A stretch of DNA of 64,000 nucleotides from Gammaproteobacteria bacterium (GTDB lineage: Bacteria; Pseudomonadota; Gammaproteobacteria; DRLM01). A program made the translations under genes and the position numbers. Of the stretch, positions 1 through 64,000 are shown piece by piece (the stretch's first letter is position 1; each line of letters begins with the position of its first letter). The stretch covers positions 3,972 through 67,971 of the forward strand of contig JAHFRV010000002.1 in the NCBI GenBank assembly GCA_023266095.1. The letters are read 5' to 3'. Below the pieces are notes generated by a model. That model was not told where the DNA came from. It did not search any database and worked only from the letters and a program-made list of their open reading frames with translations.

Positions 1-84
1 CTGATGATTTGTCGCGGCAGGCGCGGCGCCTGGTCTTTTTTCTGAGCATAATCCGGTGATGATTCCCGCGGGCAGGAGTGCGAC

Positions 85-1032
85 ATGCTGACGGCATTTC
101 GGTTGCAAAATCGGCGATTGGAGCAGATTCACGCGACGGAGTCGGATGAGTTGTCCGATGATGCCGTATGGGTCGATATCGTCGAACCGACCGAGGAAAC
201 CCGGCTCAGCATCAAGCAGGTGTACGGCGTCAACCTGCCCGATTCCGAAGACATGAAGGAGATCGAGGCCACCGCGCGTTTCTTCAAAGACGACGACGGC
301 CTGCACATCCATTCTTTTTTCCTGGATGATTTCGAAGAGACGCCGGCCAATGTGACGGTCGCCTTCATCTTGAAAGACGACCGCTTGTTCACCATTCATG
401 AGCAGGAGTTGGCGACCATCCGTTTATTCAGATTGCGGGCGCGCCGCCAGCCGGATTTGGTGGGCGACGCCATGTCGATATTGCTGTCGCTGTTCGAAAC
501 CAAGGTCGATAGGCTCGCGGATATTCTCGAGTCGGTGTACACCAGCCTGGAGTCGGCGAGCCAAAAGGTGCTGCGCCAAAACGACAAGGATCTGAATCTT
601 CTGCTGGCCGACATCGGCAAGTACGAAGATATCAGCGGCAAGGCCCGCCTTAGTCTGCTCGATACCCAGCGTGCCTTATCGTTTGTATTGCGCAATGCAA
701 GATTGGACGGGCCGCAGGTCGAGCAGATCCGCGATGTGATGCGCGACATCGATTCTTTGTTGCCGCACACCTCATTTTTGTTCGATAAGGTGAACTTCTT
801 GATGGACGCCATCCAGGGTTTCATCAACATCGAGCAAAGCAAGATCACCAAGACGTTCTCGATCGCCGCCGTGGTGTTCATGCCGCCGACGCTGGTCGCC
901 AGTATTTACGGCATGAACTTTCATGCCATGCCCGAGCTGAGCTGGAATTTCGGTTATCCCCTCGCGATCGCATTGATGATACTGAGTGGTCTCACTCCTT
1001 ATTGGTATTTCAAGCGTCGCCGCTGGTTGTAA
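85..1032 (+). CDS. corA: CorA-family magnesium/divalent cation transporter
   Basis: Inner-membrane channel for Mg2+ (also Co2+/Ni2+) uptake. The 315-residue length is normal for CorA. A soluble acidic N-terminal domain is followed by a long helical region (about residues 130-250) and two C-terminal membrane segments. The CorA signature YGMNF sits at the end of the first, at about residue 275, followed by the loop HAMPE. The protein ends in a basic tail (FKRRRWL). The start ATG has a purine-rich stretch (GGCAGGAG) upstream. The gene is monocistronic and convergent with the pentapeptide gene. The family call is firm; the preferred ion is not readable from sequence. Confidence 0.95.
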   Translation: MLTAFRLQNRRLEQIHATESDELSDDAVWVDIVEPTEETRLSIKQVYGVNLPDSEDMKEIEATARFFKDDDGLHIHSFFLDDFEETPANVTVAFILKDDRLFTIHEQELATIRLFRLRARRQPDLVGDAMSILLSLFETKVDRLADILESVYTSLESASQKVLRQNDKDLNLLLADIGKYEDISGKARLSLLDTQRALSFVLRNARLDGPQVEQIRDVMRDIDSLLPHTSFLFDKVNFLMDAIQGFINIEQSKITKTFSIAAVVFMPPTLVASIYGMNFHAMPELSWNFGYPLAIALMILSGLTPYWYFKRRRWL

Positions 1033-1218
1033 AACAACGCTGTATTTTAAACTGACTTAACCTTGAGTTTATTGACGCGTCTTACGCTGCGAGCCTCGCA
1101 CAAAAGGGGGTCATCTTTCGGTCAGCCGGTGTCATTACGTAACTATGACGTCTCTGCCCACTGTTGCCCTTGCCAATCTTCTTAATACCCCGCCCGCTTG
1201 CGGCAGGGTGGTTGCAGT

Positions 1219-1608
1219 TTAACCGTCGCCAAAGAGGACGCCGCTCAAATCCACGTCGCGAAGATCGGCCATTTTGATGCCGGCTTCGTCGATGTGTGCC
1301 CCGCTCAAGTCGGCGCCGGCGAGTTTGGCGCCCAGCCATTTGGCGCCGCGTAAACGCGCGCCGCGGAGGTCGGCGCCGCCGAAGTTGGCGGCGTTCAAAT
1401 CGGCGCGTTCGAGATTGGCACCTTGCAGATTGGCCAATCTCAAGTCGGCGTCGCGCAGATTGGCGCCGCTGAGGTTGACGTCCCTGAGATCAAGCTCGAC
1501 CAAATTGGCGTCGAGGAATTCGACACCGGACAGATCGGCGCCGCGCAGGCTGGTGCCGGTGTAACTCAAGAGCAGGATGAAGCCGCGGCGGTCGTAGATT
1601 TCGATCAT
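1219..1608 (-). CDS. Pentapeptide repeat protein
   Basis: A 129-residue protein built almost wholly of A(D/N)Lxx pentapeptides from about residue 20 onward (LRGADLSG, LSGANLRDADLR, LQGANLERADL), expected to fold as a right-handed quadrilateral beta helix. I chose the ATG at 1608, which gives MIEIYDRRG; the frame is open further upstream but that part overlaps the kinase gene and is not protein-like. It lies 35 bases after the PfkB kinase stop and is probably the last gene of a three-gene operon. Molecular role unknown; some relatives mimic DNA, but nothing here shows that. Confidence 0.85.
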   Translation of the reverse strand: MIEIYDRRGFILLLSYTGTSLRGADLSGVEFLDANLVELDLRDVNLSGANLRDADLRLANLQGANLERADLNAANFGGADLRGARLRGAKWLGAKLAGADLSGAHIDEAGIKMADLRDVDLSGVLFGDG

Positions 1609-1643
1609 GATGGCGTTTGATTCAGTGGGGAGTGGGGATGATT

Positions 1644-2519
1644 CTAGGCGTATTGGCCGACAAAGTTGAGTCCCGTGTGACCGCATTTGCGGCCGGCCAG
1701 GCGGCAGGCGGCTTCCAATGCCTCGGTGAGTGCCAGCCGGCGGACGAGGGCGTCGATGATGCCGGCGTTGAAGGTGTCGCCGGCGCCCAAGGTGTCGACG
1801 ATCTGCGGCGGCGGAAAGGCCGGGCTGTGCATCAGTTGGCCGCTGCGACTGAGGGCCCATGCCCCGGCCTCGCCCCAGGCTAACACCAGATCGGCCTGCG
1901 GCGCGCGCCGGTGCATGTCGTGCAGAAAATAGCCGGGGTCGGAGCTGGCCTGCGCGTGCACATAGTCGCGGGAAAATAAGAGTACGGTAGCGAGTGGGAA
2001 AAGTTGTTCGATGCCGGGACGCGGCTTTTCGATCTCCACCGAGCGCGGGGTGAGCGGCCGCGAGGCGCGGGCCAGTTCCAGCATGCGGGCGGTGTCGGCG
2101 ATGTTGCGGCCTTCGAAATGCAGCCAACCGAAGCGGCTGAGGTCGATGGTTTGAAAATCCTCGTAACGGTATTCCGGCAAATCGCGATAGTGCACGATGG
2201 TGCGTGAACCATTTTGTTGATTGAGCGTGATGTAGGAGGTGGGCACTTTGCCATGGGCGAGATGCCGCACGGGGCCGAGGTCGATGCCGTAGCTATTTAA
2301 GTCGTCGGTGATGCGCGCGGCGTCGGGCTCGTCGGCCAGCACGCCGCCCCAGGCGCAGTCATGGCCCAGTTGGCTGAGCACCACCAGGCTGTTGGCGCAG
2401 TTGCCGCCGCGGCCCACGCGCTGCACCCGCGCGCGCACCTCGGCGTCCTCCGGCGGATAGGCGGCGACGCTGTTGACGATGTCGAGGGTGGCGATGCCGA
2501 CGCCGAGGATGCGGGCCAT
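1644..2519 (-). CDS. PfkB-family sugar kinase
   Basis: ATP-dependent kinase of the ribokinase/PfkB fold, 291 residues. Visible features are the N-terminal GRGGNCANSLVVLSQLG substrate-lid region (about residues 36-52) and the C-terminal PfkB signature 2, DTLGAGDTFNAGI (about residues 240-252), which holds the catalytic Asp and the anion hole. The overall pattern is closest to ketohexokinase/ribokinase-like members, but the substrate cannot be assigned. The gene starts 3 bases after the stop of the upstream zinc-ribbon protein and is followed by the pentapeptide gene, so the three are probably co-transcribed. Confidence 0.88.
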   Translation of the reverse strand: MARILGVGIATLDIVNSVAAYPPEDAEVRARVQRVGRGGNCANSLVVLSQLGHDCAWGGVLADEPDAARITDDLNSYGIDLGPVRHLAHGKVPTSYITLNQQNGSRTIVHYRDLPEYRYEDFQTIDLSRFGWLHFEGRNIADTARMLELARASRPLTPRSVEIEKPRPGIEQLFPLATVLLFSRDYVHAQASSDPGYFLHDMHRRAPQADLVLAWGEAGAWALSRSGQLMHSPAFPPPQIVDTLGAGDTFNAGIIDALVRRLALTEALEAACRLAGRKCGHTGLNFVGQYA

Positions 2520-2522
2520 GGC

Positions 2523-2828
2523 CTAGTGCTTGGGCTGGTCCGGGCGCATGACGGCCAGGGGCATCACCGTGACATTGATGACGTTGAGTATGATCCAGAT
2601 CACAGCCATATAAAAAAAATGGAGTATATTGCCGGTGAAGTGGTACATGCCGTAAAACCAGATCACGTTCCAGATATGGAAAAAATACAGGATGGCGAGT
2701 GGGATGGGATAGGCGCAGAGTTTGGCGCCGCAATCGGAGCAGTAGATGTTTTGCCACAGGCCGCTGAGGAACTTTTCCTTTACCGTGATACTCATCTCTT
2801 TGCAGCGCGGGCATTGGTAAGTCGACAT
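2523..2828 (-). CDS. Small zinc-ribbon membrane protein, unknown function
   Basis: I chose the ATG at 2828, giving MSTYQCPRCKE; an upstream in-frame start at 2852 adds only eight poorly protein-like residues. The 101-residue protein has two CxxC knuckles (CPRC at residues 6-9 and CSDC near residue 30), as in a zinc ribbon. Two aromatic-rich hydrophobic segments follow (around YPIPLAILYFFHIWNVIWFY and FFYMAVIWIILNVI), suggesting a membrane hairpin with a cytoplasmic ribbon. It is the first gene of the operon with the PfkB kinase and is divergent from the ankyrin lipoprotein. I do not recognise the family. Confidence 0.7.
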   Translation of the reverse strand: MSTYQCPRCKEMSITVKEKFLSGLWQNIYCSDCGAKLCAYPIPLAILYFFHIWNVIWFYGMYHFTGNILHFFYMAVIWIILNVINVTVMPLAVMRPDQPKH

Positions 2829-2861
2829 GGCGCGGATCGGTCTCCGAAGCAAAGATGATAA

Positions 2862-2878
2862 AGACTATCATATAGTCT
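2862..2878. promoter_or_regulatory. Short palindrome in a divergent promoter region
   Basis: Two 7-bp arms (agactat / atagtct) separated by CAT form a perfect inverted repeat in the 123-bp gap between the divergently oriented zinc-ribbon and ankyrin genes. It could be an operator or a promoter-proximal hairpin. No regulator is assigned. Confidence 0.35.
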
Positions 2879-2951
2879 CTCCGGCGTGGGGTGACGCGGA
2901 TAAACCTGTTAAAATGCCGCCGTACTTTTAGTCGCGAGAAGTAGCCAAGTC

Positions 2952-3494
2952 ATGTTGCGTGTTCAACGCTGTTTATGGGTCGTACTGTTCAGCCTCGTGC
3001 TCGGAGCCTGCGATAAAAATACCCCTTTGATGGACAAAGTGATCGCCGCCGACCGACCGGCGGCAGCTGCGCTGCTGGACGGCGGCGCACCGGTGGATGA
3101 GCGTAACAATTACGGATGGACCGCTTTGAGTCATGCGGCGCGTCTGGGTCACACTGAGCTGGCGGCGCTGTTGCTGGATCGCGGCGCCGATGTGAATGCC
3201 GAGGACGACTCGGGCTGGACACCTTTGATGCGTGCCGCCATGAAGGGCCATGCCGCCACCGTCGAACTGTTGCTGGAACGCGGCGCGCTGGTCGACAAGC
3301 CCGAGAAAAACGCCTGGACCGCGCTGCATTGGGCCGCTTCGGGTGGACATCGCGAGGTGGTGGTGGCGCTGATGAAACATGGTGCGAATATCACGGCCCG
3401 TACCAAGGACGGCTGGACGCCGATGATGTTGGCCAGCAAAGAGAACTGGGAAGAGATAGCGCAGTTGCTGCATCAGGCCGGTGCCAGAGAATAG
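2952..3494 (+). CDS. Ankyrin-repeat lipoprotein
   Basis: A 180-residue protein with a lipoprotein signal peptide ending in the lipobox LGAC (Cys 20), so it is probably membrane anchored and periplasmic. About four ankyrin repeats follow, each with the GWTxLxxAAxxGH core (GWTALSHAARLGH, GWTPLMRAAMKGH, AWTALHWAASGGH, GWTPMMLASKEN). Ankyrin repeats bind proteins; the partner is unknown. It is followed by a second small lipoprotein gene, probably in the same transcript. A second ankyrin protein lies at about 32.7 kb. Confidence 0.88.
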   Translation: MLRVQRCLWVVLFSLVLGACDKNTPLMDKVIAADRPAAAALLDGGAPVDERNNYGWTALSHAARLGHTELAALLLDRGADVNAEDDSGWTPLMRAAMKGHAATVELLLERGALVDKPEKNAWTALHWAASGGHREVVVALMKHGANITARTKDGWTPMMLASKENWEEIAQLLHQAGARE

Positions 3495-3504
3495 GGGGCG
3501 AGAG

Positions 3505-3915
3505 ATGTCGATTGGTAACGTGATGAGGGTGTTGGCGTTGGCCCTGCTGGTGACGGCCTGCGGCGAGGACGGTACGGGTGTGCCGGCGCCGGTCGGCGAT
3601 CATGCGACTCTGCAGAAGCTGGCCGCCAGTTATGAGGCCCTGGTCGAGAAGATACCGGGCAACCCCTCGATGTTGCCGCCCAAGGACCGCAAACGGTTCG
3701 TGGAACAGGTGTTCACCGACAGCGGTTATCACTACCGTGCGACGCTGTTACAGTTGGCCAAGAGCGGTTGGGAACCGCAAAACCAAAACGCCAAGGATTT
3801 GGTCGAGCTGGTGTTGATGCCGACCTCGAACCTGGGACCGGACCAGACCATCGACGGGGTCTACAATGAGGAGGAACTGGCGGCGGTACGTAAACTCCAG
3901 GCGATGTTACGTTAA
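3505..3915 (+). CDS. Small lipoprotein of unknown function
   Basis: The ATG at 3505 is preferred: a G-rich stretch (GGGGGCGAGAG) precedes it and it yields a compact signal peptide with lipobox VTAC. An in-frame GTG at 3481 would overlap the ankyrin gene. The mature part (about 115 residues) has no motif I recognise. The C-terminal stretch around TIDGVYNEEELAAVRKLQ has the look of a peptidoglycan-binding helix pair, but this is weak. It sits in an apparent operon behind the ankyrin lipoprotein and 12 bases before the endonuclease V gene. Confidence 0.7.
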   Translation: MSIGNVMRVLALALLVTACGEDGTGVPAPVGDHATLQKLAASYEALVEKIPGNPSMLPPKDRKRFVEQVFTDSGYHYRATLLQLAKSGWEPQNQNAKDLVELVLMPTSNLGPDQTIDGVYNEEELAAVRKLQAMLR

Positions 3916-3927
3916 GAACGACCAATA

Positions 3928-4623
3928 ATGTCCCCGCTGGTCATACACCATCCCCACCCCTGGAACGTCAGCCCCGCCGAGGCCATCGCCCTGCAGCAAC
4001 GTTTGCGTAATGAAGTGATCGCCCGCGATGAACTGGGCGAGGTGCGGCGGGTGGCGGGGGTGGATGTGGGGTTCGAGGAGCAGGGACGCATCACCCGCGC
4101 CGCGGTGGTGGTGTTGTCTTTCCCTGATCTGGTGATGCAGGAGCAGGTCCTCGCCCGCCGGCCGACCGAGTTTCCTTACGTGCCGGGTTTGTTGTCGTTT
4201 CGCGAGGTGCCGGCGGTGCTGGAGGCCTTGGCGCAATTGCCCTATCTGCCCGACCTGGTGTTGTGCGACGGCCAGGGTATCGCCCATCCCCGGCGCCTGG
4301 GTATCGCGTCCCATCTCGGGGTGCTGAGCGGTTTGCCGACCATCGGGGTGGCCAAGAGCCGCCTGGTGGGCGTCCACCCCCCGCTGGCTGAGGAGAAGGG
4401 CGCGTCGGTCGAATTGTATGATCGCGGTGAGGTCGTGGGTAAGGTGTTGCGTACCCGCGACCATATACGGCCGCTGTATATTTCCCTCGGCCACAGGGTG
4501 AGTTTGGAGACGGCGGTGGAGTATGTGATGCGCTGCGTCACCCGTTACCGTTTGCCCGAGCCCACCCGCCAGGCCGACAAACTGGCCTCGGCGGTGAGCC
4601 GGGCCAAACCCCGTGACGCGTGA
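3928..4623 (+). CDS. nfi: Endonuclease V (deoxyinosine 3' endonuclease)
   Basis: Cleaves the second phosphodiester bond 3' of deoxyinosine and starts repair of deaminated adenine. Length 231 residues is typical. Visible are VAGVDVGFE (about residues 43-51, first catalytic Asp), the [10 protein letters not shown] segment that contacts the lesion strand, LCDGQG with the second catalytic Asp, [12 protein letters not shown], and IGVAKSRL. It starts 12 bases after the upstream lipoprotein stop with a weak ribosome site, so it may be translationally coupled. Confidence 0.93.
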
Positions 4624-4710
4624 CGCGGCGATTCTTCCGCTGCGAGTCCGCATCGTGGGCGGACATTTCATGAGGAGTAGGGTAGAGCGTCGTATATTCA
4701 GGAACAGAAA

Positions 4711-4852
4711 TCTCCCCTCCTTGTATAAAGAGGGGTGCCCCGGCGGGGCGGGGTGGTTGATGTACCGTGTACCCGAGCAGTATGTTCACTGCGTTTTTGC
4801 ACCCACCGCCCCGCCGCTAGTGCGCCACCCCTCCTCTTTTGAGAAGGGGAGT
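4711..4852. repeat. Imperfect long inverted repeat (intergenic palindromic element)
   Basis: The arm beginning ctcccctccttgtataaaga at about 4712 recurs in inverted form at about 4799-4852 (cctcctcttttgagaagggg). Both arms carry a CGGGGCGG/CCGCCCCG core, and about 40 bp lie between them. The arms have diverged, as in dispersed palindromic repeats of proteobacterial genomes. It occupies most of the 426-bp gap between nfi and the SUMF1-type gene; the rest of that gap shows nothing I can name. Confidence 0.6.
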
Positions 4853-5049
4853 GATGAAACAGTGTGATCTTTCATCGCAGAGCCAATGTTCCAGCAATAG
4901 CGAAGCGCTACACTAGGGTGGCGCAAAGTGCTCAGGTCGGTCGGGCGCTGGCTGATGGATCGACCTGTGCCGCATGGAAAGTGGGGCACGATGTGCAGCC
5001 GCCGCGCCGGTTCGACGGCCGCTGACTTGGACAGTAACAGAGTGGTGTC

Positions 5050-5994
5050 ATGAATTATTCTCTCGTTCTCCGGTGGGTTTGCGGAGGTTTGGCGGGTCTG
5101 AGCACCGTGACGGCGTGGGCCGCCCCCGCCACGGAAGGCATGGTGCGGATCCCGGCCGGGCCGTTTCTGATGGGGACCGCGCGTGACGACAGCCGTCAGC
5201 AAGTGCAGGAATACGGTGCGATCAAACCCTGGTACGTCGATGAAAAGCCGCAGCGCAAAATCGTCCTGCCGGCGTTTTGGATAGATCAATACGAAGTCAC
5301 CAACGCCGAGTACCGCGAGTTTGTCCGCCAGGCCAATTATTGGGTGCCGCCGTCGTGGCGCGATAATGGGTATTTATTGAATCCGGAGTTGTTGCGGCTG
5401 GCCGACTTGCCGAGCCTGCGCCGGCTGGCCGACGATACTTTCCGCATTGACGCCAATAGCGAATTGATGGACCGCGAGGCCTTATTGCAGGCCATTACGC
5501 AGGTGCAGCGCAAATTCGATCCCTTGCCGGTGACGATGGTGGATTGGGGTAATGCCAACGATTATTGCCATTGGCGGGGCAAACGACTGCCCAGCGAGGC
5601 GGAATGGGAAAAGGCTGCGCGCGGTGATGATGGCCGTGAGTATCCCTGGGGTAATCAATGGGACTCGACGCGTTTGAACGCCAGCGGCGGAGATCGCTGG
5701 GATTCCGGTACTGCGCCGGTGGGCTCCTATCCCAAAGGGGTTTCACCTTATGGCGTGTTTGATATGGCGGGCAATGTGATGGAATGGGTGCAGGACTGGT
5801 ATGGACCCTATCCCGGCAATCAATATCAAACACCCGCCTACGGCAAGAAATACAAGGTGGTGCGCGGCGGCGGCTGGGGCGGCATGGGGCATTACACTCT
5901 CGCCCAGTTTTATCGCAGCGCCTACCGGCTTTATATGCAGTCAGGGTCGTTGTTCGTCGACGTGGGTTTTCGTTGCGCGAAGGATGACGGTTAA
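5050..5994 (+). CDS. SUMF1/formylglycine-generating-enzyme-fold secreted protein
   Basis: A 314-residue exported protein with an N-terminal signal peptide (cleavage near VTAWA-AP, about residue 21). The SUMF1 fold is seen in order: MVRIPAGPFLMGT, WIDQYEVTNAEYREFV, KRLPSEAEWEKAARG, YPWGN, YGVFDMAGNVMEWVQDWY, VVRGGGW and the terminal VGFRCAKD. Members include true formylglycine generators, iron-sulfur assembly and c-type lectin-like proteins. No sulfatase gene is nearby, so a true sulfatase-activating role is not supported. It stands alone; a 145-bp dispersed repeat follows it. Confidence 0.85.
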   Translation: MNYSLVLRWVCGGLAGLSTVTAWAAPATEGMVRIPAGPFLMGTARDDSRQQVQEYGAIKPWYVDEKPQRKIVLPAFWIDQYEVTNAEYREFVRQANYWVPPSWRDNGYLLNPELLRLADLPSLRRLADDTFRIDANSELMDREALLQAITQVQRKFDPLPVTMVDWGNANDYCHWRGKRLPSEAEWEKAARGDDGREYPWGNQWDSTRLNASGGDRWDSGTAPVGSYPKGVSPYGVFDMAGNVMEWVQDWYGPYPGNQYQTPAYGKKYKVVRGGGWGGMGHYTLAQFYRSAYRLYMQSGSLFVDVGFRCAKDDG

Positions 5995-6060
5995 CCGGCT
6001 GCTGCCCGGCACGAGACGCGAACCGCGGCTGGTGCTGCGCGCGGGTTTTTGAAATCGCTA

Positions 6061-6203
6061 AGGAAGCGCTGAATAATTCCATCCGGAAATTTTCAGAGCG
6101 TGGAAAGCGACAAGTGCCATTTTCGCTTTTCTTCATTGTCTATGGCTAAGCGCCATTCAAAATGCCGGCACATCCGTGTGCCGCAGAACCTCTGAACAAA
6201 TCA
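6061..6203 (+). repeat. 145-bp dispersed repeat, copy 1
   Basis: Starts ggaagcgctgaataattcca and ends near cctctgaacaaatca. The reverse complement of 20703-20848 matches it along its whole length with scattered substitutions. Each copy has the same short motif CTGAA(T/C)AAnTC at both ends, in direct orientation. No coding potential. It is probably a small non-autonomous or relic mobile element. Confidence 0.75.
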
Positions 6204-6276
6204 CAGGTTCTCTAATGCGTTATTGGCAAGACTAGAGCTTCAATGTCTTGTGCGCCGGCCGTACTTCAATAGCCGG

Positions 6277-7122
6277 TTAATCGCTCGTCGGGTGAAGCTG
6301 TGCTTGCGGATTGGATACGGTGCTTGCTTTGAGACGGTCATCCCGCCAGGTCAGCGCCCGGCTGATACGGTCGCGTAGAATCACCGCATTGTAGGGTTTG
6401 ACCACGAAGTCGTCGGCGCCCAAATTCCTGCAGCGTTCCAGGCTGGCGTTGTCACCCAAGGCGGAGACCATGATGATTGGCACGTTACGCAAGGGCTGTC
6501 GTGAGCGGAGGGTTTGTAACAGCTCGCAGCCATCCATGCGCGGCATCATGATATCCAGCAGGATCAGATCGACCGTGTTTTGCTCGAGCAAGGTGAGCCC
6601 CTCATCGCCGCTGGCGGCGATGAGAGGAATGTGGCCGAGTTTCTTGACTCGCCGCGACAATAAATCGCGGTTGAGCGCATTGTCTTCCACGATCAAGATG
6701 ACGCGCGGCGGATGTTCGGCCCGGTTGGTTGGTCGGTTTAATTTCAACTCGAAGAGACAGCGCCACATGCGGGCCTTGAGCATGGTGACTTCGCAGGGCT
6801 TGATGAGGTAGTCGTAAGCTCCCAGAGTTTGGCAGCGGTCCATGCTGAATCTATCAGCGACGGCGCTGAACATGATCACCGGAATGTCATGCAGCCGAGG
6901 GTCGTTTTTAATTTTAAGCAAGACTTCGTAGCCATCCATCCCCGGCATCATGATGTCGAGCAGGATTAAGTCGTAGCGTTCCACTTCCAGTAGGTTCAAC
7001 GCCTGGCGACCATCGGCGGCCTGTTCGACTGTATAGCCTTCGCGCAGCAATCGGCGGCTGAGGATGTCCCGGTTGGTTTCATCATCGTCAACGATCAATA
7101 TGGACGTGTTGGTATGGTCCAT
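6277..7122 (-). CDS. Tandem receiver-domain response regulator (REC-REC)
   Basis: I chose the ATG at 7122, giving MDHTNTSILIVDDDETNRDI, 281 residues. Two CheY-like receiver domains lie in series. The first (about residues 8-122) has the acidic pair in VDDDE, phospho-acceptor DIMMPGMDGYE, and K in YLIKP. The second (about 143-262) has VEDNALNRD, DIMMPRMDGCE and FVVKP. Both look competent for phosphorylation. There is no GGDEF, EAL, HD-GYP or DNA-binding output domain, so it resembles the receiver half of PleD-like proteins. It is divergent from the DUF155 gene and no kinase is adjacent. Confidence 0.85.
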   Translation of the reverse strand: MDHTNTSILIVDDDETNRDILSRRLLREGYTVEQAADGRQALNLLEVERYDLILLDIMMPGMDGYEVLLKIKNDPRLHDIPVIMFSAVADRFSMDRCQTLGAYDYLIKPCEVTMLKARMWRCLFELKLNRPTNRAEHPPRVILIVEDNALNRDLLSRRVKKLGHIPLIAASGDEGLTLLEQNTVDLILLDIMMPRMDGCELLQTLRSRQPLRNVPIIMVSALGDNASLERCRNLGADDFVVKPYNAVILRDRISRALTWRDDRLKASTVSNPQAQLHPTSD

Positions 7123-7305
7123 GGTCTCTCTTAGGTGTAAGTTAATGACATTGGCCTGTGCGGCGGCGCTTAGCAGTTTAACGGCTGAGATCATGAAAAA
7201 TTAATTCGCGGCCGACATAGGTAATCAGGACTTATTGATGATTCCCCCCGGGGGCGGCGATGGCCATCGAACGCGGCTAGCGGTGTTTTTTTAGAGACGG
7301 GCTTT

Positions 7306-8106
7306 ATGAGCAAGGATCTCTTTTCCAACAAGGCCGCGCTGAAGGTGCGGGCCCTGTTTTTGGGCGGACGGCTCGATCTCAAGGGTTTGGAGTCGGGCCG
7401 CTTATTGCCGGCTTTGCCGTTGCTCATCAATGCGGGCGAGCAAGGTTGCGCGGTGTTGTTCCGTTACGGCGCGGTGGTGTTGTTCAATCTCACGCCGGTG
7501 GAGGAGCTTTCCTTTCTCACCCACCTCCAGCCCCTGTTGCGCGATCCGTTTGAAACGCCCGACACCGAGATGGTCGAATTGGCCATCGATTCGACCACCG
7601 ATGAGCGGGTGGAGAATAACGTGATCTCGATCAAGGATGCCCGTCTGGAACGGTTGCAGGTCGTGGCGGATATCTTGGCCAAGTCGGTGGTGTTGGATCA
7701 TTACGAAAAACGGGTGGCCGGGGTGTTCGACCGGATCGAGCCGTTGGCGGAGCGCTTGCAGCGCAAGGGGCGCACCGAGTACCGCGATAGCGAGCTGTTG
7801 CGCCACATCGGCGGCACTTTGCTCATTCAGCACACCACCGTCGGCCGCGTCGAGGTCGACGAAAAACCCGAGACCTTGTGGGAGCGACCCGACCTGGAAC
7901 GGTTTTACGTGCGTCTCGAAGACGAATACGAACTCAAGGAACGCCATCTCGCGCTGGAGCGTAAGCTGGATCTGATCTCCCGCACCGCCGAGACCTTGCT
8001 CAACCTGCTACAACACCGGCGCAGTCTGCGTGTCGAATGGTATATTGTCATCCTGATCCTGTTCGAGATCGTGCTCAATCTCTTCGATACGTTTTTATTG
8101 CGTTAA
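7306..8106 (+). CDS. DUF155/RMD1-family protein with C-terminal membrane anchor
   Basis: A 266-residue member of the RMD1/YagE-like DUF155 family, known in eukaryotes from mitochondrial RMND1. It shows the N-terminal GCAVLFRYGAVVLFNL strand region, the central VVADILAKSVVLDHYEKRV helix, ERFYVRLEDEYELKERH, and a single C-terminal membrane segment (VEWYIVILILFEIVLNLFDTF). Bacterial function is uncharacterised. Its stop overlaps by four bases the stop of the convergent pterin dehydratase gene. Confidence 0.85.
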   Translation: MSKDLFSNKAALKVRALFLGGRLDLKGLESGRLLPALPLLINAGEQGCAVLFRYGAVVLFNLTPVEELSFLTHLQPLLRDPFETPDTEMVELAIDSTTDERVENNVISIKDARLERLQVVADILAKSVVLDHYEKRVAGVFDRIEPLAERLQRKGRTEYRDSELLRHIGGTLLIQHTTVGRVEVDEKPETLWERPDLERFYVRLEDEYELKERHLALERKLDLISRTAETLLNLLQHRRSLRVEWYIVILILFEIVLNLFDTFLLR

Positions 8107-8441
8107 GTCGCCGCCGGATACGCCCGGTTGAACTTGGCGGCCAGGATGAAATCGTTTTCATGCAGGCCTTTGATCTTGTGTGTGTAGAGCATGACCGTGC
8201 AGTAGCCCCAGCCGAAACTGATGTCGGGGTGGTGTCCTTCGCTTTCCGCGATTTTGCCTAACGCATTGACGAAGGCCAGTGCTTCGGCAAAATTGTTAAA
8301 CCGGTAAGTGCGTTGAATTCGGGTGGCATCGGCGTGCAAAGTCCAGCCCGGGGTGTCGCGTAATAAAATTTCAGCTTGAACGCGGTCCAGCGGGGCGACA
8401 CCGCCTTGGCAAGGCGTGCATTTTTTATCCGATAATGACAT
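8103..8441 (-). CDS. phhB: 4a-hydroxytetrahydrobiopterin dehydratase
   Basis: Pterin-4a-carbinolamine dehydratase, recycling the pterin cofactor of aromatic amino acid hydroxylases. The 112-residue length is normal. The PCD signature is clear: WTLHADATRIQRTYRFNNF, then EGHHPDISFGWGYC with the catalytic His pair, and TVMLYTHKIKGLHENDFILA. No phenylalanine hydroxylase gene is in the window, so it may serve another pterin (a molybdopterin-linked role has been proposed for stand-alone members). Confidence 0.92.
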   Translation of the reverse strand: MSLSDKKCTPCQGGVAPLDRVQAEILLRDTPGWTLHADATRIQRTYRFNNFAEALAFVNALGKIAESEGHHPDISFGWGYCTVMLYTHKIKGLHENDFILAAKFNRAYPAAT

Positions 8442-8643
8442 GGCTGTTTCTCCGGTAGAAATGTAACGCGTGGTTTATTGTCGCGCCTGCATCGCGGGTG
8501 GATCAGCTGGCTGTAGCGGGGCGCGCAGCGACAGCGTGGCGATGGGCTACACTAGATAGTAGATGATTTTTCCGGTGGGTGGCCGCGGCTGTGCAATACG
8601 CCCCGGCGCCCTGCCCTTGCTGTTCTGGAACTAGGAGGATTTT

Positions 8644-9237
8644 ATGCCTCAGTCTTATACGCCCCTCACCCATGCTCGTTTATCACCCCGCGCGACCTAT
8701 GCGAAACCCGAGGCGCCGTCCAAGCGGGTGACCACCGACAGTCCCGCCGTGGAGGTCATGACCGATTTACAGCGGGTGACGGCGGTCACCATCACGCCCG
8801 GCGCCAGCATAGACCTCGCCAATCAGCGCATGATCGCCGGTGGCGTGCGGCTGCTGCTGGTATTGGACGACGATAAAAATGTCGCCGGTCTGATCACCGC
8901 CAGCGACATACTCGGCGAAAAGCCTTTGCAATATCTACGCAAGCGGGGCGGCACCTTTAGCGATGTACTGGTGCAGGACATCATGACGCCGCAGGATCAG
9001 CTTGACGTCTTGTTGCTGTACGACGTCCTCAATGCGCGGGTCGGCGATATCGTCGCCACCCTCACCCGTTTCGGCCGTCAGCACGCGCTGGTGGTGGAGC
9101 AGGACGGTCGCGACGGGATGCAAAAAGTACGCGGTATTTTTTCCGCCACCCAAATCGGCCGGCAATTGGGCGCGGCGGTGATGACCACCGAGATCGCCAC
9201 TACCTTCGCCGCTTTGGAGACGGCGTTGGGGTCGTAA
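8644..9237 (+). CDS. CBS-domain protein
   Basis: A 197-residue soluble protein with a CBS pair (about residues 35-165). The first CBS motif is around RLLLVLDDDKNVAGLITASDIL and the second around RHQ/QHALVVEQDG to VRGIFSATQI. About 30 N-terminal residues are polar and basic. CBS pairs usually bind adenosine nucleotides and regulate a partner; there is no fused effector domain. A good ribosome site (AGGAGG) precedes the ATG. It is monocistronic, ends in a possible bidirectional terminator, and its binding partner is unknown. Confidence 0.8.
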   Translation: MPQSYTPLTHARLSPRATYAKPEAPSKRVTTDSPAVEVMTDLQRVTAVTITPGASIDLANQRMIAGGVRLLLVLDDDKNVAGLITASDILGEKPLQYLRKRGGTFSDVLVQDIMTPQDQLDVLLLYDVLNARVGDIVATLTRFGRQHALVVEQDGRDGMQKVRGIFSATQIGRQLGAAVMTTEIATTFAALETALGS

Positions 9238-9293
9238 TTCGCCGCGCGGTGCGCGGGCGTTGTCCGAGCGCGGTAGCGATGAGCTGACAAAAG

Positions 9294-9320
9294 CCGGCGG
9301 GACTATCTAGGCCCCGCCGG
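9294..9320. terminator. Possible bidirectional terminator hairpin
   Basis: An 8-bp perfect stem (ccggcggg / cccgccgg) with an 11-base loop lies between the convergent CBS and DUF465 genes. Only an AT-rich tail (ataaattt) follows on the plus strand, so termination strength is uncertain. Confidence 0.4.
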
Positions 9321-9332
9321 ATAAATTTGGGG

Positions 9333-9581
9333 TCAAGCGAAAGAGTGCTGCCGCAAGATGGTGTAGAGTTGATCCTTCAGCAGGGCGCGACGGCGTTTCA
9401 ACGAACTAAAATAATCGTCGGACACCGGCAGGCTTTGTTGTTCCAAGCCGTAAATCTCCTTGTCGGTGTCGTCGTATTCGGCGAGCAATCGCGAGAATTG
9501 CGTGTCGTTATGTTTGAGGCGGGAAATTTCCATGTTGAATTCGGGAAAGTCCCGTTCGAGGTCGTGACGGATGCCGTACAT
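9333..9581 (-). CDS. DUF465 (YdcH-like) small protein
   Basis: I chose the ATG at 9581 because GGGAGGAC lies seven bases upstream; it gives an 82-residue protein beginning MYGIRHDLERDFPEF. The pattern HDLxxDFPEF, IxxLKxxDxxFxxLxxEYxxxDxEIxxxE and LKxxRxxLKDQLY is characteristic of DUF465/YdcH proteins, predicted to be a helical hairpin. Function is unknown. It is convergent with the CBS gene. Confidence 0.85.
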   Translation of the reverse strand: MYGIRHDLERDFPEFNMEISRLKHNDTQFSRLLAEYDDTDKEIYGLEQQSLPVSDDYFSSLKRRRALLKDQLYTILRQHSFA

Positions 9582-9876
9582 CTTAGTCCTCCCGTTATTG
9601 TTGAGGATGGGGTCCAACGGGTGGCTGTGATCCGGGGCGGGCGTTGCCAAGGAGCGCAGTCAAGGGTGTTCAGCCTCGCATGACCGCCGCCGCTAAGTCA
9701 ACCCATGCCACTCCGCTATTACCCATGGGCTAGGGAAGGAGGGCTTTTCGCTGTTACGACGCGCGCTGAGTTGCACTTTGGCAGTATTTTCGTGCGTATC
9801 AGGCCGGCCCCGCGAGTTCGTGTAGGGTCGCCGCGTGGTGTATAAGGCGCAAGGCGTGGGCGCCGGGTTGATGTGC

Positions 9877-10233
9877 TTAGCCGATTTTCTCGAAGAAGCG
9901 GTAATTCCACGTCTCACAGCGCTGATCGGCGGGAGTGGTTTGCAACTGGTCACGCCGATCTTCCTGCACGCGCAATTGATTTTGCTCGGCGAATTGCAAA
10001 ACGAAATCGAACATCTGCGGGTCTTGCCGTTGCAGGTCTCTCGCTACCACCAGGCATTTGGCGCCACTGATCATGCAGGGATACAGCGCGGGGGAATAAC
10101 GCAGCCGGCGATCGCGGCCGTACTCCGCCCACAAGGTGGCGATGCGCTCTATCCAGTCGGCGGGGCGGAATTGTTTATTGCCGAGAGTGACGCCTTCGAT
10201 GATGAGGCGGTCTTGGCGATCCTCGCGGTGCAT
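9877..10233 (-). CDS. DUF3579 family protein
   Basis: A 118-residue protein with the family pattern IIEGVTLxxxxFRPxDWxER near residues 11-30 and the region YSPALYPCMISGAKCLVVARDL in the middle. These are short soluble proteins of beta- and gammaproteobacteria with no established function. It lies 53 bases downstream of cca and may share its transcript. The roughly 295-bp gap on its downstream side (9582-9876) shows no gene I can support. Confidence 0.8.
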   Translation of the reverse strand: MHREDRQDRLIIEGVTLGNKQFRPADWIERIATLWAEYGRDRRLRYSPALYPCMISGAKCLVVARDLQRQDPQMFDFVLQFAEQNQLRVQEDRRDQLQTTPADQRCETWNYRFFEKIG

Positions 10234-10286
10234 GGCGGTGGTCCTGTGGTTAAAGAGTATTCGCTGTGCCGTCTGGGTTGACGGTC

Positions 10287-11537
10287 TTAACCCAGCGTAT
10301 CGTCCCCCGCCAGTCCTTCTTGAATACCTGCGGTGCGAAGGGTCTTGATGCGTTCACGGCGGATGGCCTGAATCAGATTCTCGCCCTTGAGGCCGGCGGC
10401 CGCCAGGGCGCCGGCGTCAACCTGCATGGCGGCCTGGCGCAGGCGACGCAGCAGCCCCGCTTGCGGATAGGGCCGTTTTTCGAAACCCGGCCGGCCGGTG
10501 GCATCCGCTTCGCAGGCCAACAAAAATAGCTCGAAGCGGTCGGGGCGGCGCAGCGCGTCCAGCGCCTGCAACAGGTCGAGGGCGGTGGCGGGGCGCAGTT
10601 CGATGGCGCGGTGGCAGACACCGTGGTATTTGGCCACCAGCAAGGCCAGTTCGCGGTACTCATTGGGGATCCGGAACCGCTGGCAAAGCGCCTCGATCAA
10701 GGCCAGGCCGCGCACCTCGTGGGCGATGTGACGCGGCCATTCCTCCGGCGGCGTGGTGCCTTTGCCGAGGTCGTGCAACAGTGCGGCGAAACGCACCCGC
10801 GTGTCTTGAGAGAGTTCAGCGGCGCGGTTGAGCACCTGCATCACGTGGATGCCGGTGTCGATCTCCGGATGGTGCTGGCGCGGCTGCGGTACGCCGAACA
10901 GTTGGTTGACTTCGGGGAACAGCCGTCGTAGAGCGCCGCAGGCGCGCAACACCTCGAAGAACTGGGCGGGCCGTTGTTCGGCCAGGGCGCGCACCAGCTC
11001 GGCCCACACCCGCTCCGGTACCAGCGCGTCGACCTCGCCGGTCGCCACCATCTCCCGCATCAAGACGAGGGTTTCATCAGCGATCTCGAATCCCTGCGGC
11101 GCGAAACGCGCGGCGAAACGCGCCACCCGCAGGATGCGCACCGGATCCTCGGCGAAAGCGGGGGAGACGTGACGCAACCGCCGTTGCGCAAGATCCGCCG
11201 CGCCGTTGAAGGGGTCAATGAGCGCGCCGTCGGCGGCGCGCGCCATGGCGTTGATGGTGAGGTCGCGGCGGCGCAGATCGTCTTCCAGCGTCACGTCCGG
11301 CGCGGCATGCACAATGAAGCCTTTATAACCCGGCCCGGTCTTGCGCTCGGTGCGGGCCAGGGCGTATTCCTCGTGGGTTTTGGGGTGGAGGAATACCGGG
11401 AAATCCTTGCCCACTTGGCGGTAGCCCAGCGCCTCCATCTCCTGTGGCGTGGCGCCGACCACCACCCAGTCGCGGTCGCTGACCGGCAGGCCGAGCAGGC
11501 CGTCTCTTACCGAGCCGCCGACTTGATAGATGTCCAC
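10287..11537 (-). CDS. cca: CCA-adding tRNA nucleotidyltransferase with HD domain
   Basis: Adds or repairs the 3' CCA of tRNA. I chose the GTG at 11537, which has a strong GGGGGAG ribosome site and places [16 protein letters not shown] at the N-terminus as in other bacterial CCA enzymes; the longer frame from 11612 is not homologous-looking. Visible are GGSVRD and SDRDWVVVG (class II nucleotidyltransferase metal site), [18 protein letters not shown], and an HD phosphohydrolase domain at [14 protein letters not shown]. This layout matches the multifunctional gammaproteobacterial enzyme. Length 416 residues. Confidence 0.94.
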
Positions 11538-11620
11538 AAGGCTCCCCCATTGCGGCGGCACGGCCGCCGATCGTTGACTCGGCGATAAGATCCAAGCTCT
11601 CTCATCTTGCACTGCAAAAT

Positions 11621-11684
11621 GCCAAGGACACCAAGAAAAAACCCTTCAAGCATCTTTTAAAAGATAAAGCTTGGCGACCTTGGC
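11621..11684. repeat. Hairpin-forming intergenic repeat
   Basis: Outer arms gccaaggacaccaag (11621-11635) and cttggcgaccttggc (11670-11684) are near-perfect inverted repeats, and a 14-bp perfect palindrome, atcttttaaaagat, lies inside at 11652-11665. The whole forms one extended hairpin between the NDUFA9-like gene and cca, which both read leftward. Similar ccaag/cttgg elements are, from memory, dispersed in proteobacterial genomes. Confidence 0.6.
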
Positions 11685-11728
11685 GGTTAAGAGATTTTCA
11701 GTGGTCGCTTAAGTTTATTAATGCCGCA

Positions 11729-12688
11729 TCAATACTCATGACGCGCCTCCTGGCGGACGGCATCAAAAATGGCCTGTTGATTGCTCCGGCCGAGATAGTA
11801 AGGTACCACGGCCTCCAGCGCGGTCGGCGTGTAGCCGAACACCGCGGGAAACGGTCCGTTGCACACCGCGGCCACTTGCATGGAATCGTAATTGTCGCGG
11901 GTGAAAGGCTTGCCGGGCAGGCAGCCCATCACCGCCGCCTGCAAACGGGACACGGCGTCGGGCAGGCCGATCAGGGTTTTCTTCACCCCCAAGACCTCGG
12001 CGGCGTACTGCACCAACTGCCGCATCGTGTAGGCGCGCGGACCGCATAAATCGTAGCGTTGGTCGTAGGTGGCCTTATTATCCAAGGCGCTGACCAAAGC
12101 CCCCGCCACATCGCCGACGAACACCGGCGCGAAACGCGCGTCGGGACAGGGCAAGGGCAGCGGCCCCGGCAGTTTCAGCAGAGCGGCGAACTTATTGAAG
12201 AAGTGATCGTCGGGCCCGAAGATCACCGAGGGCCGGAAACTGGTCACGCGTATTCCTGTGCTCGCCAGACCGTGGGCGAGGTCTTCGCCTTCACCCTTGC
12301 TGCGCAGATAACGGCTGGCGCCCTGGCGCGCGTCGGCGTTGAGAGCGCTCATGTGCAGCAGGCGGCCGACGGATTTTTCCTGCATCGCCGTGCCGAGTTT
12401 GCGTGGCAGCTCCACGTGCACGTGGCGGAATTGGTCGCGGCGCGCCTCATTGAGTACGGCCACTAAATTGATGGCCGTGTCACAACCGTCAAGCGCCCCG
12501 GCCAGTTCGGCGGGTTCGTGGACATTGGCCTCCACCACCTCCACCGTGGGCAGCACCAATAAATCACGGTGACGTTCGCGATGGCGGGTCGGCACCCGCA
12601 CCCGGTGGCCGGCCGCCGCCAGCTGATTGGCCAACTGGCGGCCGACGAAGCCCGTGCCGCCCAAAACGCAAATCGTGTGTCGCTTCAT
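11729..12688 (-). CDS. NDUFA9-like NAD(P)-binding epimerase/dehydratase
   Basis: Atypical short-chain dehydrogenase, 319 residues. The Rossmann motif GGTGFVGRQLANQLAAAGH is at residues 9-27, followed by DTAINLVAVLNE and an R-rich N-terminal half (RVPTRHRERHRDL). The pattern LLHMSALNADARQGASRYLRSKGEGE has Ser and YxxxK-like residues, and SFRPSVIFGPDDHFFNKFA follows. This is the bacterial relative of complex I subunit NDUFA9 and of SDR_a5-type proteins; a role near respiratory complex I or quinone metabolism is only suggested. A ribosome site AAGGAT precedes the start. Confidence 0.85.
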   Translation of the reverse strand: MKRHTICVLGGTGFVGRQLANQLAAAGHRVRVPTRHRERHRDLLVLPTVEVVEANVHEPAELAGALDGCDTAINLVAVLNEARRDQFRHVHVELPRKLGTAMQEKSVGRLLHMSALNADARQGASRYLRSKGEGEDLAHGLASTGIRVTSFRPSVIFGPDDHFFNKFAALLKLPGPLPLPCPDARFAPVFVGDVAGALVSALDNKATYDQRYDLCGPRAYTMRQLVQYAAEVLGVKKTLIGLPDAVSRLQAAVMGCLPGKPFTRDNYDSMQVAAVCNGPFPAVFGYTPTALEAVVPYYLGRSNQQAIFDAVRQEARHEY

Positions 12689-13189
12689 GCTCGAATTATC
12701 CTTAATAAAGCAAAATTGCTAATGGCCGGGGATTGTCACGGCGTGCCGCGCCGAGGTCAAGTTGTGATGAGGCGCGGTGGACGAAATGAAAAGTATGCCG
12801 CAGTGGATAGTCTCCGGGATGTTGTGTTGCCAGAGAGCTTGGTCCAGTTTTTTATGGTCATTTATTGCATCTAATCCGCAGCTGCTAGAATAATAAAATG
12901 ATGCTATCATTCGCGCTGAATCAGGGGGGGCAGGGAGTCGCCTAATTTTACAGCCGGGACGCTATCTTTTTTATCTTATTGATTTTATTTATTAATAAGA
13001 TTTGGCGTGATTTCTGCTAAGACTCCGATACATCTAAACAACCTCCATTTCCCCTCGATGGGTTTCGTGACTTAAAACCTGACTTAATGAAGCGGCCTAA
13101 GTTAGCCGTGGTGCATAGGTCGCGTCATTGTTCGAGTGTGTGCGTATCATCTCGCGTGGTTGTCCAGCGATAACATTGGAAACTTAAAT
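12689..13189. other. Intergenic region, AT-rich
   Basis: About 500 bp between the divergent NDUFA9-like gene and the large OmpA-fusion gene. It holds an AT-rich stretch at about 12965-13010 with an inverted pair atcttatt/aataagat. The low GC content contrasts with the neighbours and suits a promoter region. I see no gene in it. Confidence 0.4.
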
Positions 13190-16100
13190 ATGAAATCGAG
13201 CAAACAGCTAGCCCGTTATTTGGCGTTTCTGGCGATGATCTCATCAATCATGTTTAGTGGTTACGCCACAGCTGATGATGATGAGTGTGATAACCGCTAC
13301 TCAAGCAGCCTCTCTTGCCAAAACCGCGACAGCGACGGCGACGGCCTCAGCAATGGCGCCGAAGCCACGCTCGGCACCAACCCCAACCTTGCCGACAGCG
13401 ACGGCGACGGCCTCAACGACGGCACCGAAGTCGGCGGCAACGTCAGCGCCCCGCGCGACAGCGACGGCGACGGCGTCATCGACGCGCGCGAACCCAACAA
13501 CCGCGACGCCGACAACGACGGCACCAACGACCAAGCCGACGTGGCCAACACCGACCCCTGCCGGCCCAGCACCACCAACGCCGCCTGCCTGACCGCGGAT
13601 ACAGATCGCGATGGTGTGCCGGACGCGCGGGACGGTGATAACGACAACGATGGCATACCCAATATCACCGAAGGCGCGGGCGATAGCGACGGTGACGGTG
13701 TGCCGGATGCGCGCGATCCGGATAGCGATAACGATGGTATCCCCGATATCATCGAGGCCGGTGGCGTCGATGCGGACGGCAACGGCCGGGTGGATGGCGT
13801 TGTTGACGGAGATGGCGATGGCGTGATGGATAGCGTGGATCCGGACAATGGCGGGACGCCGCTGCCGGTGCCGGACACGGATGGCGACGGTAAACCCAAC
13901 TATCGGGATGTCGATAGTGATGGCGACGGCATCCCCGACCGGGTGGAGAGGGGCACCGGTGCCGCTGGCCCGCGCGATAGCGATGGCGACGGCAAAGCCG
14001 ATTATCTCGATCGCGATTCGGATGGCGATGGCCTGCCCGATCGTTTGGAAAGCCAGGTGACCGGCCTCGACGGCGACGGCGACGGTATCGACGATGCCTT
14101 TGATGTGAATGTGACTCGGGGCGTCGATGCCAATGCCGATGGCATCGACGATGCCATCGTGCCCACCAATACGGACGGCGACGGCTTGCCCGATTACCGG
14201 GATATCGATGCCGACAACGACGGCATTATCGACACCGTGGAGAGCAATATGCGCGGCAGCGACGCCGACGGCGATGGCCTTGACGACGCGCTAGACGTGG
14301 GTATGACCAGTGGTGTCGATCGCAACGGCGACGGCATCGACGACGCTTATCGCTTGCCCGATACGGATGGCGATAGCGTGCCGGACGTCCACGACCTGGA
14401 TACGGACAACGACAGTGTGCACGACGTGATCGAGGCCGGTTTGCGGGATGACAACGGTGATGCCTTCATGGATGTCGGTCAGACGGTGACGAGCACGCCG
14501 CGTGATACCGATGGTGATGGCGTGGCGGATTTCCGCGACACGGACTCCAACAACGATGGGATATTGGATATCGTGAGCGCGGGACTGGGCCGCTTGGATG
14601 GCAATGGCAATGGCCGCATCGACGCCATTGCCGATGCCGACCGCGACGGCATACCCGATGTGGTGGACGGTGCGCCTACCGTCTTTGGCAACCGCGTGGA
14701 CGGGGATGGAGACGGCGTCTCCGACAGTGACGATCTGGACGACGACAACGACGGGATTCCCGATGTGGTCGAGGGCGGCGGCTTGGTGGATACCGACCGC
14801 GATGGCATACCGGATTCCCAAGACCGTGACAGCGACAACGACGGGATTCCCGACGTGGTGGAAGGCGGTGGCCGGGACGCGAACGGCGATGGCGTCATCG
14901 ACGACGCGGACAACGATAGCGATAACGACGGTCTCGCCGACCGTGTTGACCCGACCACCGGCGGCACGCCGTTGCCGTTGCCGGACTCGGATGGCGATGG
15001 TATTCCCGATTACCGCGACCGCGACAGCGATAATGACGGCGTGCCCGATGTGATCGAAGGCGGCGGCAGGGATGGCAACGGCGACGGCCTGATCGACGAC
15101 GCCGACCGCGACGCCGACCGCGACGGTCTGCCCGACAGCGTCGATACTTCCACTGGCGGCCATGCCCTGCCTTTACCGGACGCCAACGGCAACGGCGTGC
15201 CCGATTACCTCGACCCCACGACCCGTCCGCCCGGTGGTCAGGGTACCGGTGGCGCCGGCAACCCCCTCAATACCACCACGCAAGGCGCGGGCAGCAGTAG
15301 CCCGGCCATGTTGGCGCTGCTCGCTTTGTTCACATTGCTGCGTGGGCGTCGCCGCTACCTGGCTAGGCTGTCAGTGATGGGTGTGGTGGTCTTGTTGCTG
15401 CCTTACGGCTCAGCGTCCGCTGACGATCTGGAGTGGAAAAAGGGCTGGTATGTTGGCGGTGATCTGGGTCTGTCTCGGCTTGAGCCCGAGGGTGATCAAT
15501 CGGCGTTCGTGGTAGCCGATGATCGCAGTCACGGTTATCGCGTGCTCGGGGGCTACGATTGGTCCAGATTCTTATCCTTTGAAGCGTTCTACCTGGATGC
15601 CGGTTCGGCCAAGATCGACGGTGCGAATCCCGCCATCGGCCGCTTGGGCGACTTGACTTATAGTTTGACGGGGCTAGGCGTGAATTACCGGCCGCTTAAG
15701 CAAGAAAAACGCCTCGTCCCCTACCTCAAAGCCGGCATGGCGTACACCCGCAATGGCGTGGATGATACGCGCATCATCTACGATAGGGATCACCCGACCG
15801 GGGCGTTTTTCGGCGCGGGTTTAGCCTGGCGGTTTGCGTCCAGCTGGTCGCTCAATACCGAGTGGGTAAGCTACGACCGAGACGAATCTTTCCTGTCCTT
15901 GGGAATAAGAAAATCTTTCGGCGCCAGCCAGAAGCCCGCCCCCGTTGTCGCCGCCGAGCCAGTGTTCGAAGCACCGGTGGAAGTGATTCCGTTGCCCGCG
16001 GTCGAGGTGGAGCCTCCGGTAGCCATGCCACCCAGAGACGGCGATGGTGACGGTGTTCCCGATGCGCAAGACCGCTGTCCTGACACCGCCCCTAGCGTCA

Positions 16101-16576
16101 ATGTCGATGCGCGCGGCTGCAATATCCTCGTCATCGAACGTGACGACGACCAGGACGGGATCGTCAACAGTCGTGATAAATGCCCAAATTCTAAACCCGG
16201 CGCGAGGGTGGACAACCTCGGCTGTGAATTGCCCGACATCGTAATATTACGCGGCGTGCACTTCGAAACCGCCGCCAGCCGTCTCACCGCTGATTCCAAG
16301 GTCGTGCTCAACGGCGTGGCGGAGACCCTGCGTAGATATCCGGATATGCTGGTCGAGGTGGCCGGGCATACCGACAACCGCGGTTCCGATTCCTACAATC
16401 TGAATCTGTCGCAGCAACGGGCGCAGGCGGTGGCGGAATACCTCTTCGCCCAAGGCGTGGCCAAGAACAATTTAATCGCCAAGGGATATGGCGAGACTAT
16501 GCCGGTCAGGGAAAACATCACCGAAGCCGGGCGCACCACCAATCGCCGGGTCGAGTTGCATATCCTGCGGCGCTGA
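13190..16576 (+). CDS. Giant calcium-repeat protein fused in frame to an OmpA-family outer-membrane protein
   Basis: One uninterrupted 1128-residue frame from the ATG at 13190. Residues 1-28 are a signal peptide (cleaved near YATA-DDD). Residues 45-685 are dozens of thrombospondin type 3-like DxDxDGxxD calcium-binding repeats. A tripartite sorting-type tail follows: small residues (GAGSSSP), hydrophobic MLALLALFTLL at 707-717, and the basic cluster RGRRR. Immediately after, at Met 730, a second signal peptide appears (MGVVVLLLPYGSASA-DD). It leads into an OmpA-type beta barrel (about 750-905), a Pro/Val linker, two more calcium motifs (DGDGDGVPDAQDRC), and a C-terminal OmpA peptidoglycan-binding domain (FETAASRL to RRVELHI). 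A strong terminator follows. It may be cut into two proteins; see findings. Confidence 0.85.
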   Translation: MKSSKQLARYLAFLAMISSIMFSGYATADDDECDNRYSSSLSCQNRDSDGDGLSNGAEATLGTNPNLADSDGDGLNDGTEVGGNVSAPRDSDGDGVIDAREPNNRDADNDGTNDQADVANTDPCRPSTTNAACLTADTDRDGVPDARDGDNDNDGIPNITEGAGDSDGDGVPDARDPDSDNDGIPDIIEAGGVDADGNGRVDGVVDGDGDGVMDSVDPDNGGTPLPVPDTDGDGKPNYRDVDSDGDGIPDRVERGTGAAGPRDSDGDGKADYLDRDSDGDGLPDRLESQVTGLDGDGDGIDDAFDVNVTRGVDANADGIDDAIVPTNTDGDGLPDYRDIDADNDGIIDTVESNMRGSDADGDGLDDALDVGMTSGVDRNGDGIDDAYRLPDTDGDSVPDVHDLDTDNDSVHDVIEAGLRDDNGDAFMDVGQTVTSTPRDTDGDGVADFRDTDSNNDGILDIVSAGLGRLDGNGNGRIDAIADADRDGIPDVVDGAPTVFGNRVDGDGDGVSDSDDLDDDNDGIPDVVEGGGLVDTDRDGIPDSQDRDSDNDGIPDVVEGGGRDANGDGVIDDADNDSDNDGLADRVDPTTGGTPLPLPDSDGDGIPDYRDRDSDNDGVPDVIEGGGRDGNGDGLIDDADRDADRDGLPDSVDTSTGGHALPLPDANGNGVPDYLDPTTRPPGGQGTGGAGNPLNTTTQGAGSSSPAMLALLALFTLLRGRRRYLARLSVMGVVVLLLPYGSASADDLEWKKGWYVGGDLGLSRLEPEGDQSAFVVADDRSHGYRVLGGYDWSRFLSFEAFYLDAGSAKIDGANPAIGRLGDLTYSLTGLGVNYRPLKQEKRLVPYLKAGMAYTRNGVDDTRIIYDRDHPTGAFFGAGLAWRFASSWSLNTEWVSYDRDESFLSLGIRKSFGASQKPAPVVAAEPVFEAPVEVIPLPAVEVEPPVAMPPRDGDGDGVPDAQDRCPDTAPSVNVDARGCNILVIERDDDQDGIVNSRDKCPNSKPGARVDNLGCELPDIVILRGVHFETAASRLTADSKVVLNGVAETLRRYPDMLVEVAGHTDNRGSDSYNLNLSQQRAQAVAEYLFAQGVAKNNLIAKGYGETMPVRENITEAGRTTNRRVELHILRR

Positions 16577-16643
16577 TGATTTGAAGTGCGGCTGCGAGCG
16601 CAGTCGCGCGTCGGCCCGGAGAGTTTACACAGCGCGGATGCCA

Positions 16644-16679
16644 AGCAGCCTATCGGTGATCGATAGGCTGCTTTTTTTT
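16644..16679 (+). terminator. Rho-independent terminator
   Basis: A perfect 12-bp stem (agcagcctatcg / cgataggctgct), 5-base loop and run of eight Ts, 67 bp after the stop of the OmpA-fusion gene. Textbook intrinsic terminator. Confidence 0.93.
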
Positions 16680-16758
16680 GAGCGGGCGGAATACCCGCGC
16701 AACTCACAGTGAGATGAGCGCGAGTTATACTGGCAGGACATCCGCCAGGAGGCATGTC

Positions 16759-18123
16759 ATGGCTTATATCACCGTCAATCCCGCCAACGGCGTGACTATC
16801 CAAACCTTCCCCGAGTGGAACGCCGGCGAATTGGAAACGGCCTTGAGACTGGCGGCGATCGCCGCGCCGCGGTGGGCCGCCACCTCCATCGTCGAGCGCT
16901 GCCGTTTACTCAGTCGCGCCGGCGAGATCGTGCGCGCCCGCCGCGACGAACTTGCAGCGCTCATTACTCTGGAAATGGGCAAGCTCGTCACAGAGGCGCG
17001 CGCCGAAGTGGAAAAATGTGCCCTCGGCTGCGACTACTATGCAGAACATGCTCCCGCCTTCGTGGCCGACGAAGTCATCGCCTCCGACGCCGCACGCAGC
17101 TTCGTCACCTATCAAGCCCTTGGCACCGTACTCGCCGTCATGCCGTGGAATTTCCCCCTGTGGCAAGTGTTCCGCTTCGCCGCACCCGCCTTGGCGGCGG
17201 GTAACACCGGCCTGCTCAAACACGCCTCCAACGTGCCGCAGTGCGCACTGGCCATCGAGCGCGTCTTCAGCGACGCGGGTTTCCCCGCTGGCGTGTTCCG
17301 CACCCTGATGATCACCAGCGCGCAAGTGGAAGGCGTGATCGCCGACCCGCGGGTGCACGCGGTGACGCTGACCGGCAGCGAGCCGGCCGGTCGCAAAGTC
17401 GCGGCCGCCGCCGGTGCGCATCTCAAAAAGAGCGTGCTCGAACTGGGCGGCTCCGATGCCTTCATCGTGCTCGAAGACGCCGACCTCGACAGCACCGTGA
17501 AGGTTGCCGTGCAATCGCGTTTCCTCAACGCCGGGCAAAGCTGCATCGCCGCCAAGCGCTTCATCGTCGTCGAGGCCGTCGCCGAAGAATTCGTCGCGCG
17601 CTTCAAGGCGGCGGTGGAAAAACTCAAACCCGGCGACCCGACTCACGACGCAACGACGCTGGCACCCATGGCGCGCGGCGATTTGCGCGACGAATTACAC
17701 AAACAAGTGCAGGTCAGTCTCGCGCTCGGCGCGGTGTTGAAGTGCGGCGGCGAAGTGCTGCCCGGCCCGGCCTACTACTATGCTGCGTCCCTCCTTGATC
17801 ACGTCGCCCCCGGCATGCCCGCGTATGACCAAGAACTCTTCGGCCCCGTCGCCGCCGTCATCCGCACGCATGATGAGCACGACGCCTTGCGCATCGCCAA
17901 TGCCAGCCGCTTTGGTTTAGGCAGCAGCGTGTGGACGCGAGACATCGCGCGCGGCGAACGCCTTGCGCGACAAGTGCAGGCCGGCGCTTGCTTCGTGAAT
18001 GGTTTGGTCAAGAGTGATCCGCGCTTGCCTTTCGGCGGCGTCAAGGCGTCGGGTTATGGACGTGAACTTTCGTATCATGGTCTGCGGGAGTTTGTGAATG
18101 TGAAGATGGTTTGGATCGGATAA
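16759..18123 (+). CDS. NAD(P)-dependent aldehyde dehydrogenase, succinate-semialdehyde type
   Basis: I chose the ATG at 16759 because CAGGAGG precedes it by a few bases. The 454-residue protein has the ALDH marks: MPWNFPLWQV, GNTGLLKHASN, VTLTGSEPAGRKVAAAAG, catalytic Glu in LELGGSD, catalytic Cys in NAGQSCIAAKR, and ELFGPVAAVI. Length and pattern are closest to the Sad/YneI-type succinate-semialdehyde dehydrogenases, but the substrate is an inference. The gene stands alone between a terminator and a 500-bp gap. Confidence 0.9.
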   Translation: MAYITVNPANGVTIQTFPEWNAGELETALRLAAIAAPRWAATSIVERCRLLSRAGEIVRARRDELAALITLEMGKLVTEARAEVEKCALGCDYYAEHAPAFVADEVIASDAARSFVTYQALGTVLAVMPWNFPLWQVFRFAAPALAAGNTGLLKHASNVPQCALAIERVFSDAGFPAGVFRTLMITSAQVEGVIADPRVHAVTLTGSEPAGRKVAAAAGAHLKKSVLELGGSDAFIVLEDADLDSTVKVAVQSRFLNAGQSCIAAKRFIVVEAVAEEFVARFKAAVEKLKPGDPTHDATTLAPMARGDLRDELHKQVQVSLALGAVLKCGGEVLPGPAYYYAASLLDHVAPGMPAYDQELFGPVAAVIRTHDEHDALRIANASRFGLGSSVWTRDIARGERLARQVQAGACFVNGLVKSDPRLPFGGVKASGYGRELSYHGLREFVNVKMVWIG

Positions 18124-18621
18124 GGTCATTCCGGCGCGTTAGAACACTGTGAACAACGCGAGCCGCGCGAGCGAGGTAAATGCGAACAGTATTGCGCTGC
18201 CCTGGGCAGTCGATGGCGAGGCACCCATTAGCGGTGTTTTTCGACTTTGAAGGTTTACCTATTTTTATGGATTTTTTTGCGCTTCCACTCTGGTTTGCCG
18301 GGAAATTTCCTCAAGATTCGCACCACCATAATTCATGGCGATGGTTCAATGCATTACGGCTGTGCGTTTTTTGGTGTTCAAAAGGCCTAAAAATACCGGC
18401 TATTTACCATCCTCAGCGTGATATTGATTTACATTTCTGTCGCTTATGCCGACGACGACAGCTTTGGCGCGCCAATTGCTGTAACTACCGTGGAAAGCTG
18501 ATTATGGATCATGTCGAAGATTCATTATTTTTACACGGTGGTGTCACAAATACCGTTTATCGTTTGTCGCGTTGCTAGAATGATGTAGAAGGCAATGAGG
18601 TTTTCATTAGGAGATAGTGTC
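18124..18621. other. Intergenic region with a possible exported-peptide remnant
   Basis: About 500 bp without a convincing gene. One frame (GTG at 18418 to TGA at 18501) encodes a 27-residue peptide that is a signal sequence ending SVAYADDDSFGAP and then stops. The A-Y-A-DDD junction resembles the leader of the calcium-repeat protein at 13.2 kb. A longer 132-codon frame over the same stretch has biased, unprotein-like composition. Confidence 0.3.
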
Positions 18622-18909
18622 ATGAAATATTTTGAGTTGACGGAAAACGTCAGTGATGTTGAGCGTGTATTCCGGGTGTTGTTGGGAATAGGTTTTCTGG
18701 GTGCGACTTTACTGGGCCCCTTGTCTGAGCTGTACAGCACGATATTTCCGATGCTGGGCGCTTATTTCATATTGACGGCGATCATGAAGTGGGATCCGAT
18801 TGGTTATGCCATTCAAATTGTCTTGCGTACGCTGAATCAAATCGGCCTCAAGATATCATCCGCAGCTCCGCGCGCGCATCGTCGCGCGCATCGTATCAAA
18901 CCCATTTGA
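18622..18909 (+). CDS. DUF2892-type small membrane protein
   Basis: I chose the ATG at 18622 behind AGGAGATAG. The 95-residue protein starts MKYFELTENVSDVERVFRVL and has two hydrophobic segments (LLGIGFLGATLLGP, then FPMLGAYFILTAIMKWDP). The NVSxxERxxRxxLGxxxxG and AYxxLTAxxxWDPIGY-like pattern is that of DUF2892 inner-membrane proteins, often found with rhodanese or sulfide genes. The basic tail (APRAHRRAHRIK) is unusual. Function unknown. Confidence 0.75.
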   Translation: MKYFELTENVSDVERVFRVLLGIGFLGATLLGPLSELYSTIFPMLGAYFILTAIMKWDPIGYAIQIVLRTLNQIGLKISSAAPRAHRRAHRIKPI

Positions 18910-18980
18910 GAGAGCTATGATGACTATTGGGTAGTAAGCCCCGAACAAATTCTATTCGCGGTCTCGACGATTTCCCAGTT

Positions 18981-19076
18981 TGTAGGAGCGGCACCGTCTC
19001 TCTCCCCGCCCCCGTGTTTGGTACCCTCTCCCCCCTTACCCTGCTGATGCACGGGGGAAACAAGTGCCGCTCCTAC
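18981..19076. repeat. Inverted repeat with gtaggagcggcac arms
   Basis: Arms gtaggagcggcac (from 18982) and gtgccgctcctac (19064-19076) are perfect inverted copies about 70 bp apart, with a further cccccgtg/cacggggg pair inside. The GTAGGAGCGGC arm is a well-known dispersed palindromic-repeat type in gammaproteobacteria. The rest of the 400-bp gap (18910-19306) shows no gene. Confidence 0.7.
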
Positions 19077-19306
19077 CTTTTTAATTTCTGATCTCACTAC
19101 CGGTTACCACATATCATCAACTCTCGCCCTGGGCGCAGCGCGGTAACGTCGAATCGGTGGGTTGCCGGATGGAGCGTCTCGAACCTGGGGGCGAATCTTC
19201 TACGTGAGCATGGATGAGGCGATCTACCGCCAGCCTTGCATCTTCCTCGCCGCGCTTGACGGGCGAAACCGAGCAAGCCTTGGGCAGTAGATGCGCGGTA
19301 CTTGTC

Positions 19307-20647
19307 CTAACCCAGCTTAGCTGAAGCCGATTCGCGCAGGCGTGACCCAAGCCGTTTCAAGGTCGCGCTCAGGGGGCGATTCAGGCTGGCATGAAAATGT
19401 TTGATCAGCATAAGGTCCAAGTTTTTTTCTAGCTCGTCCTCGCCGGCGTCGTGGATGGCTTCATACAGAGGCCGTGCCAGTCCGGTAAATACCTCGAGTA
19501 GGTGGGGGTCGAAATGCGTGCCGCTATCTTGTTTCAATAGTTTCATCGCGTGATCATACTCAAACGGTTCCTTGTAAGGTCGGTTGGAAGTCAAGGCATC
19601 AAAGACGTCGGCGATGGCGAAGATGCGGGCATTGAGCGGGATCTGTTCGCCTTTGAGCTTTCGCATATAACCGCTGCCATCGTATTTTTCGTGGTGAAAT
19701 TCGATAATTTTGCGCGCCCCACGCAACCAGCCGGCCTCGCGCACGATGTCGATGCCTAGCAAGACATGCTCATGCATGCGATCCATCTCTTCCTCGTTTA
19801 AACGAGCCGGTTTGAGCAGGACAGTATCGCTGATGCCGATTTTTCCAACGTCGTGTAAAAATGCACCAGCGATGAGGTCGCGCATGGTCTCGCCCGCCAC
19901 GCCCACCGCTTCGCCGAGGTGAACGGCGTAGATGGTCACTCGGTAGTTGTGAGTATTGGTATCGTTGTCGCGTTTGGCAATGGCGCTGCCCAATACCGAC
20001 ATCAATTCCACATTACCCTTGAGTAGCTCCAAAGAGAGTAGATAGAGGTTTTTGTTAAGGCTGATGATGATGGGGTAGAGCGCTACGCTGACACAAAAAA
20101 TGACGGCCAGCACCAGTAACAAGGTGCCATATACTTGCGCTTTGATGTCGCGCAGCGTGGCGTCATCCACTTGGTACACACCTTCGAAGTAACCCAGCAC
20201 TGCCCCCGTCGTGGCGTGCAAGGGCACCAGCACTTGTAAATAAAGCCGCTCATCGAAGTAGAATTTTTCATATTGTTGCTCGCCGCGCAGAGGAAACTTA
20301 TGTTTGCGCCGGTCGAGCTCAGCCTCCATCGGTGCGCTCTGCGGGCGGTTCACGTGGACGATTAGGCTGTGATTGCGGTCGTATATTTCGGCAACCGAAA
20401 AGTGATTCTTGATCAGTTCAGCGGTTTTGGTCTGTAGGACAGCGATGTATTCGGGACTGGCATTGCTGATGGAGGTTGGCGATTCATCAACCAAGTCGGC
20501 CGATTCGCGTAAAGCCAAATCGAGTACGATCTGGTCAATCTTCTCCGTCTCCACATAGAGAACCACGCCGCCGATGGTGATGGACAGAAAAAACCAGGCC
20601 AGCACCAATCTCAATAGGACGATCTTGTGGATGTTCTTGTTTGCCAT
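19307..20647 (-). CDS. Membrane-anchored HD-GYP-type phosphodiesterase
   Basis: A 446-residue protein with membrane segments at about residues 10-30 and 170-200 bracketing a periplasmic sensor region, then a cytoplasmic HD-GYP domain (about 215-400). Visible are GAFLHDVGKIG (HD), EHVLLGIDIVREAGWLRGARKIIEFHHEKYDGSGYM, and ARIFAIADVFDALTSNRPYKEP. HD-GYP domains hydrolyse c-di-GMP. The name-giving motif reads GYM instead of GYP here; metal ligands appear intact. There is no adjacent cyclase. A copy of the 145-bp repeat lies just upstream of its start. Confidence 0.88.
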   Translation of the reverse strand: MANKNIHKIVLLRLVLAWFFLSITIGGVVLYVETEKIDQIVLDLALRESADLVDESPTSISNASPEYIAVLQTKTAELIKNHFSVAEIYDRNHSLIVHVNRPQSAPMEAELDRRKHKFPLRGEQQYEKFYFDERLYLQVLVPLHATTGAVLGYFEGVYQVDDATLRDIKAQVYGTLLLVLAVIFCVSVALYPIIISLNKNLYLLSLELLKGNVELMSVLGSAIAKRDNDTNTHNYRVTIYAVHLGEAVGVAGETMRDLIAGAFLHDVGKIGISDTVLLKPARLNEEEMDRMHEHVLLGIDIVREAGWLRGARKIIEFHHEKYDGSGYMRKLKGEQIPLNARIFAIADVFDALTSNRPYKEPFEYDHAMKLLKQDSGTHFDPHLLEVFTGLARPLYEAIHDAGEDELEKNLDLMLIKHFHASLNRPLSATLKRLGSRLRESASAKLG

Positions 20648-20702
20648 CGCATCTATGCCGTTTTAGGAATTCCTTTTCTTACGGGACAAACGCTAGGCTA
20701 AC

Positions 20703-20848
20703 CGCTGATTTATTCAGAGGTGCCTGTGGCACAGGGATGTGCTGCCCTTTTTAATGGCGGTTAGCCATTGAAACTGAAGGAAAGCGAAAATGACGGGTTT
20801 CGCTTGCGCGCTCTGAGCATTTCAGGATGGAATTATTCAGCGCTTCCC
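20703..20848 (-). repeat. 145-bp dispersed repeat, copy 2
   Basis: Inverted, diverged copy of the element at 6061-6203; its reverse complement starts ggaagcgctgaataattcca and ends cctctgaataaatcagcgg. It lies between the HD-GYP gene and the end of xerC. The two copies face each other 14.5 kb apart. Confidence 0.75.
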
Positions 20849-20957
20849 TCGATAGGCTAACGCAGGCTCGTTGCGAGTTCTACACAATATCGCCGCTTTT
20901 GGATTATTTGGTTAATGCGGGCGGTGGTATCCAACCCCAGGAGCAGGCATCTCTCGG

Positions 20958-21878
20958 TCATTTCTTTTTCTTCGCCCGCGGATGGGCGTTGTCGTAGACT
21001 TTGGCCAGGTGTTGAAAATCCAGATGGGTGTAGATTTGCGTGGTGGCGATGTCGGCGTGGCCCAGCAATTCCTGCACGGCGCGCAGATCGCCGCTGGATT
21101 CCAGTACGTGACTGGCGCAGGAGTGGCGTAGCAAATGCGGGTGCAGCGGCGTATCCAGTCCTTGTTTCACTCCCCAAAAACGCAGGCGTTGCTGTACGGC
21201 GCGGGCCGAGATTCGGCCGCCGCGCCGATTGACGAACAGTGCGTTTTCATCGAGAACGGCGAGACTGCCGCGTGTTTTCAGCCAGTTTTTGAGTACGGCG
21301 CGGGCGCGGCGGCCCACCGGCACGACCCGGGTCTTGTCGCCTTTGCCGATGACGCGCACGGTGTCGTCATTGAGGTCGAGATCGGGTAGGTCGAGACTGA
21401 CGAGTTCGGCGAGGCGCAAGCCCGACGAATACAGCAACTCCATCATGGCGTGATCGCGTTGCGCCAAACTCGCTGTTCGTTCATCGGTGTCGGGCTGGTC
21501 CAGGAGACGGCTGACTTGATCCACGTCGAGCGCCTTGGGTAATCGGCGCGGCGATTTGGGCGCGCGCAGACCGGCCGCCGGATTGGCGGCCACCAGTTTT
21601 TCGCGCAATAAATACCGGTAAAACGACCGTAGTGCGGAGAGCCGCCGTTGCAGGCTACGGCCACCGAGGCCAGCGCGATGCTGGGCGGCGACGAAGGCAC
21701 GCAGGAGGTGCGCATCGACCTGCGGCCAAGTTGCGATGTGTTGCTGGTCGAGGAAATTTTGGGCGGCGAGTAGATCGCGCCGGTAATTGCTGAGGGTGTG
21801 CGGCGAAAGGCGACGCTCGATCTCCAGATGGTGAAGAAAGTCGCCGATGCGGCGCGTCTCCGTGTCGTCCATTATCAT
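20958..21878 (-). CDS. xerC: Tyrosine recombinase XerC
   Basis: Site-specific recombinase that with XerD resolves chromosome dimers at dif. 306 residues; the N-terminal SAM-like domain starts FLHHLEIERRLSPHTLSNYRRDL. Catalytic residues are visible in order: Arg in SSGLRLAEL, Lys in GKGDKTR, HxxR in HLLRHSCASH, His in LLGHADIATTQIYTH, and the nucleophile Tyr in IYTH. The start overlaps the DUF484 stop (ATGA); a second ATG six bases later (21872) is also possible. Position after dapF and DUF484 is the conserved gammaproteobacterial arrangement and supports XerC over a phage integrase. The tail ends in KKKK. Confidence 0.95.
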   Translation of the reverse strand: MIMDDTETRRIGDFLHHLEIERRLSPHTLSNYRRDLLAAQNFLDQQHIATWPQVDAHLLRAFVAAQHRAGLGGRSLQRRLSALRSFYRYLLREKLVAANPAAGLRAPKSPRRLPKALDVDQVSRLLDQPDTDERTASLAQRDHAMMELLYSSGLRLAELVSLDLPDLDLNDDTVRVIGKGDKTRVVPVGRRARAVLKNWLKTRGSLAVLDENALFVNRRGGRISARAVQQRLRFWGVKQGLDTPLHPHLLRHSCASHVLESSGDLRAVQELLGHADIATTQIYTHLDFQHLAKVYDNAHPRAKKKK

Positions 21879-22624
21879 CTTAGCGCGGGCAGGTAGCGTG
21901 CGACGGCGCGGCCGATCAGGTCGCCGAGGTGACTCAAAAACAGCGTGCCCATGCCGGCGTGATAACGTTTGGCGTCGCGGCTGCCGATGCCGAGTATGCC
22001 GAAGCGTGCCGGTTTACCTGTGCTGCCGGGCGCGTTGAGCGCTACTACCACCGCCGAGCCGATCTGCGCGGCCGGATCATGCTGCTGATCTTCGAACAAG
22101 GCATTGAATTGAGCGCGCCGCAGATGTCCGCACAGCGGTTTGCCGGTGGTGAGCAGGCCGCCAAAACTGGCGTCGAGTTGTTCGGCGGGCAGGGACCGCA
22201 GGCGTAGCAAGCCCGATTCGTCGTGATCCGGCAGACGCGGGGTTCTGCCGAACAAACACAGCACCAGTGCGTCGGCGCGAAAATCTTCGTGCAGACTGTT
22301 GGCCAGCACCCGCAAGGTGGTGTTGAGATCCTTGGCTTCGAGCAGGGCGAGGGTGAGCTGCTGCACCCGCTGATTGAGGCGGTCGTTGTCACGCGCCACA
22401 TGCACCAGCGCCTGCAATTGGCGTTTGATGTCCTGATTTTGCTCGCGCAACACGGTGACTTGCCGTTCGATGAGGGAGACCGCACCGTGGGACTGATGCG
22501 GCACGTGGATATCCGCCAGCAGGCCGGTGTGGGTGTTGAAGAAGTCGGGATGGTTGCGCAGATAGTCGACGACACTGTGGTCTTGCAGGGTGTCGGGGCT
22601 GATGCCGTGTTGCCGCGTACTCAT
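21875..22624 (-). CDS. DUF484 family protein (GAF-like)
   Basis: I chose the ATG at 22624, which overlaps the dapF stop (ATGA) and has AGGA upstream; it gives 249 residues starting [15 protein letters not shown]. Family marks are [29 protein letters not shown], a coiled-coil-like helix (residues 55-110) and a GAF-like C-terminal domain. Between dapF and xerC is its conserved place; function is not established. Confidence 0.88.
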
Positions 22625-23451
22625 AGTTCTATCCTGCCTTCGAAGACCCGTTCGGCGGGTCCGGTCATCCAAACGGGATTGTCGTCCCCTTCCCAGTGTA
22701 TGGTCAAGCTGCCGCCGGGCAAGTCCACGCTGACGGTATTGTCCAGCACGCCCCAGCGCCGTCCCACCGCCACCGCCGCGCAGGCGCCGGTGCCGCAGGC
22801 CAGGGTTTCACCCGCGCCGCGTTCGTACACCCGCAGGCGGATGTGCCGTGGCGACACCACTTCCATGAATCCCGCATTGACCCGCTTAGGGAAGCGCGGA
22901 TGGTTTTCGATGAGGGGGCCGAGTTCGGCCACCGGCGCGTCGCGCACACTGTCTACCCGCAGCACGGCGTGGGGATTGCCCATGGAGACCGCCCCCAGGC
23001 TGAGGCGCTGGCCGGCGATGTCGAGCTCGTAGTGCGTGGCCGCGGCCGCGGCGATAAACGGGATGTCGGCCGGGTTGAAGCGCGGCGCGCCCATGTCCAC
23101 CGTGACGCGGCCGTCGGCCTCGAGGCGGGGACGGATGATGCCGCCGGCGGTTTCCACCACGATTTCGTTTTTGTCGGTGAGACCGCGCTCGCGCACGTAG
23201 CGGACGAAACAGCGGGCGCCGTTGCCGCATTGTTCCACTTCGCCGCCATCGGCGTTGAAGATGCGGTAATGGAAATCGGTACCCGGCGTGCGCGGCGCCT
23301 GCACCAGCAGGACCTGATCGCAGCCCACGCCGAAATGGCGGTCGGCCAGGTGTTGAATTTGTTGGGGACTGAGGCGTAACGGGCGGGCCGTGGCGTCGAT
23401 CACCACGAAGTCGTTGCCGAGGCCTTGCATTTTGGTAAATTCGATGAGCAT
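22621..23451 (-). CDS. dapF: Diaminopimelate epimerase
   Basis: Converts LL- to meso-diaminopimelate for lysine and peptidoglycan synthesis. 276 residues. Visible: [12 protein letters not shown] at the N-terminus, first catalytic Cys in [13 protein letters not shown] (about residues 73-85), MGNPHAV, and second catalytic Cys in [12 protein letters not shown] (about 214-225). First gene of the overlapping dapF-DUF484-xerC operon. Confidence 0.96.
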
Positions 23452-23564
23452 GTTCGCCGTGACTGGCTTCCCCGTCGCTGGCCGCGCCCTTGGTGGTGGG
23501 CGTTTTATATTGACCGGCAGTCTAACAGGGCCGTATCGGACGCACCAGCCGGCAAGGGTATGCC

Positions 23565-24470
23565 TTACTCGGGCGGCGCGGGGACGCGCACCACCGTGCC
23601 GGCCTGTGACTGGGGTTGCAGTGTGATATGGTCGATGCCGAAACGGTCGTCGATCATAAGTTGCAAGCGCGCGAGGGTGCTGTCCCAGTTTTCCATGCTG
23701 GGGATATTGACGTGGGCGGAGAGCACCACCCGCCCGGAGGAGAGGGTCCAGATGTGCAGGTCATGCACCGAGCTGACGCCTTCGACGCCGGCCATGGCCC
23801 GCCCCACCTCGCGCAGGTCGAGATAGGACGGCACGCCTTCCATGATGATATGCAACACCTCGCGCAGCAGGCGCGCCGCGGAGTAGAGGATCAAGGCGCA
23901 GATGAACAGTGAGAGCAGCGGATCAATGGGCAGCCAGCCGGTGTAATAAATCACGATGCCGGAGATCAGTGCGGCGACCGAGGCCAGGGTGTCACCCAGC
24001 ACATGCAGCAACGCGGCGCGGCTATTGACGGTGCGTTCGCCGCGGCTCAGCACCCATGCCACCAGAAGGTTGATGAACAGGCCGACGAGGGCGATGATCA
24101 TCACCGCCCCGCCCGCCACCGCCACCGGTTGCCGCAACCGGGTAATGGCGGCGCCGACGATGAACGCGATTACCGTCACCATGAAGACGCTGTTGATCAA
24201 CGCCGCCACCACCTCGGCGCGGCCGAGACCGTAAGAGTGGCGCGCCGAAGGCGGCCGTTTGGCGATGTGCGCCGCCAGCGCCGCCAAACCCAGGGCGGTG
24301 GCATCGGACACCATATGGCCCGCATCGCCCAGCAGCGCCAGCGACTGCGCCCACCAGCCGCCCAGCGCCTCGAACAAGGCGAAACACAAAGTGAGCACTA
24401 CACCCCACAGCAGACTATTGCCGCCAGCATGCGGGTGATCGTGATCATGATGGTGAGCGTGATCGTGCAT
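23565..24470 (-). CDS. Cation diffusion facilitator (Zn/Cd/Co efflux, CzcD type)
   Basis: A 301-residue inner-membrane metal/proton antiporter. The N-terminus is His-rich ([16 protein letters not shown]) and six membrane segments follow. The CDF metal-site pattern is seen in [11 protein letters not shown] (segment 2) and [12 protein letters not shown] (segment 5). The C-terminal cytoplasmic domain (about 215-301) contains [19 protein letters not shown], as in CzcD/ZitB proteins. Zinc is the most likely substrate for this pattern, by inference. It is divergent from the DksA-type gene. Confidence 0.92.
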
Positions 24471-24612
24471 GGCTAAATCTTATGAACAATAACGCCCAGC
24501 CACAAGTGCGGCAACGATTGCAATTGCCGGGGGCCGGCGCATAATCGAAACAAGGCCGGTATTTTTCGATATGGCGGATTTCATAAACTACACATCTTAA
24601 GGAGTGCGGGTC

Positions 24613-25008
24613 ATGACCGAATTAAGCTCCACTCAAATCAATCAATTTCAAGAGCAACTGGAAAGGCATCAAGCACGCGTGCGTGAGGATATCCGCGCCG
24701 AGTTGCTCGCCGCCGATGAGCAGTCTTACAGTGAACTCGCCGGCCGGGTGCATGACAGCGGCGAGGAAGCGGTGGCCGGTTTGTTGGCCGATCTCAATAT
24801 CAGCCGCATCGACCGCCAGGTGCAGGAGCTGGGCCGCATCGAGCGGGCGCTGATCCGCATCAGAACCGGCCGCTACGATGTCTGCGGTGATTGCGGTGGC
24901 GAGATCGGTTTCGAGCGGTTGAGCAGCTATCCGGAGGCCGAGCGATGCGTAAGCTGTCAGACGCAGCGCGAACGCGTCTTTGCCCACGAGGGCACGCCCA
25001 GCTTATAA
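24613..25008 (+). CDS. DksA/TraR-type zinc-finger protein
   Basis: I chose the ATG at 24613, giving MTELSSTQINQFQEQL; a GTG at 24604 is the only earlier option and sits within the ribosome site. 131 residues: an N-terminal helical coiled-coil part and the C4 finger CGDCGGEIGFERLSSYPEA followed by CVSCQ. This is the short DksA-like class, which binds the RNA polymerase secondary channel. The acidic coiled-coil-tip Asp pair of DksA is not clear here, so activity on stringent promoters is uncertain. Confidence 0.88.
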   Translation: MTELSSTQINQFQEQLERHQARVREDIRAELLAADEQSYSELAGRVHDSGEEAVAGLLADLNISRIDRQVQELGRIERALIRIRTGRYDVCGDCGGEIGFERLSSYPEAERCVSCQTQRERVFAHEGTPSL

Positions 25009-25257
25009 GTCGCAATCAGGCTAGTGTTGGACAGTGCGGTGCTGGCTGTCGTCGTAATGACAAACTTTTACATCTTGCGACACGTCCGTGATTCGCGCGA
25101 TGCGGGCACAGGTATAGAGTGATCCTCAAGCGAATGAGGCGGTCCGCCATACTGTCACAAACTAGGTGAGCCGACTTAAACGTGAGGCGTCTGAGGGACG
25201 GCCCAGTTGCCAAGACGCCGATTTATGACTACTTACATTTTTAGGAGATGAAAGCAT

Positions 25258-25497
25258 ATGAAGAAGTTGATTGCCTTGAGCGCGGTTGCCGCTCTGATGT
25301 CCGGTTTGTCGGTGGCTTCCTTTGCCGCCGAGAAGACCCATGAAGAGATGTGCAAAGCGCAAGCAGCCCAGAAGCACGTCAGTGCGGACAAGCTGGACGC
25401 CTTCGTGAAGGCCTGCGTCGAGAAGCATGCCAAGAGTGGAATGAACGCCCCCGCCGGTGCGCCTGCCGCTCCGACCGCTCCCCCGGTCGCCAAGTAA
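25258..25497 (+). CDS. Small exported protein, PsiF-like repeat
   Basis: 79 residues: a signal peptide (MKKLIALSAVAALMSGLSV, cleavage near SFA-AE), then one Cys-containing repeat, EEMCKAQAAQKHVSADKLD to AFVKACVEK, resembling the PsiF repeat (paired Cys about 23 residues apart, A and K pattern), and a Pro/Ala-rich tail. The ribosome site TTAGGAGATG is strong and a terminator follows directly, so it is a compact single-gene unit and could be well expressed. Function unknown. Confidence 0.72.
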   Translation: MKKLIALSAVAALMSGLSVASFAAEKTHEEMCKAQAAQKHVSADKLDAFVKACVEKHAKSGMNAPAGAPAAPTAPPVAK

Positions 25498-25521
25498 TAC
25501 GCCTGTTGTTCCAGGCAACGA

Positions 25522-25545
25522 CCCCGCCGCAAGGCGGGGTTTTTA
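25522..25545 (+). terminator. Rho-independent terminator
   Basis: Stem ccccgcc / ggcgggg with GCAA tetraloop followed by TTTTTAT, 25 bp after the PsiF-like gene stop. Confidence 0.9.
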
Positions 25546-25686
25546 TTTGTACGCTACGCGTGGCTTGCCCCATTCTGTGCGCCTGGCTAGGATGATCAGA
25601 GTAAGAGAGTGTGCTTCGCATTACCGTTCGCACTGGTGATGGATGAACGCCATTCTGCCGCAGCGCCTTCGGGAGCAACGATACCC

Positions 25687-27264
25687 ATGGAAGATCTGGT
25701 CGATAAGCCTGCGTCCGCGTCCCGCGGTCGAGGTGCGCGTTGGACGGGTCTGCACAGCCGAGCGTCGCTTATGTTGCTGGCGGTATTATTGGTGGTCATA
25801 CTCGCCCTCGCCGCGCTGACCATTAAATGGGCGCAGGTCCAGCGCGCGATACTCGAAGATACCATAAGGGGGTCGCAGGCACAGGCCATCGCCTTATTGG
25901 CCAATCGCATTGAACAAAGCCTGTTGTCTGCGCTGCGCACACCGTTTTTGGCCTTGAAGAATATTCCGCCTTTGTCGGTGGAGGCGCAGCGCTTGGCCTT
26001 GACCAAAGAAGTCTTCCCAGAAGTGGAGCAGGTCTTATTTCTCGACGCCCAAATGCAGTTGCATAGCAGTTTTCCGCCGGCGCTCACGGAACAACAGCGT
26101 CAGCTCAATCGCTGGCTGGCGCAACGCACCCGCTTGGAAGGGATAGATACCGAGGCCGGCGATTTTATCCTGCATACTTTCGTGGAGACCATCGATAGGC
26201 AAACGTCTTTGTTTGCTGTGCAACGGGTAAGCGAGATGGATCGCTCGGCGGGCTGGATATTGATCCGCTACAATCTTACCGTATTGAATCGACGCTTGAT
26301 CGCGCCCTTGCTGACCGAGTTTACTGCCAAGCAGGGCGGCGTCGTGCAGTTGCAGGACAACGAATCCACTTGGGATGATGAGGCACTCAATTGGCCGGTG
26401 GGCCGGGTCTTGCCGGGCTGGATGCTGATGTTCAAACCCTCGCCACAAGGCGAGGCGCAGCGTCTGAGCCGCGAGCGCACCTTGCTATGGGCCGTGGCCG
26501 CCGGCGTGATGGTGACGCTGTTGATGGCCACCTTCGCGGTGTGGCGCGAGCTGCGTCGCGAGCACGCGCTGGTCGATCTCCGCAATCGTTTCATCGCCAA
26601 TGTCTCCCATGAGTTGAAGACGCCACTGGCCTTGATACGCATGTACGCTGAAACGCTTTATCTGCACCGAGTGACCAACGCTGAACGTGTCCATGAATAT
26701 CTCGGCGTACTGTTGCATGAGAGCGAGCGTTTGACACAGATGATCAACACCGTGCTGGATTTTTCGCGATTGAGCCAGGGCATGCCGATTTACCGGCTCA
26801 CCGATACCGATTTGCACGCTACCGTGCACGAGGTGCTAGACAGTTACCGCTGGCGCGTGGAAGATCAAGGTTTGCAGCTGGAAGTGGCGCTGGACGACGC
26901 CGTACCCGCGGTGGCGCATGATCGTTACGGAGTGACACAAATCTTGCTTAATCTAATCGACAATTCGTTGAAATACGGCGCCGGCGGCGGTGTGGTGCGG
27001 GTGAGTCTACGGACGCGCCGGGACGGCGTGGAATTGGCGGTTTCCGATCGCGGCCCGGGTGTTCCAGAGGAGGAATGGGAGCGTCTGCGTAAACCGTTTG
27101 AACGGGGCGGCGACGCCGATCCGGCCAGCGGTAGCGGTCTGGGACTGGCTCTGGTGGATGAAATCGCCAAGATTCATCGCGCCTCGTTTAAGCTGGCGAC
27201 TGCCGCTCAGGGCGTCGGTGTGCGGGCGACGGTTATTTTTCCCCTGCACACCGTCCAGGACTGA
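25687..27264 (+). CDS. Sensor histidine kinase
   Basis: I chose the ATG at 25687 (GGGAG upstream); starts at 25609 and 25639 are also open. About 525 residues: membrane segment 1 (LLAVLLVVILALAALTI), an extracytoplasmic domain of about 220 residues, membrane segment 2 (LLWAVAAGVMVTLLMATFAVW), then a HisKA domain with phospho-acceptor His in NVSHELKTPLALI, N box NLIDNSLKYG, DRGPGVPEEE and GSGLGLALVDE. There is no HAMP in the usual sense. It is followed 5 bases later by its response regulator. The stimulus is unknown. Confidence 0.9.
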   Translation: MEDLVDKPASASRGRGARWTGLHSRASLMLLAVLLVVILALAALTIKWAQVQRAILEDTIRGSQAQAIALLANRIEQSLLSALRTPFLALKNIPPLSVEAQRLALTKEVFPEVEQVLFLDAQMQLHSSFPPALTEQQRQLNRWLAQRTRLEGIDTEAGDFILHTFVETIDRQTSLFAVQRVSEMDRSAGWILIRYNLTVLNRRLIAPLLTEFTAKQGGVVQLQDNESTWDDEALNWPVGRVLPGWMLMFKPSPQGEAQRLSRERTLLWAVAAGVMVTLLMATFAVWRELRREHALVDLRNRFIANVSHELKTPLALIRMYAETLYLHRVTNAERVHEYLGVLLHESERLTQMINTVLDFSRLSQGMPIYRLTDTDLHATVHEVLDSYRWRVEDQGLQLEVALDDAVPAVAHDRYGVTQILLNLIDNSLKYGAGGGVVRVSLRTRRDGVELAVSDRGPGVPEEEWERLRKPFERGGDADPASGSGLGLALVDEIAKIHRASFKLATAAQGVGVRATVIFPLHTVQD

Positions 27265-27269
27265 CGACG

Positions 27270-27956
27270 ATGTCCGCGACGATCTTGGTGATCGAGGATG
27301 ATCAGACCATGACTGCCGGACTGAAAGACAATTTGGAAATAGAAGGCTACCGAGTTCTCACAGCGGGCACGGTGCGTCAGGGCCGGGAGGCAGCGGTCAC
27401 CGGCAAGCCGGATTTGATTCTGATGGATTTGATGCTGCCCGACGGCGACGGCGTGAATCTGTGCCGTAATTTGCGTGCCCACGGTATACGGCAACCGATC
27501 ATCATGCTCACCGCCCGTGGCGCGGAAATGGACAAAGTGCTGGGATTTGAAGTGGGTGCTGATGATTATCTCGTCAAACCGTTCAGTCTGCGGGAATTGC
27601 TGGCACGGATCCAGGCTCGCTTGCGCCGTGATGGCCCCACATCGGGCGAACTCGACGTCTTGGCGGTGGGAGCGGCCACCGTGGACTTCCGCCGCCATAA
27701 ACTGATGCGTGACGGCGTGCAACTCGAGGTGAGCGCCAAGGAACTGGAGTTGTTGCGCTATCTGGTGATGCATCGCGGTGAGGTAGTGTCGCGGGAGGAC
27801 TTATTGGTCGAGGTGTGGGGTCACCAGCGCGAGATCGCCACCCGTACCGTGGATAATTTTATCGTGCGGTTGCGTAAAAAAATCGAGACCGAGCCCGCCG
27901 AACCGCAGTATTTGGTCACGGTACATGGCAGCGGTTATAAATTGATAGAACAGTGA
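27270..27956 (+). CDS. OmpR-family response regulator
   Basis: 228 residues: receiver domain with VIEDD, phospho-acceptor Asp in LILMDLMLPDGDG, and K in YLVKPFSLRE, then a C-terminal winged helix (KELELLRYLVMHRGEVVSRE, RTVDNFIVRLRKKIE, YLVTVHGSGYKL). Pairs with the histidine kinase directly upstream, gap five bases. Target genes are not apparent. Confidence 0.93.
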   Translation: MSATILVIEDDQTMTAGLKDNLEIEGYRVLTAGTVRQGREAAVTGKPDLILMDLMLPDGDGVNLCRNLRAHGIRQPIIMLTARGAEMDKVLGFEVGADDYLVKPFSLRELLARIQARLRRDGPTSGELDVLAVGAATVDFRRHKLMRDGVQLEVSAKELELLRYLVMHRGEVVSREDLLVEVWGHQREIATRTVDNFIVRLRKKIETEPAEPQYLVTVHGSGYKLIEQ

Positions 27957-28014
27957 TGTGCATCCTTGCCGGTTGTGTTGCGGTGCAGGCATGTCGAGGG
28001 ATAGCTGGCGGCCC

Positions 28015-28500
28015 ATGAATAAACATATCAACACCGGAATGAGTTTCGGCTTGACCTCCGGCGTCATCACCACCTTGGGTCTCATGGTGGGTTTGTATGC
28101 CGGCACCCATTCGCCGCTGGCGGTGATCGGCGGGGTGGTGACGGTGGCCGTCGCCGATGCCATGTCGGATGCCCTGGGTATCCACATCGCCGAGGAGTCG
28201 CGCGGCGACTTGACGGCGGCTCAGATCTGGCAGGCGACCTTCGCCACTTTTCTTGCCAAGTTTTTCATGGCGCTCAGTTTCGTCGGGCCCTTGTTGTTGT
28301 TCGAGCTCGGTATGGCGGTAGCGGTCAGCGTGGGCTGGGGCATGACGGTGCTGACGGTGTTGAGTTACCGCATGGCGCGGGCGCAGCGGATAGCGCCGTG
28401 GAAAGTGATCGGCGAGCACCTGTTCATCGCCATGGTGGTAGTGGTGGTGACGCAACTGGTGGGTGTTTGGGTGGCGGACACTTTTCAGGTCGAGCGCTAA
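28015..28500 (+). CDS. VIT1/CCC1-like membrane protein
   Basis: Start uncertain between 27991 and 28015; the latter gives MNKHINTGMSFGLTSGVITT, 161 residues. Four to five membrane segments. The first resembles the VIT (vacuolar iron transporter) segment (TSGVITTLGLMVGLYAG) and GGVVTVAVADAMSDALGIHIAEES matches the following VIT helix. The cytoplasmic metal-binding loop of full VIT proteins is short here. A role in Fe/Mn handling is family inference only. It begins 58 bases after the response regulator. Confidence 0.65.
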   Translation: MNKHINTGMSFGLTSGVITTLGLMVGLYAGTHSPLAVIGGVVTVAVADAMSDALGIHIAEESRGDLTAAQIWQATFATFLAKFFMALSFVGPLLLFELGMAVAVSVGWGMTVLTVLSYRMARAQRIAPWKVIGEHLFIAMVVVVVTQLVGVWVADTFQVER

Positions 28501-28593
28501 GGCGGGTAAACATTCACGCGTGTTAGGCGGGTTCGCGGGCAAAGCGGTGTTGCAGAGGGCCGCTCACAATGCTGCGGTGTGTTTTTCGATGAC

Positions 28594-28666
28594 CCCTGCC
28601 CGTGTAGGGGCAGGGTGACATGAGAGGCTCTCACCCTACACCCTCCCCGAAGAAGAGGGTGTAGGG
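28594..28666. repeat. Two adjacent hairpins between convergent genes
   Basis: Hairpin 1: ccctgccc / gggcaggg (28594-28615). Hairpin 2: ccctacaccct / agggtgtaggg (28634-28666), an 11-bp perfect stem. The second ends six bases from the ppa stop. No T-run follows, so it may be a dispersed repeat or a bidirectional terminator. Confidence 0.55.
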
Positions 28667-28671
28667 CCGGT

Positions 28672-29220
28672 TCAGAACGCCGGTTTTTCCGCGGCGCTTT
28701 TGAAGCGCGCGATCGAAGACGTGATTTCCACCTTGGCCTCCTCGGGGCCGGCCCAGCCATCGACCTTGACCCATTTGCCGGCTTCGAGGTCTTTGTAGTG
28801 CTCGAAGAAATGGGCGATCTGCGCCAGCAGCGAAGGCGGCAGGTCGTCGAGGTTTTTGCAGGCTTTATAGAGCGTAGTGAGCTTGTCGACCGGCACGGCG
28901 ATCAGCTTGGCGTCAACGCCCGCCTCGTCGCTCATCTTCAACATGCCGAGCGGGCGGCAACGGATCACCGAACCGCTGATCAGCGGGATGGGGGTGACCA
29001 CCAGCACGTCCACCGGGTCGCCGTCTTCGGACAGAGTGTGGGGTACGTAGCCGTAGTTGCAGGGATAAAACATGGCCGTGCTCATGAAACGGTCCACGAA
29101 CATCGCCCCGGAATCTTTGTCGACTTCGTATTTAACCGGATCACTGTGGGCGGGAATTTCGATAATCACATTGATGTCGTTGGGGACATCACGGCCGGGG
29201 CTGACTTTGTCCAGGCTCAT
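28672..29220 (-). CDS. ppa: Inorganic pyrophosphatase (family I)
   Basis: Hydrolyses PPi to phosphate. 182 residues, normal for bacterial family I enzymes. Visible: [23 protein letters not shown] split across residues 18-40, [25 protein letters not shown] with the Asp metal cluster, and [19 protein letters not shown]. It may interact metabolically with the PPi-dependent phosphofructokinase at 60.5 kb, since both use PPi. Confidence 0.96.
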
Positions 29221-29534
29221 AGGTTAGCTCCTCGAATCGTCAAAAATTAAGGCCGGCGATTATAACATGGGTCGCCGCCGTGTCAGTGTCTCCCGCCCCG
29301 CCGGCGGGCCCCGCCGCCGCGGCCGTGGGCGGACGGTTGCTCGATCGCCGAGCCGATGACGACAGGATTCAGCCCGAGTGGGGTAAGCTAAGGCGCGTGC
29401 CGTCTTCAATGGCGGGGTCGTGCCTGGAGAGGATAAGCCCTTGTTGCCTGTCGGTTGCCGAGATGAATGCGCTGTTGCGCGAGCGCGGGTCGATGCGGAA
29501 TGCCCCGTACTATGCGCGGCGCGGTCTGCTGCCC

Positions 29535-29741
29535 ATGAGTGACGCCGCGGCGCTGATGTGGGGCTTACTCTTCAGCTCGATAGGGCTGGGTTTTTTTATC
29601 TATGGCAAGCAACAAAAATCCGTGGTGCCCTTGGTGTGCGGGCTGTTATTGATGATTTATCCTTATTTCGTCCCGAAGACGCTGGTGTTGGTGATGGTGG
29701 GCATTTTTCTTATGGCAATCCCTTATTTCTTCAGGCGTTAA
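29535..29741 (+). CDS. Small two-helix membrane protein
   Basis: I chose the ATG at 29535: the 68 residues from MSDAAALMWGLLFSSIGLG to AIPYFFRR are a coherent short membrane protein with segments at about 7-25 and 30-65 (GLGFFIYGKQQK, VVPLVCGLLLMIYPYFV, VLVMVGIFLMAIPYFF). The longer open frame from 29280 has low-complexity, unprotein-like sequence upstream. Similar 65-70-residue proteins occur in gammaproteobacteria; function unknown. The ribosome site is weak. The divergent gap with ppa (29221-29534) shows no other gene. Confidence 0.6.
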   Translation: MSDAAALMWGLLFSSIGLGFFIYGKQQKSVVPLVCGLLLMIYPYFVPKTLVLVMVGIFLMAIPYFFRR

Positions 29742-29763
29742 CCGGCCCGCAGCCCGTGCGGAA

Positions 29764-30186
29764 TCAAAGTGGATCGCGGCCGAAGATCCGTTTCAACACC
29801 GCGATGAATAATCTTCCCGGCGCGGCCTGGCGGGTGCCGTTGTCGTAGACGCCGGTATAGACCTTGCGGATCAGGGCGTCGCGGCGGGGGCCGGGGTCGA
29901 TGAAGCGTATACCCATTTCCAGCGGATCGATGGTGCGGCTGAGCTCGCAGGCCAGCGAACCCACCCCCGGCACGTCGAGATGCAGTTTTTGATCGTGGAT
30001 GAGTCGGGTCAGGCGCACCCGCGCCCCGCTCACCGAAAGGTCGCGGATGGTGCACGGTAGGCAGGAATCGTCGGTGGTCAGGCCGGGATTGTCGTTCTTG
30101 ACGTAGACGGACTTGATCGCGACCACCAAGTCATCGAGATCGATTTGTTCGTTGATCGGAATGACGCCGTCGCCGATGAAGACCAC
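29764..30186 (-). CDS. PilZ-domain protein, 5' end probably frameshifted
   Basis: From the GTG at 30186 (AAGGGGGAA upstream) it encodes 140 residues with a PilZ-like core: CTIRDLSVSGARVRLTR and DPLEMGIRFIDPGP, followed by IRKVYTGVYDNG. PilZ domains bind c-di-GMP; the usual N-terminal RxxxR motif is not visible. The reading frame stays open upstream to a TGA at about 30236 and reads sensibly (VDQIKGAAYDPVKGEVVFIG), and the next neighbouring frame continues plausibly (GGVTLHKTLTLL). The original protein was probably longer and the gene is broken. See findings. Confidence 0.6.
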   Translation of the reverse strand: MVFIGDGVIPINEQIDLDDLVVAIKSVYVKNDNPGLTTDDSCLPCTIRDLSVSGARVRLTRLIHDQKLHLDVPGVGSLACELSRTIDPLEMGIRFIDPGPRRDALIRKVYTGVYDNGTRQAAPGRLFIAVLKRIFGRDPL

Positions 30187-30668
30187 TTCCCCCTTAACGG
30201 GATCGTAGGCCGCGCCCTTGATTTGATCGACGCCGTTTCAGTAGCGTCAGGGTCTTGTGGAGGGTAACGCCGCCAAAAGTTCATCAATAGGCCGGATAGA
30301 TGCATGCGCCCTTCACCTGTTGAAAAACTGTTTCTGGGTCTTGCCATGCGGGGGAGTCCATAGATAGGCTTGCTGCTTTTTTCAGTTTTCGAAACCAGGC
30401 TTTCGCCACGAAACACATGCTTCAGTGAGTGATTAACCGGAATCCGCTTCCGGCAATTATTGTTGTATGCACCGGAATTTATGTTGCTACCATTTTATAC
30501 AATAAGGTTACAAGTAGATGATCGCGGGCAGGCGGCAAGCCCAGTCGCCGCACGGCCCTCACCGCCGGGGTCGGCTCCGCTCATGACTGCCCGGCGCTGG
30601 CCATAAAGTTTTATTTGTCATTGACTTGATGCTATCCTCGCGGCCCTGACCCAGAGAGATCATCTGTC

Positions 30669-31490
30669 GTGGATATGCTGCTTTATCTCAAGGCCGCGCT
30701 GCTCGGCCTGCTGGAAGGGGCCACCGAGTTCCTGCCGATTTCCAGCACCGGCCATCTCATCATCGCCGCCGACCTGTTGGATTTCACCGGCGAACGCGCC
30801 AAGACCTTCAATATCTTCATCCAGCTCGGCGCCATCCTCGCCATCGTCTGGCATTACCGGACTAAGGTGCTGAGCGTGGCGCGCGGCGTGGGCCACGACC
30901 CGGCGGCGAGGCGCTTCGTCGCCAATCTGTTCATCGCCTTCCTGCCGGCGGCGGTGTTGGGTTTCCTTTTTCACTCGACCATCAAGGCCTATTTGTTCAA
31001 TCCGGTGTCGGTGGCCGCCGCGCTGGTGCTCGGCGGTTTCGTCATCTTGTGGATCGAATCGCGCCAACGCGTGCCGCGTATCGAACAGGTGGACGATATG
31101 CGCTGGCAGGATGCGCTTAAAGTCGGCGTGGCGCAGAGTTTCGCGTTGTTTCCCGGTGTGTCGCGCGCCGGCGCCACCATCATGGGTGGTTTGCTGAGCG
31201 GTCTGTCGCGGCAGGCGGCAACCGAGTTTTCGTTTTTTCTGGCCATTCCAACCATGTTCGCCGCGACGCTCTACGATATCTACAAGAGCCGGGATTTGAT
31301 CCACGCCGAAGAGGCGGCCTTGCTGCTGACCGGTTTTGTCTGCGCGTTTGTGAGCGCGTTGGTGGTGGTGAAGGCCTTTCTAGCCTTTATCGCCCGCCAC
31401 GACTTTAAAGTCTTCGCCTGGTACCGCATCGTGTTCGGTGGCATCGTTTTGGTCTTGGGGTTGACCGGCATGGTGCACTTCAACTCGTAA
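30669..31490 (+). CDS. uppP: Undecaprenyl-diphosphatase (UppP/BacA)
   Basis: Recycles the C55 lipid carrier of cell-wall synthesis; integral membrane protein, 273 residues with about eight helices. The two catalytic motifs are plain: LLEGATEFLPISSTGHLI (residues 14-31) and FPGVSRAGATIMGGLLSGLS (about 159-178). Start GTG 30669 or ATG 30675; the difference is two residues. It follows a 250-bp gap with no gene that I can see. Confidence 0.96.
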   Translation: MDMLLYLKAALLGLLEGATEFLPISSTGHLIIAADLLDFTGERAKTFNIFIQLGAILAIVWHYRTKVLSVARGVGHDPAARRFVANLFIAFLPAAVLGFLFHSTIKAYLFNPVSVAAALVLGGFVILWIESRQRVPRIEQVDDMRWQDALKVGVAQSFALFPGVSRAGATIMGGLLSGLSRQAATEFSFFLAIPTMFAATLYDIYKSRDLIHAEEAALLLTGFVCAFVSALVVVKAFLAFIARHDFKVFAWYRIVFGGIVLVLGLTGMVHFNS

Positions 31491-31761
31491 CGTCTTTCCC
31501 GTCAGGTTGGTCCGACCGGCCGATATTCCACGCTGTCTCCGCGGTGATGATTACCTGCTTGATGATACGGTATCTCATCCGGCATTTCGCCAATGATGGA
31601 CTATCATAAAGTGAGGGCGCATCTGCGCTCCTTTGAAGTGAAGTTATTCGTTGCGCGGGACGCACCCTGCATTTGCCGCGTTTTATTCCCGCATCATGCG
31701 TACCGTCGCATCCCCGTCTCTTAGTTTTGTTGCAAGACCCCCACGCCAAAGGAGAAGTACC

Positions 31762-32364
31762 ATGGCAAAAATTCTCGTGCTTTACTACAGCATGTACGGC
31801 CACATCGAAACCATGGCCAACGCGGTGGCCGAAGGCGCACGTGGTGTCGCCGGCACCGAGGTCACTCTTAAACGTGTGCCCGATCTGGTGCCGGAAGAGG
31901 TGGCGCGCAAGGCCGGCGCCAAGCTGGATCAGGCGGCGCCAATCGCCACGGTGGATGAACTGGCGAATTACGACGCCATCATTTTCGGCACACCGACCCG
32001 CTTCGGCAATATGTGCGCGCAGATGCGCAACTTTCTCGACCAGACCGGCAAGTTGTGGCTGAACGGCGGCTTGATCGGCAAGCTGGGCAGCGTATTCACC
32101 TCCACCGCCACCCAGCACGGCGGCCAGGAAACCACCATCACCTCGTTTCATAGCACCCTGTTGCATCACGGCATGCTCATCGTCGGCGTACCTTATTCCT
32201 GCCAGGAATTGATGAATATGAACGAGATCAGCGGCGGCTCGCCGTATGGCGCATCGACCTTGGCCGGCGGTGACGGCAGCCGTCAACCGTCGGAGAACGA
32301 ATTGAAGATCGCACGCTTTCAAGGGGATCGTGTCGCCAAGATCGCCAAGCGGCATGCAGTGTAA
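31762..32364 (+). CDS. wrbA: NAD(P)H:quinone oxidoreductase WrbA
   Basis: Flavodoxin-like FMN enzyme reducing quinones by two electrons. I chose the ATG at 31762 behind AAAGGAGAAG; 200 residues. Visible: [16 protein letters not shown] (phosphate-binding loop), [25 protein letters not shown] and the WrbA-type [16 protein letters not shown]. The 270-bp gap before it (31491-31761) contains no gene I can support. Confidence 0.96.
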
Positions 32365-32676
32365 AGGGGGATCACGCCATTATTCCCGATGCGGAAAGTA
32401 AGGAAACAACCCTTACTTTCTTTCCGAATGGTGAGTAAGGACCTATTTACGCTACCCCGCCCTGTGCCGCCCTGTGCATAGGGGATGGGAGCCGTCTTAA
32501 TAACCGACTTAGCAGTCACTCGATAGTCTTGTCGCGCCAGCCGAAATTGGGTGCTTGATGTGCTTGCGGGAGCCCGGGGCGGCGTTATCGTTGTTGTCGC
32601 TAGCGGCGCGTGATTTGTTATCATGCCGACGACCCAGTGGTCTCGTCCCACCCGCATCAGAACGGATAACAATACG

Positions 32677-33387
32677 ATGCCGCACCGATTACTGGCCGCA
32701 TTATTGCTCGCACTGTCGTTGGATGGTCGGGCGGCTGATCTGCGTCCGGTCGCGCCGCAGGATAAAGCGGCGGTGGCGGCGATGGTGCCGATGATCGTCG
32801 CCGCCTCCAGCGGCGATGTGACGGGCATGGAAAAATTGTTGGCGGAGGGCGCGGCGCTGGACGAGCGGGACAATGTCGGCAATACGCCGCTCATCTTCGC
32901 CGCCCGCTATGGGCGTCTGCCGCTGGTGGAGTTTCTGCTGCGGCGGGGCGCGGATGTCAATGCGCAGACCGCCAGCGGCGCCACCGCCCTCGACGAAGCG
33001 GTGCGGCGCCCGAGTCTGCCGGTGGTGGAGGCGCTGCTCGACGCCGGCGCCGACGTGAATCTGCGCGATAGCCGGCAACGCACCACCTTGTACATCGCCG
33101 TGGGCTACCAAAGCCTGCCCATCGTCAGCGCCCTGCTGGCCCATGGCGGCGACATCGGCGCCGCGGATGAACAAGGCGATACGCCGCTGATGCGCGCCGT
33201 CGATTTGGGTTTGACCGCTATCGTCACGGCGCTGCTGGATTCCGGGCAAAACCACCCATCCGTCGCCCACATCGCCGCCGCCCTGTGCGCCGCCGAGCAG
33301 CATCGCAATGATGAAATCGCCGGCGTGCTGAAGGCGCATGGCGCCGTGCCCCTCGGCGCCGGTTGTAAGTTGGCGTCATTGCACTAG
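32677..33387 (+). CDS. Exported ankyrin-repeat protein
   Basis: I chose the ATG at 32677, which starts a signal peptide (MPHRLLAALLLALSLDGRAA). About 236 residues with five or six ankyrin repeats (GNTPLIFAARYGRLPLVEFL, GATALDEAVRRPSLPVVEAL, GDTPLMRAVDLGLTAIVTAL). It is probably periplasmic and binds protein. It differs from the 2952 protein in lacking a lipobox. The 310-bp gap before it (32365-32676) holds nothing I can name. Confidence 0.82.
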   Translation: MPHRLLAALLLALSLDGRAADLRPVAPQDKAAVAAMVPMIVAASSGDVTGMEKLLAEGAALDERDNVGNTPLIFAARYGRLPLVEFLLRRGADVNAQTASGATALDEAVRRPSLPVVEALLDAGADVNLRDSRQRTTLYIAVGYQSLPIVSALLAHGGDIGAADEQGDTPLMRAVDLGLTAIVTALLDSGQNHPSVAHIAAALCAAEQHRNDEIAGVLKAHGAVPLGAGCKLASLH

Positions 33388-33533
33388 CCGGTACTCGACC
33401 GCCGGCCGGCCTTTACCCTGAGTAGGCTGCGCCCTGGCTGGCGCACAAGGGCAGACTTTGTTTGCGCACTAGCGCCGTGTTCAGCGGACACGCGTATTTC
33501 GCCCACGGTTTTTAAACGCGCGTCAGCTTTCGA

Positions 33534-34268
33534 TCAACCCGGGGTACGCGTGCGCCCGCCCTTGGCCGGTGTGCCGTGACCGCGTACCGGCAATAAGCCG
33601 CTCAGTTCCTTTTCCGACAGATTGCGCCACTGGCCGACTTTGAGGCCGCCGAGTTTGATGTGCATGATCCGGACCCGTTGCAGACGCCGGACTTGGTAAC
33701 CGAACGCTTCGCACATGCGGCGGATTTGCCGGTTCAAGCCCTGGGTGAGGATGATGCGAAAGGTGAATTTGTCGATGCGGCCGACTTTGCAGGGTTTGGT
33801 GCGGGTGTCGAGGATGTTGACGCCGCCGGCCAGGCTGCCGAGCAAGGTGTCGGTCAGCGGCTTATCGACGGTGACGATGTATTCTTTCTCGTGATTGTGT
33901 TCGGAACGCAACACGCCGTTGACGATGTCGCCGTCGTTGGTCAACAGTATCAAGCCCTCGGATTCCTTGTCCAGCCGGCCGATAGGAAAGATCCGTTCGG
34001 GATGATCGACGAAGTCGATGATGTTGCCGGCGATATGCCGTTCGGTGGTGCAGGTGATGCCGACCGGTTTGTTCAGGCAGATGTACACCGGGCGTTTCTT
34101 GCGCGCGCCCACCACCCGCTTATCGACGCGCACCTCGTCGCCCTCGCCGACCTGGCTGCCGAGTTCGGCCCGCTGGCCGTTGAGGGTGACCCGGCCCTGG
34201 ACGATCCACTGATCCGCCTCGCGGCGGGAACACATCCCGGTTTCGCTGATGAATTTATTCAGTCTCAT
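33534..34268 (-). CDS. rluF: 23S rRNA pseudouridine synthase RluF-type
   Basis: 244 residues: S4-like domain (MRLNKFISETGMCSRREADQ) then the RsuA-type catalytic domain with LNKPVGITCTTE, catalytic Asp in FPIGRLDKESEGLILLTNDG, HEKEYIVTVDKP and QGLNRQIRRMCEAFGYQV. The pattern of INxxDF/VDHPERIFPIGRLDK and the R-M-C-E-x-F-G-Y segment match RluF (pseudouridine 2604) better than RluB or RluE. The tail is short and basic. Subfamily call is from memory. Confidence 0.88.
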   Translation of the reverse strand: MRLNKFISETGMCSRREADQWIVQGRVTLNGQRAELGSQVGEGDEVRVDKRVVGARKKRPVYICLNKPVGITCTTERHIAGNIIDFVDHPERIFPIGRLDKESEGLILLTNDGDIVNGVLRSEHNHEKEYIVTVDKPLTDTLLGSLAGGVNILDTRTKPCKVGRIDKFTFRIILTQGLNRQIRRMCEAFGYQVRRLQRVRIMHIKLGGLKVGQWRNLSEKELSGLLPVRGHGTPAKGGRTRTPG

Positions 34269-34271
34269 GCT

Positions 34272-34553
34272 TCAGTGCGCAATGGCGGTGGGCCAACAGG
34301 ATTTGCTGAGCCATATCATATATCGCCCGCGCGGATTTGCGGGAAGAGAGCGCGCCGAAAATGGATCTCGCCCAGCAGCAGCGCTGATAGCTGCGCTTTG
34401 CGCATACTCAGCAATCGTCCACCCGCTCGTCGAGTGCCGCCCCAGGTGCTCACACCATTCCTGCTCTTTCCGCAGCCGCAGCACCGGTGACATACACATC
34501 ATGAGGTATCCCGCATCGCTTGCAATGTCGCATACCAGGATCCAGCACAGCAC
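34272..34553 (-). pseudogene. Possible IS66-type orfA remnant
   Basis: The 93-codon open frame contains a stretch (KEQEWCEHLGRHSTSGWTIA, then EYAQSAAIS) with the spacing of the N-terminal helix-turn-helix of IS66 family orfA proteins (ExW, then about 10 residues, SGxTIAxY, IS). The homology stops at the expected WR and the following sequence looks out of frame. It is a weak, memory-based match, but nothing else explains the 360-bp gap between rluF and the copper sensor kinase (34269-34633). Confidence 0.3.
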
Positions 34554-34633
34554 GCAGAAATTCTAGGTGGGTAACTGAGCGCTTACGGATGTATAGTGCT
34601 GGCGGTGATATACCCTATAACCCGAAAGCCGAG

Positions 34634-36091
34634 TCAGCCGCTGGGACTGGATCGATCGCGCAAGCTCATTCGAAATAGTGTGCAACCCTCAGTGGATTCG
34701 ACTTCAATTTTGCCCCCATGCGCATCGACGATTGATTGCACGATCGCCAAGCCGAGTCCTGTCCCTTCGCCGCTGCGCTGCCTTGAAGGATCGACGCGGT
34801 AAAAGCGGTCGAACAATCTTGGCAGGTGCTCGGCCGATATGGATGCGCCGGAATTTTCGACGATAATGCCGATTTCGTCAGGGAGGCCGGATTCAAGTTT
34901 TACCCGCACGGTCTGGCCGGCGGGCGTATGGCGGATAGCGTTGGAAAGAAGGTTGCTGAGGGCTCGCCGTAACATCAGGCGGTCTCCCGACACCGTGGCG
35001 GTACCTTCCAGCACCAGTGTCACATGGCGTTCATCCGCCCAGCCCTCGTAATACTCGAAGAGTGATTGTACTTCCTTATTGAGATCGACGGCGGTTGCAT
35101 TCAGCGTGTACAGGCCGTTGTCCGCCTGCGCCAGAAAGAGCATATCGGCGATCATCTGCGCCATGCGCTCGTATTCTTCAATGTTGGAGTAAAGGATCTC
35201 GCGATACTCGTCGATGCGGCGGGACTGGGAGAGTGCGACCTGGGTTTGCGTCATCAGGTTGGTGACGGGCGTGCGCAGTTCATGGGCGATATCGGCGGAA
35301 AAATTGGAGAGCCGGACAAAGGTCTCTTCCATGCGCCCCAGCATCTCGTTGAATGAGATCGCGAGATCGGCGAGTTCTCTGGGTACCGTTTCCGGAGACA
35401 GCCGAGCATTGACCTTGCTCGCGCTGGTTTGACGGATTTGGGCGACGATACTACGGAGGGGGGCATGGCCTTGCCGTACCGCGATCCATCCCATAAAGCT
35501 CATGACGGCGACGCCGCTCGCGATCATCAACCACAAGGTGCCACGGAATTCGTCGAGAAAATGCAGGTGGTAATCGATCGCCACGGCGACCGCCACTGTG
35601 TAAGGAGGGCTGTGCCCGGCTCCGTCCTCATTCATGCGCCGTATCAGTACGCGGTAGTGACTGTCACCAGCATGCCATTCCCGGATTGTAGCGCCGGCGT
35701 TGCCGGTAAGCTCTGTGTTGGCAACAGGGGACAGATCTGGACCGGAGCTGGCGTAGATCGTTCTTCCATCGTGCGTGGCGATGTACAGCGACGCGCTGTG
35801 ATGTCCAATCAGAATGTCGTTGAATCTGCCTTCGATGATCTGGAGGTCGTCTTCGGAACGGACTGACGACAGGGCTTTTTGAACGGCCTGGGCAATGACT
35901 TTAAGTTCATTGATATCTTCCAAACTGAAGTGGGTTTCGATGGAACGGTCGATGATCCAGCCGAATACCGGGAACACGATCGCCGCGGCGATGCCGAAGA
36001 GTAGCGTGACGCGCAGCGCGAGTGAGGGAGGGCGCCGTGCAGGACGCACCCGTGTCGCGGGAACCAGGGATGGCGGGAGCGACCGTCGCAT
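34634..36091 (-). CDS. cusS: Heavy-metal sensor histidine kinase (CusS/CopS type)
   Basis: I chose the ATG at 36091; a GTG at 36097 is also possible. 485 residues: membrane segment 1 (LRVTLLFGIAAAIVFPVFGW), periplasmic sensor of about 150 residues, membrane segment 2 (LWLMIASGVAVMSFMGWIAV), HAMP (GHAPLRSIVAQIRQTSA), HisKA with His in FSADIAHELRTPVTNLM, then NLLSNAIRHTP, and GEGTGLGLAIVQSI. The layout and FSADIAHELRTP match the IrlB/CusS group. The regulator gene immediately precedes it, and copA-copB lie divergently upstream, so copper sensing is likely. Confidence 0.9.
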   Translation of the reverse strand: MRRSLPPSLVPATRVRPARRPPSLALRVTLLFGIAAAIVFPVFGWIIDRSIETHFSLEDINELKVIAQAVQKALSSVRSEDDLQIIEGRFNDILIGHHSASLYIATHDGRTIYASSGPDLSPVANTELTGNAGATIREWHAGDSHYRVLIRRMNEDGAGHSPPYTVAVAVAIDYHLHFLDEFRGTLWLMIASGVAVMSFMGWIAVRQGHAPLRSIVAQIRQTSASKVNARLSPETVPRELADLAISFNEMLGRMEETFVRLSNFSADIAHELRTPVTNLMTQTQVALSQSRRIDEYREILYSNIEEYERMAQMIADMLFLAQADNGLYTLNATAVDLNKEVQSLFEYYEGWADERHVTLVLEGTATVSGDRLMLRRALSNLLSNAIRHTPAGQTVRVKLESGLPDEIGIIVENSGASISAEHLPRLFDRFYRVDPSRQRSGEGTGLGLAIVQSIVDAHGGKIEVESTEGCTLFRMSLRDRSSPSG

Positions 36092-36098
36092 CAGCACT

Positions 36099-36782
36099 TC
36101 ACGATTCGCCAGAGGAGTCGAGCATATAGCCCATGCCGCGCACGGTATGGATAAGCTTGAGGTCGAAGCCGTCGTCGATCTTCGCTCGCAAGCGGCGGAT
36201 GGCGACGTCGATGACATTGGTGTCGCTGTCGAAATTCATGTCCCATACCTGCGATGCGATCAAGGAACGGGGCAGTACCTCGCCCTGGCGGCGTATCAGC
36301 AGTTCCAGCAGGGCGAATTCCTTGACGGTAAGATGAATGCGATGTCCGGCGCGAGTAAGGCGGCGGCGTGCCAAGTCGAGCTCGAGGTCGGCGATCTTGA
36401 GTGTCGTTTCGGTTGACGAGGCTGTGCCACGCCGCAGCAGGCTGCGCACCCGCGCCAGCAACTCGGCAAAGGCAAAGGGCTTGACCAGATAATCGTCGGC
36501 GCCGAGTTCCAGACCCTTTACGCGATCGTCCACGCTGTCGCGCGCGGTGAGAAACAACACCGGGACCTGGTGGCCCGTCTCGCGCAGCGATTTCAGTACC
36601 CGCCAGCCGTCGACATCGGGCAGCATGACGTCGAGGATAAGCAGGTCATAGTGCCCGGTCATCGCCAGATGTTGCCCATCCAGGCCGTTGCGGGTGAGGT
36701 CCACCATAAAACCGGCCTCGGCCAGCCCTTGCCGGAGATACTCACCGATCTTGGTTTCGTCCTCGACAATCAGAAGTTTCAT
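36099..36782 (-). CDS. cusR: Heavy-metal response regulator (CusR/CopR type)
   Basis: I chose the ATG at 36782, giving [20 protein letters not shown], 227 residues, exactly the CusR/CopR beginning. Receiver Asp in [15 protein letters not shown] in [14 protein letters not shown], and an OmpR winged helix ([49 protein letters not shown]). It probably binds the cop-box palindrome at 36853-36868 and activates the divergent copA operon and perhaps itself. Confidence 0.92.
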
Positions 36783-36852
36783 CAGGATCCGCGTAATAAC
36801 GAAAGACGATGCCAGTCTAGCGCTGGCCGGTTGCCGGCAAGATGACAATATG

Positions 36853-36868
36853 ATTACAAGATTGTAAT
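36853..36868. promoter_or_regulatory. Cop-box-like operator
   Basis: ATTACAAGATTGTAAT is a near-perfect 16-bp palindrome (ATTACA...TGTAAT half-sites) midway in the 158-bp divergent gap between the regulator and copA. CopR/CusR sites in proteobacteria have this half-site pattern. The assignment rests on motif and position. Confidence 0.7.
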
Positions 36869-36940
36869 GCGCCTGTCAGGTCGTGGACAGAGGTTTGAGG
36901 TTATCTTGTGTCCCATCTGCTTGCGAGAGGATGAACCGAG

Positions 36941-38689
36941 ATGAAACGTATTCCACGCCCGTCTCTTATGTTGCCGGACCTGCCACGCCGCCGATTCATT
37001 CAAGGCTTGGCCGCGGGCGGTGTTTTACTGGGGGTGTCTCCTGTGCTGAAACCGCTTTGGGCTCAGGAGCGCACAATGGCCAGCACAAGCACAGGGACCG
37101 CGCCGGTGCTGAGCGGTACCGAGTTCGATCTGACGATTGAGGAAATGGCCGTCAATTTTACCGGCACGCCACGTAGGGCGACAGTGGCTAACGGTTCGTT
37201 GCCAGCCCCCACCCTGCGCTGGCGAGAAGGGGATACCGTCACCCTGCGCGTCACTAATCGTTTGAATGAACCCACCGCGATTCACTGGCACGGTATCATC
37301 CTGCCTTTTGAGATGGACGGCGTGCCGGGCGTCAGCTTTCATGGCATCGCACCGGGCGAGACGTTCACTTATCGCTTCAAGGTGCGGCAGACAGGCACGT
37401 ATTGGTATCACGCCCACACTCTCCACGAACAGACCGGACTTTACGGCGCGATCATCATCGATCCCGCGCAGGGTGACTCCATCAAGTCCGATCGCGACTA
37501 TGTGGTGCAATTATCCGACTGGACCGATGAAGAGCCGTTGACGCTGTTCAAGAAGCTCAAAAAGCGGGGCGACTACTACAACTTTCATCAGTCGACAGTC
37601 GCCGATTTCTTTCATGATGTGTCGGCCATGGGTCTCACCGCCGCGCTCGACAAGCGCAAGATGTGGAATCAGATGCGTATGAATCCCACCGATCTGACGG
37701 ATATCTCGGCTTACACCTACACCTACCTCATGAACGGCACCGCGCCGACCGGTAACTGGACCGGGTTATTCAAACCCGGCGAACGATTACGGCTGCGCCT
37801 AATCAACGCCGGTGCCGCGACTTTCTTTGATGTGCGTATCCCGGGGCTGGCGATGACGGTGATCCAGGCCGACGGTCAGAACGTCGAGCCGGTGACGGTG
37901 GATGAGTTCCGCATCGGTCCGGGTGAAACCTATGACGTGCTGGTGTCACCCCAAGACCAAGCTTACACCCTCTTCGCGCAGGGGATGGATCGCAGCGGTT
38001 ATGCGCGCGGTACACTCGCGCCGCGCCTCGGCATGACGGCAGACGTTCCCGTCATGGACAAACCCGAATGGCTGACCATGACGGACATGATGGGCGATAT
38101 GGGTGGCGGTAATAGGGGTGTGATGGATCACAGCGCTCATGGCGGCATGGCGATGAGTAGCCCGGCCGTGCCTGTGCGTCACGCCAGCACTGAATTTGGC
38201 GCAAGCGTCGACATGCGTGTCGATACGCCGCGCACCAATCTCGACGATCCCGGTGTCGGTTTGCGCAACAACGGCCGCCGCGTGTTGACCTATGCCGACT
38301 TGCATACCATCGGCGGTCCGCTGGACGAACGCGACGCTGGACGTGAGATCGAGCTCCATCTCACCGGCAACATGGAACGCTATGCCTGGTCTATCGATGG
38401 TCTTGAGTTCAGTAAATCAAAACCCATCCATTTTCGGCATGGCGAGCGCCTGCGCGTCATCCTCCACAACGACACCATGATGACGCATCCCATGCATCTG
38501 CATGGCATGTGGAGCGAACTGGAAGATGCGCAGGGAAAATTTCTCGCACGCAAACACACCCTCAATGTACAACCGGCGCAGCGCATCAGTTTTAGTGTTA
38601 GCGCGGATGCGCCCGGCCACTGGGCCTGGCATTGCCACCTGCTGTATCACATGGCGGCGGGGATGTTCCGGCAAGTCATTGTGGCTTGA
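36941..38689 (+). CDS. copA: Multicopper oxidase CopA/PcoA (copper resistance)
   Basis: Periplasmic multicopper oxidase, 582 residues, oxidising Cu(I) or phenolics. It has a twin-arginine signal (RRRFIQGLAAGG, residues 16-27). Copper ligands lie in IHWHGIILP, YWYHAHTLHEQTG, HPMHLHGMW and HWAWHCHLLYHMAAGM. A Met/His-rich loop (MTDMMGDMGGG, MDHSAHGGMAMSS) sits before the third cupredoxin domain, as in CopA/PcoA. It is the first gene of the copper operon, divergent from cusR, and followed 11 bases later by copB. Confidence 0.95.
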   Translation: MKRIPRPSLMLPDLPRRRFIQGLAAGGVLLGVSPVLKPLWAQERTMASTSTGTAPVLSGTEFDLTIEEMAVNFTGTPRRATVANGSLPAPTLRWREGDTVTLRVTNRLNEPTAIHWHGIILPFEMDGVPGVSFHGIAPGETFTYRFKVRQTGTYWYHAHTLHEQTGLYGAIIIDPAQGDSIKSDRDYVVQLSDWTDEEPLTLFKKLKKRGDYYNFHQSTVADFFHDVSAMGLTAALDKRKMWNQMRMNPTDLTDISAYTYTYLMNGTAPTGNWTGLFKPGERLRLRLINAGAATFFDVRIPGLAMTVIQADGQNVEPVTVDEFRIGPGETYDVLVSPQDQAYTLFAQGMDRSGYARGTLAPRLGMTADVPVMDKPEWLTMTDMMGDMGGGNRGVMDHSAHGGMAMSSPAVPVRHASTEFGASVDMRVDTPRTNLDDPGVGLRNNGRRVLTYADLHTIGGPLDERDAGREIELHLTGNMERYAWSIDGLEFSKSKPIHFRHGERLRVILHNDTMMTHPMHLHGMWSELEDAQGKFLARKHTLNVQPAQRISFSVSADAPGHWAWHCHLLYHMAAGMFRQVIVA

Positions 38690-38706
38690 AGTTAAGGGAA
38701 ATGAAA

Positions 38707-39642
38707 ATGAATAACAAAGGCCAATTGCTCGCCGCTACGATGATCATGGTCAGTCTCTCTTCCGCATGGGCGCAGAATGACACACATACAACCCATACCA
38801 CCGAGGATGTAGTCACAGAACCGATGAATCACGACGCAATGCCGGGGATGAATCACGACGGCATGTCCGGCATGGATGAGATGAATATGGAAGGCATGGA
38901 GATGAATCACGACACGATGCCGGATCAAGCACCATCGTCCGGTCTACGCGATCCCCACGCCTATGCGGACGGTTATGATTTCAGCCAATTCCCGATGCGG
39001 CACGAGGCGGTCGGGATCAAACTTGGTTCGCTGCTCGTCAATCGGCTGGAGGCCGTGCGTGCCGACCACACCACCTCCGCCGCCTATGATCTGCAGGCGT
39101 GGTACGGCGGCGACTTCGACCGCGCCGTACTCAAGGCCGAGGGTGATATCGACAACGGCAAAGTCGATGAGGCCAGTACCGAACTGTTGTGGGGTCACGC
39201 CATCGCCGCTTTTTGGAATACCCAGCTTGGTCTGCGTTATGACAGCGGGGATGGGCCGGACCGCAGCTGGTTGGCCTTCGGTATACAAGGGCTTGCGCCT
39301 TATTGGTTCGAGGTGGATGCCACCGCCTATGTGAGTGAAGAAGGACGCACCGCGCTGAAGCTGGAGACGGAGTACGAACTGTTGCTGACGCAGAGACTGG
39401 TACTGCAGCCGCGTATCGAGGCGGATTTATACGGTAAAAACGCTGCGGAGCGTGGGAAAGGTCCGGGCTTGTCCGAACTGGCTGTGGGTCTGCGTTTGCG
39501 CTACGAAATTCGCCGTGAGTTCGCCCCCTACGTCGGTGTCGAATGGGCCGGTAAGTTCGGCGGTACCGCCGATTATACCCGCGACGCGGGCTTGGAGACC
39601 AAGGAGACACGGGTCGTGGCCGGGCTGCGCTTCTGGTTTTAA
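38707..39642 (+). CDS. copB: Outer-membrane copper resistance protein CopB/PcoB
   Basis: I chose the second of two ATGs (38707) because AAGGGA lies at the right distance; 38701 adds two residues. 311 residues: signal peptide (cleavage near SSAWA-QN), a Met/His/Asp-rich segment (MNHDAMPGMNHDGMSGMDEM) and the CopB beta barrel (DPHAYADGYDFSQFP, KLGSLLVNRLEAV, SELAVGLRLRYEIRREFAPY, ending in an aromatic FWF). It acts with CopA. It is in the same operon. Confidence 0.93.
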   Translation: MNNKGQLLAATMIMVSLSSAWAQNDTHTTHTTEDVVTEPMNHDAMPGMNHDGMSGMDEMNMEGMEMNHDTMPDQAPSSGLRDPHAYADGYDFSQFPMRHEAVGIKLGSLLVNRLEAVRADHTTSAAYDLQAWYGGDFDRAVLKAEGDIDNGKVDEASTELLWGHAIAAFWNTQLGLRYDSGDGPDRSWLAFGIQGLAPYWFEVDATAYVSEEGRTALKLETEYELLLTQRLVLQPRIEADLYGKNAAERGKGPGLSELAVGLRLRYEIRREFAPYVGVEWAGKFGGTADYTRDAGLETKETRVVAGLRFWF

Positions 39643-39671
39643 AGTCTATGCTTATCTAACAGGAATAATCC

Positions 39672-40292
39672 ATGTTCGAGATCATCCCCAACTGGCACCC
39701 CCTTTTCGTACACTTTACCGTGGCGCTGTTTTCACTGGCGGTGGGGCTCTTTGCAGTCACCCCCTTCATGAACTCGCCCTTGAAAGAACAGTGGCAGACC
39801 GTAGCGCGTTGGAATTTGTGGTTCGGCGCGGGCATCACCGTCATCACCGGGCTGGCGGGGCTATATGCCTACAACACCGTCGCCCACGACACGCCTTCCC
39901 ATGCCGCGATGACGGAACACCGCAACTGGGCCATCGTTACCATCACTCTGATTCTGGCGCTGGCTGCCTGGTCCATAGTCCGTGTACGCCGCAACCAAGC
40001 ACTCGGTACTGTGTTTATCGTAGCGATGGTCGTTGCAGGTGGCGCGCTGGCCTCGACCGCGTGGCACGGCGGCGAGGTGGTCTATCGCTATGGTCTGGGT
40101 GTGATGTCGCTGCCGAAGGCTGAGGGTGACGGGCATAACCATGCGCAGGGTGGCGGCACGGCTCCGAGCATGCAAGAGCGTCACAAGGATCATGGCGGAG
40201 ACGACCGTCACGACGCCATGGGTGATAGGGAGATGAATTCCACTAGTATGGCTGGAGCGATGGAAGGCGATGGCCATGACCACGAACATTGA
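39672..40292 (+). CDS. DUF2231 membrane protein with His-rich tail
   Basis: 206 residues with four membrane helices starting MFEIIPNWHPLFVHFTVALF, the DUF2231 signature (HPxxVHFxxAL) that is predicted to hold a metal or haem His pair. The C-terminal 55 residues are hydrophilic and rich in His, Met and Asp (DGHNHAQGG, HKDHGGDDRHD, GDGHDHEH), typical of metal-binding tails. Ribosome site AGGAA. It lies 29 bases after copB, so in the copper operon. A role as a copper sink or cytochrome-like protein is inference. Confidence 0.8.
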   Translation: MFEIIPNWHPLFVHFTVALFSLAVGLFAVTPFMNSPLKEQWQTVARWNLWFGAGITVITGLAGLYAYNTVAHDTPSHAAMTEHRNWAIVTITLILALAAWSIVRVRRNQALGTVFIVAMVVAGGALASTAWHGGEVVYRYGLGVMSLPKAEGDGHNHAQGGGTAPSMQERHKDHGGDDRHDAMGDREMNSTSMAGAMEGDGHDHEH

Positions 40293-40413
40293 TTGTTGAT
40301 GATCACAATCAAACGTACAAAGTTGTGTATCAGGATACAAATAGGGCGCTGTGAAGAGGAACCAACCCACGCCACCTGAAAACGGGTGACCTCGAAAGCG
40401 GAAGGAGGTTGTT

Positions 40414-40560
40414 ATGCCACATGAGATCATAGGCACGATACATGAAACGGGAATGCCTGGAAATTACCACTGGCTGTTTTGGGTGGTGGTGGCCGGGTTG
40501 GCGGTCGTGCTTTTTCTAGTGTGGCGGCACGGCATATCACGCGGTAAGCGCCCACGATAA
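40414..40560 (+). CDS. 48-residue single-span membrane protein
   Basis: Short gene preceded by a strong ribosome site (GAAGGAGGTTGTT). It encodes MPHEIIGTIHETGMPGNYHW, then one membrane segment (LFWVVVAGLAVVLFLVW) and a basic tail (RHGISRGKRPR). The His/Met content before the span is compatible with metal binding. It lies inside the copper gene set between DUF2231 and the Met-rich protein. No family recognised. Confidence 0.7.
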   Translation: MPHEIIGTIHETGMPGNYHWLFWVVVAGLAVVLFLVWRHGISRGKRPR

Positions 40561-40651
40561 CGCGATTTCAAATGGTTGGAGCAGTCTATTAAAACAGTGA
40601 ATGTTTTTTGAGGGCGCATGTTGCGCCAATTTAACCACAAGGAGCGCTACC

Positions 40652-41122
40652 ATGAAAACGATCTCTATTTCTACGCTATTGATGTGTTCGTTTGCACTGC
40701 CCTTGGCTCAGGCGGATGACAAGCATCATCCTCAGCAGGGACAAGAGGCGGCGGCAACTACATCCGCGACTTCATCTTCTCAGGACATGGGCATGATGGA
40801 CATGAATCGCATGCAGGAAATGCATAAGACAATGGAACGTGTACAGCAAAGCAAGGATCCCACCGAGCGGCAACGGTTGATGCAGGAGCACATGGAGCAA
40901 ATGCACAAGATGATGGGCGACATGCACGGCATGATGGGCAAGGGAATGGGCGGCGGTATGTCCGCCGAGGATCGTCAGCAGATGATGCAAAAACGCATGG
41001 ACATGATGCAGGGCATGATGGAGCAGATGATGGAACACATGATGGCCATGGAAGGTGCGGCACCGTCGCGGGGTAAAGAAGCGGGTTCAGGCGGCAACCA
41101 TGACCAGCAACAGATGAAGTAA
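40652..41122 (+). CDS. Met-rich periplasmic protein of the copper operon
   Basis: I chose the ATG at 40652 behind AAGGAGCG. 156 residues: signal peptide (cleavage LAQA-DD), a Gln/Ser/Thr linker, and a long helix of MxxMH motifs (MDMNRMQEMHKTMERV, EQMHKMMGDMHGMMGKGMGG, RMDMMQGMMEQMMEHMM). Such Met/His arrays bind Cu(I). It resembles, in composition only, periplasmic copper chaperones of the CusF/PcoE type. Confidence 0.8.
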   Translation: MKTISISTLLMCSFALPLAQADDKHHPQQGQEAAATTSATSSSQDMGMMDMNRMQEMHKTMERVQQSKDPTERQRLMQEHMEQMHKMMGDMHGMMGKGMGGGMSAEDRQQMMQKRMDMMQGMMEQMMEHMMAMEGAAPSRGKEAGSGGNHDQQQMK

Positions 41123-41314
41123 GACCCGGTCTTGGCCTGGTGGGTTGCTTCTTTGCGCGGCGTGACACGGAGCTAACCTCGTCTGCCGTTATGGCCGGGG
41201 TGTGATTTCCCTGCTTAAGGTGGAAGATGACGGCCATGTCCACCAACACGCCGACGCCCCGGATCATCACCCGTACCGTGGCAACGCAACGCTTTTAGCT
41301 CAAGGAGGAAGGAT

Positions 41315-42367
41315 ATGATACTCGTGACTCGGATCGGGATGTGGCTTGTGGCGATGTTCCTATTACCGTCAATTGCAGTCGCGGTGCCGCTGATGTACGT
41401 GCCCACCGGAGGTAGTAATGAAGTAATCGTGATCGACGCGGCCGAGGATCGTATCGTCGGACGCATCGGCGAGCTTGAGAATGCGCACGGTCTTGCCGCA
41501 ACCCCCGATGGCAGATATCTGGTCGCCGGCAGTATGCAGGCGGCGCCGCCGGGCGATGCCGCGGTTGCGGCCAAGCCGGTACAAATCGGCGAAGAAGAGC
41601 ACAGGCAGCATCACGCGCCGCAAGCCTCGCCCGCCGCCGCATCCAGTTTCCTTTCGATTGTGGACATCGAGGGTGCGCGCGTCATCCGCCGTATTCCGGT
41701 TGCCGGATTAACCCATCACACGGCCGTCTCGCCCGATGGTCATGTCGCTGTTGCCGTGCATTCCGGCGCGGGAATGATTTCTCTCGTAGACATGGAAACC
41801 CTGGCGGTTTTCAAAACGCTAAACACCGGGGCCGCGCCAAATTACGCGGTATTCAGCAAAGACGGCCGGCGCTTGTATGTCTCAAACAGCGGTGCGCACA
41901 CCGTGAGTGAAATCGATACCGCGCAGTGGCGCATCCTGCGCGAATTGCCGGGCGGCAGGAAGCCGGAGCACCTGACGCTGCCCGGCAACGGCAAAACGCT
42001 CTACGTCGCCGCCGTGGACGGCGCGGAGGTGTCCGCGCTCGATCTGGCGGCGGGCACGCTGAAAACGAGTTATGCCACGGGCAAGGGGCCGCACGGTCTC
42101 GCGATTTCCGACGACGGACGCTGGCTGTTCGTCTCCGGATTGGAAGATGGAACCTTGGTGCGCTGGGACTTGGCGGCGGGGACATCGGACAAGATCGATC
42201 TCAAACCCGCGCCGTATCACGTGGAATATGTCGCCGCAGTGAAGAAACTGTACGTTTCCAGCCGCCTCGAACCCAAGATCTGGGTGATCGACCCGCAGGA
42301 TATGGCGGTGCGCGGGGTGATCGAGCTGGGCGCGGGCGCGGTCGGACACCAGATGGTGGTGAGGTAA
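41315..42367 (+). CDS. YVTN-family beta-propeller exported protein
   Basis: 350 residues with a signal peptide (cleavage near SIAVA-VP) and about seven beta-propeller blades of the YVTN/40-residue type (PLMYVPTGGSNEVIVIDAAE, GRRLYVSNSGAHTVSEIDTA, GKTLYVAAVDGAEVSALDLA, KKLYVSSRLEPKIWVIDPQD). An insertion of about 35 residues carries His residues (EEEHRQHHAPQ). It is probably periplasmic; related proteins accompany nitrous-oxide or copper enzymes. Very good ribosome site (AAGGAGGAAGG). Its function in the copper set is unknown. Confidence 0.82.
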   Translation: MILVTRIGMWLVAMFLLPSIAVAVPLMYVPTGGSNEVIVIDAAEDRIVGRIGELENAHGLAATPDGRYLVAGSMQAAPPGDAAVAAKPVQIGEEEHRQHHAPQASPAAASSFLSIVDIEGARVIRRIPVAGLTHHTAVSPDGHVAVAVHSGAGMISLVDMETLAVFKTLNTGAAPNYAVFSKDGRRLYVSNSGAHTVSEIDTAQWRILRELPGGRKPEHLTLPGNGKTLYVAAVDGAEVSALDLAAGTLKTSYATGKGPHGLAISDDGRWLFVSGLEDGTLVRWDLAAGTSDKIDLKPAPYHVEYVAAVKKLYVSSRLEPKIWVIDPQDMAVRGVIELGAGAVGHQMVVR

Positions 42368-42397
42368 GTCCGAGGATAGTCATACCAAGGAGCGCGT

Positions 42398-44758
42398 ATG
42401 AAAACCGATCCGGTTTGCGGGATGGCGGTGGATGAAACGCGGGCCGCGGGTAACGCGATGCACGTGGGAAGGACGTACTACTTCTGCTCTCCAGCATGTC
42501 AGGCGAAGTTTCAGGCGCATCCCGAACAATATGTGACGGTTTCCGCCGGGCAGAACGCACCAGTGCCGCGAGAGCCAGGGGTGGCGGGAGCGGCGGCTGC
42601 TATGCGGGTGCCGCCGGTGCAAATGAATGGCGGTACTCCCGCGGCCAAATCCGCCAAGGATCCCATCTGCGGCATGCTAGTGGATAAAGCCAACGCGCTC
42701 AAAACTGAGCGTGCCGGACGCGCCTACTATTTTTGCAGCGTGGGTTGCCAACGCACCTTCGAATCGCCTGAGCAGGAACTCAAATCGATGCGCACCCGCG
42801 TGACCATCGCCCTCACCGGCGTGCTGGCGCTGGCCATTTTGCGCGCGGGGGCGTTTCTGGGGCTGGCGACTGGCGCCACTATTGTCACCTGGGCGCCGAT
42901 TCCGCAACTGCCCTGGTTCACCTGGGGCATGTGGCTATTTCTGTTGGTCACTCCGGTACAGTTCATCGGCGGCTGGAGCTTTTACAAGGGCGCGTGGTCC
43001 GCGATCAAGACGCGCCACATCAACATGGATTTTCTCATCGCACTCGGCACCTCGGTGGCCTATTTCTATAGCGTGGCGGTGCTGTTCTTCCCCGAGGTCC
43101 TACCGATCAAGGTGGAAGAGCGCGATGTCTACTTCGAGGTTTCCGCCGTCATCATCGCCTTCGTGCTATTGGGTAAGTACATGGAGGAAATCATCAAGAA
43201 ACGTTCCTCGGCGGCGGTGAGGAAGCTCCTGGACTTGAAGCCCGCCGTCGCCCGCGTCATCCGCGAGGGCGCCGAGATGGAGGTGCCCGCTGAATCGGTG
43301 ATGGTGGACGAAACCGTGGTGGTACGGCCGGGCGAGAAAATCCCCACCGACGGCCTGGTGCTGGAAGGCAACTCCTCGGTGGACGAGGCTATGCTCACCG
43401 GCGAGTCCATGCCAGTGGAAAAGGCAGCGGGCAGCGCGGTGATCAGCGGCACGCTCAATCGTACCGGTCTGTTCCGCTTCAAGGCGACGCGGGTCGGGGC
43501 CGAGACGGCACTGGCCCAGATCATCAAGATGGTGGAAGACGCCCAGGCCAGCACCGCCGCCGTGCAGCGCCTCGCCGACAAGGTGACCGCGTATTTCGTC
43601 CCGGCGGTGGTGGCGATCGCTTTCCTGGCCTTTTTCGGCTGGTGGGCGGCCGGTAACTTCCCGCAGGGACTGCTCGCCTTTATCGCGGTGTTGATCATCT
43701 CTTGCCCGTGCGCGCTGGGCGTCGCCACGCCGGCAGCGCTGATGGTGGGCGTGGGCAAGGGGGCCGAAGCCGGTATCTTGATCCGTGGCGCCGACGTGTT
43801 GGAGCGTGCGGAAAAGCTGACTACGGTGGTGTTCGACAAGACCGGCACACTCACTCGCGGTGAACCCAACGTCACCGATATCGTTGCGCTTGGCGATGCG
43901 ACGGAAGCTGACATCTTACGTCTCGCCGCCGCGGTCGAGGCCGGCTCGGAGCATCCCCTCGGCGAAGCGATTGTAAGAGCCGCGAAACATCGAGACATGA
44001 TGCCGCCTGCGGTGACAGGTTTTGATGCGATTCCCGGCCATGGTATTCGCGGCCAAGCCGAGGGCCGGCAAGTGCTAATGGGAAACCGCCGCTTATTCGC
44101 ACGCGAAGGGATCGATTCAAAGACTACCGACGAGGCCATGACGCGTCTGGAAACCGAAGGCAAGACCGCCATGCTGGTGGGCTGGGACGGCAAACTGTCG
44201 GGCATTATCGCCGTCGCCGACACGCTGAAACCGGAGGCGCAGGAGGCGGTGTCAGCGCTGAAACAAGAAGGCATCGAGGTGATTCTGCTTACCGGCGACA
44301 ACCAGCGCACCGCACAGGCCATCGCCGCGCAACTCGGCATTACGCAAGTGATTGCGGAGGTGCTGCCGGGCGACAAGGCGCGCATCATTCAAGAGCTGCA
44401 GCAACAAGGTCAGGCGGTTGCCATGGTGGGTGACGGTGTCAACGACGCGCCAGCGCTCGCGGTGGCCGATATTGGCATCGCCATTGGTTCGGGTTCCGAC
44501 GTGGCCAAGGAGACCGGCGGCATCGTCCTGATCAAGAATGACGTGCGCGATGTGGTCGCGGCTATCCGCCTGTCGCGCGCCACGATGCGCAAGATCAAGC
44601 AGAACCTGTTCTGGGCCTTCATCTACAACAGCGTGGGCATCCCCATCGCGGCCTTGGGATTATTGAACCCGATTATCGCGGCGGCGGCGATGGCGCTGAG
44701 TTCGCTGTCAGTGATCGTGAATTCGGCGCTGCTCAAGCGCGCGCGGTTGACACCATGA
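42398..44758 (+). CDS. copA: Copper-exporting P1B-type ATPase with two YHS domains
   Basis: 786 residues. Instead of CxxC HMA domains, it has two YHS metal-binding domains ([10 protein letters not shown] with YYFCSPAC, residues 4-34; [10 protein letters not shown] with YYFCSVGC, residues 88-117). Eight membrane helices carry the CPC motif ([11 protein letters not shown], about residue 435). DKTGTLT with the phosphorylated Asp is at about 480, GDGVND in the hinge, and the last helices carry [12 protein letters not shown], typical of Cu(I) P1B-1 pumps. Its stop overlaps the methyltransferase start (ATGA). Confidence 0.92.
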
Positions 44759-45657
44759 ACGCGCCGCGCAGGGAAGAGCGTCAGCGAAGGGTTCTACCAG
44801 CGTCGCGGGAAGCACGACGCCGGGAACGACCGCCGCACCGGCACATCGTGGGCAAGTTGTGCGCGATCGCGATGGTGGTGTTTGCCGTCTTGGTGCTGCG
44901 CGTATGGGGCGTTACCCCCTACACGCTGTTGATTGTTGCCATCGCCCTGTCCTGTCCCGCCGTGATGTTTTACGGTTGGTGGCTGTCGCGGCGGGCGTTG
45001 GCCGCCCTCGACGAACCGGCGGTCCACACCCATGGCATGACCATGAATTATGCCGCGCCGGTTTATGATTTTTACTGTCCGCTGCTGGGACTCGGCGCAG
45101 AATTCCGCCGCGAGACCCTGCGCCATGCCGAACTGCGGCCGGGGCAGCATGTGCTGGATGTCGGTTGCGGCACCGGCGTGCTGACACGACTCGCGGCGCT
45201 CGCGGTGAGCGATAAAGGCGAAACGGTAGGGATCGATCCATCTCCGGCCATGCTGCAAGTCGCCCGCCGTAATGCAAACACCGAAGCGAGCCGCGCGAGC
45301 TTCAAGGTCGCCGCCATCGAAGCCTTGCCGTTCGAAAGTGGACGTTTCGATGTTGTGTTCTCGAGTTGCATATTGCACCACTTGCCGCCAGCGGTGAAAC
45401 GCGCCGGACTCGCCGAGGTGTACCGTGTGCTCAAACCCGGCGGTCGATTCGTGATTGTCGATGTCGATCACCCGGCAACCTGGTGGGTGTGGTTGATCGT
45501 CTGGCCGCTGCTGCTCATGCCCATGACCGCCAGCAATCTGCGCGGCGAGATTCCAGTTTTTTTGCAAACCGCCGGATTCAACCCCGTGATGACGCGGGGG
45601 CGCTGGATAAAATTGCTGAGTTTTTGGGTGGCCGTGAAGCCGCTGGCCGTGCCGTGA
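44755..45657 (+). CDS. Membrane-anchored class I SAM methyltransferase
   Basis: 300 residues: two N-terminal membrane segments ([40 protein letters not shown]), then a UbiE/COQ5-like methyltransferase domain with motif [46 protein letters not shown] and [19 protein letters not shown]. It is translationally coupled to the YHS copper ATPase by a four-base overlap. The substrate is unknown; methyltransferases of this layout recur beside metal ATPases. Confidence 0.82.
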
Positions 45658-45676
45658 CGTACTCATCAAAAAACCA

Positions 45677-45829
45677 GTTGTGTGCTACGCACGCTGGGCG
45701 GGCACAAACCACGTGCCCACCCTACATCTTAATTCTTCGCTACTCCAAGCGAAGTCAACCATAAATGTAGGGTGGGTTAGCTGCGGGTTTTTTCGCAGCG
45801 TAACCCACCAAGCGTGCATAGCACACAAC
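45677..45829. repeat. 153-bp palindromic element with 19-bp inverted ends
   Basis: Ends gttgtgtgctacgcacgct and agcgtgcatagcacacaac are inverted copies differing at one position. Inside, the stretch starting atgtagggtgggttagctgc forms a second hairpin with cgcagcgtaacccacc, a T-run in its loop. The gtagggtgggtta type is, from memory, dispersed in many proteobacterial genomes. It has no coding capacity. Confidence 0.8.
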
Positions 45830-45867
45830 CACGGTTTTCAGCACTCATCAACCGGAGAGATAACACT

Positions 45868-46080
45868 ATGCCTGATACACACGAACACCATCTCCCGCGC
45901 CATGGCAAGGCCAGGATCAATTGGGTGCTGATCGGCTTTCTCGCTATCGCCGCCTTTTTTCTTTTCAGCGAACACCGCGCCCATGCGCTGGGCGTCTTGC
46001 CGTTTCTGCTGCTGCTTGCCTGCCCGCTGATGCATATCTTCATGCATCGCGGTCATGATGGGGGGCATAAGCATGACTGA
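45868..46080 (+). CDS. DUF2933 small membrane protein
   Basis: I chose the ATG at 45868 behind GGAGAG. 70 residues: His-rich start (DTHEHHLPRHGKARI), two hydrophobic segments (NWVLIGFLAIAAFFLFSEH, LGVLPFLLLLACPLMHIFMH) and the typical DUF2933 end ACPLMHIFMHRGHDGGHKH. DUF2933 proteins are usual companions of copper ATPases and of the isoprenylcysteine-methyltransferase-like gene that follows with an overlapping ATG. Confidence 0.85.
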   Translation: MPDTHEHHLPRHGKARINWVLIGFLAIAAFFLFSEHRAHALGVLPFLLLLACPLMHIFMHRGHDGGHKHD

Positions 46081-46726
46081 TACCGCACCCGCCTACGGAT
46101 TGTGGTCCTTGGTGATCATCAACTCTGCGGTGTTCATTTTCTTCGCCTTTAGTTTCTTCAAGCCACAGACTAAACGCGACTGGCGTTCCTTCAGCGCCTT
46201 CTCGGCGTTTCTGGTAGCGCTGTTCACCGAGATGTACGGCATTCCGCTGACCATCTATTTCCTTTCCGGCTGGTTGCAGAGCAATTATCCAGAGGTGAAC
46301 TGGCTTTCCCACGATGCCGGACACCTGCTGGAGATGCTGTTCGGCTGGCGCGCCCATCCGCACCTGGGGCCGTTTCATATCCTGAGCATGGTGTTCATCG
46401 GCGGCGGTTTCTGGCTGCTCGCCGCAGCGTGGAAAGTGCTGTATGCGGCACAGCAGACCCATACATTGGCGGCGAGCGGGCCTTATAGGCGGATACGTCA
46501 TCCGCAATATGCAGCGTTCATCATGATCATGTTCGGCTTCCTGTTGCAGTGGCCGACGCTCCTCACGCTGCTCATGTTTCCGGTGCTGGTCTACATGTAT
46601 GTGCGCCTGGCGCGGCGCGAGGAGACGGAAGTGCGCGCGGAGTTCGGCGATGAATACGCGCGTTACGCCGCAAATACTCCCGCGTTTATCCCGCGCTGGT
46701 ACGGCGAACGGCACTTGCATGACTAA
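46073..46726 (+). CDS. Isoprenylcysteine carboxyl methyltransferase (ICMT/PEMT)-like membrane protein
   Basis: I chose the ATG at 46073 within the DUF2933 stop (ATGACTGA), with GGGGGG upstream; 217 residues. Five or so membrane helices and the C-terminal SAM-binding pattern of the ICMT/PEMT superfamily: SGPYRRIRHPQYAAFIMIMF, then a helix and RREETEVRAEFGDEYARYA. Bacterial members methylate unknown substrates and often sit in metal resistance operons. Confidence 0.85.
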   Translation: MTDTAPAYGLWSLVIINSAVFIFFAFSFFKPQTKRDWRSFSAFSAFLVALFTEMYGIPLTIYFLSGWLQSNYPEVNWLSHDAGHLLEMLFGWRAHPHLGPFHILSMVFIGGGFWLLAAAWKVLYAAQQTHTLAASGPYRRIRHPQYAAFIMIMFGFLLQWPTLLTLLMFPVLVYMYVRLARREETEVRAEFGDEYARYAANTPAFIPRWYGERHLHD

Positions 46727-46797
46727 GGGGCATAGCATCAGCGATCGATTCCCGGGCCGGCGGGTTTACCGGCGGTATTGATGAAAGGAAACTTAAT

Positions 46798-47053
46798 ATG
46801 AAACAAACTAATGTTGATACCTCAGGCAAAAAATCAATTAAATATGATGCAGCGGGCCGCCCTGCATCCACTGACACGGCGGCCGGATCTAAGCTTAGCC
46901 CTGCGCCGCGCGCCGCGCGCCGCGGATGAACGCATTCGTCTCATTGCCGAGGCCGCCTATTATCGCGCCGAGGCGCGCGGCTTCACGCCCGGCGGCGAGG
47001 TAGAGGATTGGCTTCAAGCCGAGACTGAGGTCAATAAATCAATCCTGTCTTGA
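46798..47053 (+). pseudogene. DUF2934 protein gene, split by a frameshift
   Basis: The ATG at 46798 with AAGGAAA upstream opens a frame (MKQTNVDTSGKKSIKYDAAG to LSPAPRAARRG) that stops at 46929. The characteristic DUF2934 domain (DERIRLIAEAAYYRAEARGF, then GGEVEDWLQAE) continues in the next frame to 47053. The two frames meet in a cgcgccgcgcgccgcg tract, so a one- or two-base slip there is the likely cause. Joined, they give a normal DUF2934 protein of about 84 residues. It could be a real mutation, a sequencing error or programmed slippage. Confidence 0.7.
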
Positions 47054-47339
47054 GGTGAAGGAGTGGCAGCGCCGGTAATGGGCGCGGCCCGTCAGGAAGC
47101 GGCAGAAATATCCTGTCACCAGCGGAGTGCCTTCTAGTGTTGTTTTGGATCGCTGGGCACTTTGAGTCGGCGCTGATGGCGCGGAGCTTGGTCGGCCCGC
47201 GCCGGGGATTGCCGTGTTTGCATGGAGACATGGTGATGCCAGCGATGCTCACAGCCCAGGGTCGTCGTTTGCCGTGGTATGCGTGGTTGTTATTCTGAAA
47301 TCCTTCCACTGTAGATAAAGAATGAACCGGGGGTATGCC

Positions 47340-49718
47340 ATGAAAACGGTCACTATCGAAGTCGGCGATCTGCTGTCGGTATTGAGCGCACTCGGCGTGG
47401 AAAAACAGCTCGCTATGCTGCCTGGCGTGCAGCGGATCGAGGTCAACTACGTCGCCGGCAGCGCGACCGTGGTCTACGATGAAATCGTCACCGATCTCGA
47501 CACCATCAAGGCCAGGGTGCACGAGTGTGGTTACCACTGCCGCGGCGAGCTGCTGCCGAGGCATGTGTGCGTGCCCGAGGACCCGCCGGCCGCCGCAGTC
47601 GCGCCTGCGGTCCATGCCGGGCACGGGCACGAAGGTGATACCGTCCACGTCGTACCTGCCGCGCCAGCGGGCAAGACGTCGGCGATGGCGCACGAGATGG
47701 GCCACGGCGCCGGTACGGACATGCAGGCCATGGTCCGCGACATGCGCAAGCGTTTCTGGATCTGCCTGTGCTTCACCGTGCCCATCTTTGTCTACGCCCC
47801 GATGGGCGGCTTCTTCCAGCCGCCGACTCCGCCGTTCGGGCTGGCACTCAACCTGTGGCTGTTCTTCCTGGCCAGCGCCGCGATTCTTTACCCGGTCTGG
47901 CCGTTCTTCGTCGCCGCCTGGCGCGCGCTCAAGACCGGCACCCTGAGCATGGCGGTGCTGATCGCCTTGAGCGTCGGCACCGGGTATCTCTTCAGCGTCG
48001 GCGCGACCTTTTTTTTCAAGGGCGAGCAGTTCTACGAAGCCGTGGCCGTGCTGCTGGTTTTCATCCTGCTCGGCCACTGGCTGGAAATGCGCGCCCGTGC
48101 CGGCGCTTCGGCGGCTATTACAGCCCTGATGGATCTTGCTCCAGCGAAGGCGGCTGTTATCCGTAACGGCGTCGAGGTCGAAGTGCCGACTGCCGAGGTG
48201 TTAGCGGGCGACATGGTCGTGATCCGGCCGGGCAACAAGATCCCGGTCGACGGCATGGTGGAAACCGGTGAATCACTGGTCGACGAGTCGATGCTCACCG
48301 GCGAGTCGATGCCGGTTCAAAAGGGGCCGGGCGCTAAGGTGATTGGTGCGACCATCAACAAGAGCGGCAGCTTTCGCTACCAGGCGACGAAGGTCGGAGC
48401 CGACACCGCGCTGGCGCAGATCGTAAAACTGGTGCAAGAGGCGCAGAATTCGAAAGCGCCGGCGCAACTCCTGGCGGACAAGGCCGCGCAATGGCTGGTG
48501 ATTGCCGCGATCGTCGTCGGTCTTGCGACCTTTGCCCTGTGGTTCTGGTGGATCGGACAGCCGCTATTGTTTGCCGTGACACTCACCGTCACGGTGTTCG
48601 TGATCGCCTGCCCGGATGCCTTGGGGCTCGCCACGCCCATGGCGGTGATGGTGGGTACAGGTCTCGGTGCTATGAATGGCATCCTGTTCAAGAACGCCTC
48701 GGCGCTCGAAGACGCCACCAAGCTCACCGTCATCGTCTTCGACAAGACCGGTACACTCACCGTTGGCCAGCCGGAGGTCGTGGAGATGGTGACGGCGGAA
48801 GGGGTCACCGAGGATGGGGTACTGACCGCCGCCGCCGCAGCTGAACAAGGATCCGACCATCCGCTGGCGCAGGCCATCCTGCGCCGGGCGGCGCATCTCA
48901 CCGTCGCGGCGCCGACCGGATTCGACAGCCTCGACGGCATGGGTGCGCGCGCCGAAACGGCCGGCGGAACGGTGTTCCTCGGTAACCGCCTGTTGATGGA
49001 TACACAAAAGCTTGCACTCGGTTCATTGGAGGCCGCTGCCGCTCGCCTGCAGGGTGATGGCCGCACCGTCGTCCACGTAGCGCAGAACGGTCGCGTGATT
49101 GGTCTCATCGCCATTGCCGATGCGATCAGGCCGACATCCAAGGCGGCGGTGGCCAAGTTGCGCGAACGCGGCATCGAAGTGGTAATGCTGACCGGCGACA
49201 ACACGGCCACGGCCAAGCGCATCGCCGCGGATCTCGGCATCGACAGCGTGTTGGCCGACGTGCTACCGGCCCAGAAGGCCGACAAGGTCAAGGAGCTGCA
49301 AGCCACGGGCAAGAAGGTCGGCATGGTGGGTGATGGTGTCAACGACGCGCCGGCGCTGACCCAGGCTGATGTCGGCTTTGCCATCGGCGCCGGCACCGAC
49401 GTCGCGATGGAAAGTGCCGACGTGGTGCTGATGAAGAGTGACCCCTATGACATCGTCGCGGCGATCGAGCTCTCGCGCGCCACCTTGCGCAAGATGCACC
49501 AGAATCTGTGGTGGGCGGTCGGCTACAACGTGATCGCGTTCCCGCTCGCCGCGGGCATCTTCTATCCGTTCGTGTTGAGCCCCGAGATCGCCGCGCTGTC
49601 GATGTCGGGGAGTTCAGCGGTGGTGGCGATCAATGCGCTGATGTTGAAGCGCACCCAGCTGGCAGGCATCCGTCGGCCTGACAGAGCGGCGGCTGTTGCG
49701 GCGCAGGTGCCGGCGTGA
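47340..49718 (+). CDS. P1B-type heavy-metal ATPase with CPD motif
   Basis: I chose the ATG at 47340 (CCGGGGGT upstream). 792 residues. Residues 1-66 fold like an HMA domain but the CxxC loop is replaced by GDLLSVLS. A His-rich linker follows ([21 protein letters not shown]). In the membrane core the usual CPC reads CPD ([15 protein letters not shown], Cys about residue 424). Phosphorylation site DKTGTLT is at about 466, GDGVNDAP in the hinge, and the last helices carry [11 protein letters not shown] and [13 protein letters not shown]. Fully intact catalytic core, so a working pump, but the ion is uncertain. The 290-bp gap before it (47054-47339) shows no gene. Confidence 0.9.
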
Positions 49719-49924
49719 CGGCTACCACGCCGCGCTCACTCGGCATCCCCCGCGCCACCCTGGCCGCGCTTATACTTGACGTCTTCACGGAGTCGGTCGG
49801 CTTTAGCGTCGCACTTGCGCTTCTGCCCTGCTTGATCGAGCGGCTCCTGGGTGCGGGGAGTAGAGGCTGCAGAAGTTTCCCGGCACTTCGTGCGGGTCGT
49901 ACCGGGCTTGCTGCTGAGCCTTAG
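49715..49924 (+). pseudogene. Possible MFS-transporter N-terminal remnant
   Basis: A GTG overlapping the ATPase stop opens a 69-codon frame. Its first 45 residues (TLAALILDVFTESVGFSVAL, then ALLPCLIERL) resemble the first helix of a major-facilitator drug transporter, after which the sequence degenerates and stops. Either a truncated gene or a chance frame; low confidence. Confidence 0.3.
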
Positions 49925-49994
49925 ATTTTCGTATTGACTCGTGCTACTTCTACCAAATGAATATGGAAGCTGACGAACACAAAGGAGCCGCCCT

Positions 49995-52388
49995 ATGAAT
50001 AAACCTCTGTCCCCGGAAGTGTTACGCAAGATGAACGCCTACTGGCGCGCCGCCAACTACCTGTCGGTCGGCCAGATTTATCTGTATGACAATCCGCTGC
50101 TCAAAAAACCGTTGACGCTGGAACATGTGAAGCCGCGGCTGCTGGGCCATTGGGGCACTACGCCGGGGTTGAACTTCATCTACGTGCATCTCAATCGCAT
50201 CATCAAGCAATATGATCTCAATATGCTCTATGTCACCGGACCGGGACACGGCGGACCGGGGTTGGTGGCCAACACCTATTTGGAGGGAAGCTACAGCGAG
50301 CTGTATCCGCACATTTCGCAAGACGAGCAGGGTATGAAAAAACTGTTCACCCAGTTCTCCTTTCCCGGCGGCATTCCCAGTCACACCGCCGCGGAAACGC
50401 CGGGGTCGATCAACGAAGGCGGCGAGCTCGGTTATTCCTTGGCCCACGCCTATGGCGCTGTGTTCGATAACCCCGATTTGCTGGTCGCCTGCGTGGTGGG
50501 TGATGGCGAAGCGGAGACCGGCGCGTTGGCCACCAGTTGGCACTCCAACAAATTTCTCAATCCTGTCCATGACGGGGCGGTGCTGCCCATCCTGCACTTG
50601 AACGGCTACAAGATCGCCAGCCCGACGATCTTGGACAGAATCAGCCGCGAGGAACTGGAAGCGTTGTTCCGTGGTTACGGCTATAAGCCCTATTTCGTCG
50701 AAGGCGACGATCCGGAAAACGTTCACCTGCTCATGGCCGGAACGCTCGATCACATCGTCGAGGAGATCGGTCAGATCCAATCCGAGGCGCGCAGCCAAGG
50801 TTTCAACAAGCGCCCCGCTTGGCCCATGATCATTCTGCGCACGCCGAAAGGCTGGACCGGCCCCAAAGAAGTGGATGGCCTGAAGACCGAAGGTTCCTGG
50901 CGTTCGCATCAGGTACCCTTGGCCAACCTGGCCGAGCATCCCCAGCATCTGGAGGTGCTGGAAACGTGGATGAAGAGTTACCGGCCCGAGGAATTATTCG
51001 ACGAGGCGGGCAAGCTCATCCCGGAACTCGCCGAACTGGCGCCGTCGGGCGATCGCCGCATGGGGGCGAACCCGCATGCCAACGGCGGTTTGCTTCTGCG
51101 CGATTTGCAGCTGCCCGATTTTCGGGATTATGCAGTCGATGTCACCAGTCCCGGTTCGGTAACGGCCGAGGCCACCCGCGTTATGGGCGCCTTCCTGCGC
51201 GACGTGATGAAGCTCAATAGTACGCAACGCAACTTCCGGGTCTTCGGTCCGGACGAGACGGCGTCGAATCGTTTGGCGGATTTATTCGAAGTCACCGACC
51301 GTGCCTTCACCGGCGAGATTCTGGAGAGCGACACCCAACTCTCGCCCGACGGGCGCGTCATGGAAGTGCTAAGTGAACATCTCTGTCAGGGCTGGCTGGA
51401 AGGCTATCTGCTCACCGGCCGCCACGGATTTTTCTCCTGCTATGAGGCCTTCATCCATATCGTGGACTCCATGTTCAATCAGCACGCTAAGTGGCTGAAG
51501 GTTTCGCGCCAGATTCGCTGGCGGCGGCCCATCGCCTCGCTGACCTATCTACTGACCTCACACGTGTGGCGGCAGGATAACAACGGCTTCAGCCATCAGG
51601 ATCCCGGCTTCATCGATCACGTGGTGAACAAAAAGGCCGACATCATCCGCGTGTATCTGCCGCCGGATGCCAACACCTTGCTGTCGGTGACCGATCATTG
51701 CTTGCGCAGCCGCCATTACGTCAACGTCATCGTCGCCGGTAAACAGCCGGCGCCGCAATGGCTGGACATGGCGTCCGCCATCAAGCACTGCACCGCCGGG
51801 CTGGGCATCTGGGAGTGGGCCAGCAACGACGCGGGCGGCGAGCCCGACGTGGTGATGGCCTGCGCCGGCGATGTGCCGACCCTGGAGACGCTGGCCGCGG
51901 TGGATATGCTGCGACAGCACTTCCCGGAATTGAAGATCCGCGTCATCAACGTGGTGGACTTGATGGCGCTGCAGCCGCAGACCGAGCATCCCCACGGTTT
52001 GAGCGACAAGGATTTCGACGTTCTGTTCACCAAGGACAAACCCATCATTTTCGCCTATCACGGCTATCCTTGGCTGATCCACCGCCTGACCTATCGGCGC
52101 ACCAACCATAATAATCTGCACGTGCGTGGCTACAAGGAAGAGGGAACGATCACCACCCCCTTCGACATGGCGGTGCTCAACGACATCGACCGCTTCCATT
52201 TGGTCAAGGACGTCGTGGATCGGGTGCCGAGTTTGGGATCGCGCGCCGCCTACCTCACCCAACTCATCCGCGACAAGCTCATCGACCACAATCGCTACAT
52301 CCGCCAATACGGTGAGGACATGCCGGAGATCCGCGATTGGAAATGGGGTGGCAGGGAAACGGGGAAGACATCCCCCGCGCGCCAATGA
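49995..52388 (+). CDS. xfp: Xylulose-5-phosphate/fructose-6-phosphate phosphoketolase
   Basis: TPP enzyme splitting xylulose-5-P (and/or fructose-6-P) with phosphate to acetyl-P plus glyceraldehyde-3-P (or erythrose-4-P). 797 residues, normal length. Visible: [61 protein letters not shown] motif [19 protein letters not shown], and [11 protein letters not shown]. Ribosome site AAAGGAG. It overlaps the histidine phosphatase gene by four bases and is followed by aldolase, suggesting a sugar-phosphate module. Confidence 0.97.
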
Positions 52389-52975
52389 ATGGCGCACTTC
52401 CGAAGGTCTATCTCGTCCGGCATGGCGAGACCGTTTGGACGATCAGCGGGCAGCACACCGGCCGCACGGACATTCCACTTACCGAGCGGGGCGAACGCGA
52501 GGCGTATGCGTTGCGCGCGCGGTTGAAAGACATGAACTTCATAAAAGTGCTTACCAGCCCACTGCAACGGGCGCGGCGGACTGGCGAGTTAGCGGGTTTC
52601 GGTGAATACGCGGAGGTTGATCCCGATCTGATGGAATGGGACTACGGTGATTACGAAGGCCGGCGTACTGTAGATATTCGGGCCGACCACCCCGGCTGGG
52701 GTTTATTCGAGGACGGCTGCCCGGGCGGGGAAACGTTGGTAGAGGTGAGCGAGCGTGCGGAGCGTGTCATTGCGCGGATCCGTGCATTGGAGAGTGATGT
52801 GCTGGTCTTCGCGCACCGGGACATATTGCGCATCCTCATTGCGCGCTGGATCGCACTGCCCGCTCTGGAAGCCCGTCGCTTCTTTCTTGCGACGGCCTCT
52901 GTGAATACCCTGGGCTATGATCATGGTTTGGATGAGCCGGTCATCCGCCTACTCAACGACGCGCGGCACGCATAG
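52385..52975 (+). CDS. Histidine phosphatase family protein
   Basis: I chose the ATG at 52385 overlapping the phosphoketolase stop. 196 residues. Phosphoglycerate-mutase fold: [11 protein letters not shown] with the catalytic His, [35 protein letters not shown] and [15 protein letters not shown] (second His). This length fits acid sugar phosphatases or cobalamin phosphatases rather than dPGM. Coupling to phosphoketolase suggests a sugar phosphate substrate, by inference. Confidence 0.87.
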
Positions 52976-53021
52976 CGCCGCTGTTCAAACTATCGCCCAG
53001 GTACGAACTGATGGAGGTTCT

Positions 53022-54047
53022 ATGTCGATGTCCATACCAGACTTGGCAAAGACGGTAGCGGAGCTAACGGCGCCGGGTAAAGGGATTCTGGCGGCCGATG
53101 AGAGCGCGGGCACCATTGAAAAGCGGCTCAAGGCGGTGAATGTCGCGAGCACGGAGCAAACCCGGCGCGAATACCGCGAGCTGTTGTTTTCCACGCCCGG
53201 TCTCGGCGAATTCATCAGCGGCGTCATTCTGTTCGAGGAGACCCTCAAACAGAAGAGTGCCGCAGGCGTGACTTTGCCAGAGTTACTGAAGGCACAGGGT
53301 ATCGTGCCCGGCATCAAGGTGGACAAGGGTACGATGCCGCTGCCGGGTTTTCCCGAAGAGAAAGTGACGCAGGGCCTAGATGGTCTGGCGCAACGCTTGA
53401 GTGAATACAGACAGCTGGGCGCGCGTTTTGCCAAGTGGCGCGCGGTGATAGCTATCGGCACAGGTTTGCCGACGCCGCAGGCGATTGCCGCCAATGCCCA
53501 TGCCTTGGCGTGTTATGCGGCTATTTGCCAGGAACAGGGCGTAGTGCCGATCGTCGAGCCCGAGGTATTAATGGACGGCGATCACCCGCTCGCGACCTGT
53601 GCGCGCGTCACGGAGGAAGTACTACACGCGGTGTTTCACGCACTGCACCAGCAACGCGTCGCGCTTGAGTGCATGCTCTTGAAACCCAATATGGTGGTGC
53701 CTGGCAGCGCATGTCCCGAGCCAGTCACGCCGCAACAAGTGGCGCAGGCGACGCTGACCTGCCTGCGGCGCACGGTGCCCGCGGCGGTGCCCGGAATCAA
53801 CTTCCTCTCCGGCGGTCAGAGCGAGGCAACGGCCACCGCCAACCTTCATGCCTTGAACGCCACGGTTGAGAAACAGCCGTGGGTCTTGAGCTTTTCGTAC
53901 GGGCGCGCGTTGCAGGCATCCGTGCTCCGGGCTTGGCGCGGTGAAACCGCGAACAAGTCGATTGCGCAGCGGGCGCTGCACCGGCGAGCGCGTTTAACTA
54001 GCGCAGCCGCGCAAGGCAAATACACAGCCGCGATGGAGAACGAATGA
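53022..54047 (+). CDS. Class I fructose-bisphosphate aldolase
   Basis: I chose the ATG at 53022 behind TGGAGG. 341 residues. Class I (Schiff base) aldolase of the animal/plant type: APGKGILAADESAGTIEKRL, RREYRELLFSTPGLGEFISG, FAKWRAVI, VPIVEPEVLMDGDH, catalytic Lys in LLKPNMVVPG, and GINFLSGGQSEATATANLHA. The expected family C-terminus is present. It follows the phosphatase by 46 bases. It supplies or removes fructose-1,6-bisphosphate near phosphoketolase. Confidence 0.93.
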   Translation: MSMSIPDLAKTVAELTAPGKGILAADESAGTIEKRLKAVNVASTEQTRREYRELLFSTPGLGEFISGVILFEETLKQKSAAGVTLPELLKAQGIVPGIKVDKGTMPLPGFPEEKVTQGLDGLAQRLSEYRQLGARFAKWRAVIAIGTGLPTPQAIAANAHALACYAAICQEQGVVPIVEPEVLMDGDHPLATCARVTEEVLHAVFHALHQQRVALECMLLKPNMVVPGSACPEPVTPQQVAQATLTCLRRTVPAAVPGINFLSGGQSEATATANLHALNATVEKQPWVLSFSYGRALQASVLRAWRGETANKSIAQRALHRRARLTSAAAQGKYTAAMENE

Positions 54048-54101
54048 ATGTAAGCCCTCTGGCAGGGAACCCGCATCCGCTAGGCTCTAAGAAAGTCAGC
54101 C

Positions 54102-55466
54102 CTAATGAGGGCTGTGAGCCACCGGCGCGGTTACCTTGCGTTGCCGTATACGCTGAAAAATGTTGATGAGGTCATCAACATAGGTGAATACCACTGGAAT
54201 CACCAACAGGCTTAAGAATGTCGAGGTGATCAGGCCGCCAATGACCACGATCGCCATCGGCGCGCGAAAGCTCGGATCGGTCCCCAACCCCAGCGCTATG
54301 GGCAACATACCGGCACCCATTGCCACGGTGGTCATCACTATCGGGCGCGCGCGTTTACGGCAGGCGTCGAGCAGGGCTTCCCACCGGTTCAGGCCATGAT
54401 CACGTCGTGCCAAAACAACGTAATCGATGAGCAGAATAGAGTTTTTGGTGGCGACGCCCATCAACATGATGAGTCCGATCATGGAGGGCATCGATAGAGC
54501 TGTATGGGTGATGAACAGCGCGAGGAACGCGCCGGGGATGGACAGCACCAGCGCCGCTAATATGGTCGCCGGTTGCATGAAACTTTTGAATAGCAGTACC
54601 AATACAATGTAGATGCAGAGAATACCCGTCAGCATCGCCAAGCCAAAGCTGGCGAATAGATCGTTCATCGCTTCTGCATCCCCGGTAGTGGTTTGAGACA
54701 CCCCGGGTGGCAGCTTGCGCAAGCTGGGTAGATTTTTCACCTGCTGCTCGACCAGCCCCAACGGTTGCTGATTCAACTCGATTTCGAAATTCACATTGCG
54801 TTGTCTATCGAAACGGCTGATTTTGGCGGGGCCGCCTTCGATGCTGATCCGTGCAATATTGCTCAACATCACCGGGCCATGTTTTCCGGGCACGGTCAGG
54901 CGCTCCAGCAGAGCTAGATCCTGACGCGCTTCCAGCGGCAGTTTGACCACGATGGGGACTTGTCGTTGCGCAAGGTTGAGCTTGGGCAGTGCTTGATCAT
55001 AATCACCTGAAGTGGCGATGCGTAAGGTGTCGGCGATAGCCGCTGCCGTCACCCCTAAATCGGCGGCCTTGGCGAAATCGGGCCGGATCACCAGTTCGGG
55101 GCGTACCAGACTGGCCGTGGTGGTGACGTTGCCGATGCCGGGAATGGTGCGCAGCTCGCGTTCTACCACGCGCGCATGACTGGATAATGCCGGGCCATTT
55201 TCGCTGGCCAGCACCAGGATATACTTTTCGTTGGAGCCGCCGAATCCGACATTGATGCGCACGCCGGGCAGCACCGCCAGCGCCGCGCGTAACTCGCGTT
55301 CGATCTGTTGTTTTCTGATGCCGCTACGCCTCTCACGTGGTGTCATATTGATGGTCAACGTCGCCTTGCGCACCTCAGCGGCATCACCGAAGTTGGAGGG
55401 ATCGCTGCCCGCGGCGCCGCCGCCGACGGTGGTGTAGACCATTTTTACATGCGGATGTTGCTGCAC
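54102..55466 (-). CDS. RND efflux transporter, C-terminal part (frameshifted gene)
   Basis: 454 codons continuing the RND pump encoded upstream; the homologous frame actually reaches back to the G tract at about 55518. It contains the second porter domain (RKQQIERELRAALAVLPGVR, IEGGPAKISRFDRQRNVNFE) and membrane helices 7-12 with GLIMLMGVATKNSILLIDYV and AMGAGMLPIALGLG. This half alone has no role; see the N-terminal part. The nine-base G tract in between shifts the frame. Confidence 0.85.
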   Translation of the reverse strand: MQQHPHVKMVYTTVGGGAAGSDPSNFGDAAEVRKATLTINMTPRERRSGIRKQQIERELRAALAVLPGVRINVGFGGSNEKYILVLASENGPALSSHARVVERELRTIPGIGNVTTTASLVRPELVIRPDFAKAADLGVTAAAIADTLRIATSGDYDQALPKLNLAQRQVPIVVKLPLEARQDLALLERLTVPGKHGPVMLSNIARISIEGGPAKISRFDRQRNVNFEIELNQQPLGLVEQQVKNLPSLRKLPPGVSQTTTGDAEAMNDLFASFGLAMLTGILCIYIVLVLLFKSFMQPATILAALVLSIPGAFLALFITHTALSMPSMIGLIMLMGVATKNSILLIDYVVLARRDHGLNRWEALLDACRKRARPIVMTTVAMGAGMLPIALGLGTDPSFRAPMAIVVIGGLITSTFLSLLVIPVVFTYVDDLINIFQRIRQRKVTAPVAHSPH

Positions 55467-55486
55467 GATCGCGCGCGCCTTTTCCG

Positions 55487-57187
55487 CTATCGCGTAGGTC
55501 TGTTTGAAGGTGCTGCCGGGGGGGGGCTAATATAAACCTGGGTCTGTGAAAGGTCATCGGGGGGAATAAATCCTTTTGCCAGCAGCGGGACCAGGGCAAA
55601 GGAGCCAACGAAAAATATCGCGGCCCCGACCATGGTCAGGATGCGGTGCTGAATGCACCACGTGGCGCATTTCAGATAGAGCTTGAGCCACCGGGGTTCG
55701 CTGTATTGCTTGCTGGGCGCTTTGAGGAAATAGGCGGCCATCATCGGGGTCAGCATGCGTGCGGCCACCAGTGAGAAGAACACGGCAATAGCGGCGCTCC
55801 AGCCGAACTGCACAAAAAACTTTCCTGCTATACCACTCATAAAGGCGGTCGGTAAAAAGACCGCGATCAGTGTGAAAGTGGTGGCGATGACGGCAAGCCC
55901 GATCTCATCCGCCGCCTCCATGGCCGCCTGGTAGGGCGTTTTGCCCATCCGCAAGTGACGCAGGATGTTTTCGATCTCGACAATCGCATCATCGACCAGA
56001 ATACCGATCACCAGTGACAGACTCAGCAAGGTGACTATGTTGATCGAAAATCCGAAGAGGTACATGGCCGCGAAAGCGGGGATAACCGAGAGCGGTAGCG
56101 CCACCGTTGTCACCAGCGTGGCGCGCCAATCGCGCAAGAAGAACCAGACGACGATGACGGCCAGCAACGCCCCTTCGAACAGCAGCCACATTGAGCCTTC
56201 ATAATTCTCTTGCACGGGGGCGACGAAATTAAAGGCTTCAGTGAGCTCTAAGTCGGAATGCTCACCTTTAAGCTCGGCGAGTTTTTCGCGCACGCCGGCC
56301 GCCACCTCCACCTCACTGGCACCCAGACTGCGCACGATCTCGAAGCCAACCGCGGGCTTGCCATTAATCAGCGCGGCAGAACGCTGTTCTTTCACCGTAT
56401 CGCTGACGCTGGCCACTTGATCGAGCCTGATACGGCGACCATCGCTGAGAAAAATATCCATGCCTGCCAGATCGTCAGCCGAGTGCATGGTGGCGATGGT
56501 GCGTACGGCTTGTTGAGCGTCGCCGATGTCGATGCGACCACCGGAGGCCTCTTGCTGAATCTGTCGCAACTGACGTGAGATATCGGCCGCTGTCGCGCCC
56601 AGCGCCAATAGACGCACGGGATCCAGTTCGACACGGACTTCGCGCTCTATCCCGCCGACTCGGGAAACGGCGCCGACACCGCGCACGGTGAGCAGGCGTT
56701 TGGCGATTGTGTTGTCCACAAACCAGGAGAGGGCTTCTTCATCCAGGCGATCAGAGGCGGCGGTATAGGCCAGGATCGGTGTGCCCGCGAAATTGAGCTT
56801 GGAGATGATCGGATCACGCATATCGGCCGGGAGATCCGAGCGAATGCGTGACACCGCATCACGCACATCATCGAGCGCTTCTTGCGTCGGCTTCTCCAGT
56901 CTGAACTCGACCGAGACCGTGGCTGTGCCATCTTGCACGTTGGCGTAGATGTGTTTCACCCCTTGCAGGGTCGCCACTGAATTCTCGATTTTGCGCGCCA
57001 CCTCCGCCTCGAGTTGCGGCGGAGCAGCCCCCGGCAACATGGCCGTCACCGAGATAATGGGCACATCGATATCTGGGAAGTTCTGAATCTTCATCGCTTT
57101 GAATGAGGCCAACCCCACAAAGGTGAGCATCACAAACAGCAGGACGGCGGGAATCGGGTTACGGATCGACCAGGCGGAAACGTTCAT
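55487..57187 (-). CDS. RND efflux transporter, N-terminal part (frameshifted gene)
   Basis: 566 codons of a HAE1-type resistance-nodulation-division pump: NPIPAVLLFVMLTFVGLAS (helix 1), FPDIDVPIISVTAMLPGA, the porter domain, and helices 2-6 with GILVDDAIVEIENILRHL and PTAFMSGIAGKFFVQFG. It ends in a run of CCC codons (SPPPAAPSNRPTR) where homologues read PPGST. It is the inner-membrane proton antiporter of a tripartite pump with the adaptor at 57300. Intact only if the frameshift is a sequencing error or is phase variable. Confidence 0.9.
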   Translation of the reverse strand: MNVSAWSIRNPIPAVLLFVMLTFVGLASFKAMKIQNFPDIDVPIISVTAMLPGAAPPQLEAEVARKIENSVATLQGVKHIYANVQDGTATVSVEFRLEKPTQEALDDVRDAVSRIRSDLPADMRDPIISKLNFAGTPILAYTAASDRLDEEALSWFVDNTIAKRLLTVRGVGAVSRVGGIEREVRVELDPVRLLALGATAADISRQLRQIQQEASGGRIDIGDAQQAVRTIATMHSADDLAGMDIFLSDGRRIRLDQVASVSDTVKEQRSAALINGKPAVGFEIVRSLGASEVEVAAGVREKLAELKGEHSDLELTEAFNFVAPVQENYEGSMWLLFEGALLAVIVVWFFLRDWRATLVTTVALPLSVIPAFAAMYLFGFSINIVTLLSLSLVIGILVDDAIVEIENILRHLRMGKTPYQAAMEAADEIGLAVIATTFTLIAVFLPTAFMSGIAGKFFVQFGWSAAIAVFFSLVAARMLTPMMAAYFLKAPSKQYSEPRWLKLYLKCATWCIQHRILTMVGAAIFFVGSFALVPLLAKGFIPPDDLSQTQVYISPPPAAPSNRPTR

Positions 57188-57299
57188 GGAAGCAAATCCA
57201 GTGTTAAGGCTGTGAGATATACCGGTTGATCATGGTTTTGGAAGGCCGCACGTTGCGCAGCCGGCGCGCGGCGGTCATCAAGTGAGCGGCGCCATCGTG

Positions 57300-58433
57300 T
57301 TAGGGCGGTGCTTCAACCACCCGCACCTTATCGCCATCGGTCAGGAAGCCGACCCCGCTCGCCACAACCGCGGTCTTGTCATCACAACCGCCGGTAATTT
57401 CGATACGACTCCCCAGCCGCCGCCCCACCGTGACCTTGAGCTCCACCACCCGGTTCTCTTTATCAAGACGATAAACATAGTTAAAGCCATCGCGCGCCAA
57501 GACAGCCGATTGCGGCAGTGTCAATGCACCGCTCGCACCCAGATCAAATTCGCCATGCGCATACATACCGGCGCGTGTCTCACGGTGATGAGGTAGATCG
57601 ACATAGACGATGGCATTCCGGGTTTGTACGTCCACGGTGGGGGCGATCATTCGTACCGTGCCTGAGGTCGATTGGCCATTAGGCAAAACGATGGACGCCT
57701 TCATCCCCGGTCTAATCCGCCCCAGTTCAGAGGCGGTCACCTCGGCGCGCCACTCCAAGCGATTGCCGCGAATCAGCCGGAACAGCTCCTGCCCCGGCTG
57801 CACCAGTGACCCCACCGTCGCCGTTCGCGCAGAGATCACACCGTTGTCCGGGGCAACGATACGGGTTTGCGCCAGATGCAGTTCATCAGCCGCCCTTCGC
57901 GCCTTTTCGGCGTTCACATGCGCCAAAGCGGTTTGTTCCCTGGTTATATACTGGTTGATCTGTTGAGCGCTCAAACTGCCCGTGATCTCCATTTTTCGCG
58001 CACGGTCAGCGTTCAAACGCGCCTCCGCCAACTCCGCTTCCGCCTCGATGACGGCCGCTTTCGATTGCGCCAGTTCCGTGAGCACCCGGTCACTGTCCAC
58101 GCGTGCGAGTAATTGCCCCTTCTTGACCTCATCCCCGACATTGACCAGCACATCGGTGAGCGAGGCGCCGCTGATCTCCGCACCTATCGCCGCCTCCTGC
58201 CAGGCAGCGATATTGCCATTGGCCGAAATGACCTGCGGCCATTCAACACGCTGGGGTGTCGTTAGCTCAACAGTTAACGCCGGGGCACCTTCCGGTGCCG
58301 GCGCGGATGTTTGAGTATTGCCGGCAACTCCCTTGCCAGGAGACTCCTTTGCCCCCCCACATGCCCCTATCAAACCCGACAAAACACCCACAACCGCCAT
58401 CACCCATAACTCACGGCATGATTTGAGCACCAC
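57300..58433 (-). CDS. RND efflux periplasmic adaptor (membrane fusion protein)
   Basis: 377 residues: a lipoprotein-type signal peptide (GVLSGLIGACGG, Cys about 25), then the MFP fold: VISANGNIAAWQEAAIGAEI, a helical hairpin (about 120-190), a lipoyl-like half around AQTRIVAPDNGVISARTATV, barrel domain EWRAEVTASELGRIRPGMKA, and LPQSAVLARDGFNYVYRLDK. It lies 112 bp before the pump gene on the same strand; no outer-membrane channel gene is present. Substrate unknown. Confidence 0.92.
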   Translation of the reverse strand: MVLKSCRELWVMAVVGVLSGLIGACGGAKESPGKGVAGNTQTSAPAPEGAPALTVELTTPQRVEWPQVISANGNIAAWQEAAIGAEISGASLTDVLVNVGDEVKKGQLLARVDSDRVLTELAQSKAAVIEAEAELAEARLNADRARKMEITGSLSAQQINQYITREQTALAHVNAEKARRAADELHLAQTRIVAPDNGVISARTATVGSLVQPGQELFRLIRGNRLEWRAEVTASELGRIRPGMKASIVLPNGQSTSGTVRMIAPTVDVQTRNAIVYVDLPHHRETRAGMYAHGEFDLGASGALTLPQSAVLARDGFNYVYRLDKENRVVELKVTVGRRLGSRIEITGGCDDKTAVVASGVGFLTDGDKVRVVEAPP

Positions 58434-58933
58434 GAAATACCCCCCAACGTATTACCCAGACCGCTACATTATTAACCGCCGCCACGCAGGTGCAACGAGA
58501 TAGAAGCCAACAAAATTGTGGAGAAGGATACCATTTACTGCCTGCTGAAAACGTCATTCTGGGCAGTGAAATTTCCTGGAACTGTCAAACAGTGTCCAAT
58601 ATTTTTTCGACGGTCCCGACGCGCCGGCTGTAAATGGCCTTGCCGAGGGCGGGGTCGATCTTGCGTTTCATTCGGACTGTGGCGGTCACTTTTGATGACT
58701 TGAATCACGCCGTGACTGTCTTCATCTTGGTGCTGTCCTTGTCATCCAGTTCGGGTAGGGCGCATTACGCGCATTACAGTAAAGAACTAAGTTCTTCCTT
58801 GCGTATTGACGCGTCGGTATTCAGACATAGGCGGTTTTATTAACTCATGTATTGGTGCGTGGAACGTCCTATGCTTGCGGCTGCCTTGAAAGACAGTCAT
58901 GCCTATCTTGTAGCGGCTGCATAACACCAGTCA
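58434..58933. other. Gene-poor region holding a transposase fragment
   Basis: About 500 bp upstream of the adaptor gene. Apart from the 40-codon transposase fragment at 58585-58704, no frame here looks protein-like. It marks the right edge of the accessory stretch. Confidence 0.4.
58585..58704 (-). pseudogene. Transposase C-terminal fragment (IS1182-like)
   Basis: Forty minus-strand codons ending in TGA read FKSSKVTATVRMKRKIDPAL then GKAIYSRRVGTVEKIL. The MKRKIDxxxGKxIYSRRxGTVE string is the characteristic DDE-transposase C-terminal signature of the IS1182 group (MxxKIDTPxGRxxYxxRxxxVE). Only this fragment remains; the upstream sequence is closed by a TGA. Too short for most gene finders. 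Confidence 0.6.
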
Positions 58934-59119
58934 TCAGCCCAGAGCTGCCTTTTCGCGCATTGCATTGTATTTCCCGATCAGTATTTCTGCATACGCAAGG
59001 TCGTTGTTTACGTCCGATCGATCGTCTTCACTTGGCGCGCCGCTCTTAAGTGACGCCTTGTGTTTTTCAATCAGAACCTCTAGCGCCGAGATGATGCAAT
59101 TGATTTCTGACCATTCCAT
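58934..59119 (-). CDS. Small protein beside the toxin remnant, possible immunity/antitoxin
   Basis: I chose the ATG at 59119, giving 61 residues (MEWSEINCIISALEVLIEKH at the start, DVNNDLAYAEILIGKYNAMR near the end). Acidic, helical-looking, with no signal or membrane segment. It starts 17 bases after the stop of the Tse2-like remnant and reads the same way, the position expected of a cognate immunity gene. No family is recognised; the functional suggestion is from context only. Confidence 0.5.
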   Translation of the reverse strand: MEWSEINCIISALEVLIEKHKASLKSGAPSEDDRSDVNNDLAYAEILIGKYNAMREKAALG

Positions 59120-59136
59120 ATTCTTGTGCTCACTCG

Positions 59137-59460
59137 TTAATCCAACGGCCACCACGCAGGATGGCTATCTTGGATAGGAAATTTTGTCCCACTCAGGAGG
59201 TTGCACATTTGAGATGTGTAGACCGTCAAAAGCATGTCCTCTGCTGGACAAATCGTGTCGTGAGTGATGCCAGTTTTCGGGTTCGTTGTATCCCGCGTGA
59301 TGACCAGCCCATTTGGCACAACAGTTCCGGCCTTTATCCACCACCAGTTCGGTTGGGAGCGCGGAGTGGGAAAGTGGAAATACCACCAGGCGACGTGGGT
59401 ACGCCCAGCATGGGAATGAACATAGGGAGTGTAAGTCCCCTGTCGGAGAATTCAGCGTTA
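59137..59460 (-). pseudogene. Decayed gene resembling Tse2-type ADP-ribosyltransferase toxin
   Basis: The C-terminal frame reads WWWIKAGTVVPNGLVITRDT then NPKTGITHDTICPAEDMLL and ends WPLD. Just upstream, in a different frame, is PGGISTFPLRAPN. From memory, Tse2-like toxins have the same order: GGISTF, a W-rich step, then PxGLxVTRDxYNxxxxATHYTIxPxxDMPL. The two pieces lie about 20 bases apart in shifted frames, so the gene is broken. Further upstream (59460-59985, same strand) the frames are also fragmentary; a 96-codon frame there starts like a lipoprotein but has no continuation. Confidence 0.5.
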
Positions 59461-60067
59461 ATCAGGTTAACGATCATAACGACTAGCCGAAGGCAAGCGC
59501 AACGCCGCGGGGTGTTGTTGGAAGGGTGAGCGGTGATGAGTAAGTCGCGAACGGCCGCGAGTGTGGCGAGTGGGCTGGGCAGCAACGGAGTGTAAAACGA
59601 CGAGTCGACGAACAGAAATCGGATACACGTCTGAGCTCTACTACGTGGTGCGGATAATTCGGCAATACGACTCGGCTCTTCCGTGGATATGGTTATGGAA
59701 GGCCAGATTGGTGCGCCACAGCCAGAAAATAAATCTGTCGCCTTTTCCGCAACCCCACCATCAAGGCCACTCCGACACCCTGGCCGCAATCATAGTGCAT
59801 TATCAGTCGGGTCGGCCGGTTTTGCCTTAGCCGTGGGCGGCGCCATGAAGTGGAATCCCATGAGCTTGGCTCGACTAGTTGACGGAAAAAAACCGGGGTG
59901 TAATCTGTCTGGCAGGCGCCGGCATTTAATATAACCGGACCTGTAAAACAAAATAGGGTCAAAACGCGAAGCGATAAGATCACATGACCGCCGTCTCGAT
60001 ATTAATGACTGTCCCGACCCGGGGGGGCGCTTGATTAACCGTTAGCCAATCAGAAACAGGGTGCAGC
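59461..60067. other. Non-coding debris region
   Basis: About 600 bp where only short, overlapping, compositionally odd frames exist on both strands. The composition (tcgac, acgac-rich) differs from the neighbouring genes. I can assign no gene. It probably belongs to the same decayed locus as the toxin remnant. Confidence 0.4.
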
Positions 60068-60409
60068 ATGAGCAGTTTGCCTAAATGTCCAAAATGCAGT
60101 TCCGAATACACTTACCAAGACGGAAGCATGTTTGTTTGTCCGGAGTGCGCGCATGAATGGGCGAAGGATGCGGTGGTAGAGAGCGCTGATGAAAAACGCG
60201 TCGTGCGTGATGCCTATGGCAACGTGCTCAACGATGGCGACACAGTCACAGTGATCAAAGATTTGAAGATAAAAGGCTCATCATTAGTCGTTAAAGTCGG
60301 AACCAAAGTAAAAAGCATCCGTCTCGTCGAGGGAGACCATGATATTGACTGCAAAATTGACGGCATTGGTGCAATGCAGTTGAAATCGGAATTTGTAAAG
60401 AAGGCGTAG
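60068..60409 (+). CDS. yjdM: PhnA/YjdM family zinc-ribbon protein
   Basis: 113 residues: N-terminal zinc ribbon ([20 protein letters not shown], then PECAHEW) and the PhnA C-terminal SH3-like domain ([48 protein letters not shown]). Formerly called alkylphosphonate uptake protein, but a role in phosphonate use is not supported and no phn genes are nearby. It stands alone. Confidence 0.93.
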
Positions 60410-60502
60410 CTGAGTACGGCCACGGAATTATCACTGATTGCCGACAATTTGTTGAAGATTAATGGCTCTGACGGGGTGCTATTTAACTCATACCGCCACG
60501 CC

Positions 60503-61771
60503 TCACTTCTTCACGTCGAACGTGGTCTTCAATTTCTTCGCCACCGCTAGGTTTTTCAGCCGCACGTAGTGGGGCAGGCCGTTTGTAAACGGCGGATAGT
60601 CTTCGCCGGCGATGAGCGGTTGCAGATAGCGGCGGCAGGCCGCGGTGATGTGGAAGCCGTCGCGGCTGATGAAGTGGCGCGGCATTTTCTTTTCGACGTT
60701 GGCCACCTTGGCCAGCGGCGCGACGCCGATGGTCCAGCGATAAGGCCGATCCGATTTGCGGACGATGGTGGGCATCACCGCGTTGTGGCCTTGCAGCGCC
60801 AGTTCCACCGCCGCCTTGCCCACGGCGTAGGCTTGTTCGACGTCGGTTTTAGAGGCGATGTGGCGGGCGGCGCGTTGTAAATAGTCCGCCACCGCCCAGT
60901 GGTGTTTGAGGTCGAGCCGGTCTTTGATGAGTTGCGCCAGATGCGGCGCCACCCCGCCCAGTTGCGCATGGCCGAAGGCGTCACGGGCCGCGCTCTCGGA
61001 GAGGAAACGGCCGTCCGGATGCTTGATGCCCTCGGAGACGGCGATGACGCAGTGGCCGTATTGCATGACGGTCTTGTTCACCCGGGCGAGGAAGGCGGCC
61101 TCGTCGAAAACGATCTCGGGGAACAGAATAATGTGCGGCGCGTCGCCCGCCGCTGCAGAGGCTAGGCCTGTGGCAGCGGCAATCCAGCCGGCGTGGCGGC
61201 CCATGACTTCGAGGATGAAGACCCGGGTAGAGGTCTCGGCCATGGAGGCGACGTCGTAGCCGGCCTCGCGGATGGAGACGGCGACGTATTTGGCGGCCGA
61301 GCCGAAGCCGGGGCAGGTGTCGGTGATGGGCAGGTCGTTGTCGACGGTCTTGGGAATGCCGATGCAGGTGAGCGGATAGCCCATTTTCTCGCCGAGCTGG
61401 GACAGTTTATAGGCGGTGTCCTGCGAATCGTTGCCGCCGTTGTAGAAGAAGTAGCCGATGTCGTGGGCGCGGAACACCTCGATCAGCCGCTGGTATTCGG
61501 GACGGCTCTCCTCCAGGCCTTTTAACTTATAACGCGCCGAACCGAAGGCGCCGCCGGGGGTGTGGCGCAAGGCGCGGATGGCGGCGGGGGATTCCTTGCC
61601 GGTGTCGATCAGCTCTTCACGCAGGGCGCCGAGTATGCCGTTGCGTCCGGCGTAGACCTTGCCGATCCGGTCGCGATGGCGGCGGGCGGTCTCGATCAGG
61701 CCGCAGGCGGTGGCGTTGATCACCGCCGTCACGCCGCCGGACTGGGCATAAAAGGCATTCCGTTTCGTCAT
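60503..61771 (-). CDS. pfp: PPi-dependent 6-phosphofructokinase
   Basis: I chose the ATG at 61771 (MTKRNAFYAQSGGVTAVIN), with GAGGAAAA upstream; the frame is open to 61954 but that part is not family-like. 422 residues. Reversible fructose-6-P/fructose-1,6-P2 interconversion using PPi. Marks: AQSGGVTAVINA, GGNDSQDTAYKL, GIPKTVDNDL with catalytic Asp, FGSAAKYVAVSIREAG, EVMGRHAGWIAA. The GGND...PKTVDND pattern is that of PPi-PFK (Lys after Pro blocks ATP). It is divergent from adk. Confidence 0.92.
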   Translation of the reverse strand: MTKRNAFYAQSGGVTAVINATACGLIETARRHRDRIGKVYAGRNGILGALREELIDTGKESPAAIRALRHTPGGAFGSARYKLKGLEESRPEYQRLIEVFRAHDIGYFFYNGGNDSQDTAYKLSQLGEKMGYPLTCIGIPKTVDNDLPITDTCPGFGSAAKYVAVSIREAGYDVASMAETSTRVFILEVMGRHAGWIAAATGLASAAAGDAPHIILFPEIVFDEAAFLARVNKTVMQYGHCVIAVSEGIKHPDGRFLSESAARDAFGHAQLGGVAPHLAQLIKDRLDLKHHWAVADYLQRAARHIASKTDVEQAYAVGKAAVELALQGHNAVMPTIVRKSDRPYRWTIGVAPLAKVANVEKKMPRHFISRDGFHITAACRRYLQPLIAGEDYPPFTNGLPHYVRLKNLAVAKKLKTTFDVKK

Positions 61772-62005
61772 GGGTTTTCCTCGTGCTGGGTGGTGAAGCC
61801 GGATCATTGCATAATCCGCGTCGATGAATTGATAGTACATGGTCCTGTTTCCGTTGACTCGGTCGCGTGACTCAGAGTAGGTTAAGCGGGCCACGGCCAG
61901 GAGGGGCCCGGCACGGCGTCGTGGGCAGTGCCGCCGCAGAAAAACTGAGATCACGGCTCAGAAACCCCAGTCACATCATTTACCGCTTTGCGCGAGGACA
62001 CCGCC

Positions 62006-63262
62006 ATGAGAATTGTTTTGTTGGGAGCGCCCGGTTCCGGAAAAGGTACCCAGGGCAAGTTGCTGTCGTCTAAACACCATATCCCGCAGATATCCACGGG
62101 TGACCTGTTGCGGGCGGCGGTGTCCGCGGGCACGGCCTTGGGACGGCAGGCCAAGGCGGCGATGGATGCGGGGCAACTGGTTTCCGACGAGATCGTCTTG
62201 GGCATCATCGGCGAACGCCTCGGCGAACGCGACGCCGCCAAGGGGTTCATCCTCGACGGCTTCCCCCGCAACATCGCGCAAGCCGAGGCCCTCGACACTA
62301 TGCTGGTCGAGCGCGGCACGCCTTTACAGGCGGCGGTGCTCATCAACGTGGAGGTGGAAGTCCTCATCGAGCGGCTCACCGGCCGGCGTACCTGCGAATC
62401 CTGCGGCCAGATGTACAACGTTTACACTTCGCCGCCCCGTCTCGACGATCGCTGCGACAAGTGCGGCGGCAACTTGCGTCACCGTGCCGACGACAACGAA
62501 GAGACCATCAGCAATCGTTTGCGGGTGTATGACCAGCAGACTTCACCCTTGATCTCTTACTATCGCACTCAGGACAAGCTCAAGACGGTGAACGGCGAGG
62601 GCGACATCGCCGGTATTTTCGCCGAGATCGAAAAGTTGTTGCGCAAACTTCCCTCCGGCGCACCGGCCGCCGCCCGCCCGGCCGATGCGGCGTCGGCCGA
62701 GGAAAAACCTTCCTTGGAAGATCTGCAGAAAAAGGTCATGGCCGCCGCAGCCGGCACTCCCGCCAAGGAACAGCCGGCCGCTCCGAAGAAGGCGCCGGCT
62801 AAAAAGCCCGCCGCCCAGCCTCCCGCCGTGAAGGCGGCGGCCGCGCCGACCGCTGAGCCCTCGCCGACCGAAAAAGCGCCCGCTAAAAAGGCTGCCGCGA
62901 AAAAAGTCACAGTGAAAAAGGTGGCGGCTAAAAAGCCCGCTGCCAAGAAGAAGCCCGCCGTCAAAAAGGCCGCGGCCAAGAAAACCGCGGGTAAGAAAAA
63001 AGCGGCGGTGAAGAAGGGCGGCGCCAAAAAAGCCGTGATCAAACGCAAGGCCACCGCCAAAAAACCGGTTGTGAAAAAAGCCGCTGCGAAAAAGGTGGCG
63101 GTGAAGAAGAGCGCGGGTAAAAAGAAACCCGCCGTGAAAAAAGTCGTGAACAAGAAAAAGGCGTCGGCTAAGAAGGCGGTGGTGAAAAAGGCGGCGGCTA
63201 AAAAAGGCGGGGCGAAAAAGGCTCCCGCTAAAAAGAAGGCAGCCGCCAAGCGCAGAGCGTGA
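62006..63262 (+). CDS. adk: Adenylate kinase with long histone-H1-like C-terminal tail
   Basis: I chose the ATG at 62006 ([16 protein letters not shown]); 61988 is also open. Core residues 1-217: P-loop [34 protein letters not shown], a Cys4 zinc LID (CESC at 130-133, CDKC at 150-153), and [16 protein letters not shown]. This core is a complete long-form Adk (AMP + ATP to 2 ADP). About 200 residues follow: a Pro/Ala linker (218-300) and a tail of AAKK, PAKK and VKKA repeats (about 300-418), almost all Lys, Ala, Val, Pro. The tail is like histone H1, Hc1 or AlgP DNA-binding tails. No stop separates the two. Confidence 0.92.
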
Positions 63263-63311
63263 ATCTAATTCATTGCCGACTCATTACCCGGCATCAATTA
63301 AGTTTGGTCAC

Positions 63312-63344
63312 AGCATCCCCCTCTTCCAGCGTGAGGGGGATGCT
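63312..63344 (+). terminator. Hairpin after adk
   Basis: A perfect 12-bp stem agcatccccctc / gagggggatgct with a 9-base loop. The T-run (tttttt) begins about 13 bases later, so termination is plausible but the spacing is long. It might instead be a regulatory element in the hemB leader. Confidence 0.55.
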
Positions 63345-63435
63345 GATCAAATAATGTTTTTTCCTCACGGGTTGTGCTCCCCTTCCCGCTGCCGCGGAAA
63401 GGGATGTCATTAATAGCAGCGGTCCCAGGAGTTGA

Positions 63436-64000
<565 letters not shown>

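Follow-up and report, generated by a model that had tools for sequence, protein, structure and literature searches.

The DNA considered here (the window, a 64,000-nucleotide stretch of a gammaproteobacterial contig) holds a gene that raises the question of whether two proteins of the bacterial envelope are made as one chain and then cut apart. The initial annotation described a single frame joining a calcium-repeat protein to an OmpA protein, and offered three readings of it: a natural polyprotein, a fusion kept uncut, and internal initiation at position 15377. The frame stands: it is open from an ATG at 13190 to a stop at 16576 on the + strand (1128 aa), and the corresponding junction of a sister species is also in frame. 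The chain consists, in order, of a signal peptide, TSP3/DxDxDG repeats, a sorting-type tail, YLAR, a second hydrophobic stretch, SASA-DD, a barrel, two short TSP3 repeats and an OmpA domain. The hydrophobic stretch of the tail takes up residues 707-717, RGRRR residues 718-722 and SASA residues 741-744, followed by D745; Met730 is encoded at 15377, and 406 residues lie downstream of RGRRR in the same frame. The features are the following:

13190..13273, + strand: first (N-terminal) signal peptide, residues 1-28, MKSSKQLARYLAFLAMISSIMFSGYATA, read from the sequence as a basic n-region, a hydrophobic core and an ATA-DD site
13274..15229, + strand: TSP3/DxDxDG repeats of calcium type, presumably the surface part (several stretches matched by Pfam TSP3_bac, 33.2 bits against a cut-off of 25)
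15272..15355, + strand: internal sorting-type tail, TTTQGAGSSSP, MLALLALFTLL (hydrophobic) and RGRRR, from TIGR03382/TIGR03901 scores and alignment with homologous junction tails
15341..15367, + strand: shared basic loop RGRRRYLAR, tail end and n-region of the second signal peptide (basic residues in all homologous loops)
15368..15421, + strand: second signal peptide, hydrophobic core and predicted SASA cleavage site, from the [AVSTGL]xA site of the homologous junctions
15377..15379, + strand: internal ATG (Met730), a proposed start judged unused (absent in the sister species; no basic n-region; Shine-Dalgarno -3.6)
15440..15922, + strand: OmpA-type beta-barrel, eight-stranded (PF13505 8e-15, PF01389 4e-6; low-confidence model with 8 strands)
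16037..16230, + strand: short TSP3 linker from barrel to OmpA domain (PF02412, best stretch residues 950-967)
16262..16546, + strand: OmpA C-terminal domain, peptidoglycan-binding (PF00691 7e-21)
16643..16673, + strand: intrinsic terminator 3' of the gene, 14-pair stem and T run

The DxDxDG repeats, the barrel and the OmpA C-terminal domain of the initial annotation are all matched by Pfam models, and the scores place the chain in the OmpA family (PF13505 55.9 bits, cut-off 28.7; PF00691 74.8 bits, cut-off 27.2). The structure model is poor (mean pLDDT 48) and at most hints at two helices followed by eight strands. The terminator after the gene is strong. Of the flanking genes, the upstream one is an NAD-epimerase-family gene on the opposite strand, and the downstream one, which shares the orientation of the window gene, encodes an aldehyde dehydrogenase. 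Long antisense ORFs on the minus strand (13297-13899 and 14291-15163) cover the repeat region and are best explained as products of periodic GAC/GGC-rich coding sequence, not as genes.

A first search covered 95 relatives; a barrel profile was then run over 369 gammaproteobacterial genomes, with matches in 39, most of the matched places were retrieved, and 80 barrels were classified. Usable fused junctions, defined as one frame with tail helix, basic loop and second signal peptide, number 34 and, by the tool's own family codes, are spread over no fewer than 13 families of gammaproteobacteria; since the sample was picked from profile matches, the fused fraction is a biased estimate. The homologues that the initial annotation proposed to seek are found in both forms, in the same order within these frames and with the halves as adjacent genes. 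Where the OmpA gene is separate, its direct upstream neighbour is mostly a gene with the same type of tail at its end, and overlap of the two is frequent. G001, the sister species in the window's genus, is represented by a biocathode MAG of an uncultured gammaproteobacterium (CAMYKQ010000025). It has the same in-frame junction in an open frame of 1131 aa that runs off the contig start; this frame is 69% identical to the window gene over tail, barrel and OmpA domain. Further fusions among the 95 relatives are those of G057 (2067 aa) and G061 (2148 aa), and separate OmpA genes those of G080 and G082. A contig scan with a narrower alignment returned three loci only.

Several loci are worth describing in their own right. 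L139 (G165:C106, ORF 1673-7804, + strand, 2043 aa) has a tail-like helix, an unusually long loop of 44 residues, a second signal-peptide-like stretch and a divergent barrel; a doubtful variant, it is kept in the 34-junction counts and excluded from the tree discussed below. L123, with no tail within 110 residues of its barrel, is excluded from both. L048 (G002:C125), from a third genome of the window's genus that is 75% complete, has its junction in frame (near 4327-5118, minus strand) in a gene broken by frame changes in repeats and barrel, the result of sequencing error or decay. At L044 (G061:C7:364000-378000) the tail-protein genes are duplicated in tandem and every OmpA gene carries a pair of OmpA-like domains; the family has expanded locally there in its separate-gene form.

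The junction of the window gene reads RGRRRYLARLSVMG. Its second signal peptide had been taken as complete from the Met at 15377, which does not hold: MGVVVLLLPYGSASA, which starts at Met730, contains no basic residue and thus no basic n-region. The basic residues of this signal peptide are those of RGRRRYLAR upstream, which are also the basic end of the tail; the two signals therefore share one cytoplasmic loop. By the positive-inside rule the segment would form a hairpin, with one helix running out-to-in, a cytoplasmic basic loop, and a second helix running in-to-out. RGRRRY is kept between the window gene and G001, its codons differing synonymously, and every loop among the 34 junctions is basic (2-10 basic residues). 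A signal-peptidase-like [AVSTGL]xA follows the second hydrophobic stretch in 33 of 34, as against 22.3 +/- 2.4 in shuffles. Purifying selection acts across the junction in four close pairs (non-synonymous/synonymous ratios 0.37, 0.00, 0.07 and 0.36), one of them having 10 synonymous changes and 0 non-synonymous ones, another 26.5 and 4.5. Conservation of the junction between the window gene and G001 is moderate (pN/pS 0.37), which counts against the polyprotein model.

Nevertheless, that model is the best supported of the three initial readings, by virtue of the conserved signals and of repeated switching between one gene and two. As far as the sequence can tell, the gene probably encodes one polyprotein that is cut twice to yield a surface TSP3 protein and an outer-membrane OmpA partner; we infer both cleavages, the attachment to a lipid, the route of secretion and that the products are partners. 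The N-terminal signal peptide would launch export of the TSP3-repeat part, and the Gly-rich tail helix would halt transfer, with RGRRR staying in the cytoplasm. The second signal peptide, with the shared basic loop serving as its n-region, would restart export, and signal peptidase I would cleave after SASA to release a periplasmic OmpA, free to insert in the outer membrane and bind peptidoglycan. Cleavage of the tail would fall to an intramembrane sorting protease, for which the single rhombosortase of the genome is the likeliest candidate, and would leave the TSP3 protein attached to a membrane lipid and displayed on the surface, probably via type II secretion. The two products would then be matched, one the surface protein and the other its outer-membrane anchor, in the manner of TraA and TraB.

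The tail, TTTQGAGSSSPAMLALLALFTLLRGRRR, had been read as being of GlyGly-CTERM type, and the tripartite layout of that tag is indeed there (three parts at 707-722): GAGSSSP (small/Gly), MLALLALFTLL (hydrophobic) and RGRRR (basic). The class assignment itself did not survive. TIGR03501, the GlyGly-CTERM model (cut-off 15.5 bits), gives no match to the tail, no GG pair immediately precedes the helix, and the tail is internal, whereas GlyGly-CTERM is placed at the extreme C-terminus of proteins (PMC3237569). Because the tail fails TIGR03501 and is internal, the window protein is not filed as a GlyGly-CTERM protein. The closest tag models by score are those of MYXO-CTERM: a 41-aa tail fragment scores 16.6 with TIGR03382 (cut-off 15.85) and 19.8 with TIGR03901 (cut-off 20), and a longer chain of 723 aa falls below both cut-offs. 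The invariant pre-helix Cys of MYXO-CTERM is missing, the tail containing no Cys at all; that residue is required for processing by MrtX (PMC11980579). The JDVT-CTERM model (NF033191) gives 11.4 bits, below its cut-off of 27. The homologues are split by tail type: internal tails of four pass TIGR03501 (L102 18.1, L118 24.0, L124 18.4, L137 16.7), and two fused homologues have an internal JDVT-CTERM above cut-off. We infer that the window tail functions like these tags, and likewise what enzyme may cut it.

The initial annotation had also suggested looking for a rhombosortase gene, and the window's own genome has one (TIGR03902, 154.7 bits, cut-off 84, with a GLSG motif), as well as the type II secretin GspD (599.6 bits). 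Rhombosortase is present in 38 of the 39 barrel-family genomes as against 88 of 330 others (p = 7.5e-19) and, counted by family, in 22/22 as against 48/160 (p = 6.9e-11); these figures take in the whole barrel family, separate-gene versions too, and the genomes are non-independent. A search of the same genome for MrtJ was empty, and processing by MrtJ of a JDVT tag is rejected there for that reason. TIGR03501 has no match in the genome. A tail profile built from the family has the window gene as its sole clear match there, along with two weak ones (E 0.6 and 3.9).

The weaker of these (L151, G000:C72, ORF 1-1578, + strand, at least 525 aa) ends exactly in the tail ATGSGVGGGVFAPYWLIALLLIGATRHRA; it also contains an Ig domain of VesB type (28.1 bits against a cut-off of 25.5). 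VesB is a studied rhombosortase substrate (PMC6219818), and the C72 protein is likely, judging by these matches, an ordinary rhombosortase substrate overlooked by TIGR03501. In about ten genomes an MrtJ gene adjoins a separate OmpA barrel gene (G215:C79, G048:C8, G310:C34, G315:C54, G320:C149, G082:C115, G188:C37, G069:C44, G149:C45, G261:C6), so that many JDVT-CTERM loci look like three-gene loci (TSP3 protein, OmpA and MrtJ), as against the two-gene neighbourhood in the literature.

The strongest rival to the model concerns the cut in the tail. Signal peptidase might make the single proposed cut, freeing the OmpA, while the TSP3 half either stays behind, its tail helix holding it in the inner membrane, or is cut by another protease (such as GlpG or a myxosortase-like enzyme). 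The higher scores of the tail with MYXO-CTERM than with GlyGly-CTERM models speak for this, as does the ability of GlpG to cut VesB (PMC11389362, PMC11980579). The clear rhombosortase of the genome, the empty search for MrtJ, the tracking of the barrel family by rhombosortase and the missing Cys that MYXO-CTERM processing needs (PMC11980579) speak against it, and it is unlikely.

The OmpA might instead be made separately from ATG 15377 or GTG 15374, readthrough from the first half being incidental. The two codons are in frame and adjacent, just beyond the zone in which starts were counted and within the hydrophobic core, and their Shine-Dalgarno energy (-3.6) is no worse than that of the gene's first start (-3.3); it is also near that of random in-frame start codons inside barrels (median -2.4), and the signal peptide so produced would lack a basic n-region. 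G001 has neither a GTG nor an ATG at the matching positions. In the segment that begins where the tail helix ends and extends four residues into the second hydrophobic stretch, 23 of the 34 fused junctions have no ATG, GTG or TTG at all, so that most, the sister's included, are without a usable start. The best Shine-Dalgarno energy has a median of -5.5 kcal/mol for separate OmpA genes and 0 for fused ones (p = 2.8e-6), junctions without a start codon being scored as 0. With few internal starts in the fused genes, start and ribosome-binding site kept in the separate OmpA genes, and the Met absent in the sister, one chain that is cut afterwards is the best supported, and independent initiation is rejected as quite improbable.

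That the chain is kept whole, anchored in the inner membrane by a helical hairpin while its OmpA half lies in the periplasm or outer membrane, is compatible with the one open frame, cutting being deduced from sequence motifs; the history of the family makes it very improbable. On a tree of barrel and OmpA sequences there are 13 changes between fused and paired forms, at least 10 of them forced by well-supported branches. The closest contrast is between G080:C33, where two genes in different frames overlap, and G207:C7, where there is a single frame: they are sisters in the same genus (100% support), and their DNA is clearly alignable. If the chain remained intact, nothing would explain why a functional tail and signal peptide are maintained across lineages, and that reading leaves the preserved tail, basic loop and signal-peptidase site (33/34 junctions) of these switching lineages unexplained; an uncut hairpin would also tie an outer-membrane-bound barrel to the inner membrane. 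If the chain is cut, one gene and two genes yield the same products. An assembly or sequencing error that deleted a stop, conceivable in a draft genome of 110 contigs, is rejected, being refuted by independent homologues with the same kind of in-frame junction (G001, G057, G061, G207, G014, G276 and others), and the in-frame sister junction together with purifying selection establishes that the junction is not an artefact.

To our knowledge, it is rare in bacteria for a polyprotein to be cut into separate envelope proteins. The cytochrome b/c1 protein FbcH of Bradyrhizobium is a bacterial polyprotein in which signal peptidase cleaves at an internal signal sequence; unlike the window chain it belongs to a respiratory complex and has neither a sorting tag nor a second protease. 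The nearest likeness is MXAN_5598 of Myxococcus xanthus, in which a single frame runs through a large adhesin region, an internal MYXO-CTERM, an outer-membrane barrel and an OmpA domain. The passage on it in PMC11980579 calls it atypical and possibly a fused gene, proposes that its N-terminal part is processed, compares it with TraA and TraB, and mentions no second signal peptide such as the window gene has; PMC4158809 records the protein in Myxococcus vesicle preparations, in a passage that says nothing on cleavage. MXAN_5598 is a single case in Myxococcota with a Cys-containing tag for the myxosortase MrtX, whereas the window family is gammaproteobacterial, is found in many families with rhombosortase, and has in the window gene a Cys-free tag. 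TraA and TraB, an outer-membrane exchange pair whose ORFs overlap by four bases (PMC3325183), likewise combine a tagged surface protein with an OmpA-domain partner, but as two genes, and TraA has PA14 and Cys repeats in place of TSP3. The TraB model NF033763 is the top NCBIfam match of the whole window chain (132.2 bits, residues 942-1126 only, short of its cut-off of 700). With the VesB-RssP system of GlyGly-CTERM and rhombosortase (PMC6219818, PMC3237569) the window gene shares the tripartite tail and, in its genome, rhombosortase and type II secretion; it differs in that its tag is internal and does not pass TIGR03501, a model that the internal tails of four homologues pass. JDVT-CTERM/MrtJ is approached by homologous TSP3-OmpA pairs with JDVT-like tails and MrtJ beside OmpA; the window genome differs in having no MrtJ match and a tail without Cys.

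The literature searched contained no report of a gammaproteobacterial fused TSP3-OmpA family. The present analysis takes what was noted for one Myxococcus protein and broadens it to a widespread family, linked to a different protease, for which sequence evidence points to a chain made whole. The recurrence of the arrangement in many gammaproteobacteria argues for a natural bacterial polyprotein and not an accident. On balance we favour a widespread native class of polyproteins that would deliver surface protein and outer-membrane partner 1:1, joined by a shared basic hairpin and separated by two unrelated proteases (rhombosortase-type and signal peptidase). In evolution such a chain would be freely interchangeable with an operon of two genes, and the class would work with more than a single sorting system (rhombosortase, JDVT/MrtJ, MYXO). 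Sorting-tag searches restricted to protein C-termini overlook internal tags, and the one-gene and two-gene lineages are natural controls on whether such tags work within a chain. The tie of each surface protein to a specific OmpA partner suggests that many uncharacterised pairs like TraA and TraB may exist in Gammaproteobacteria.
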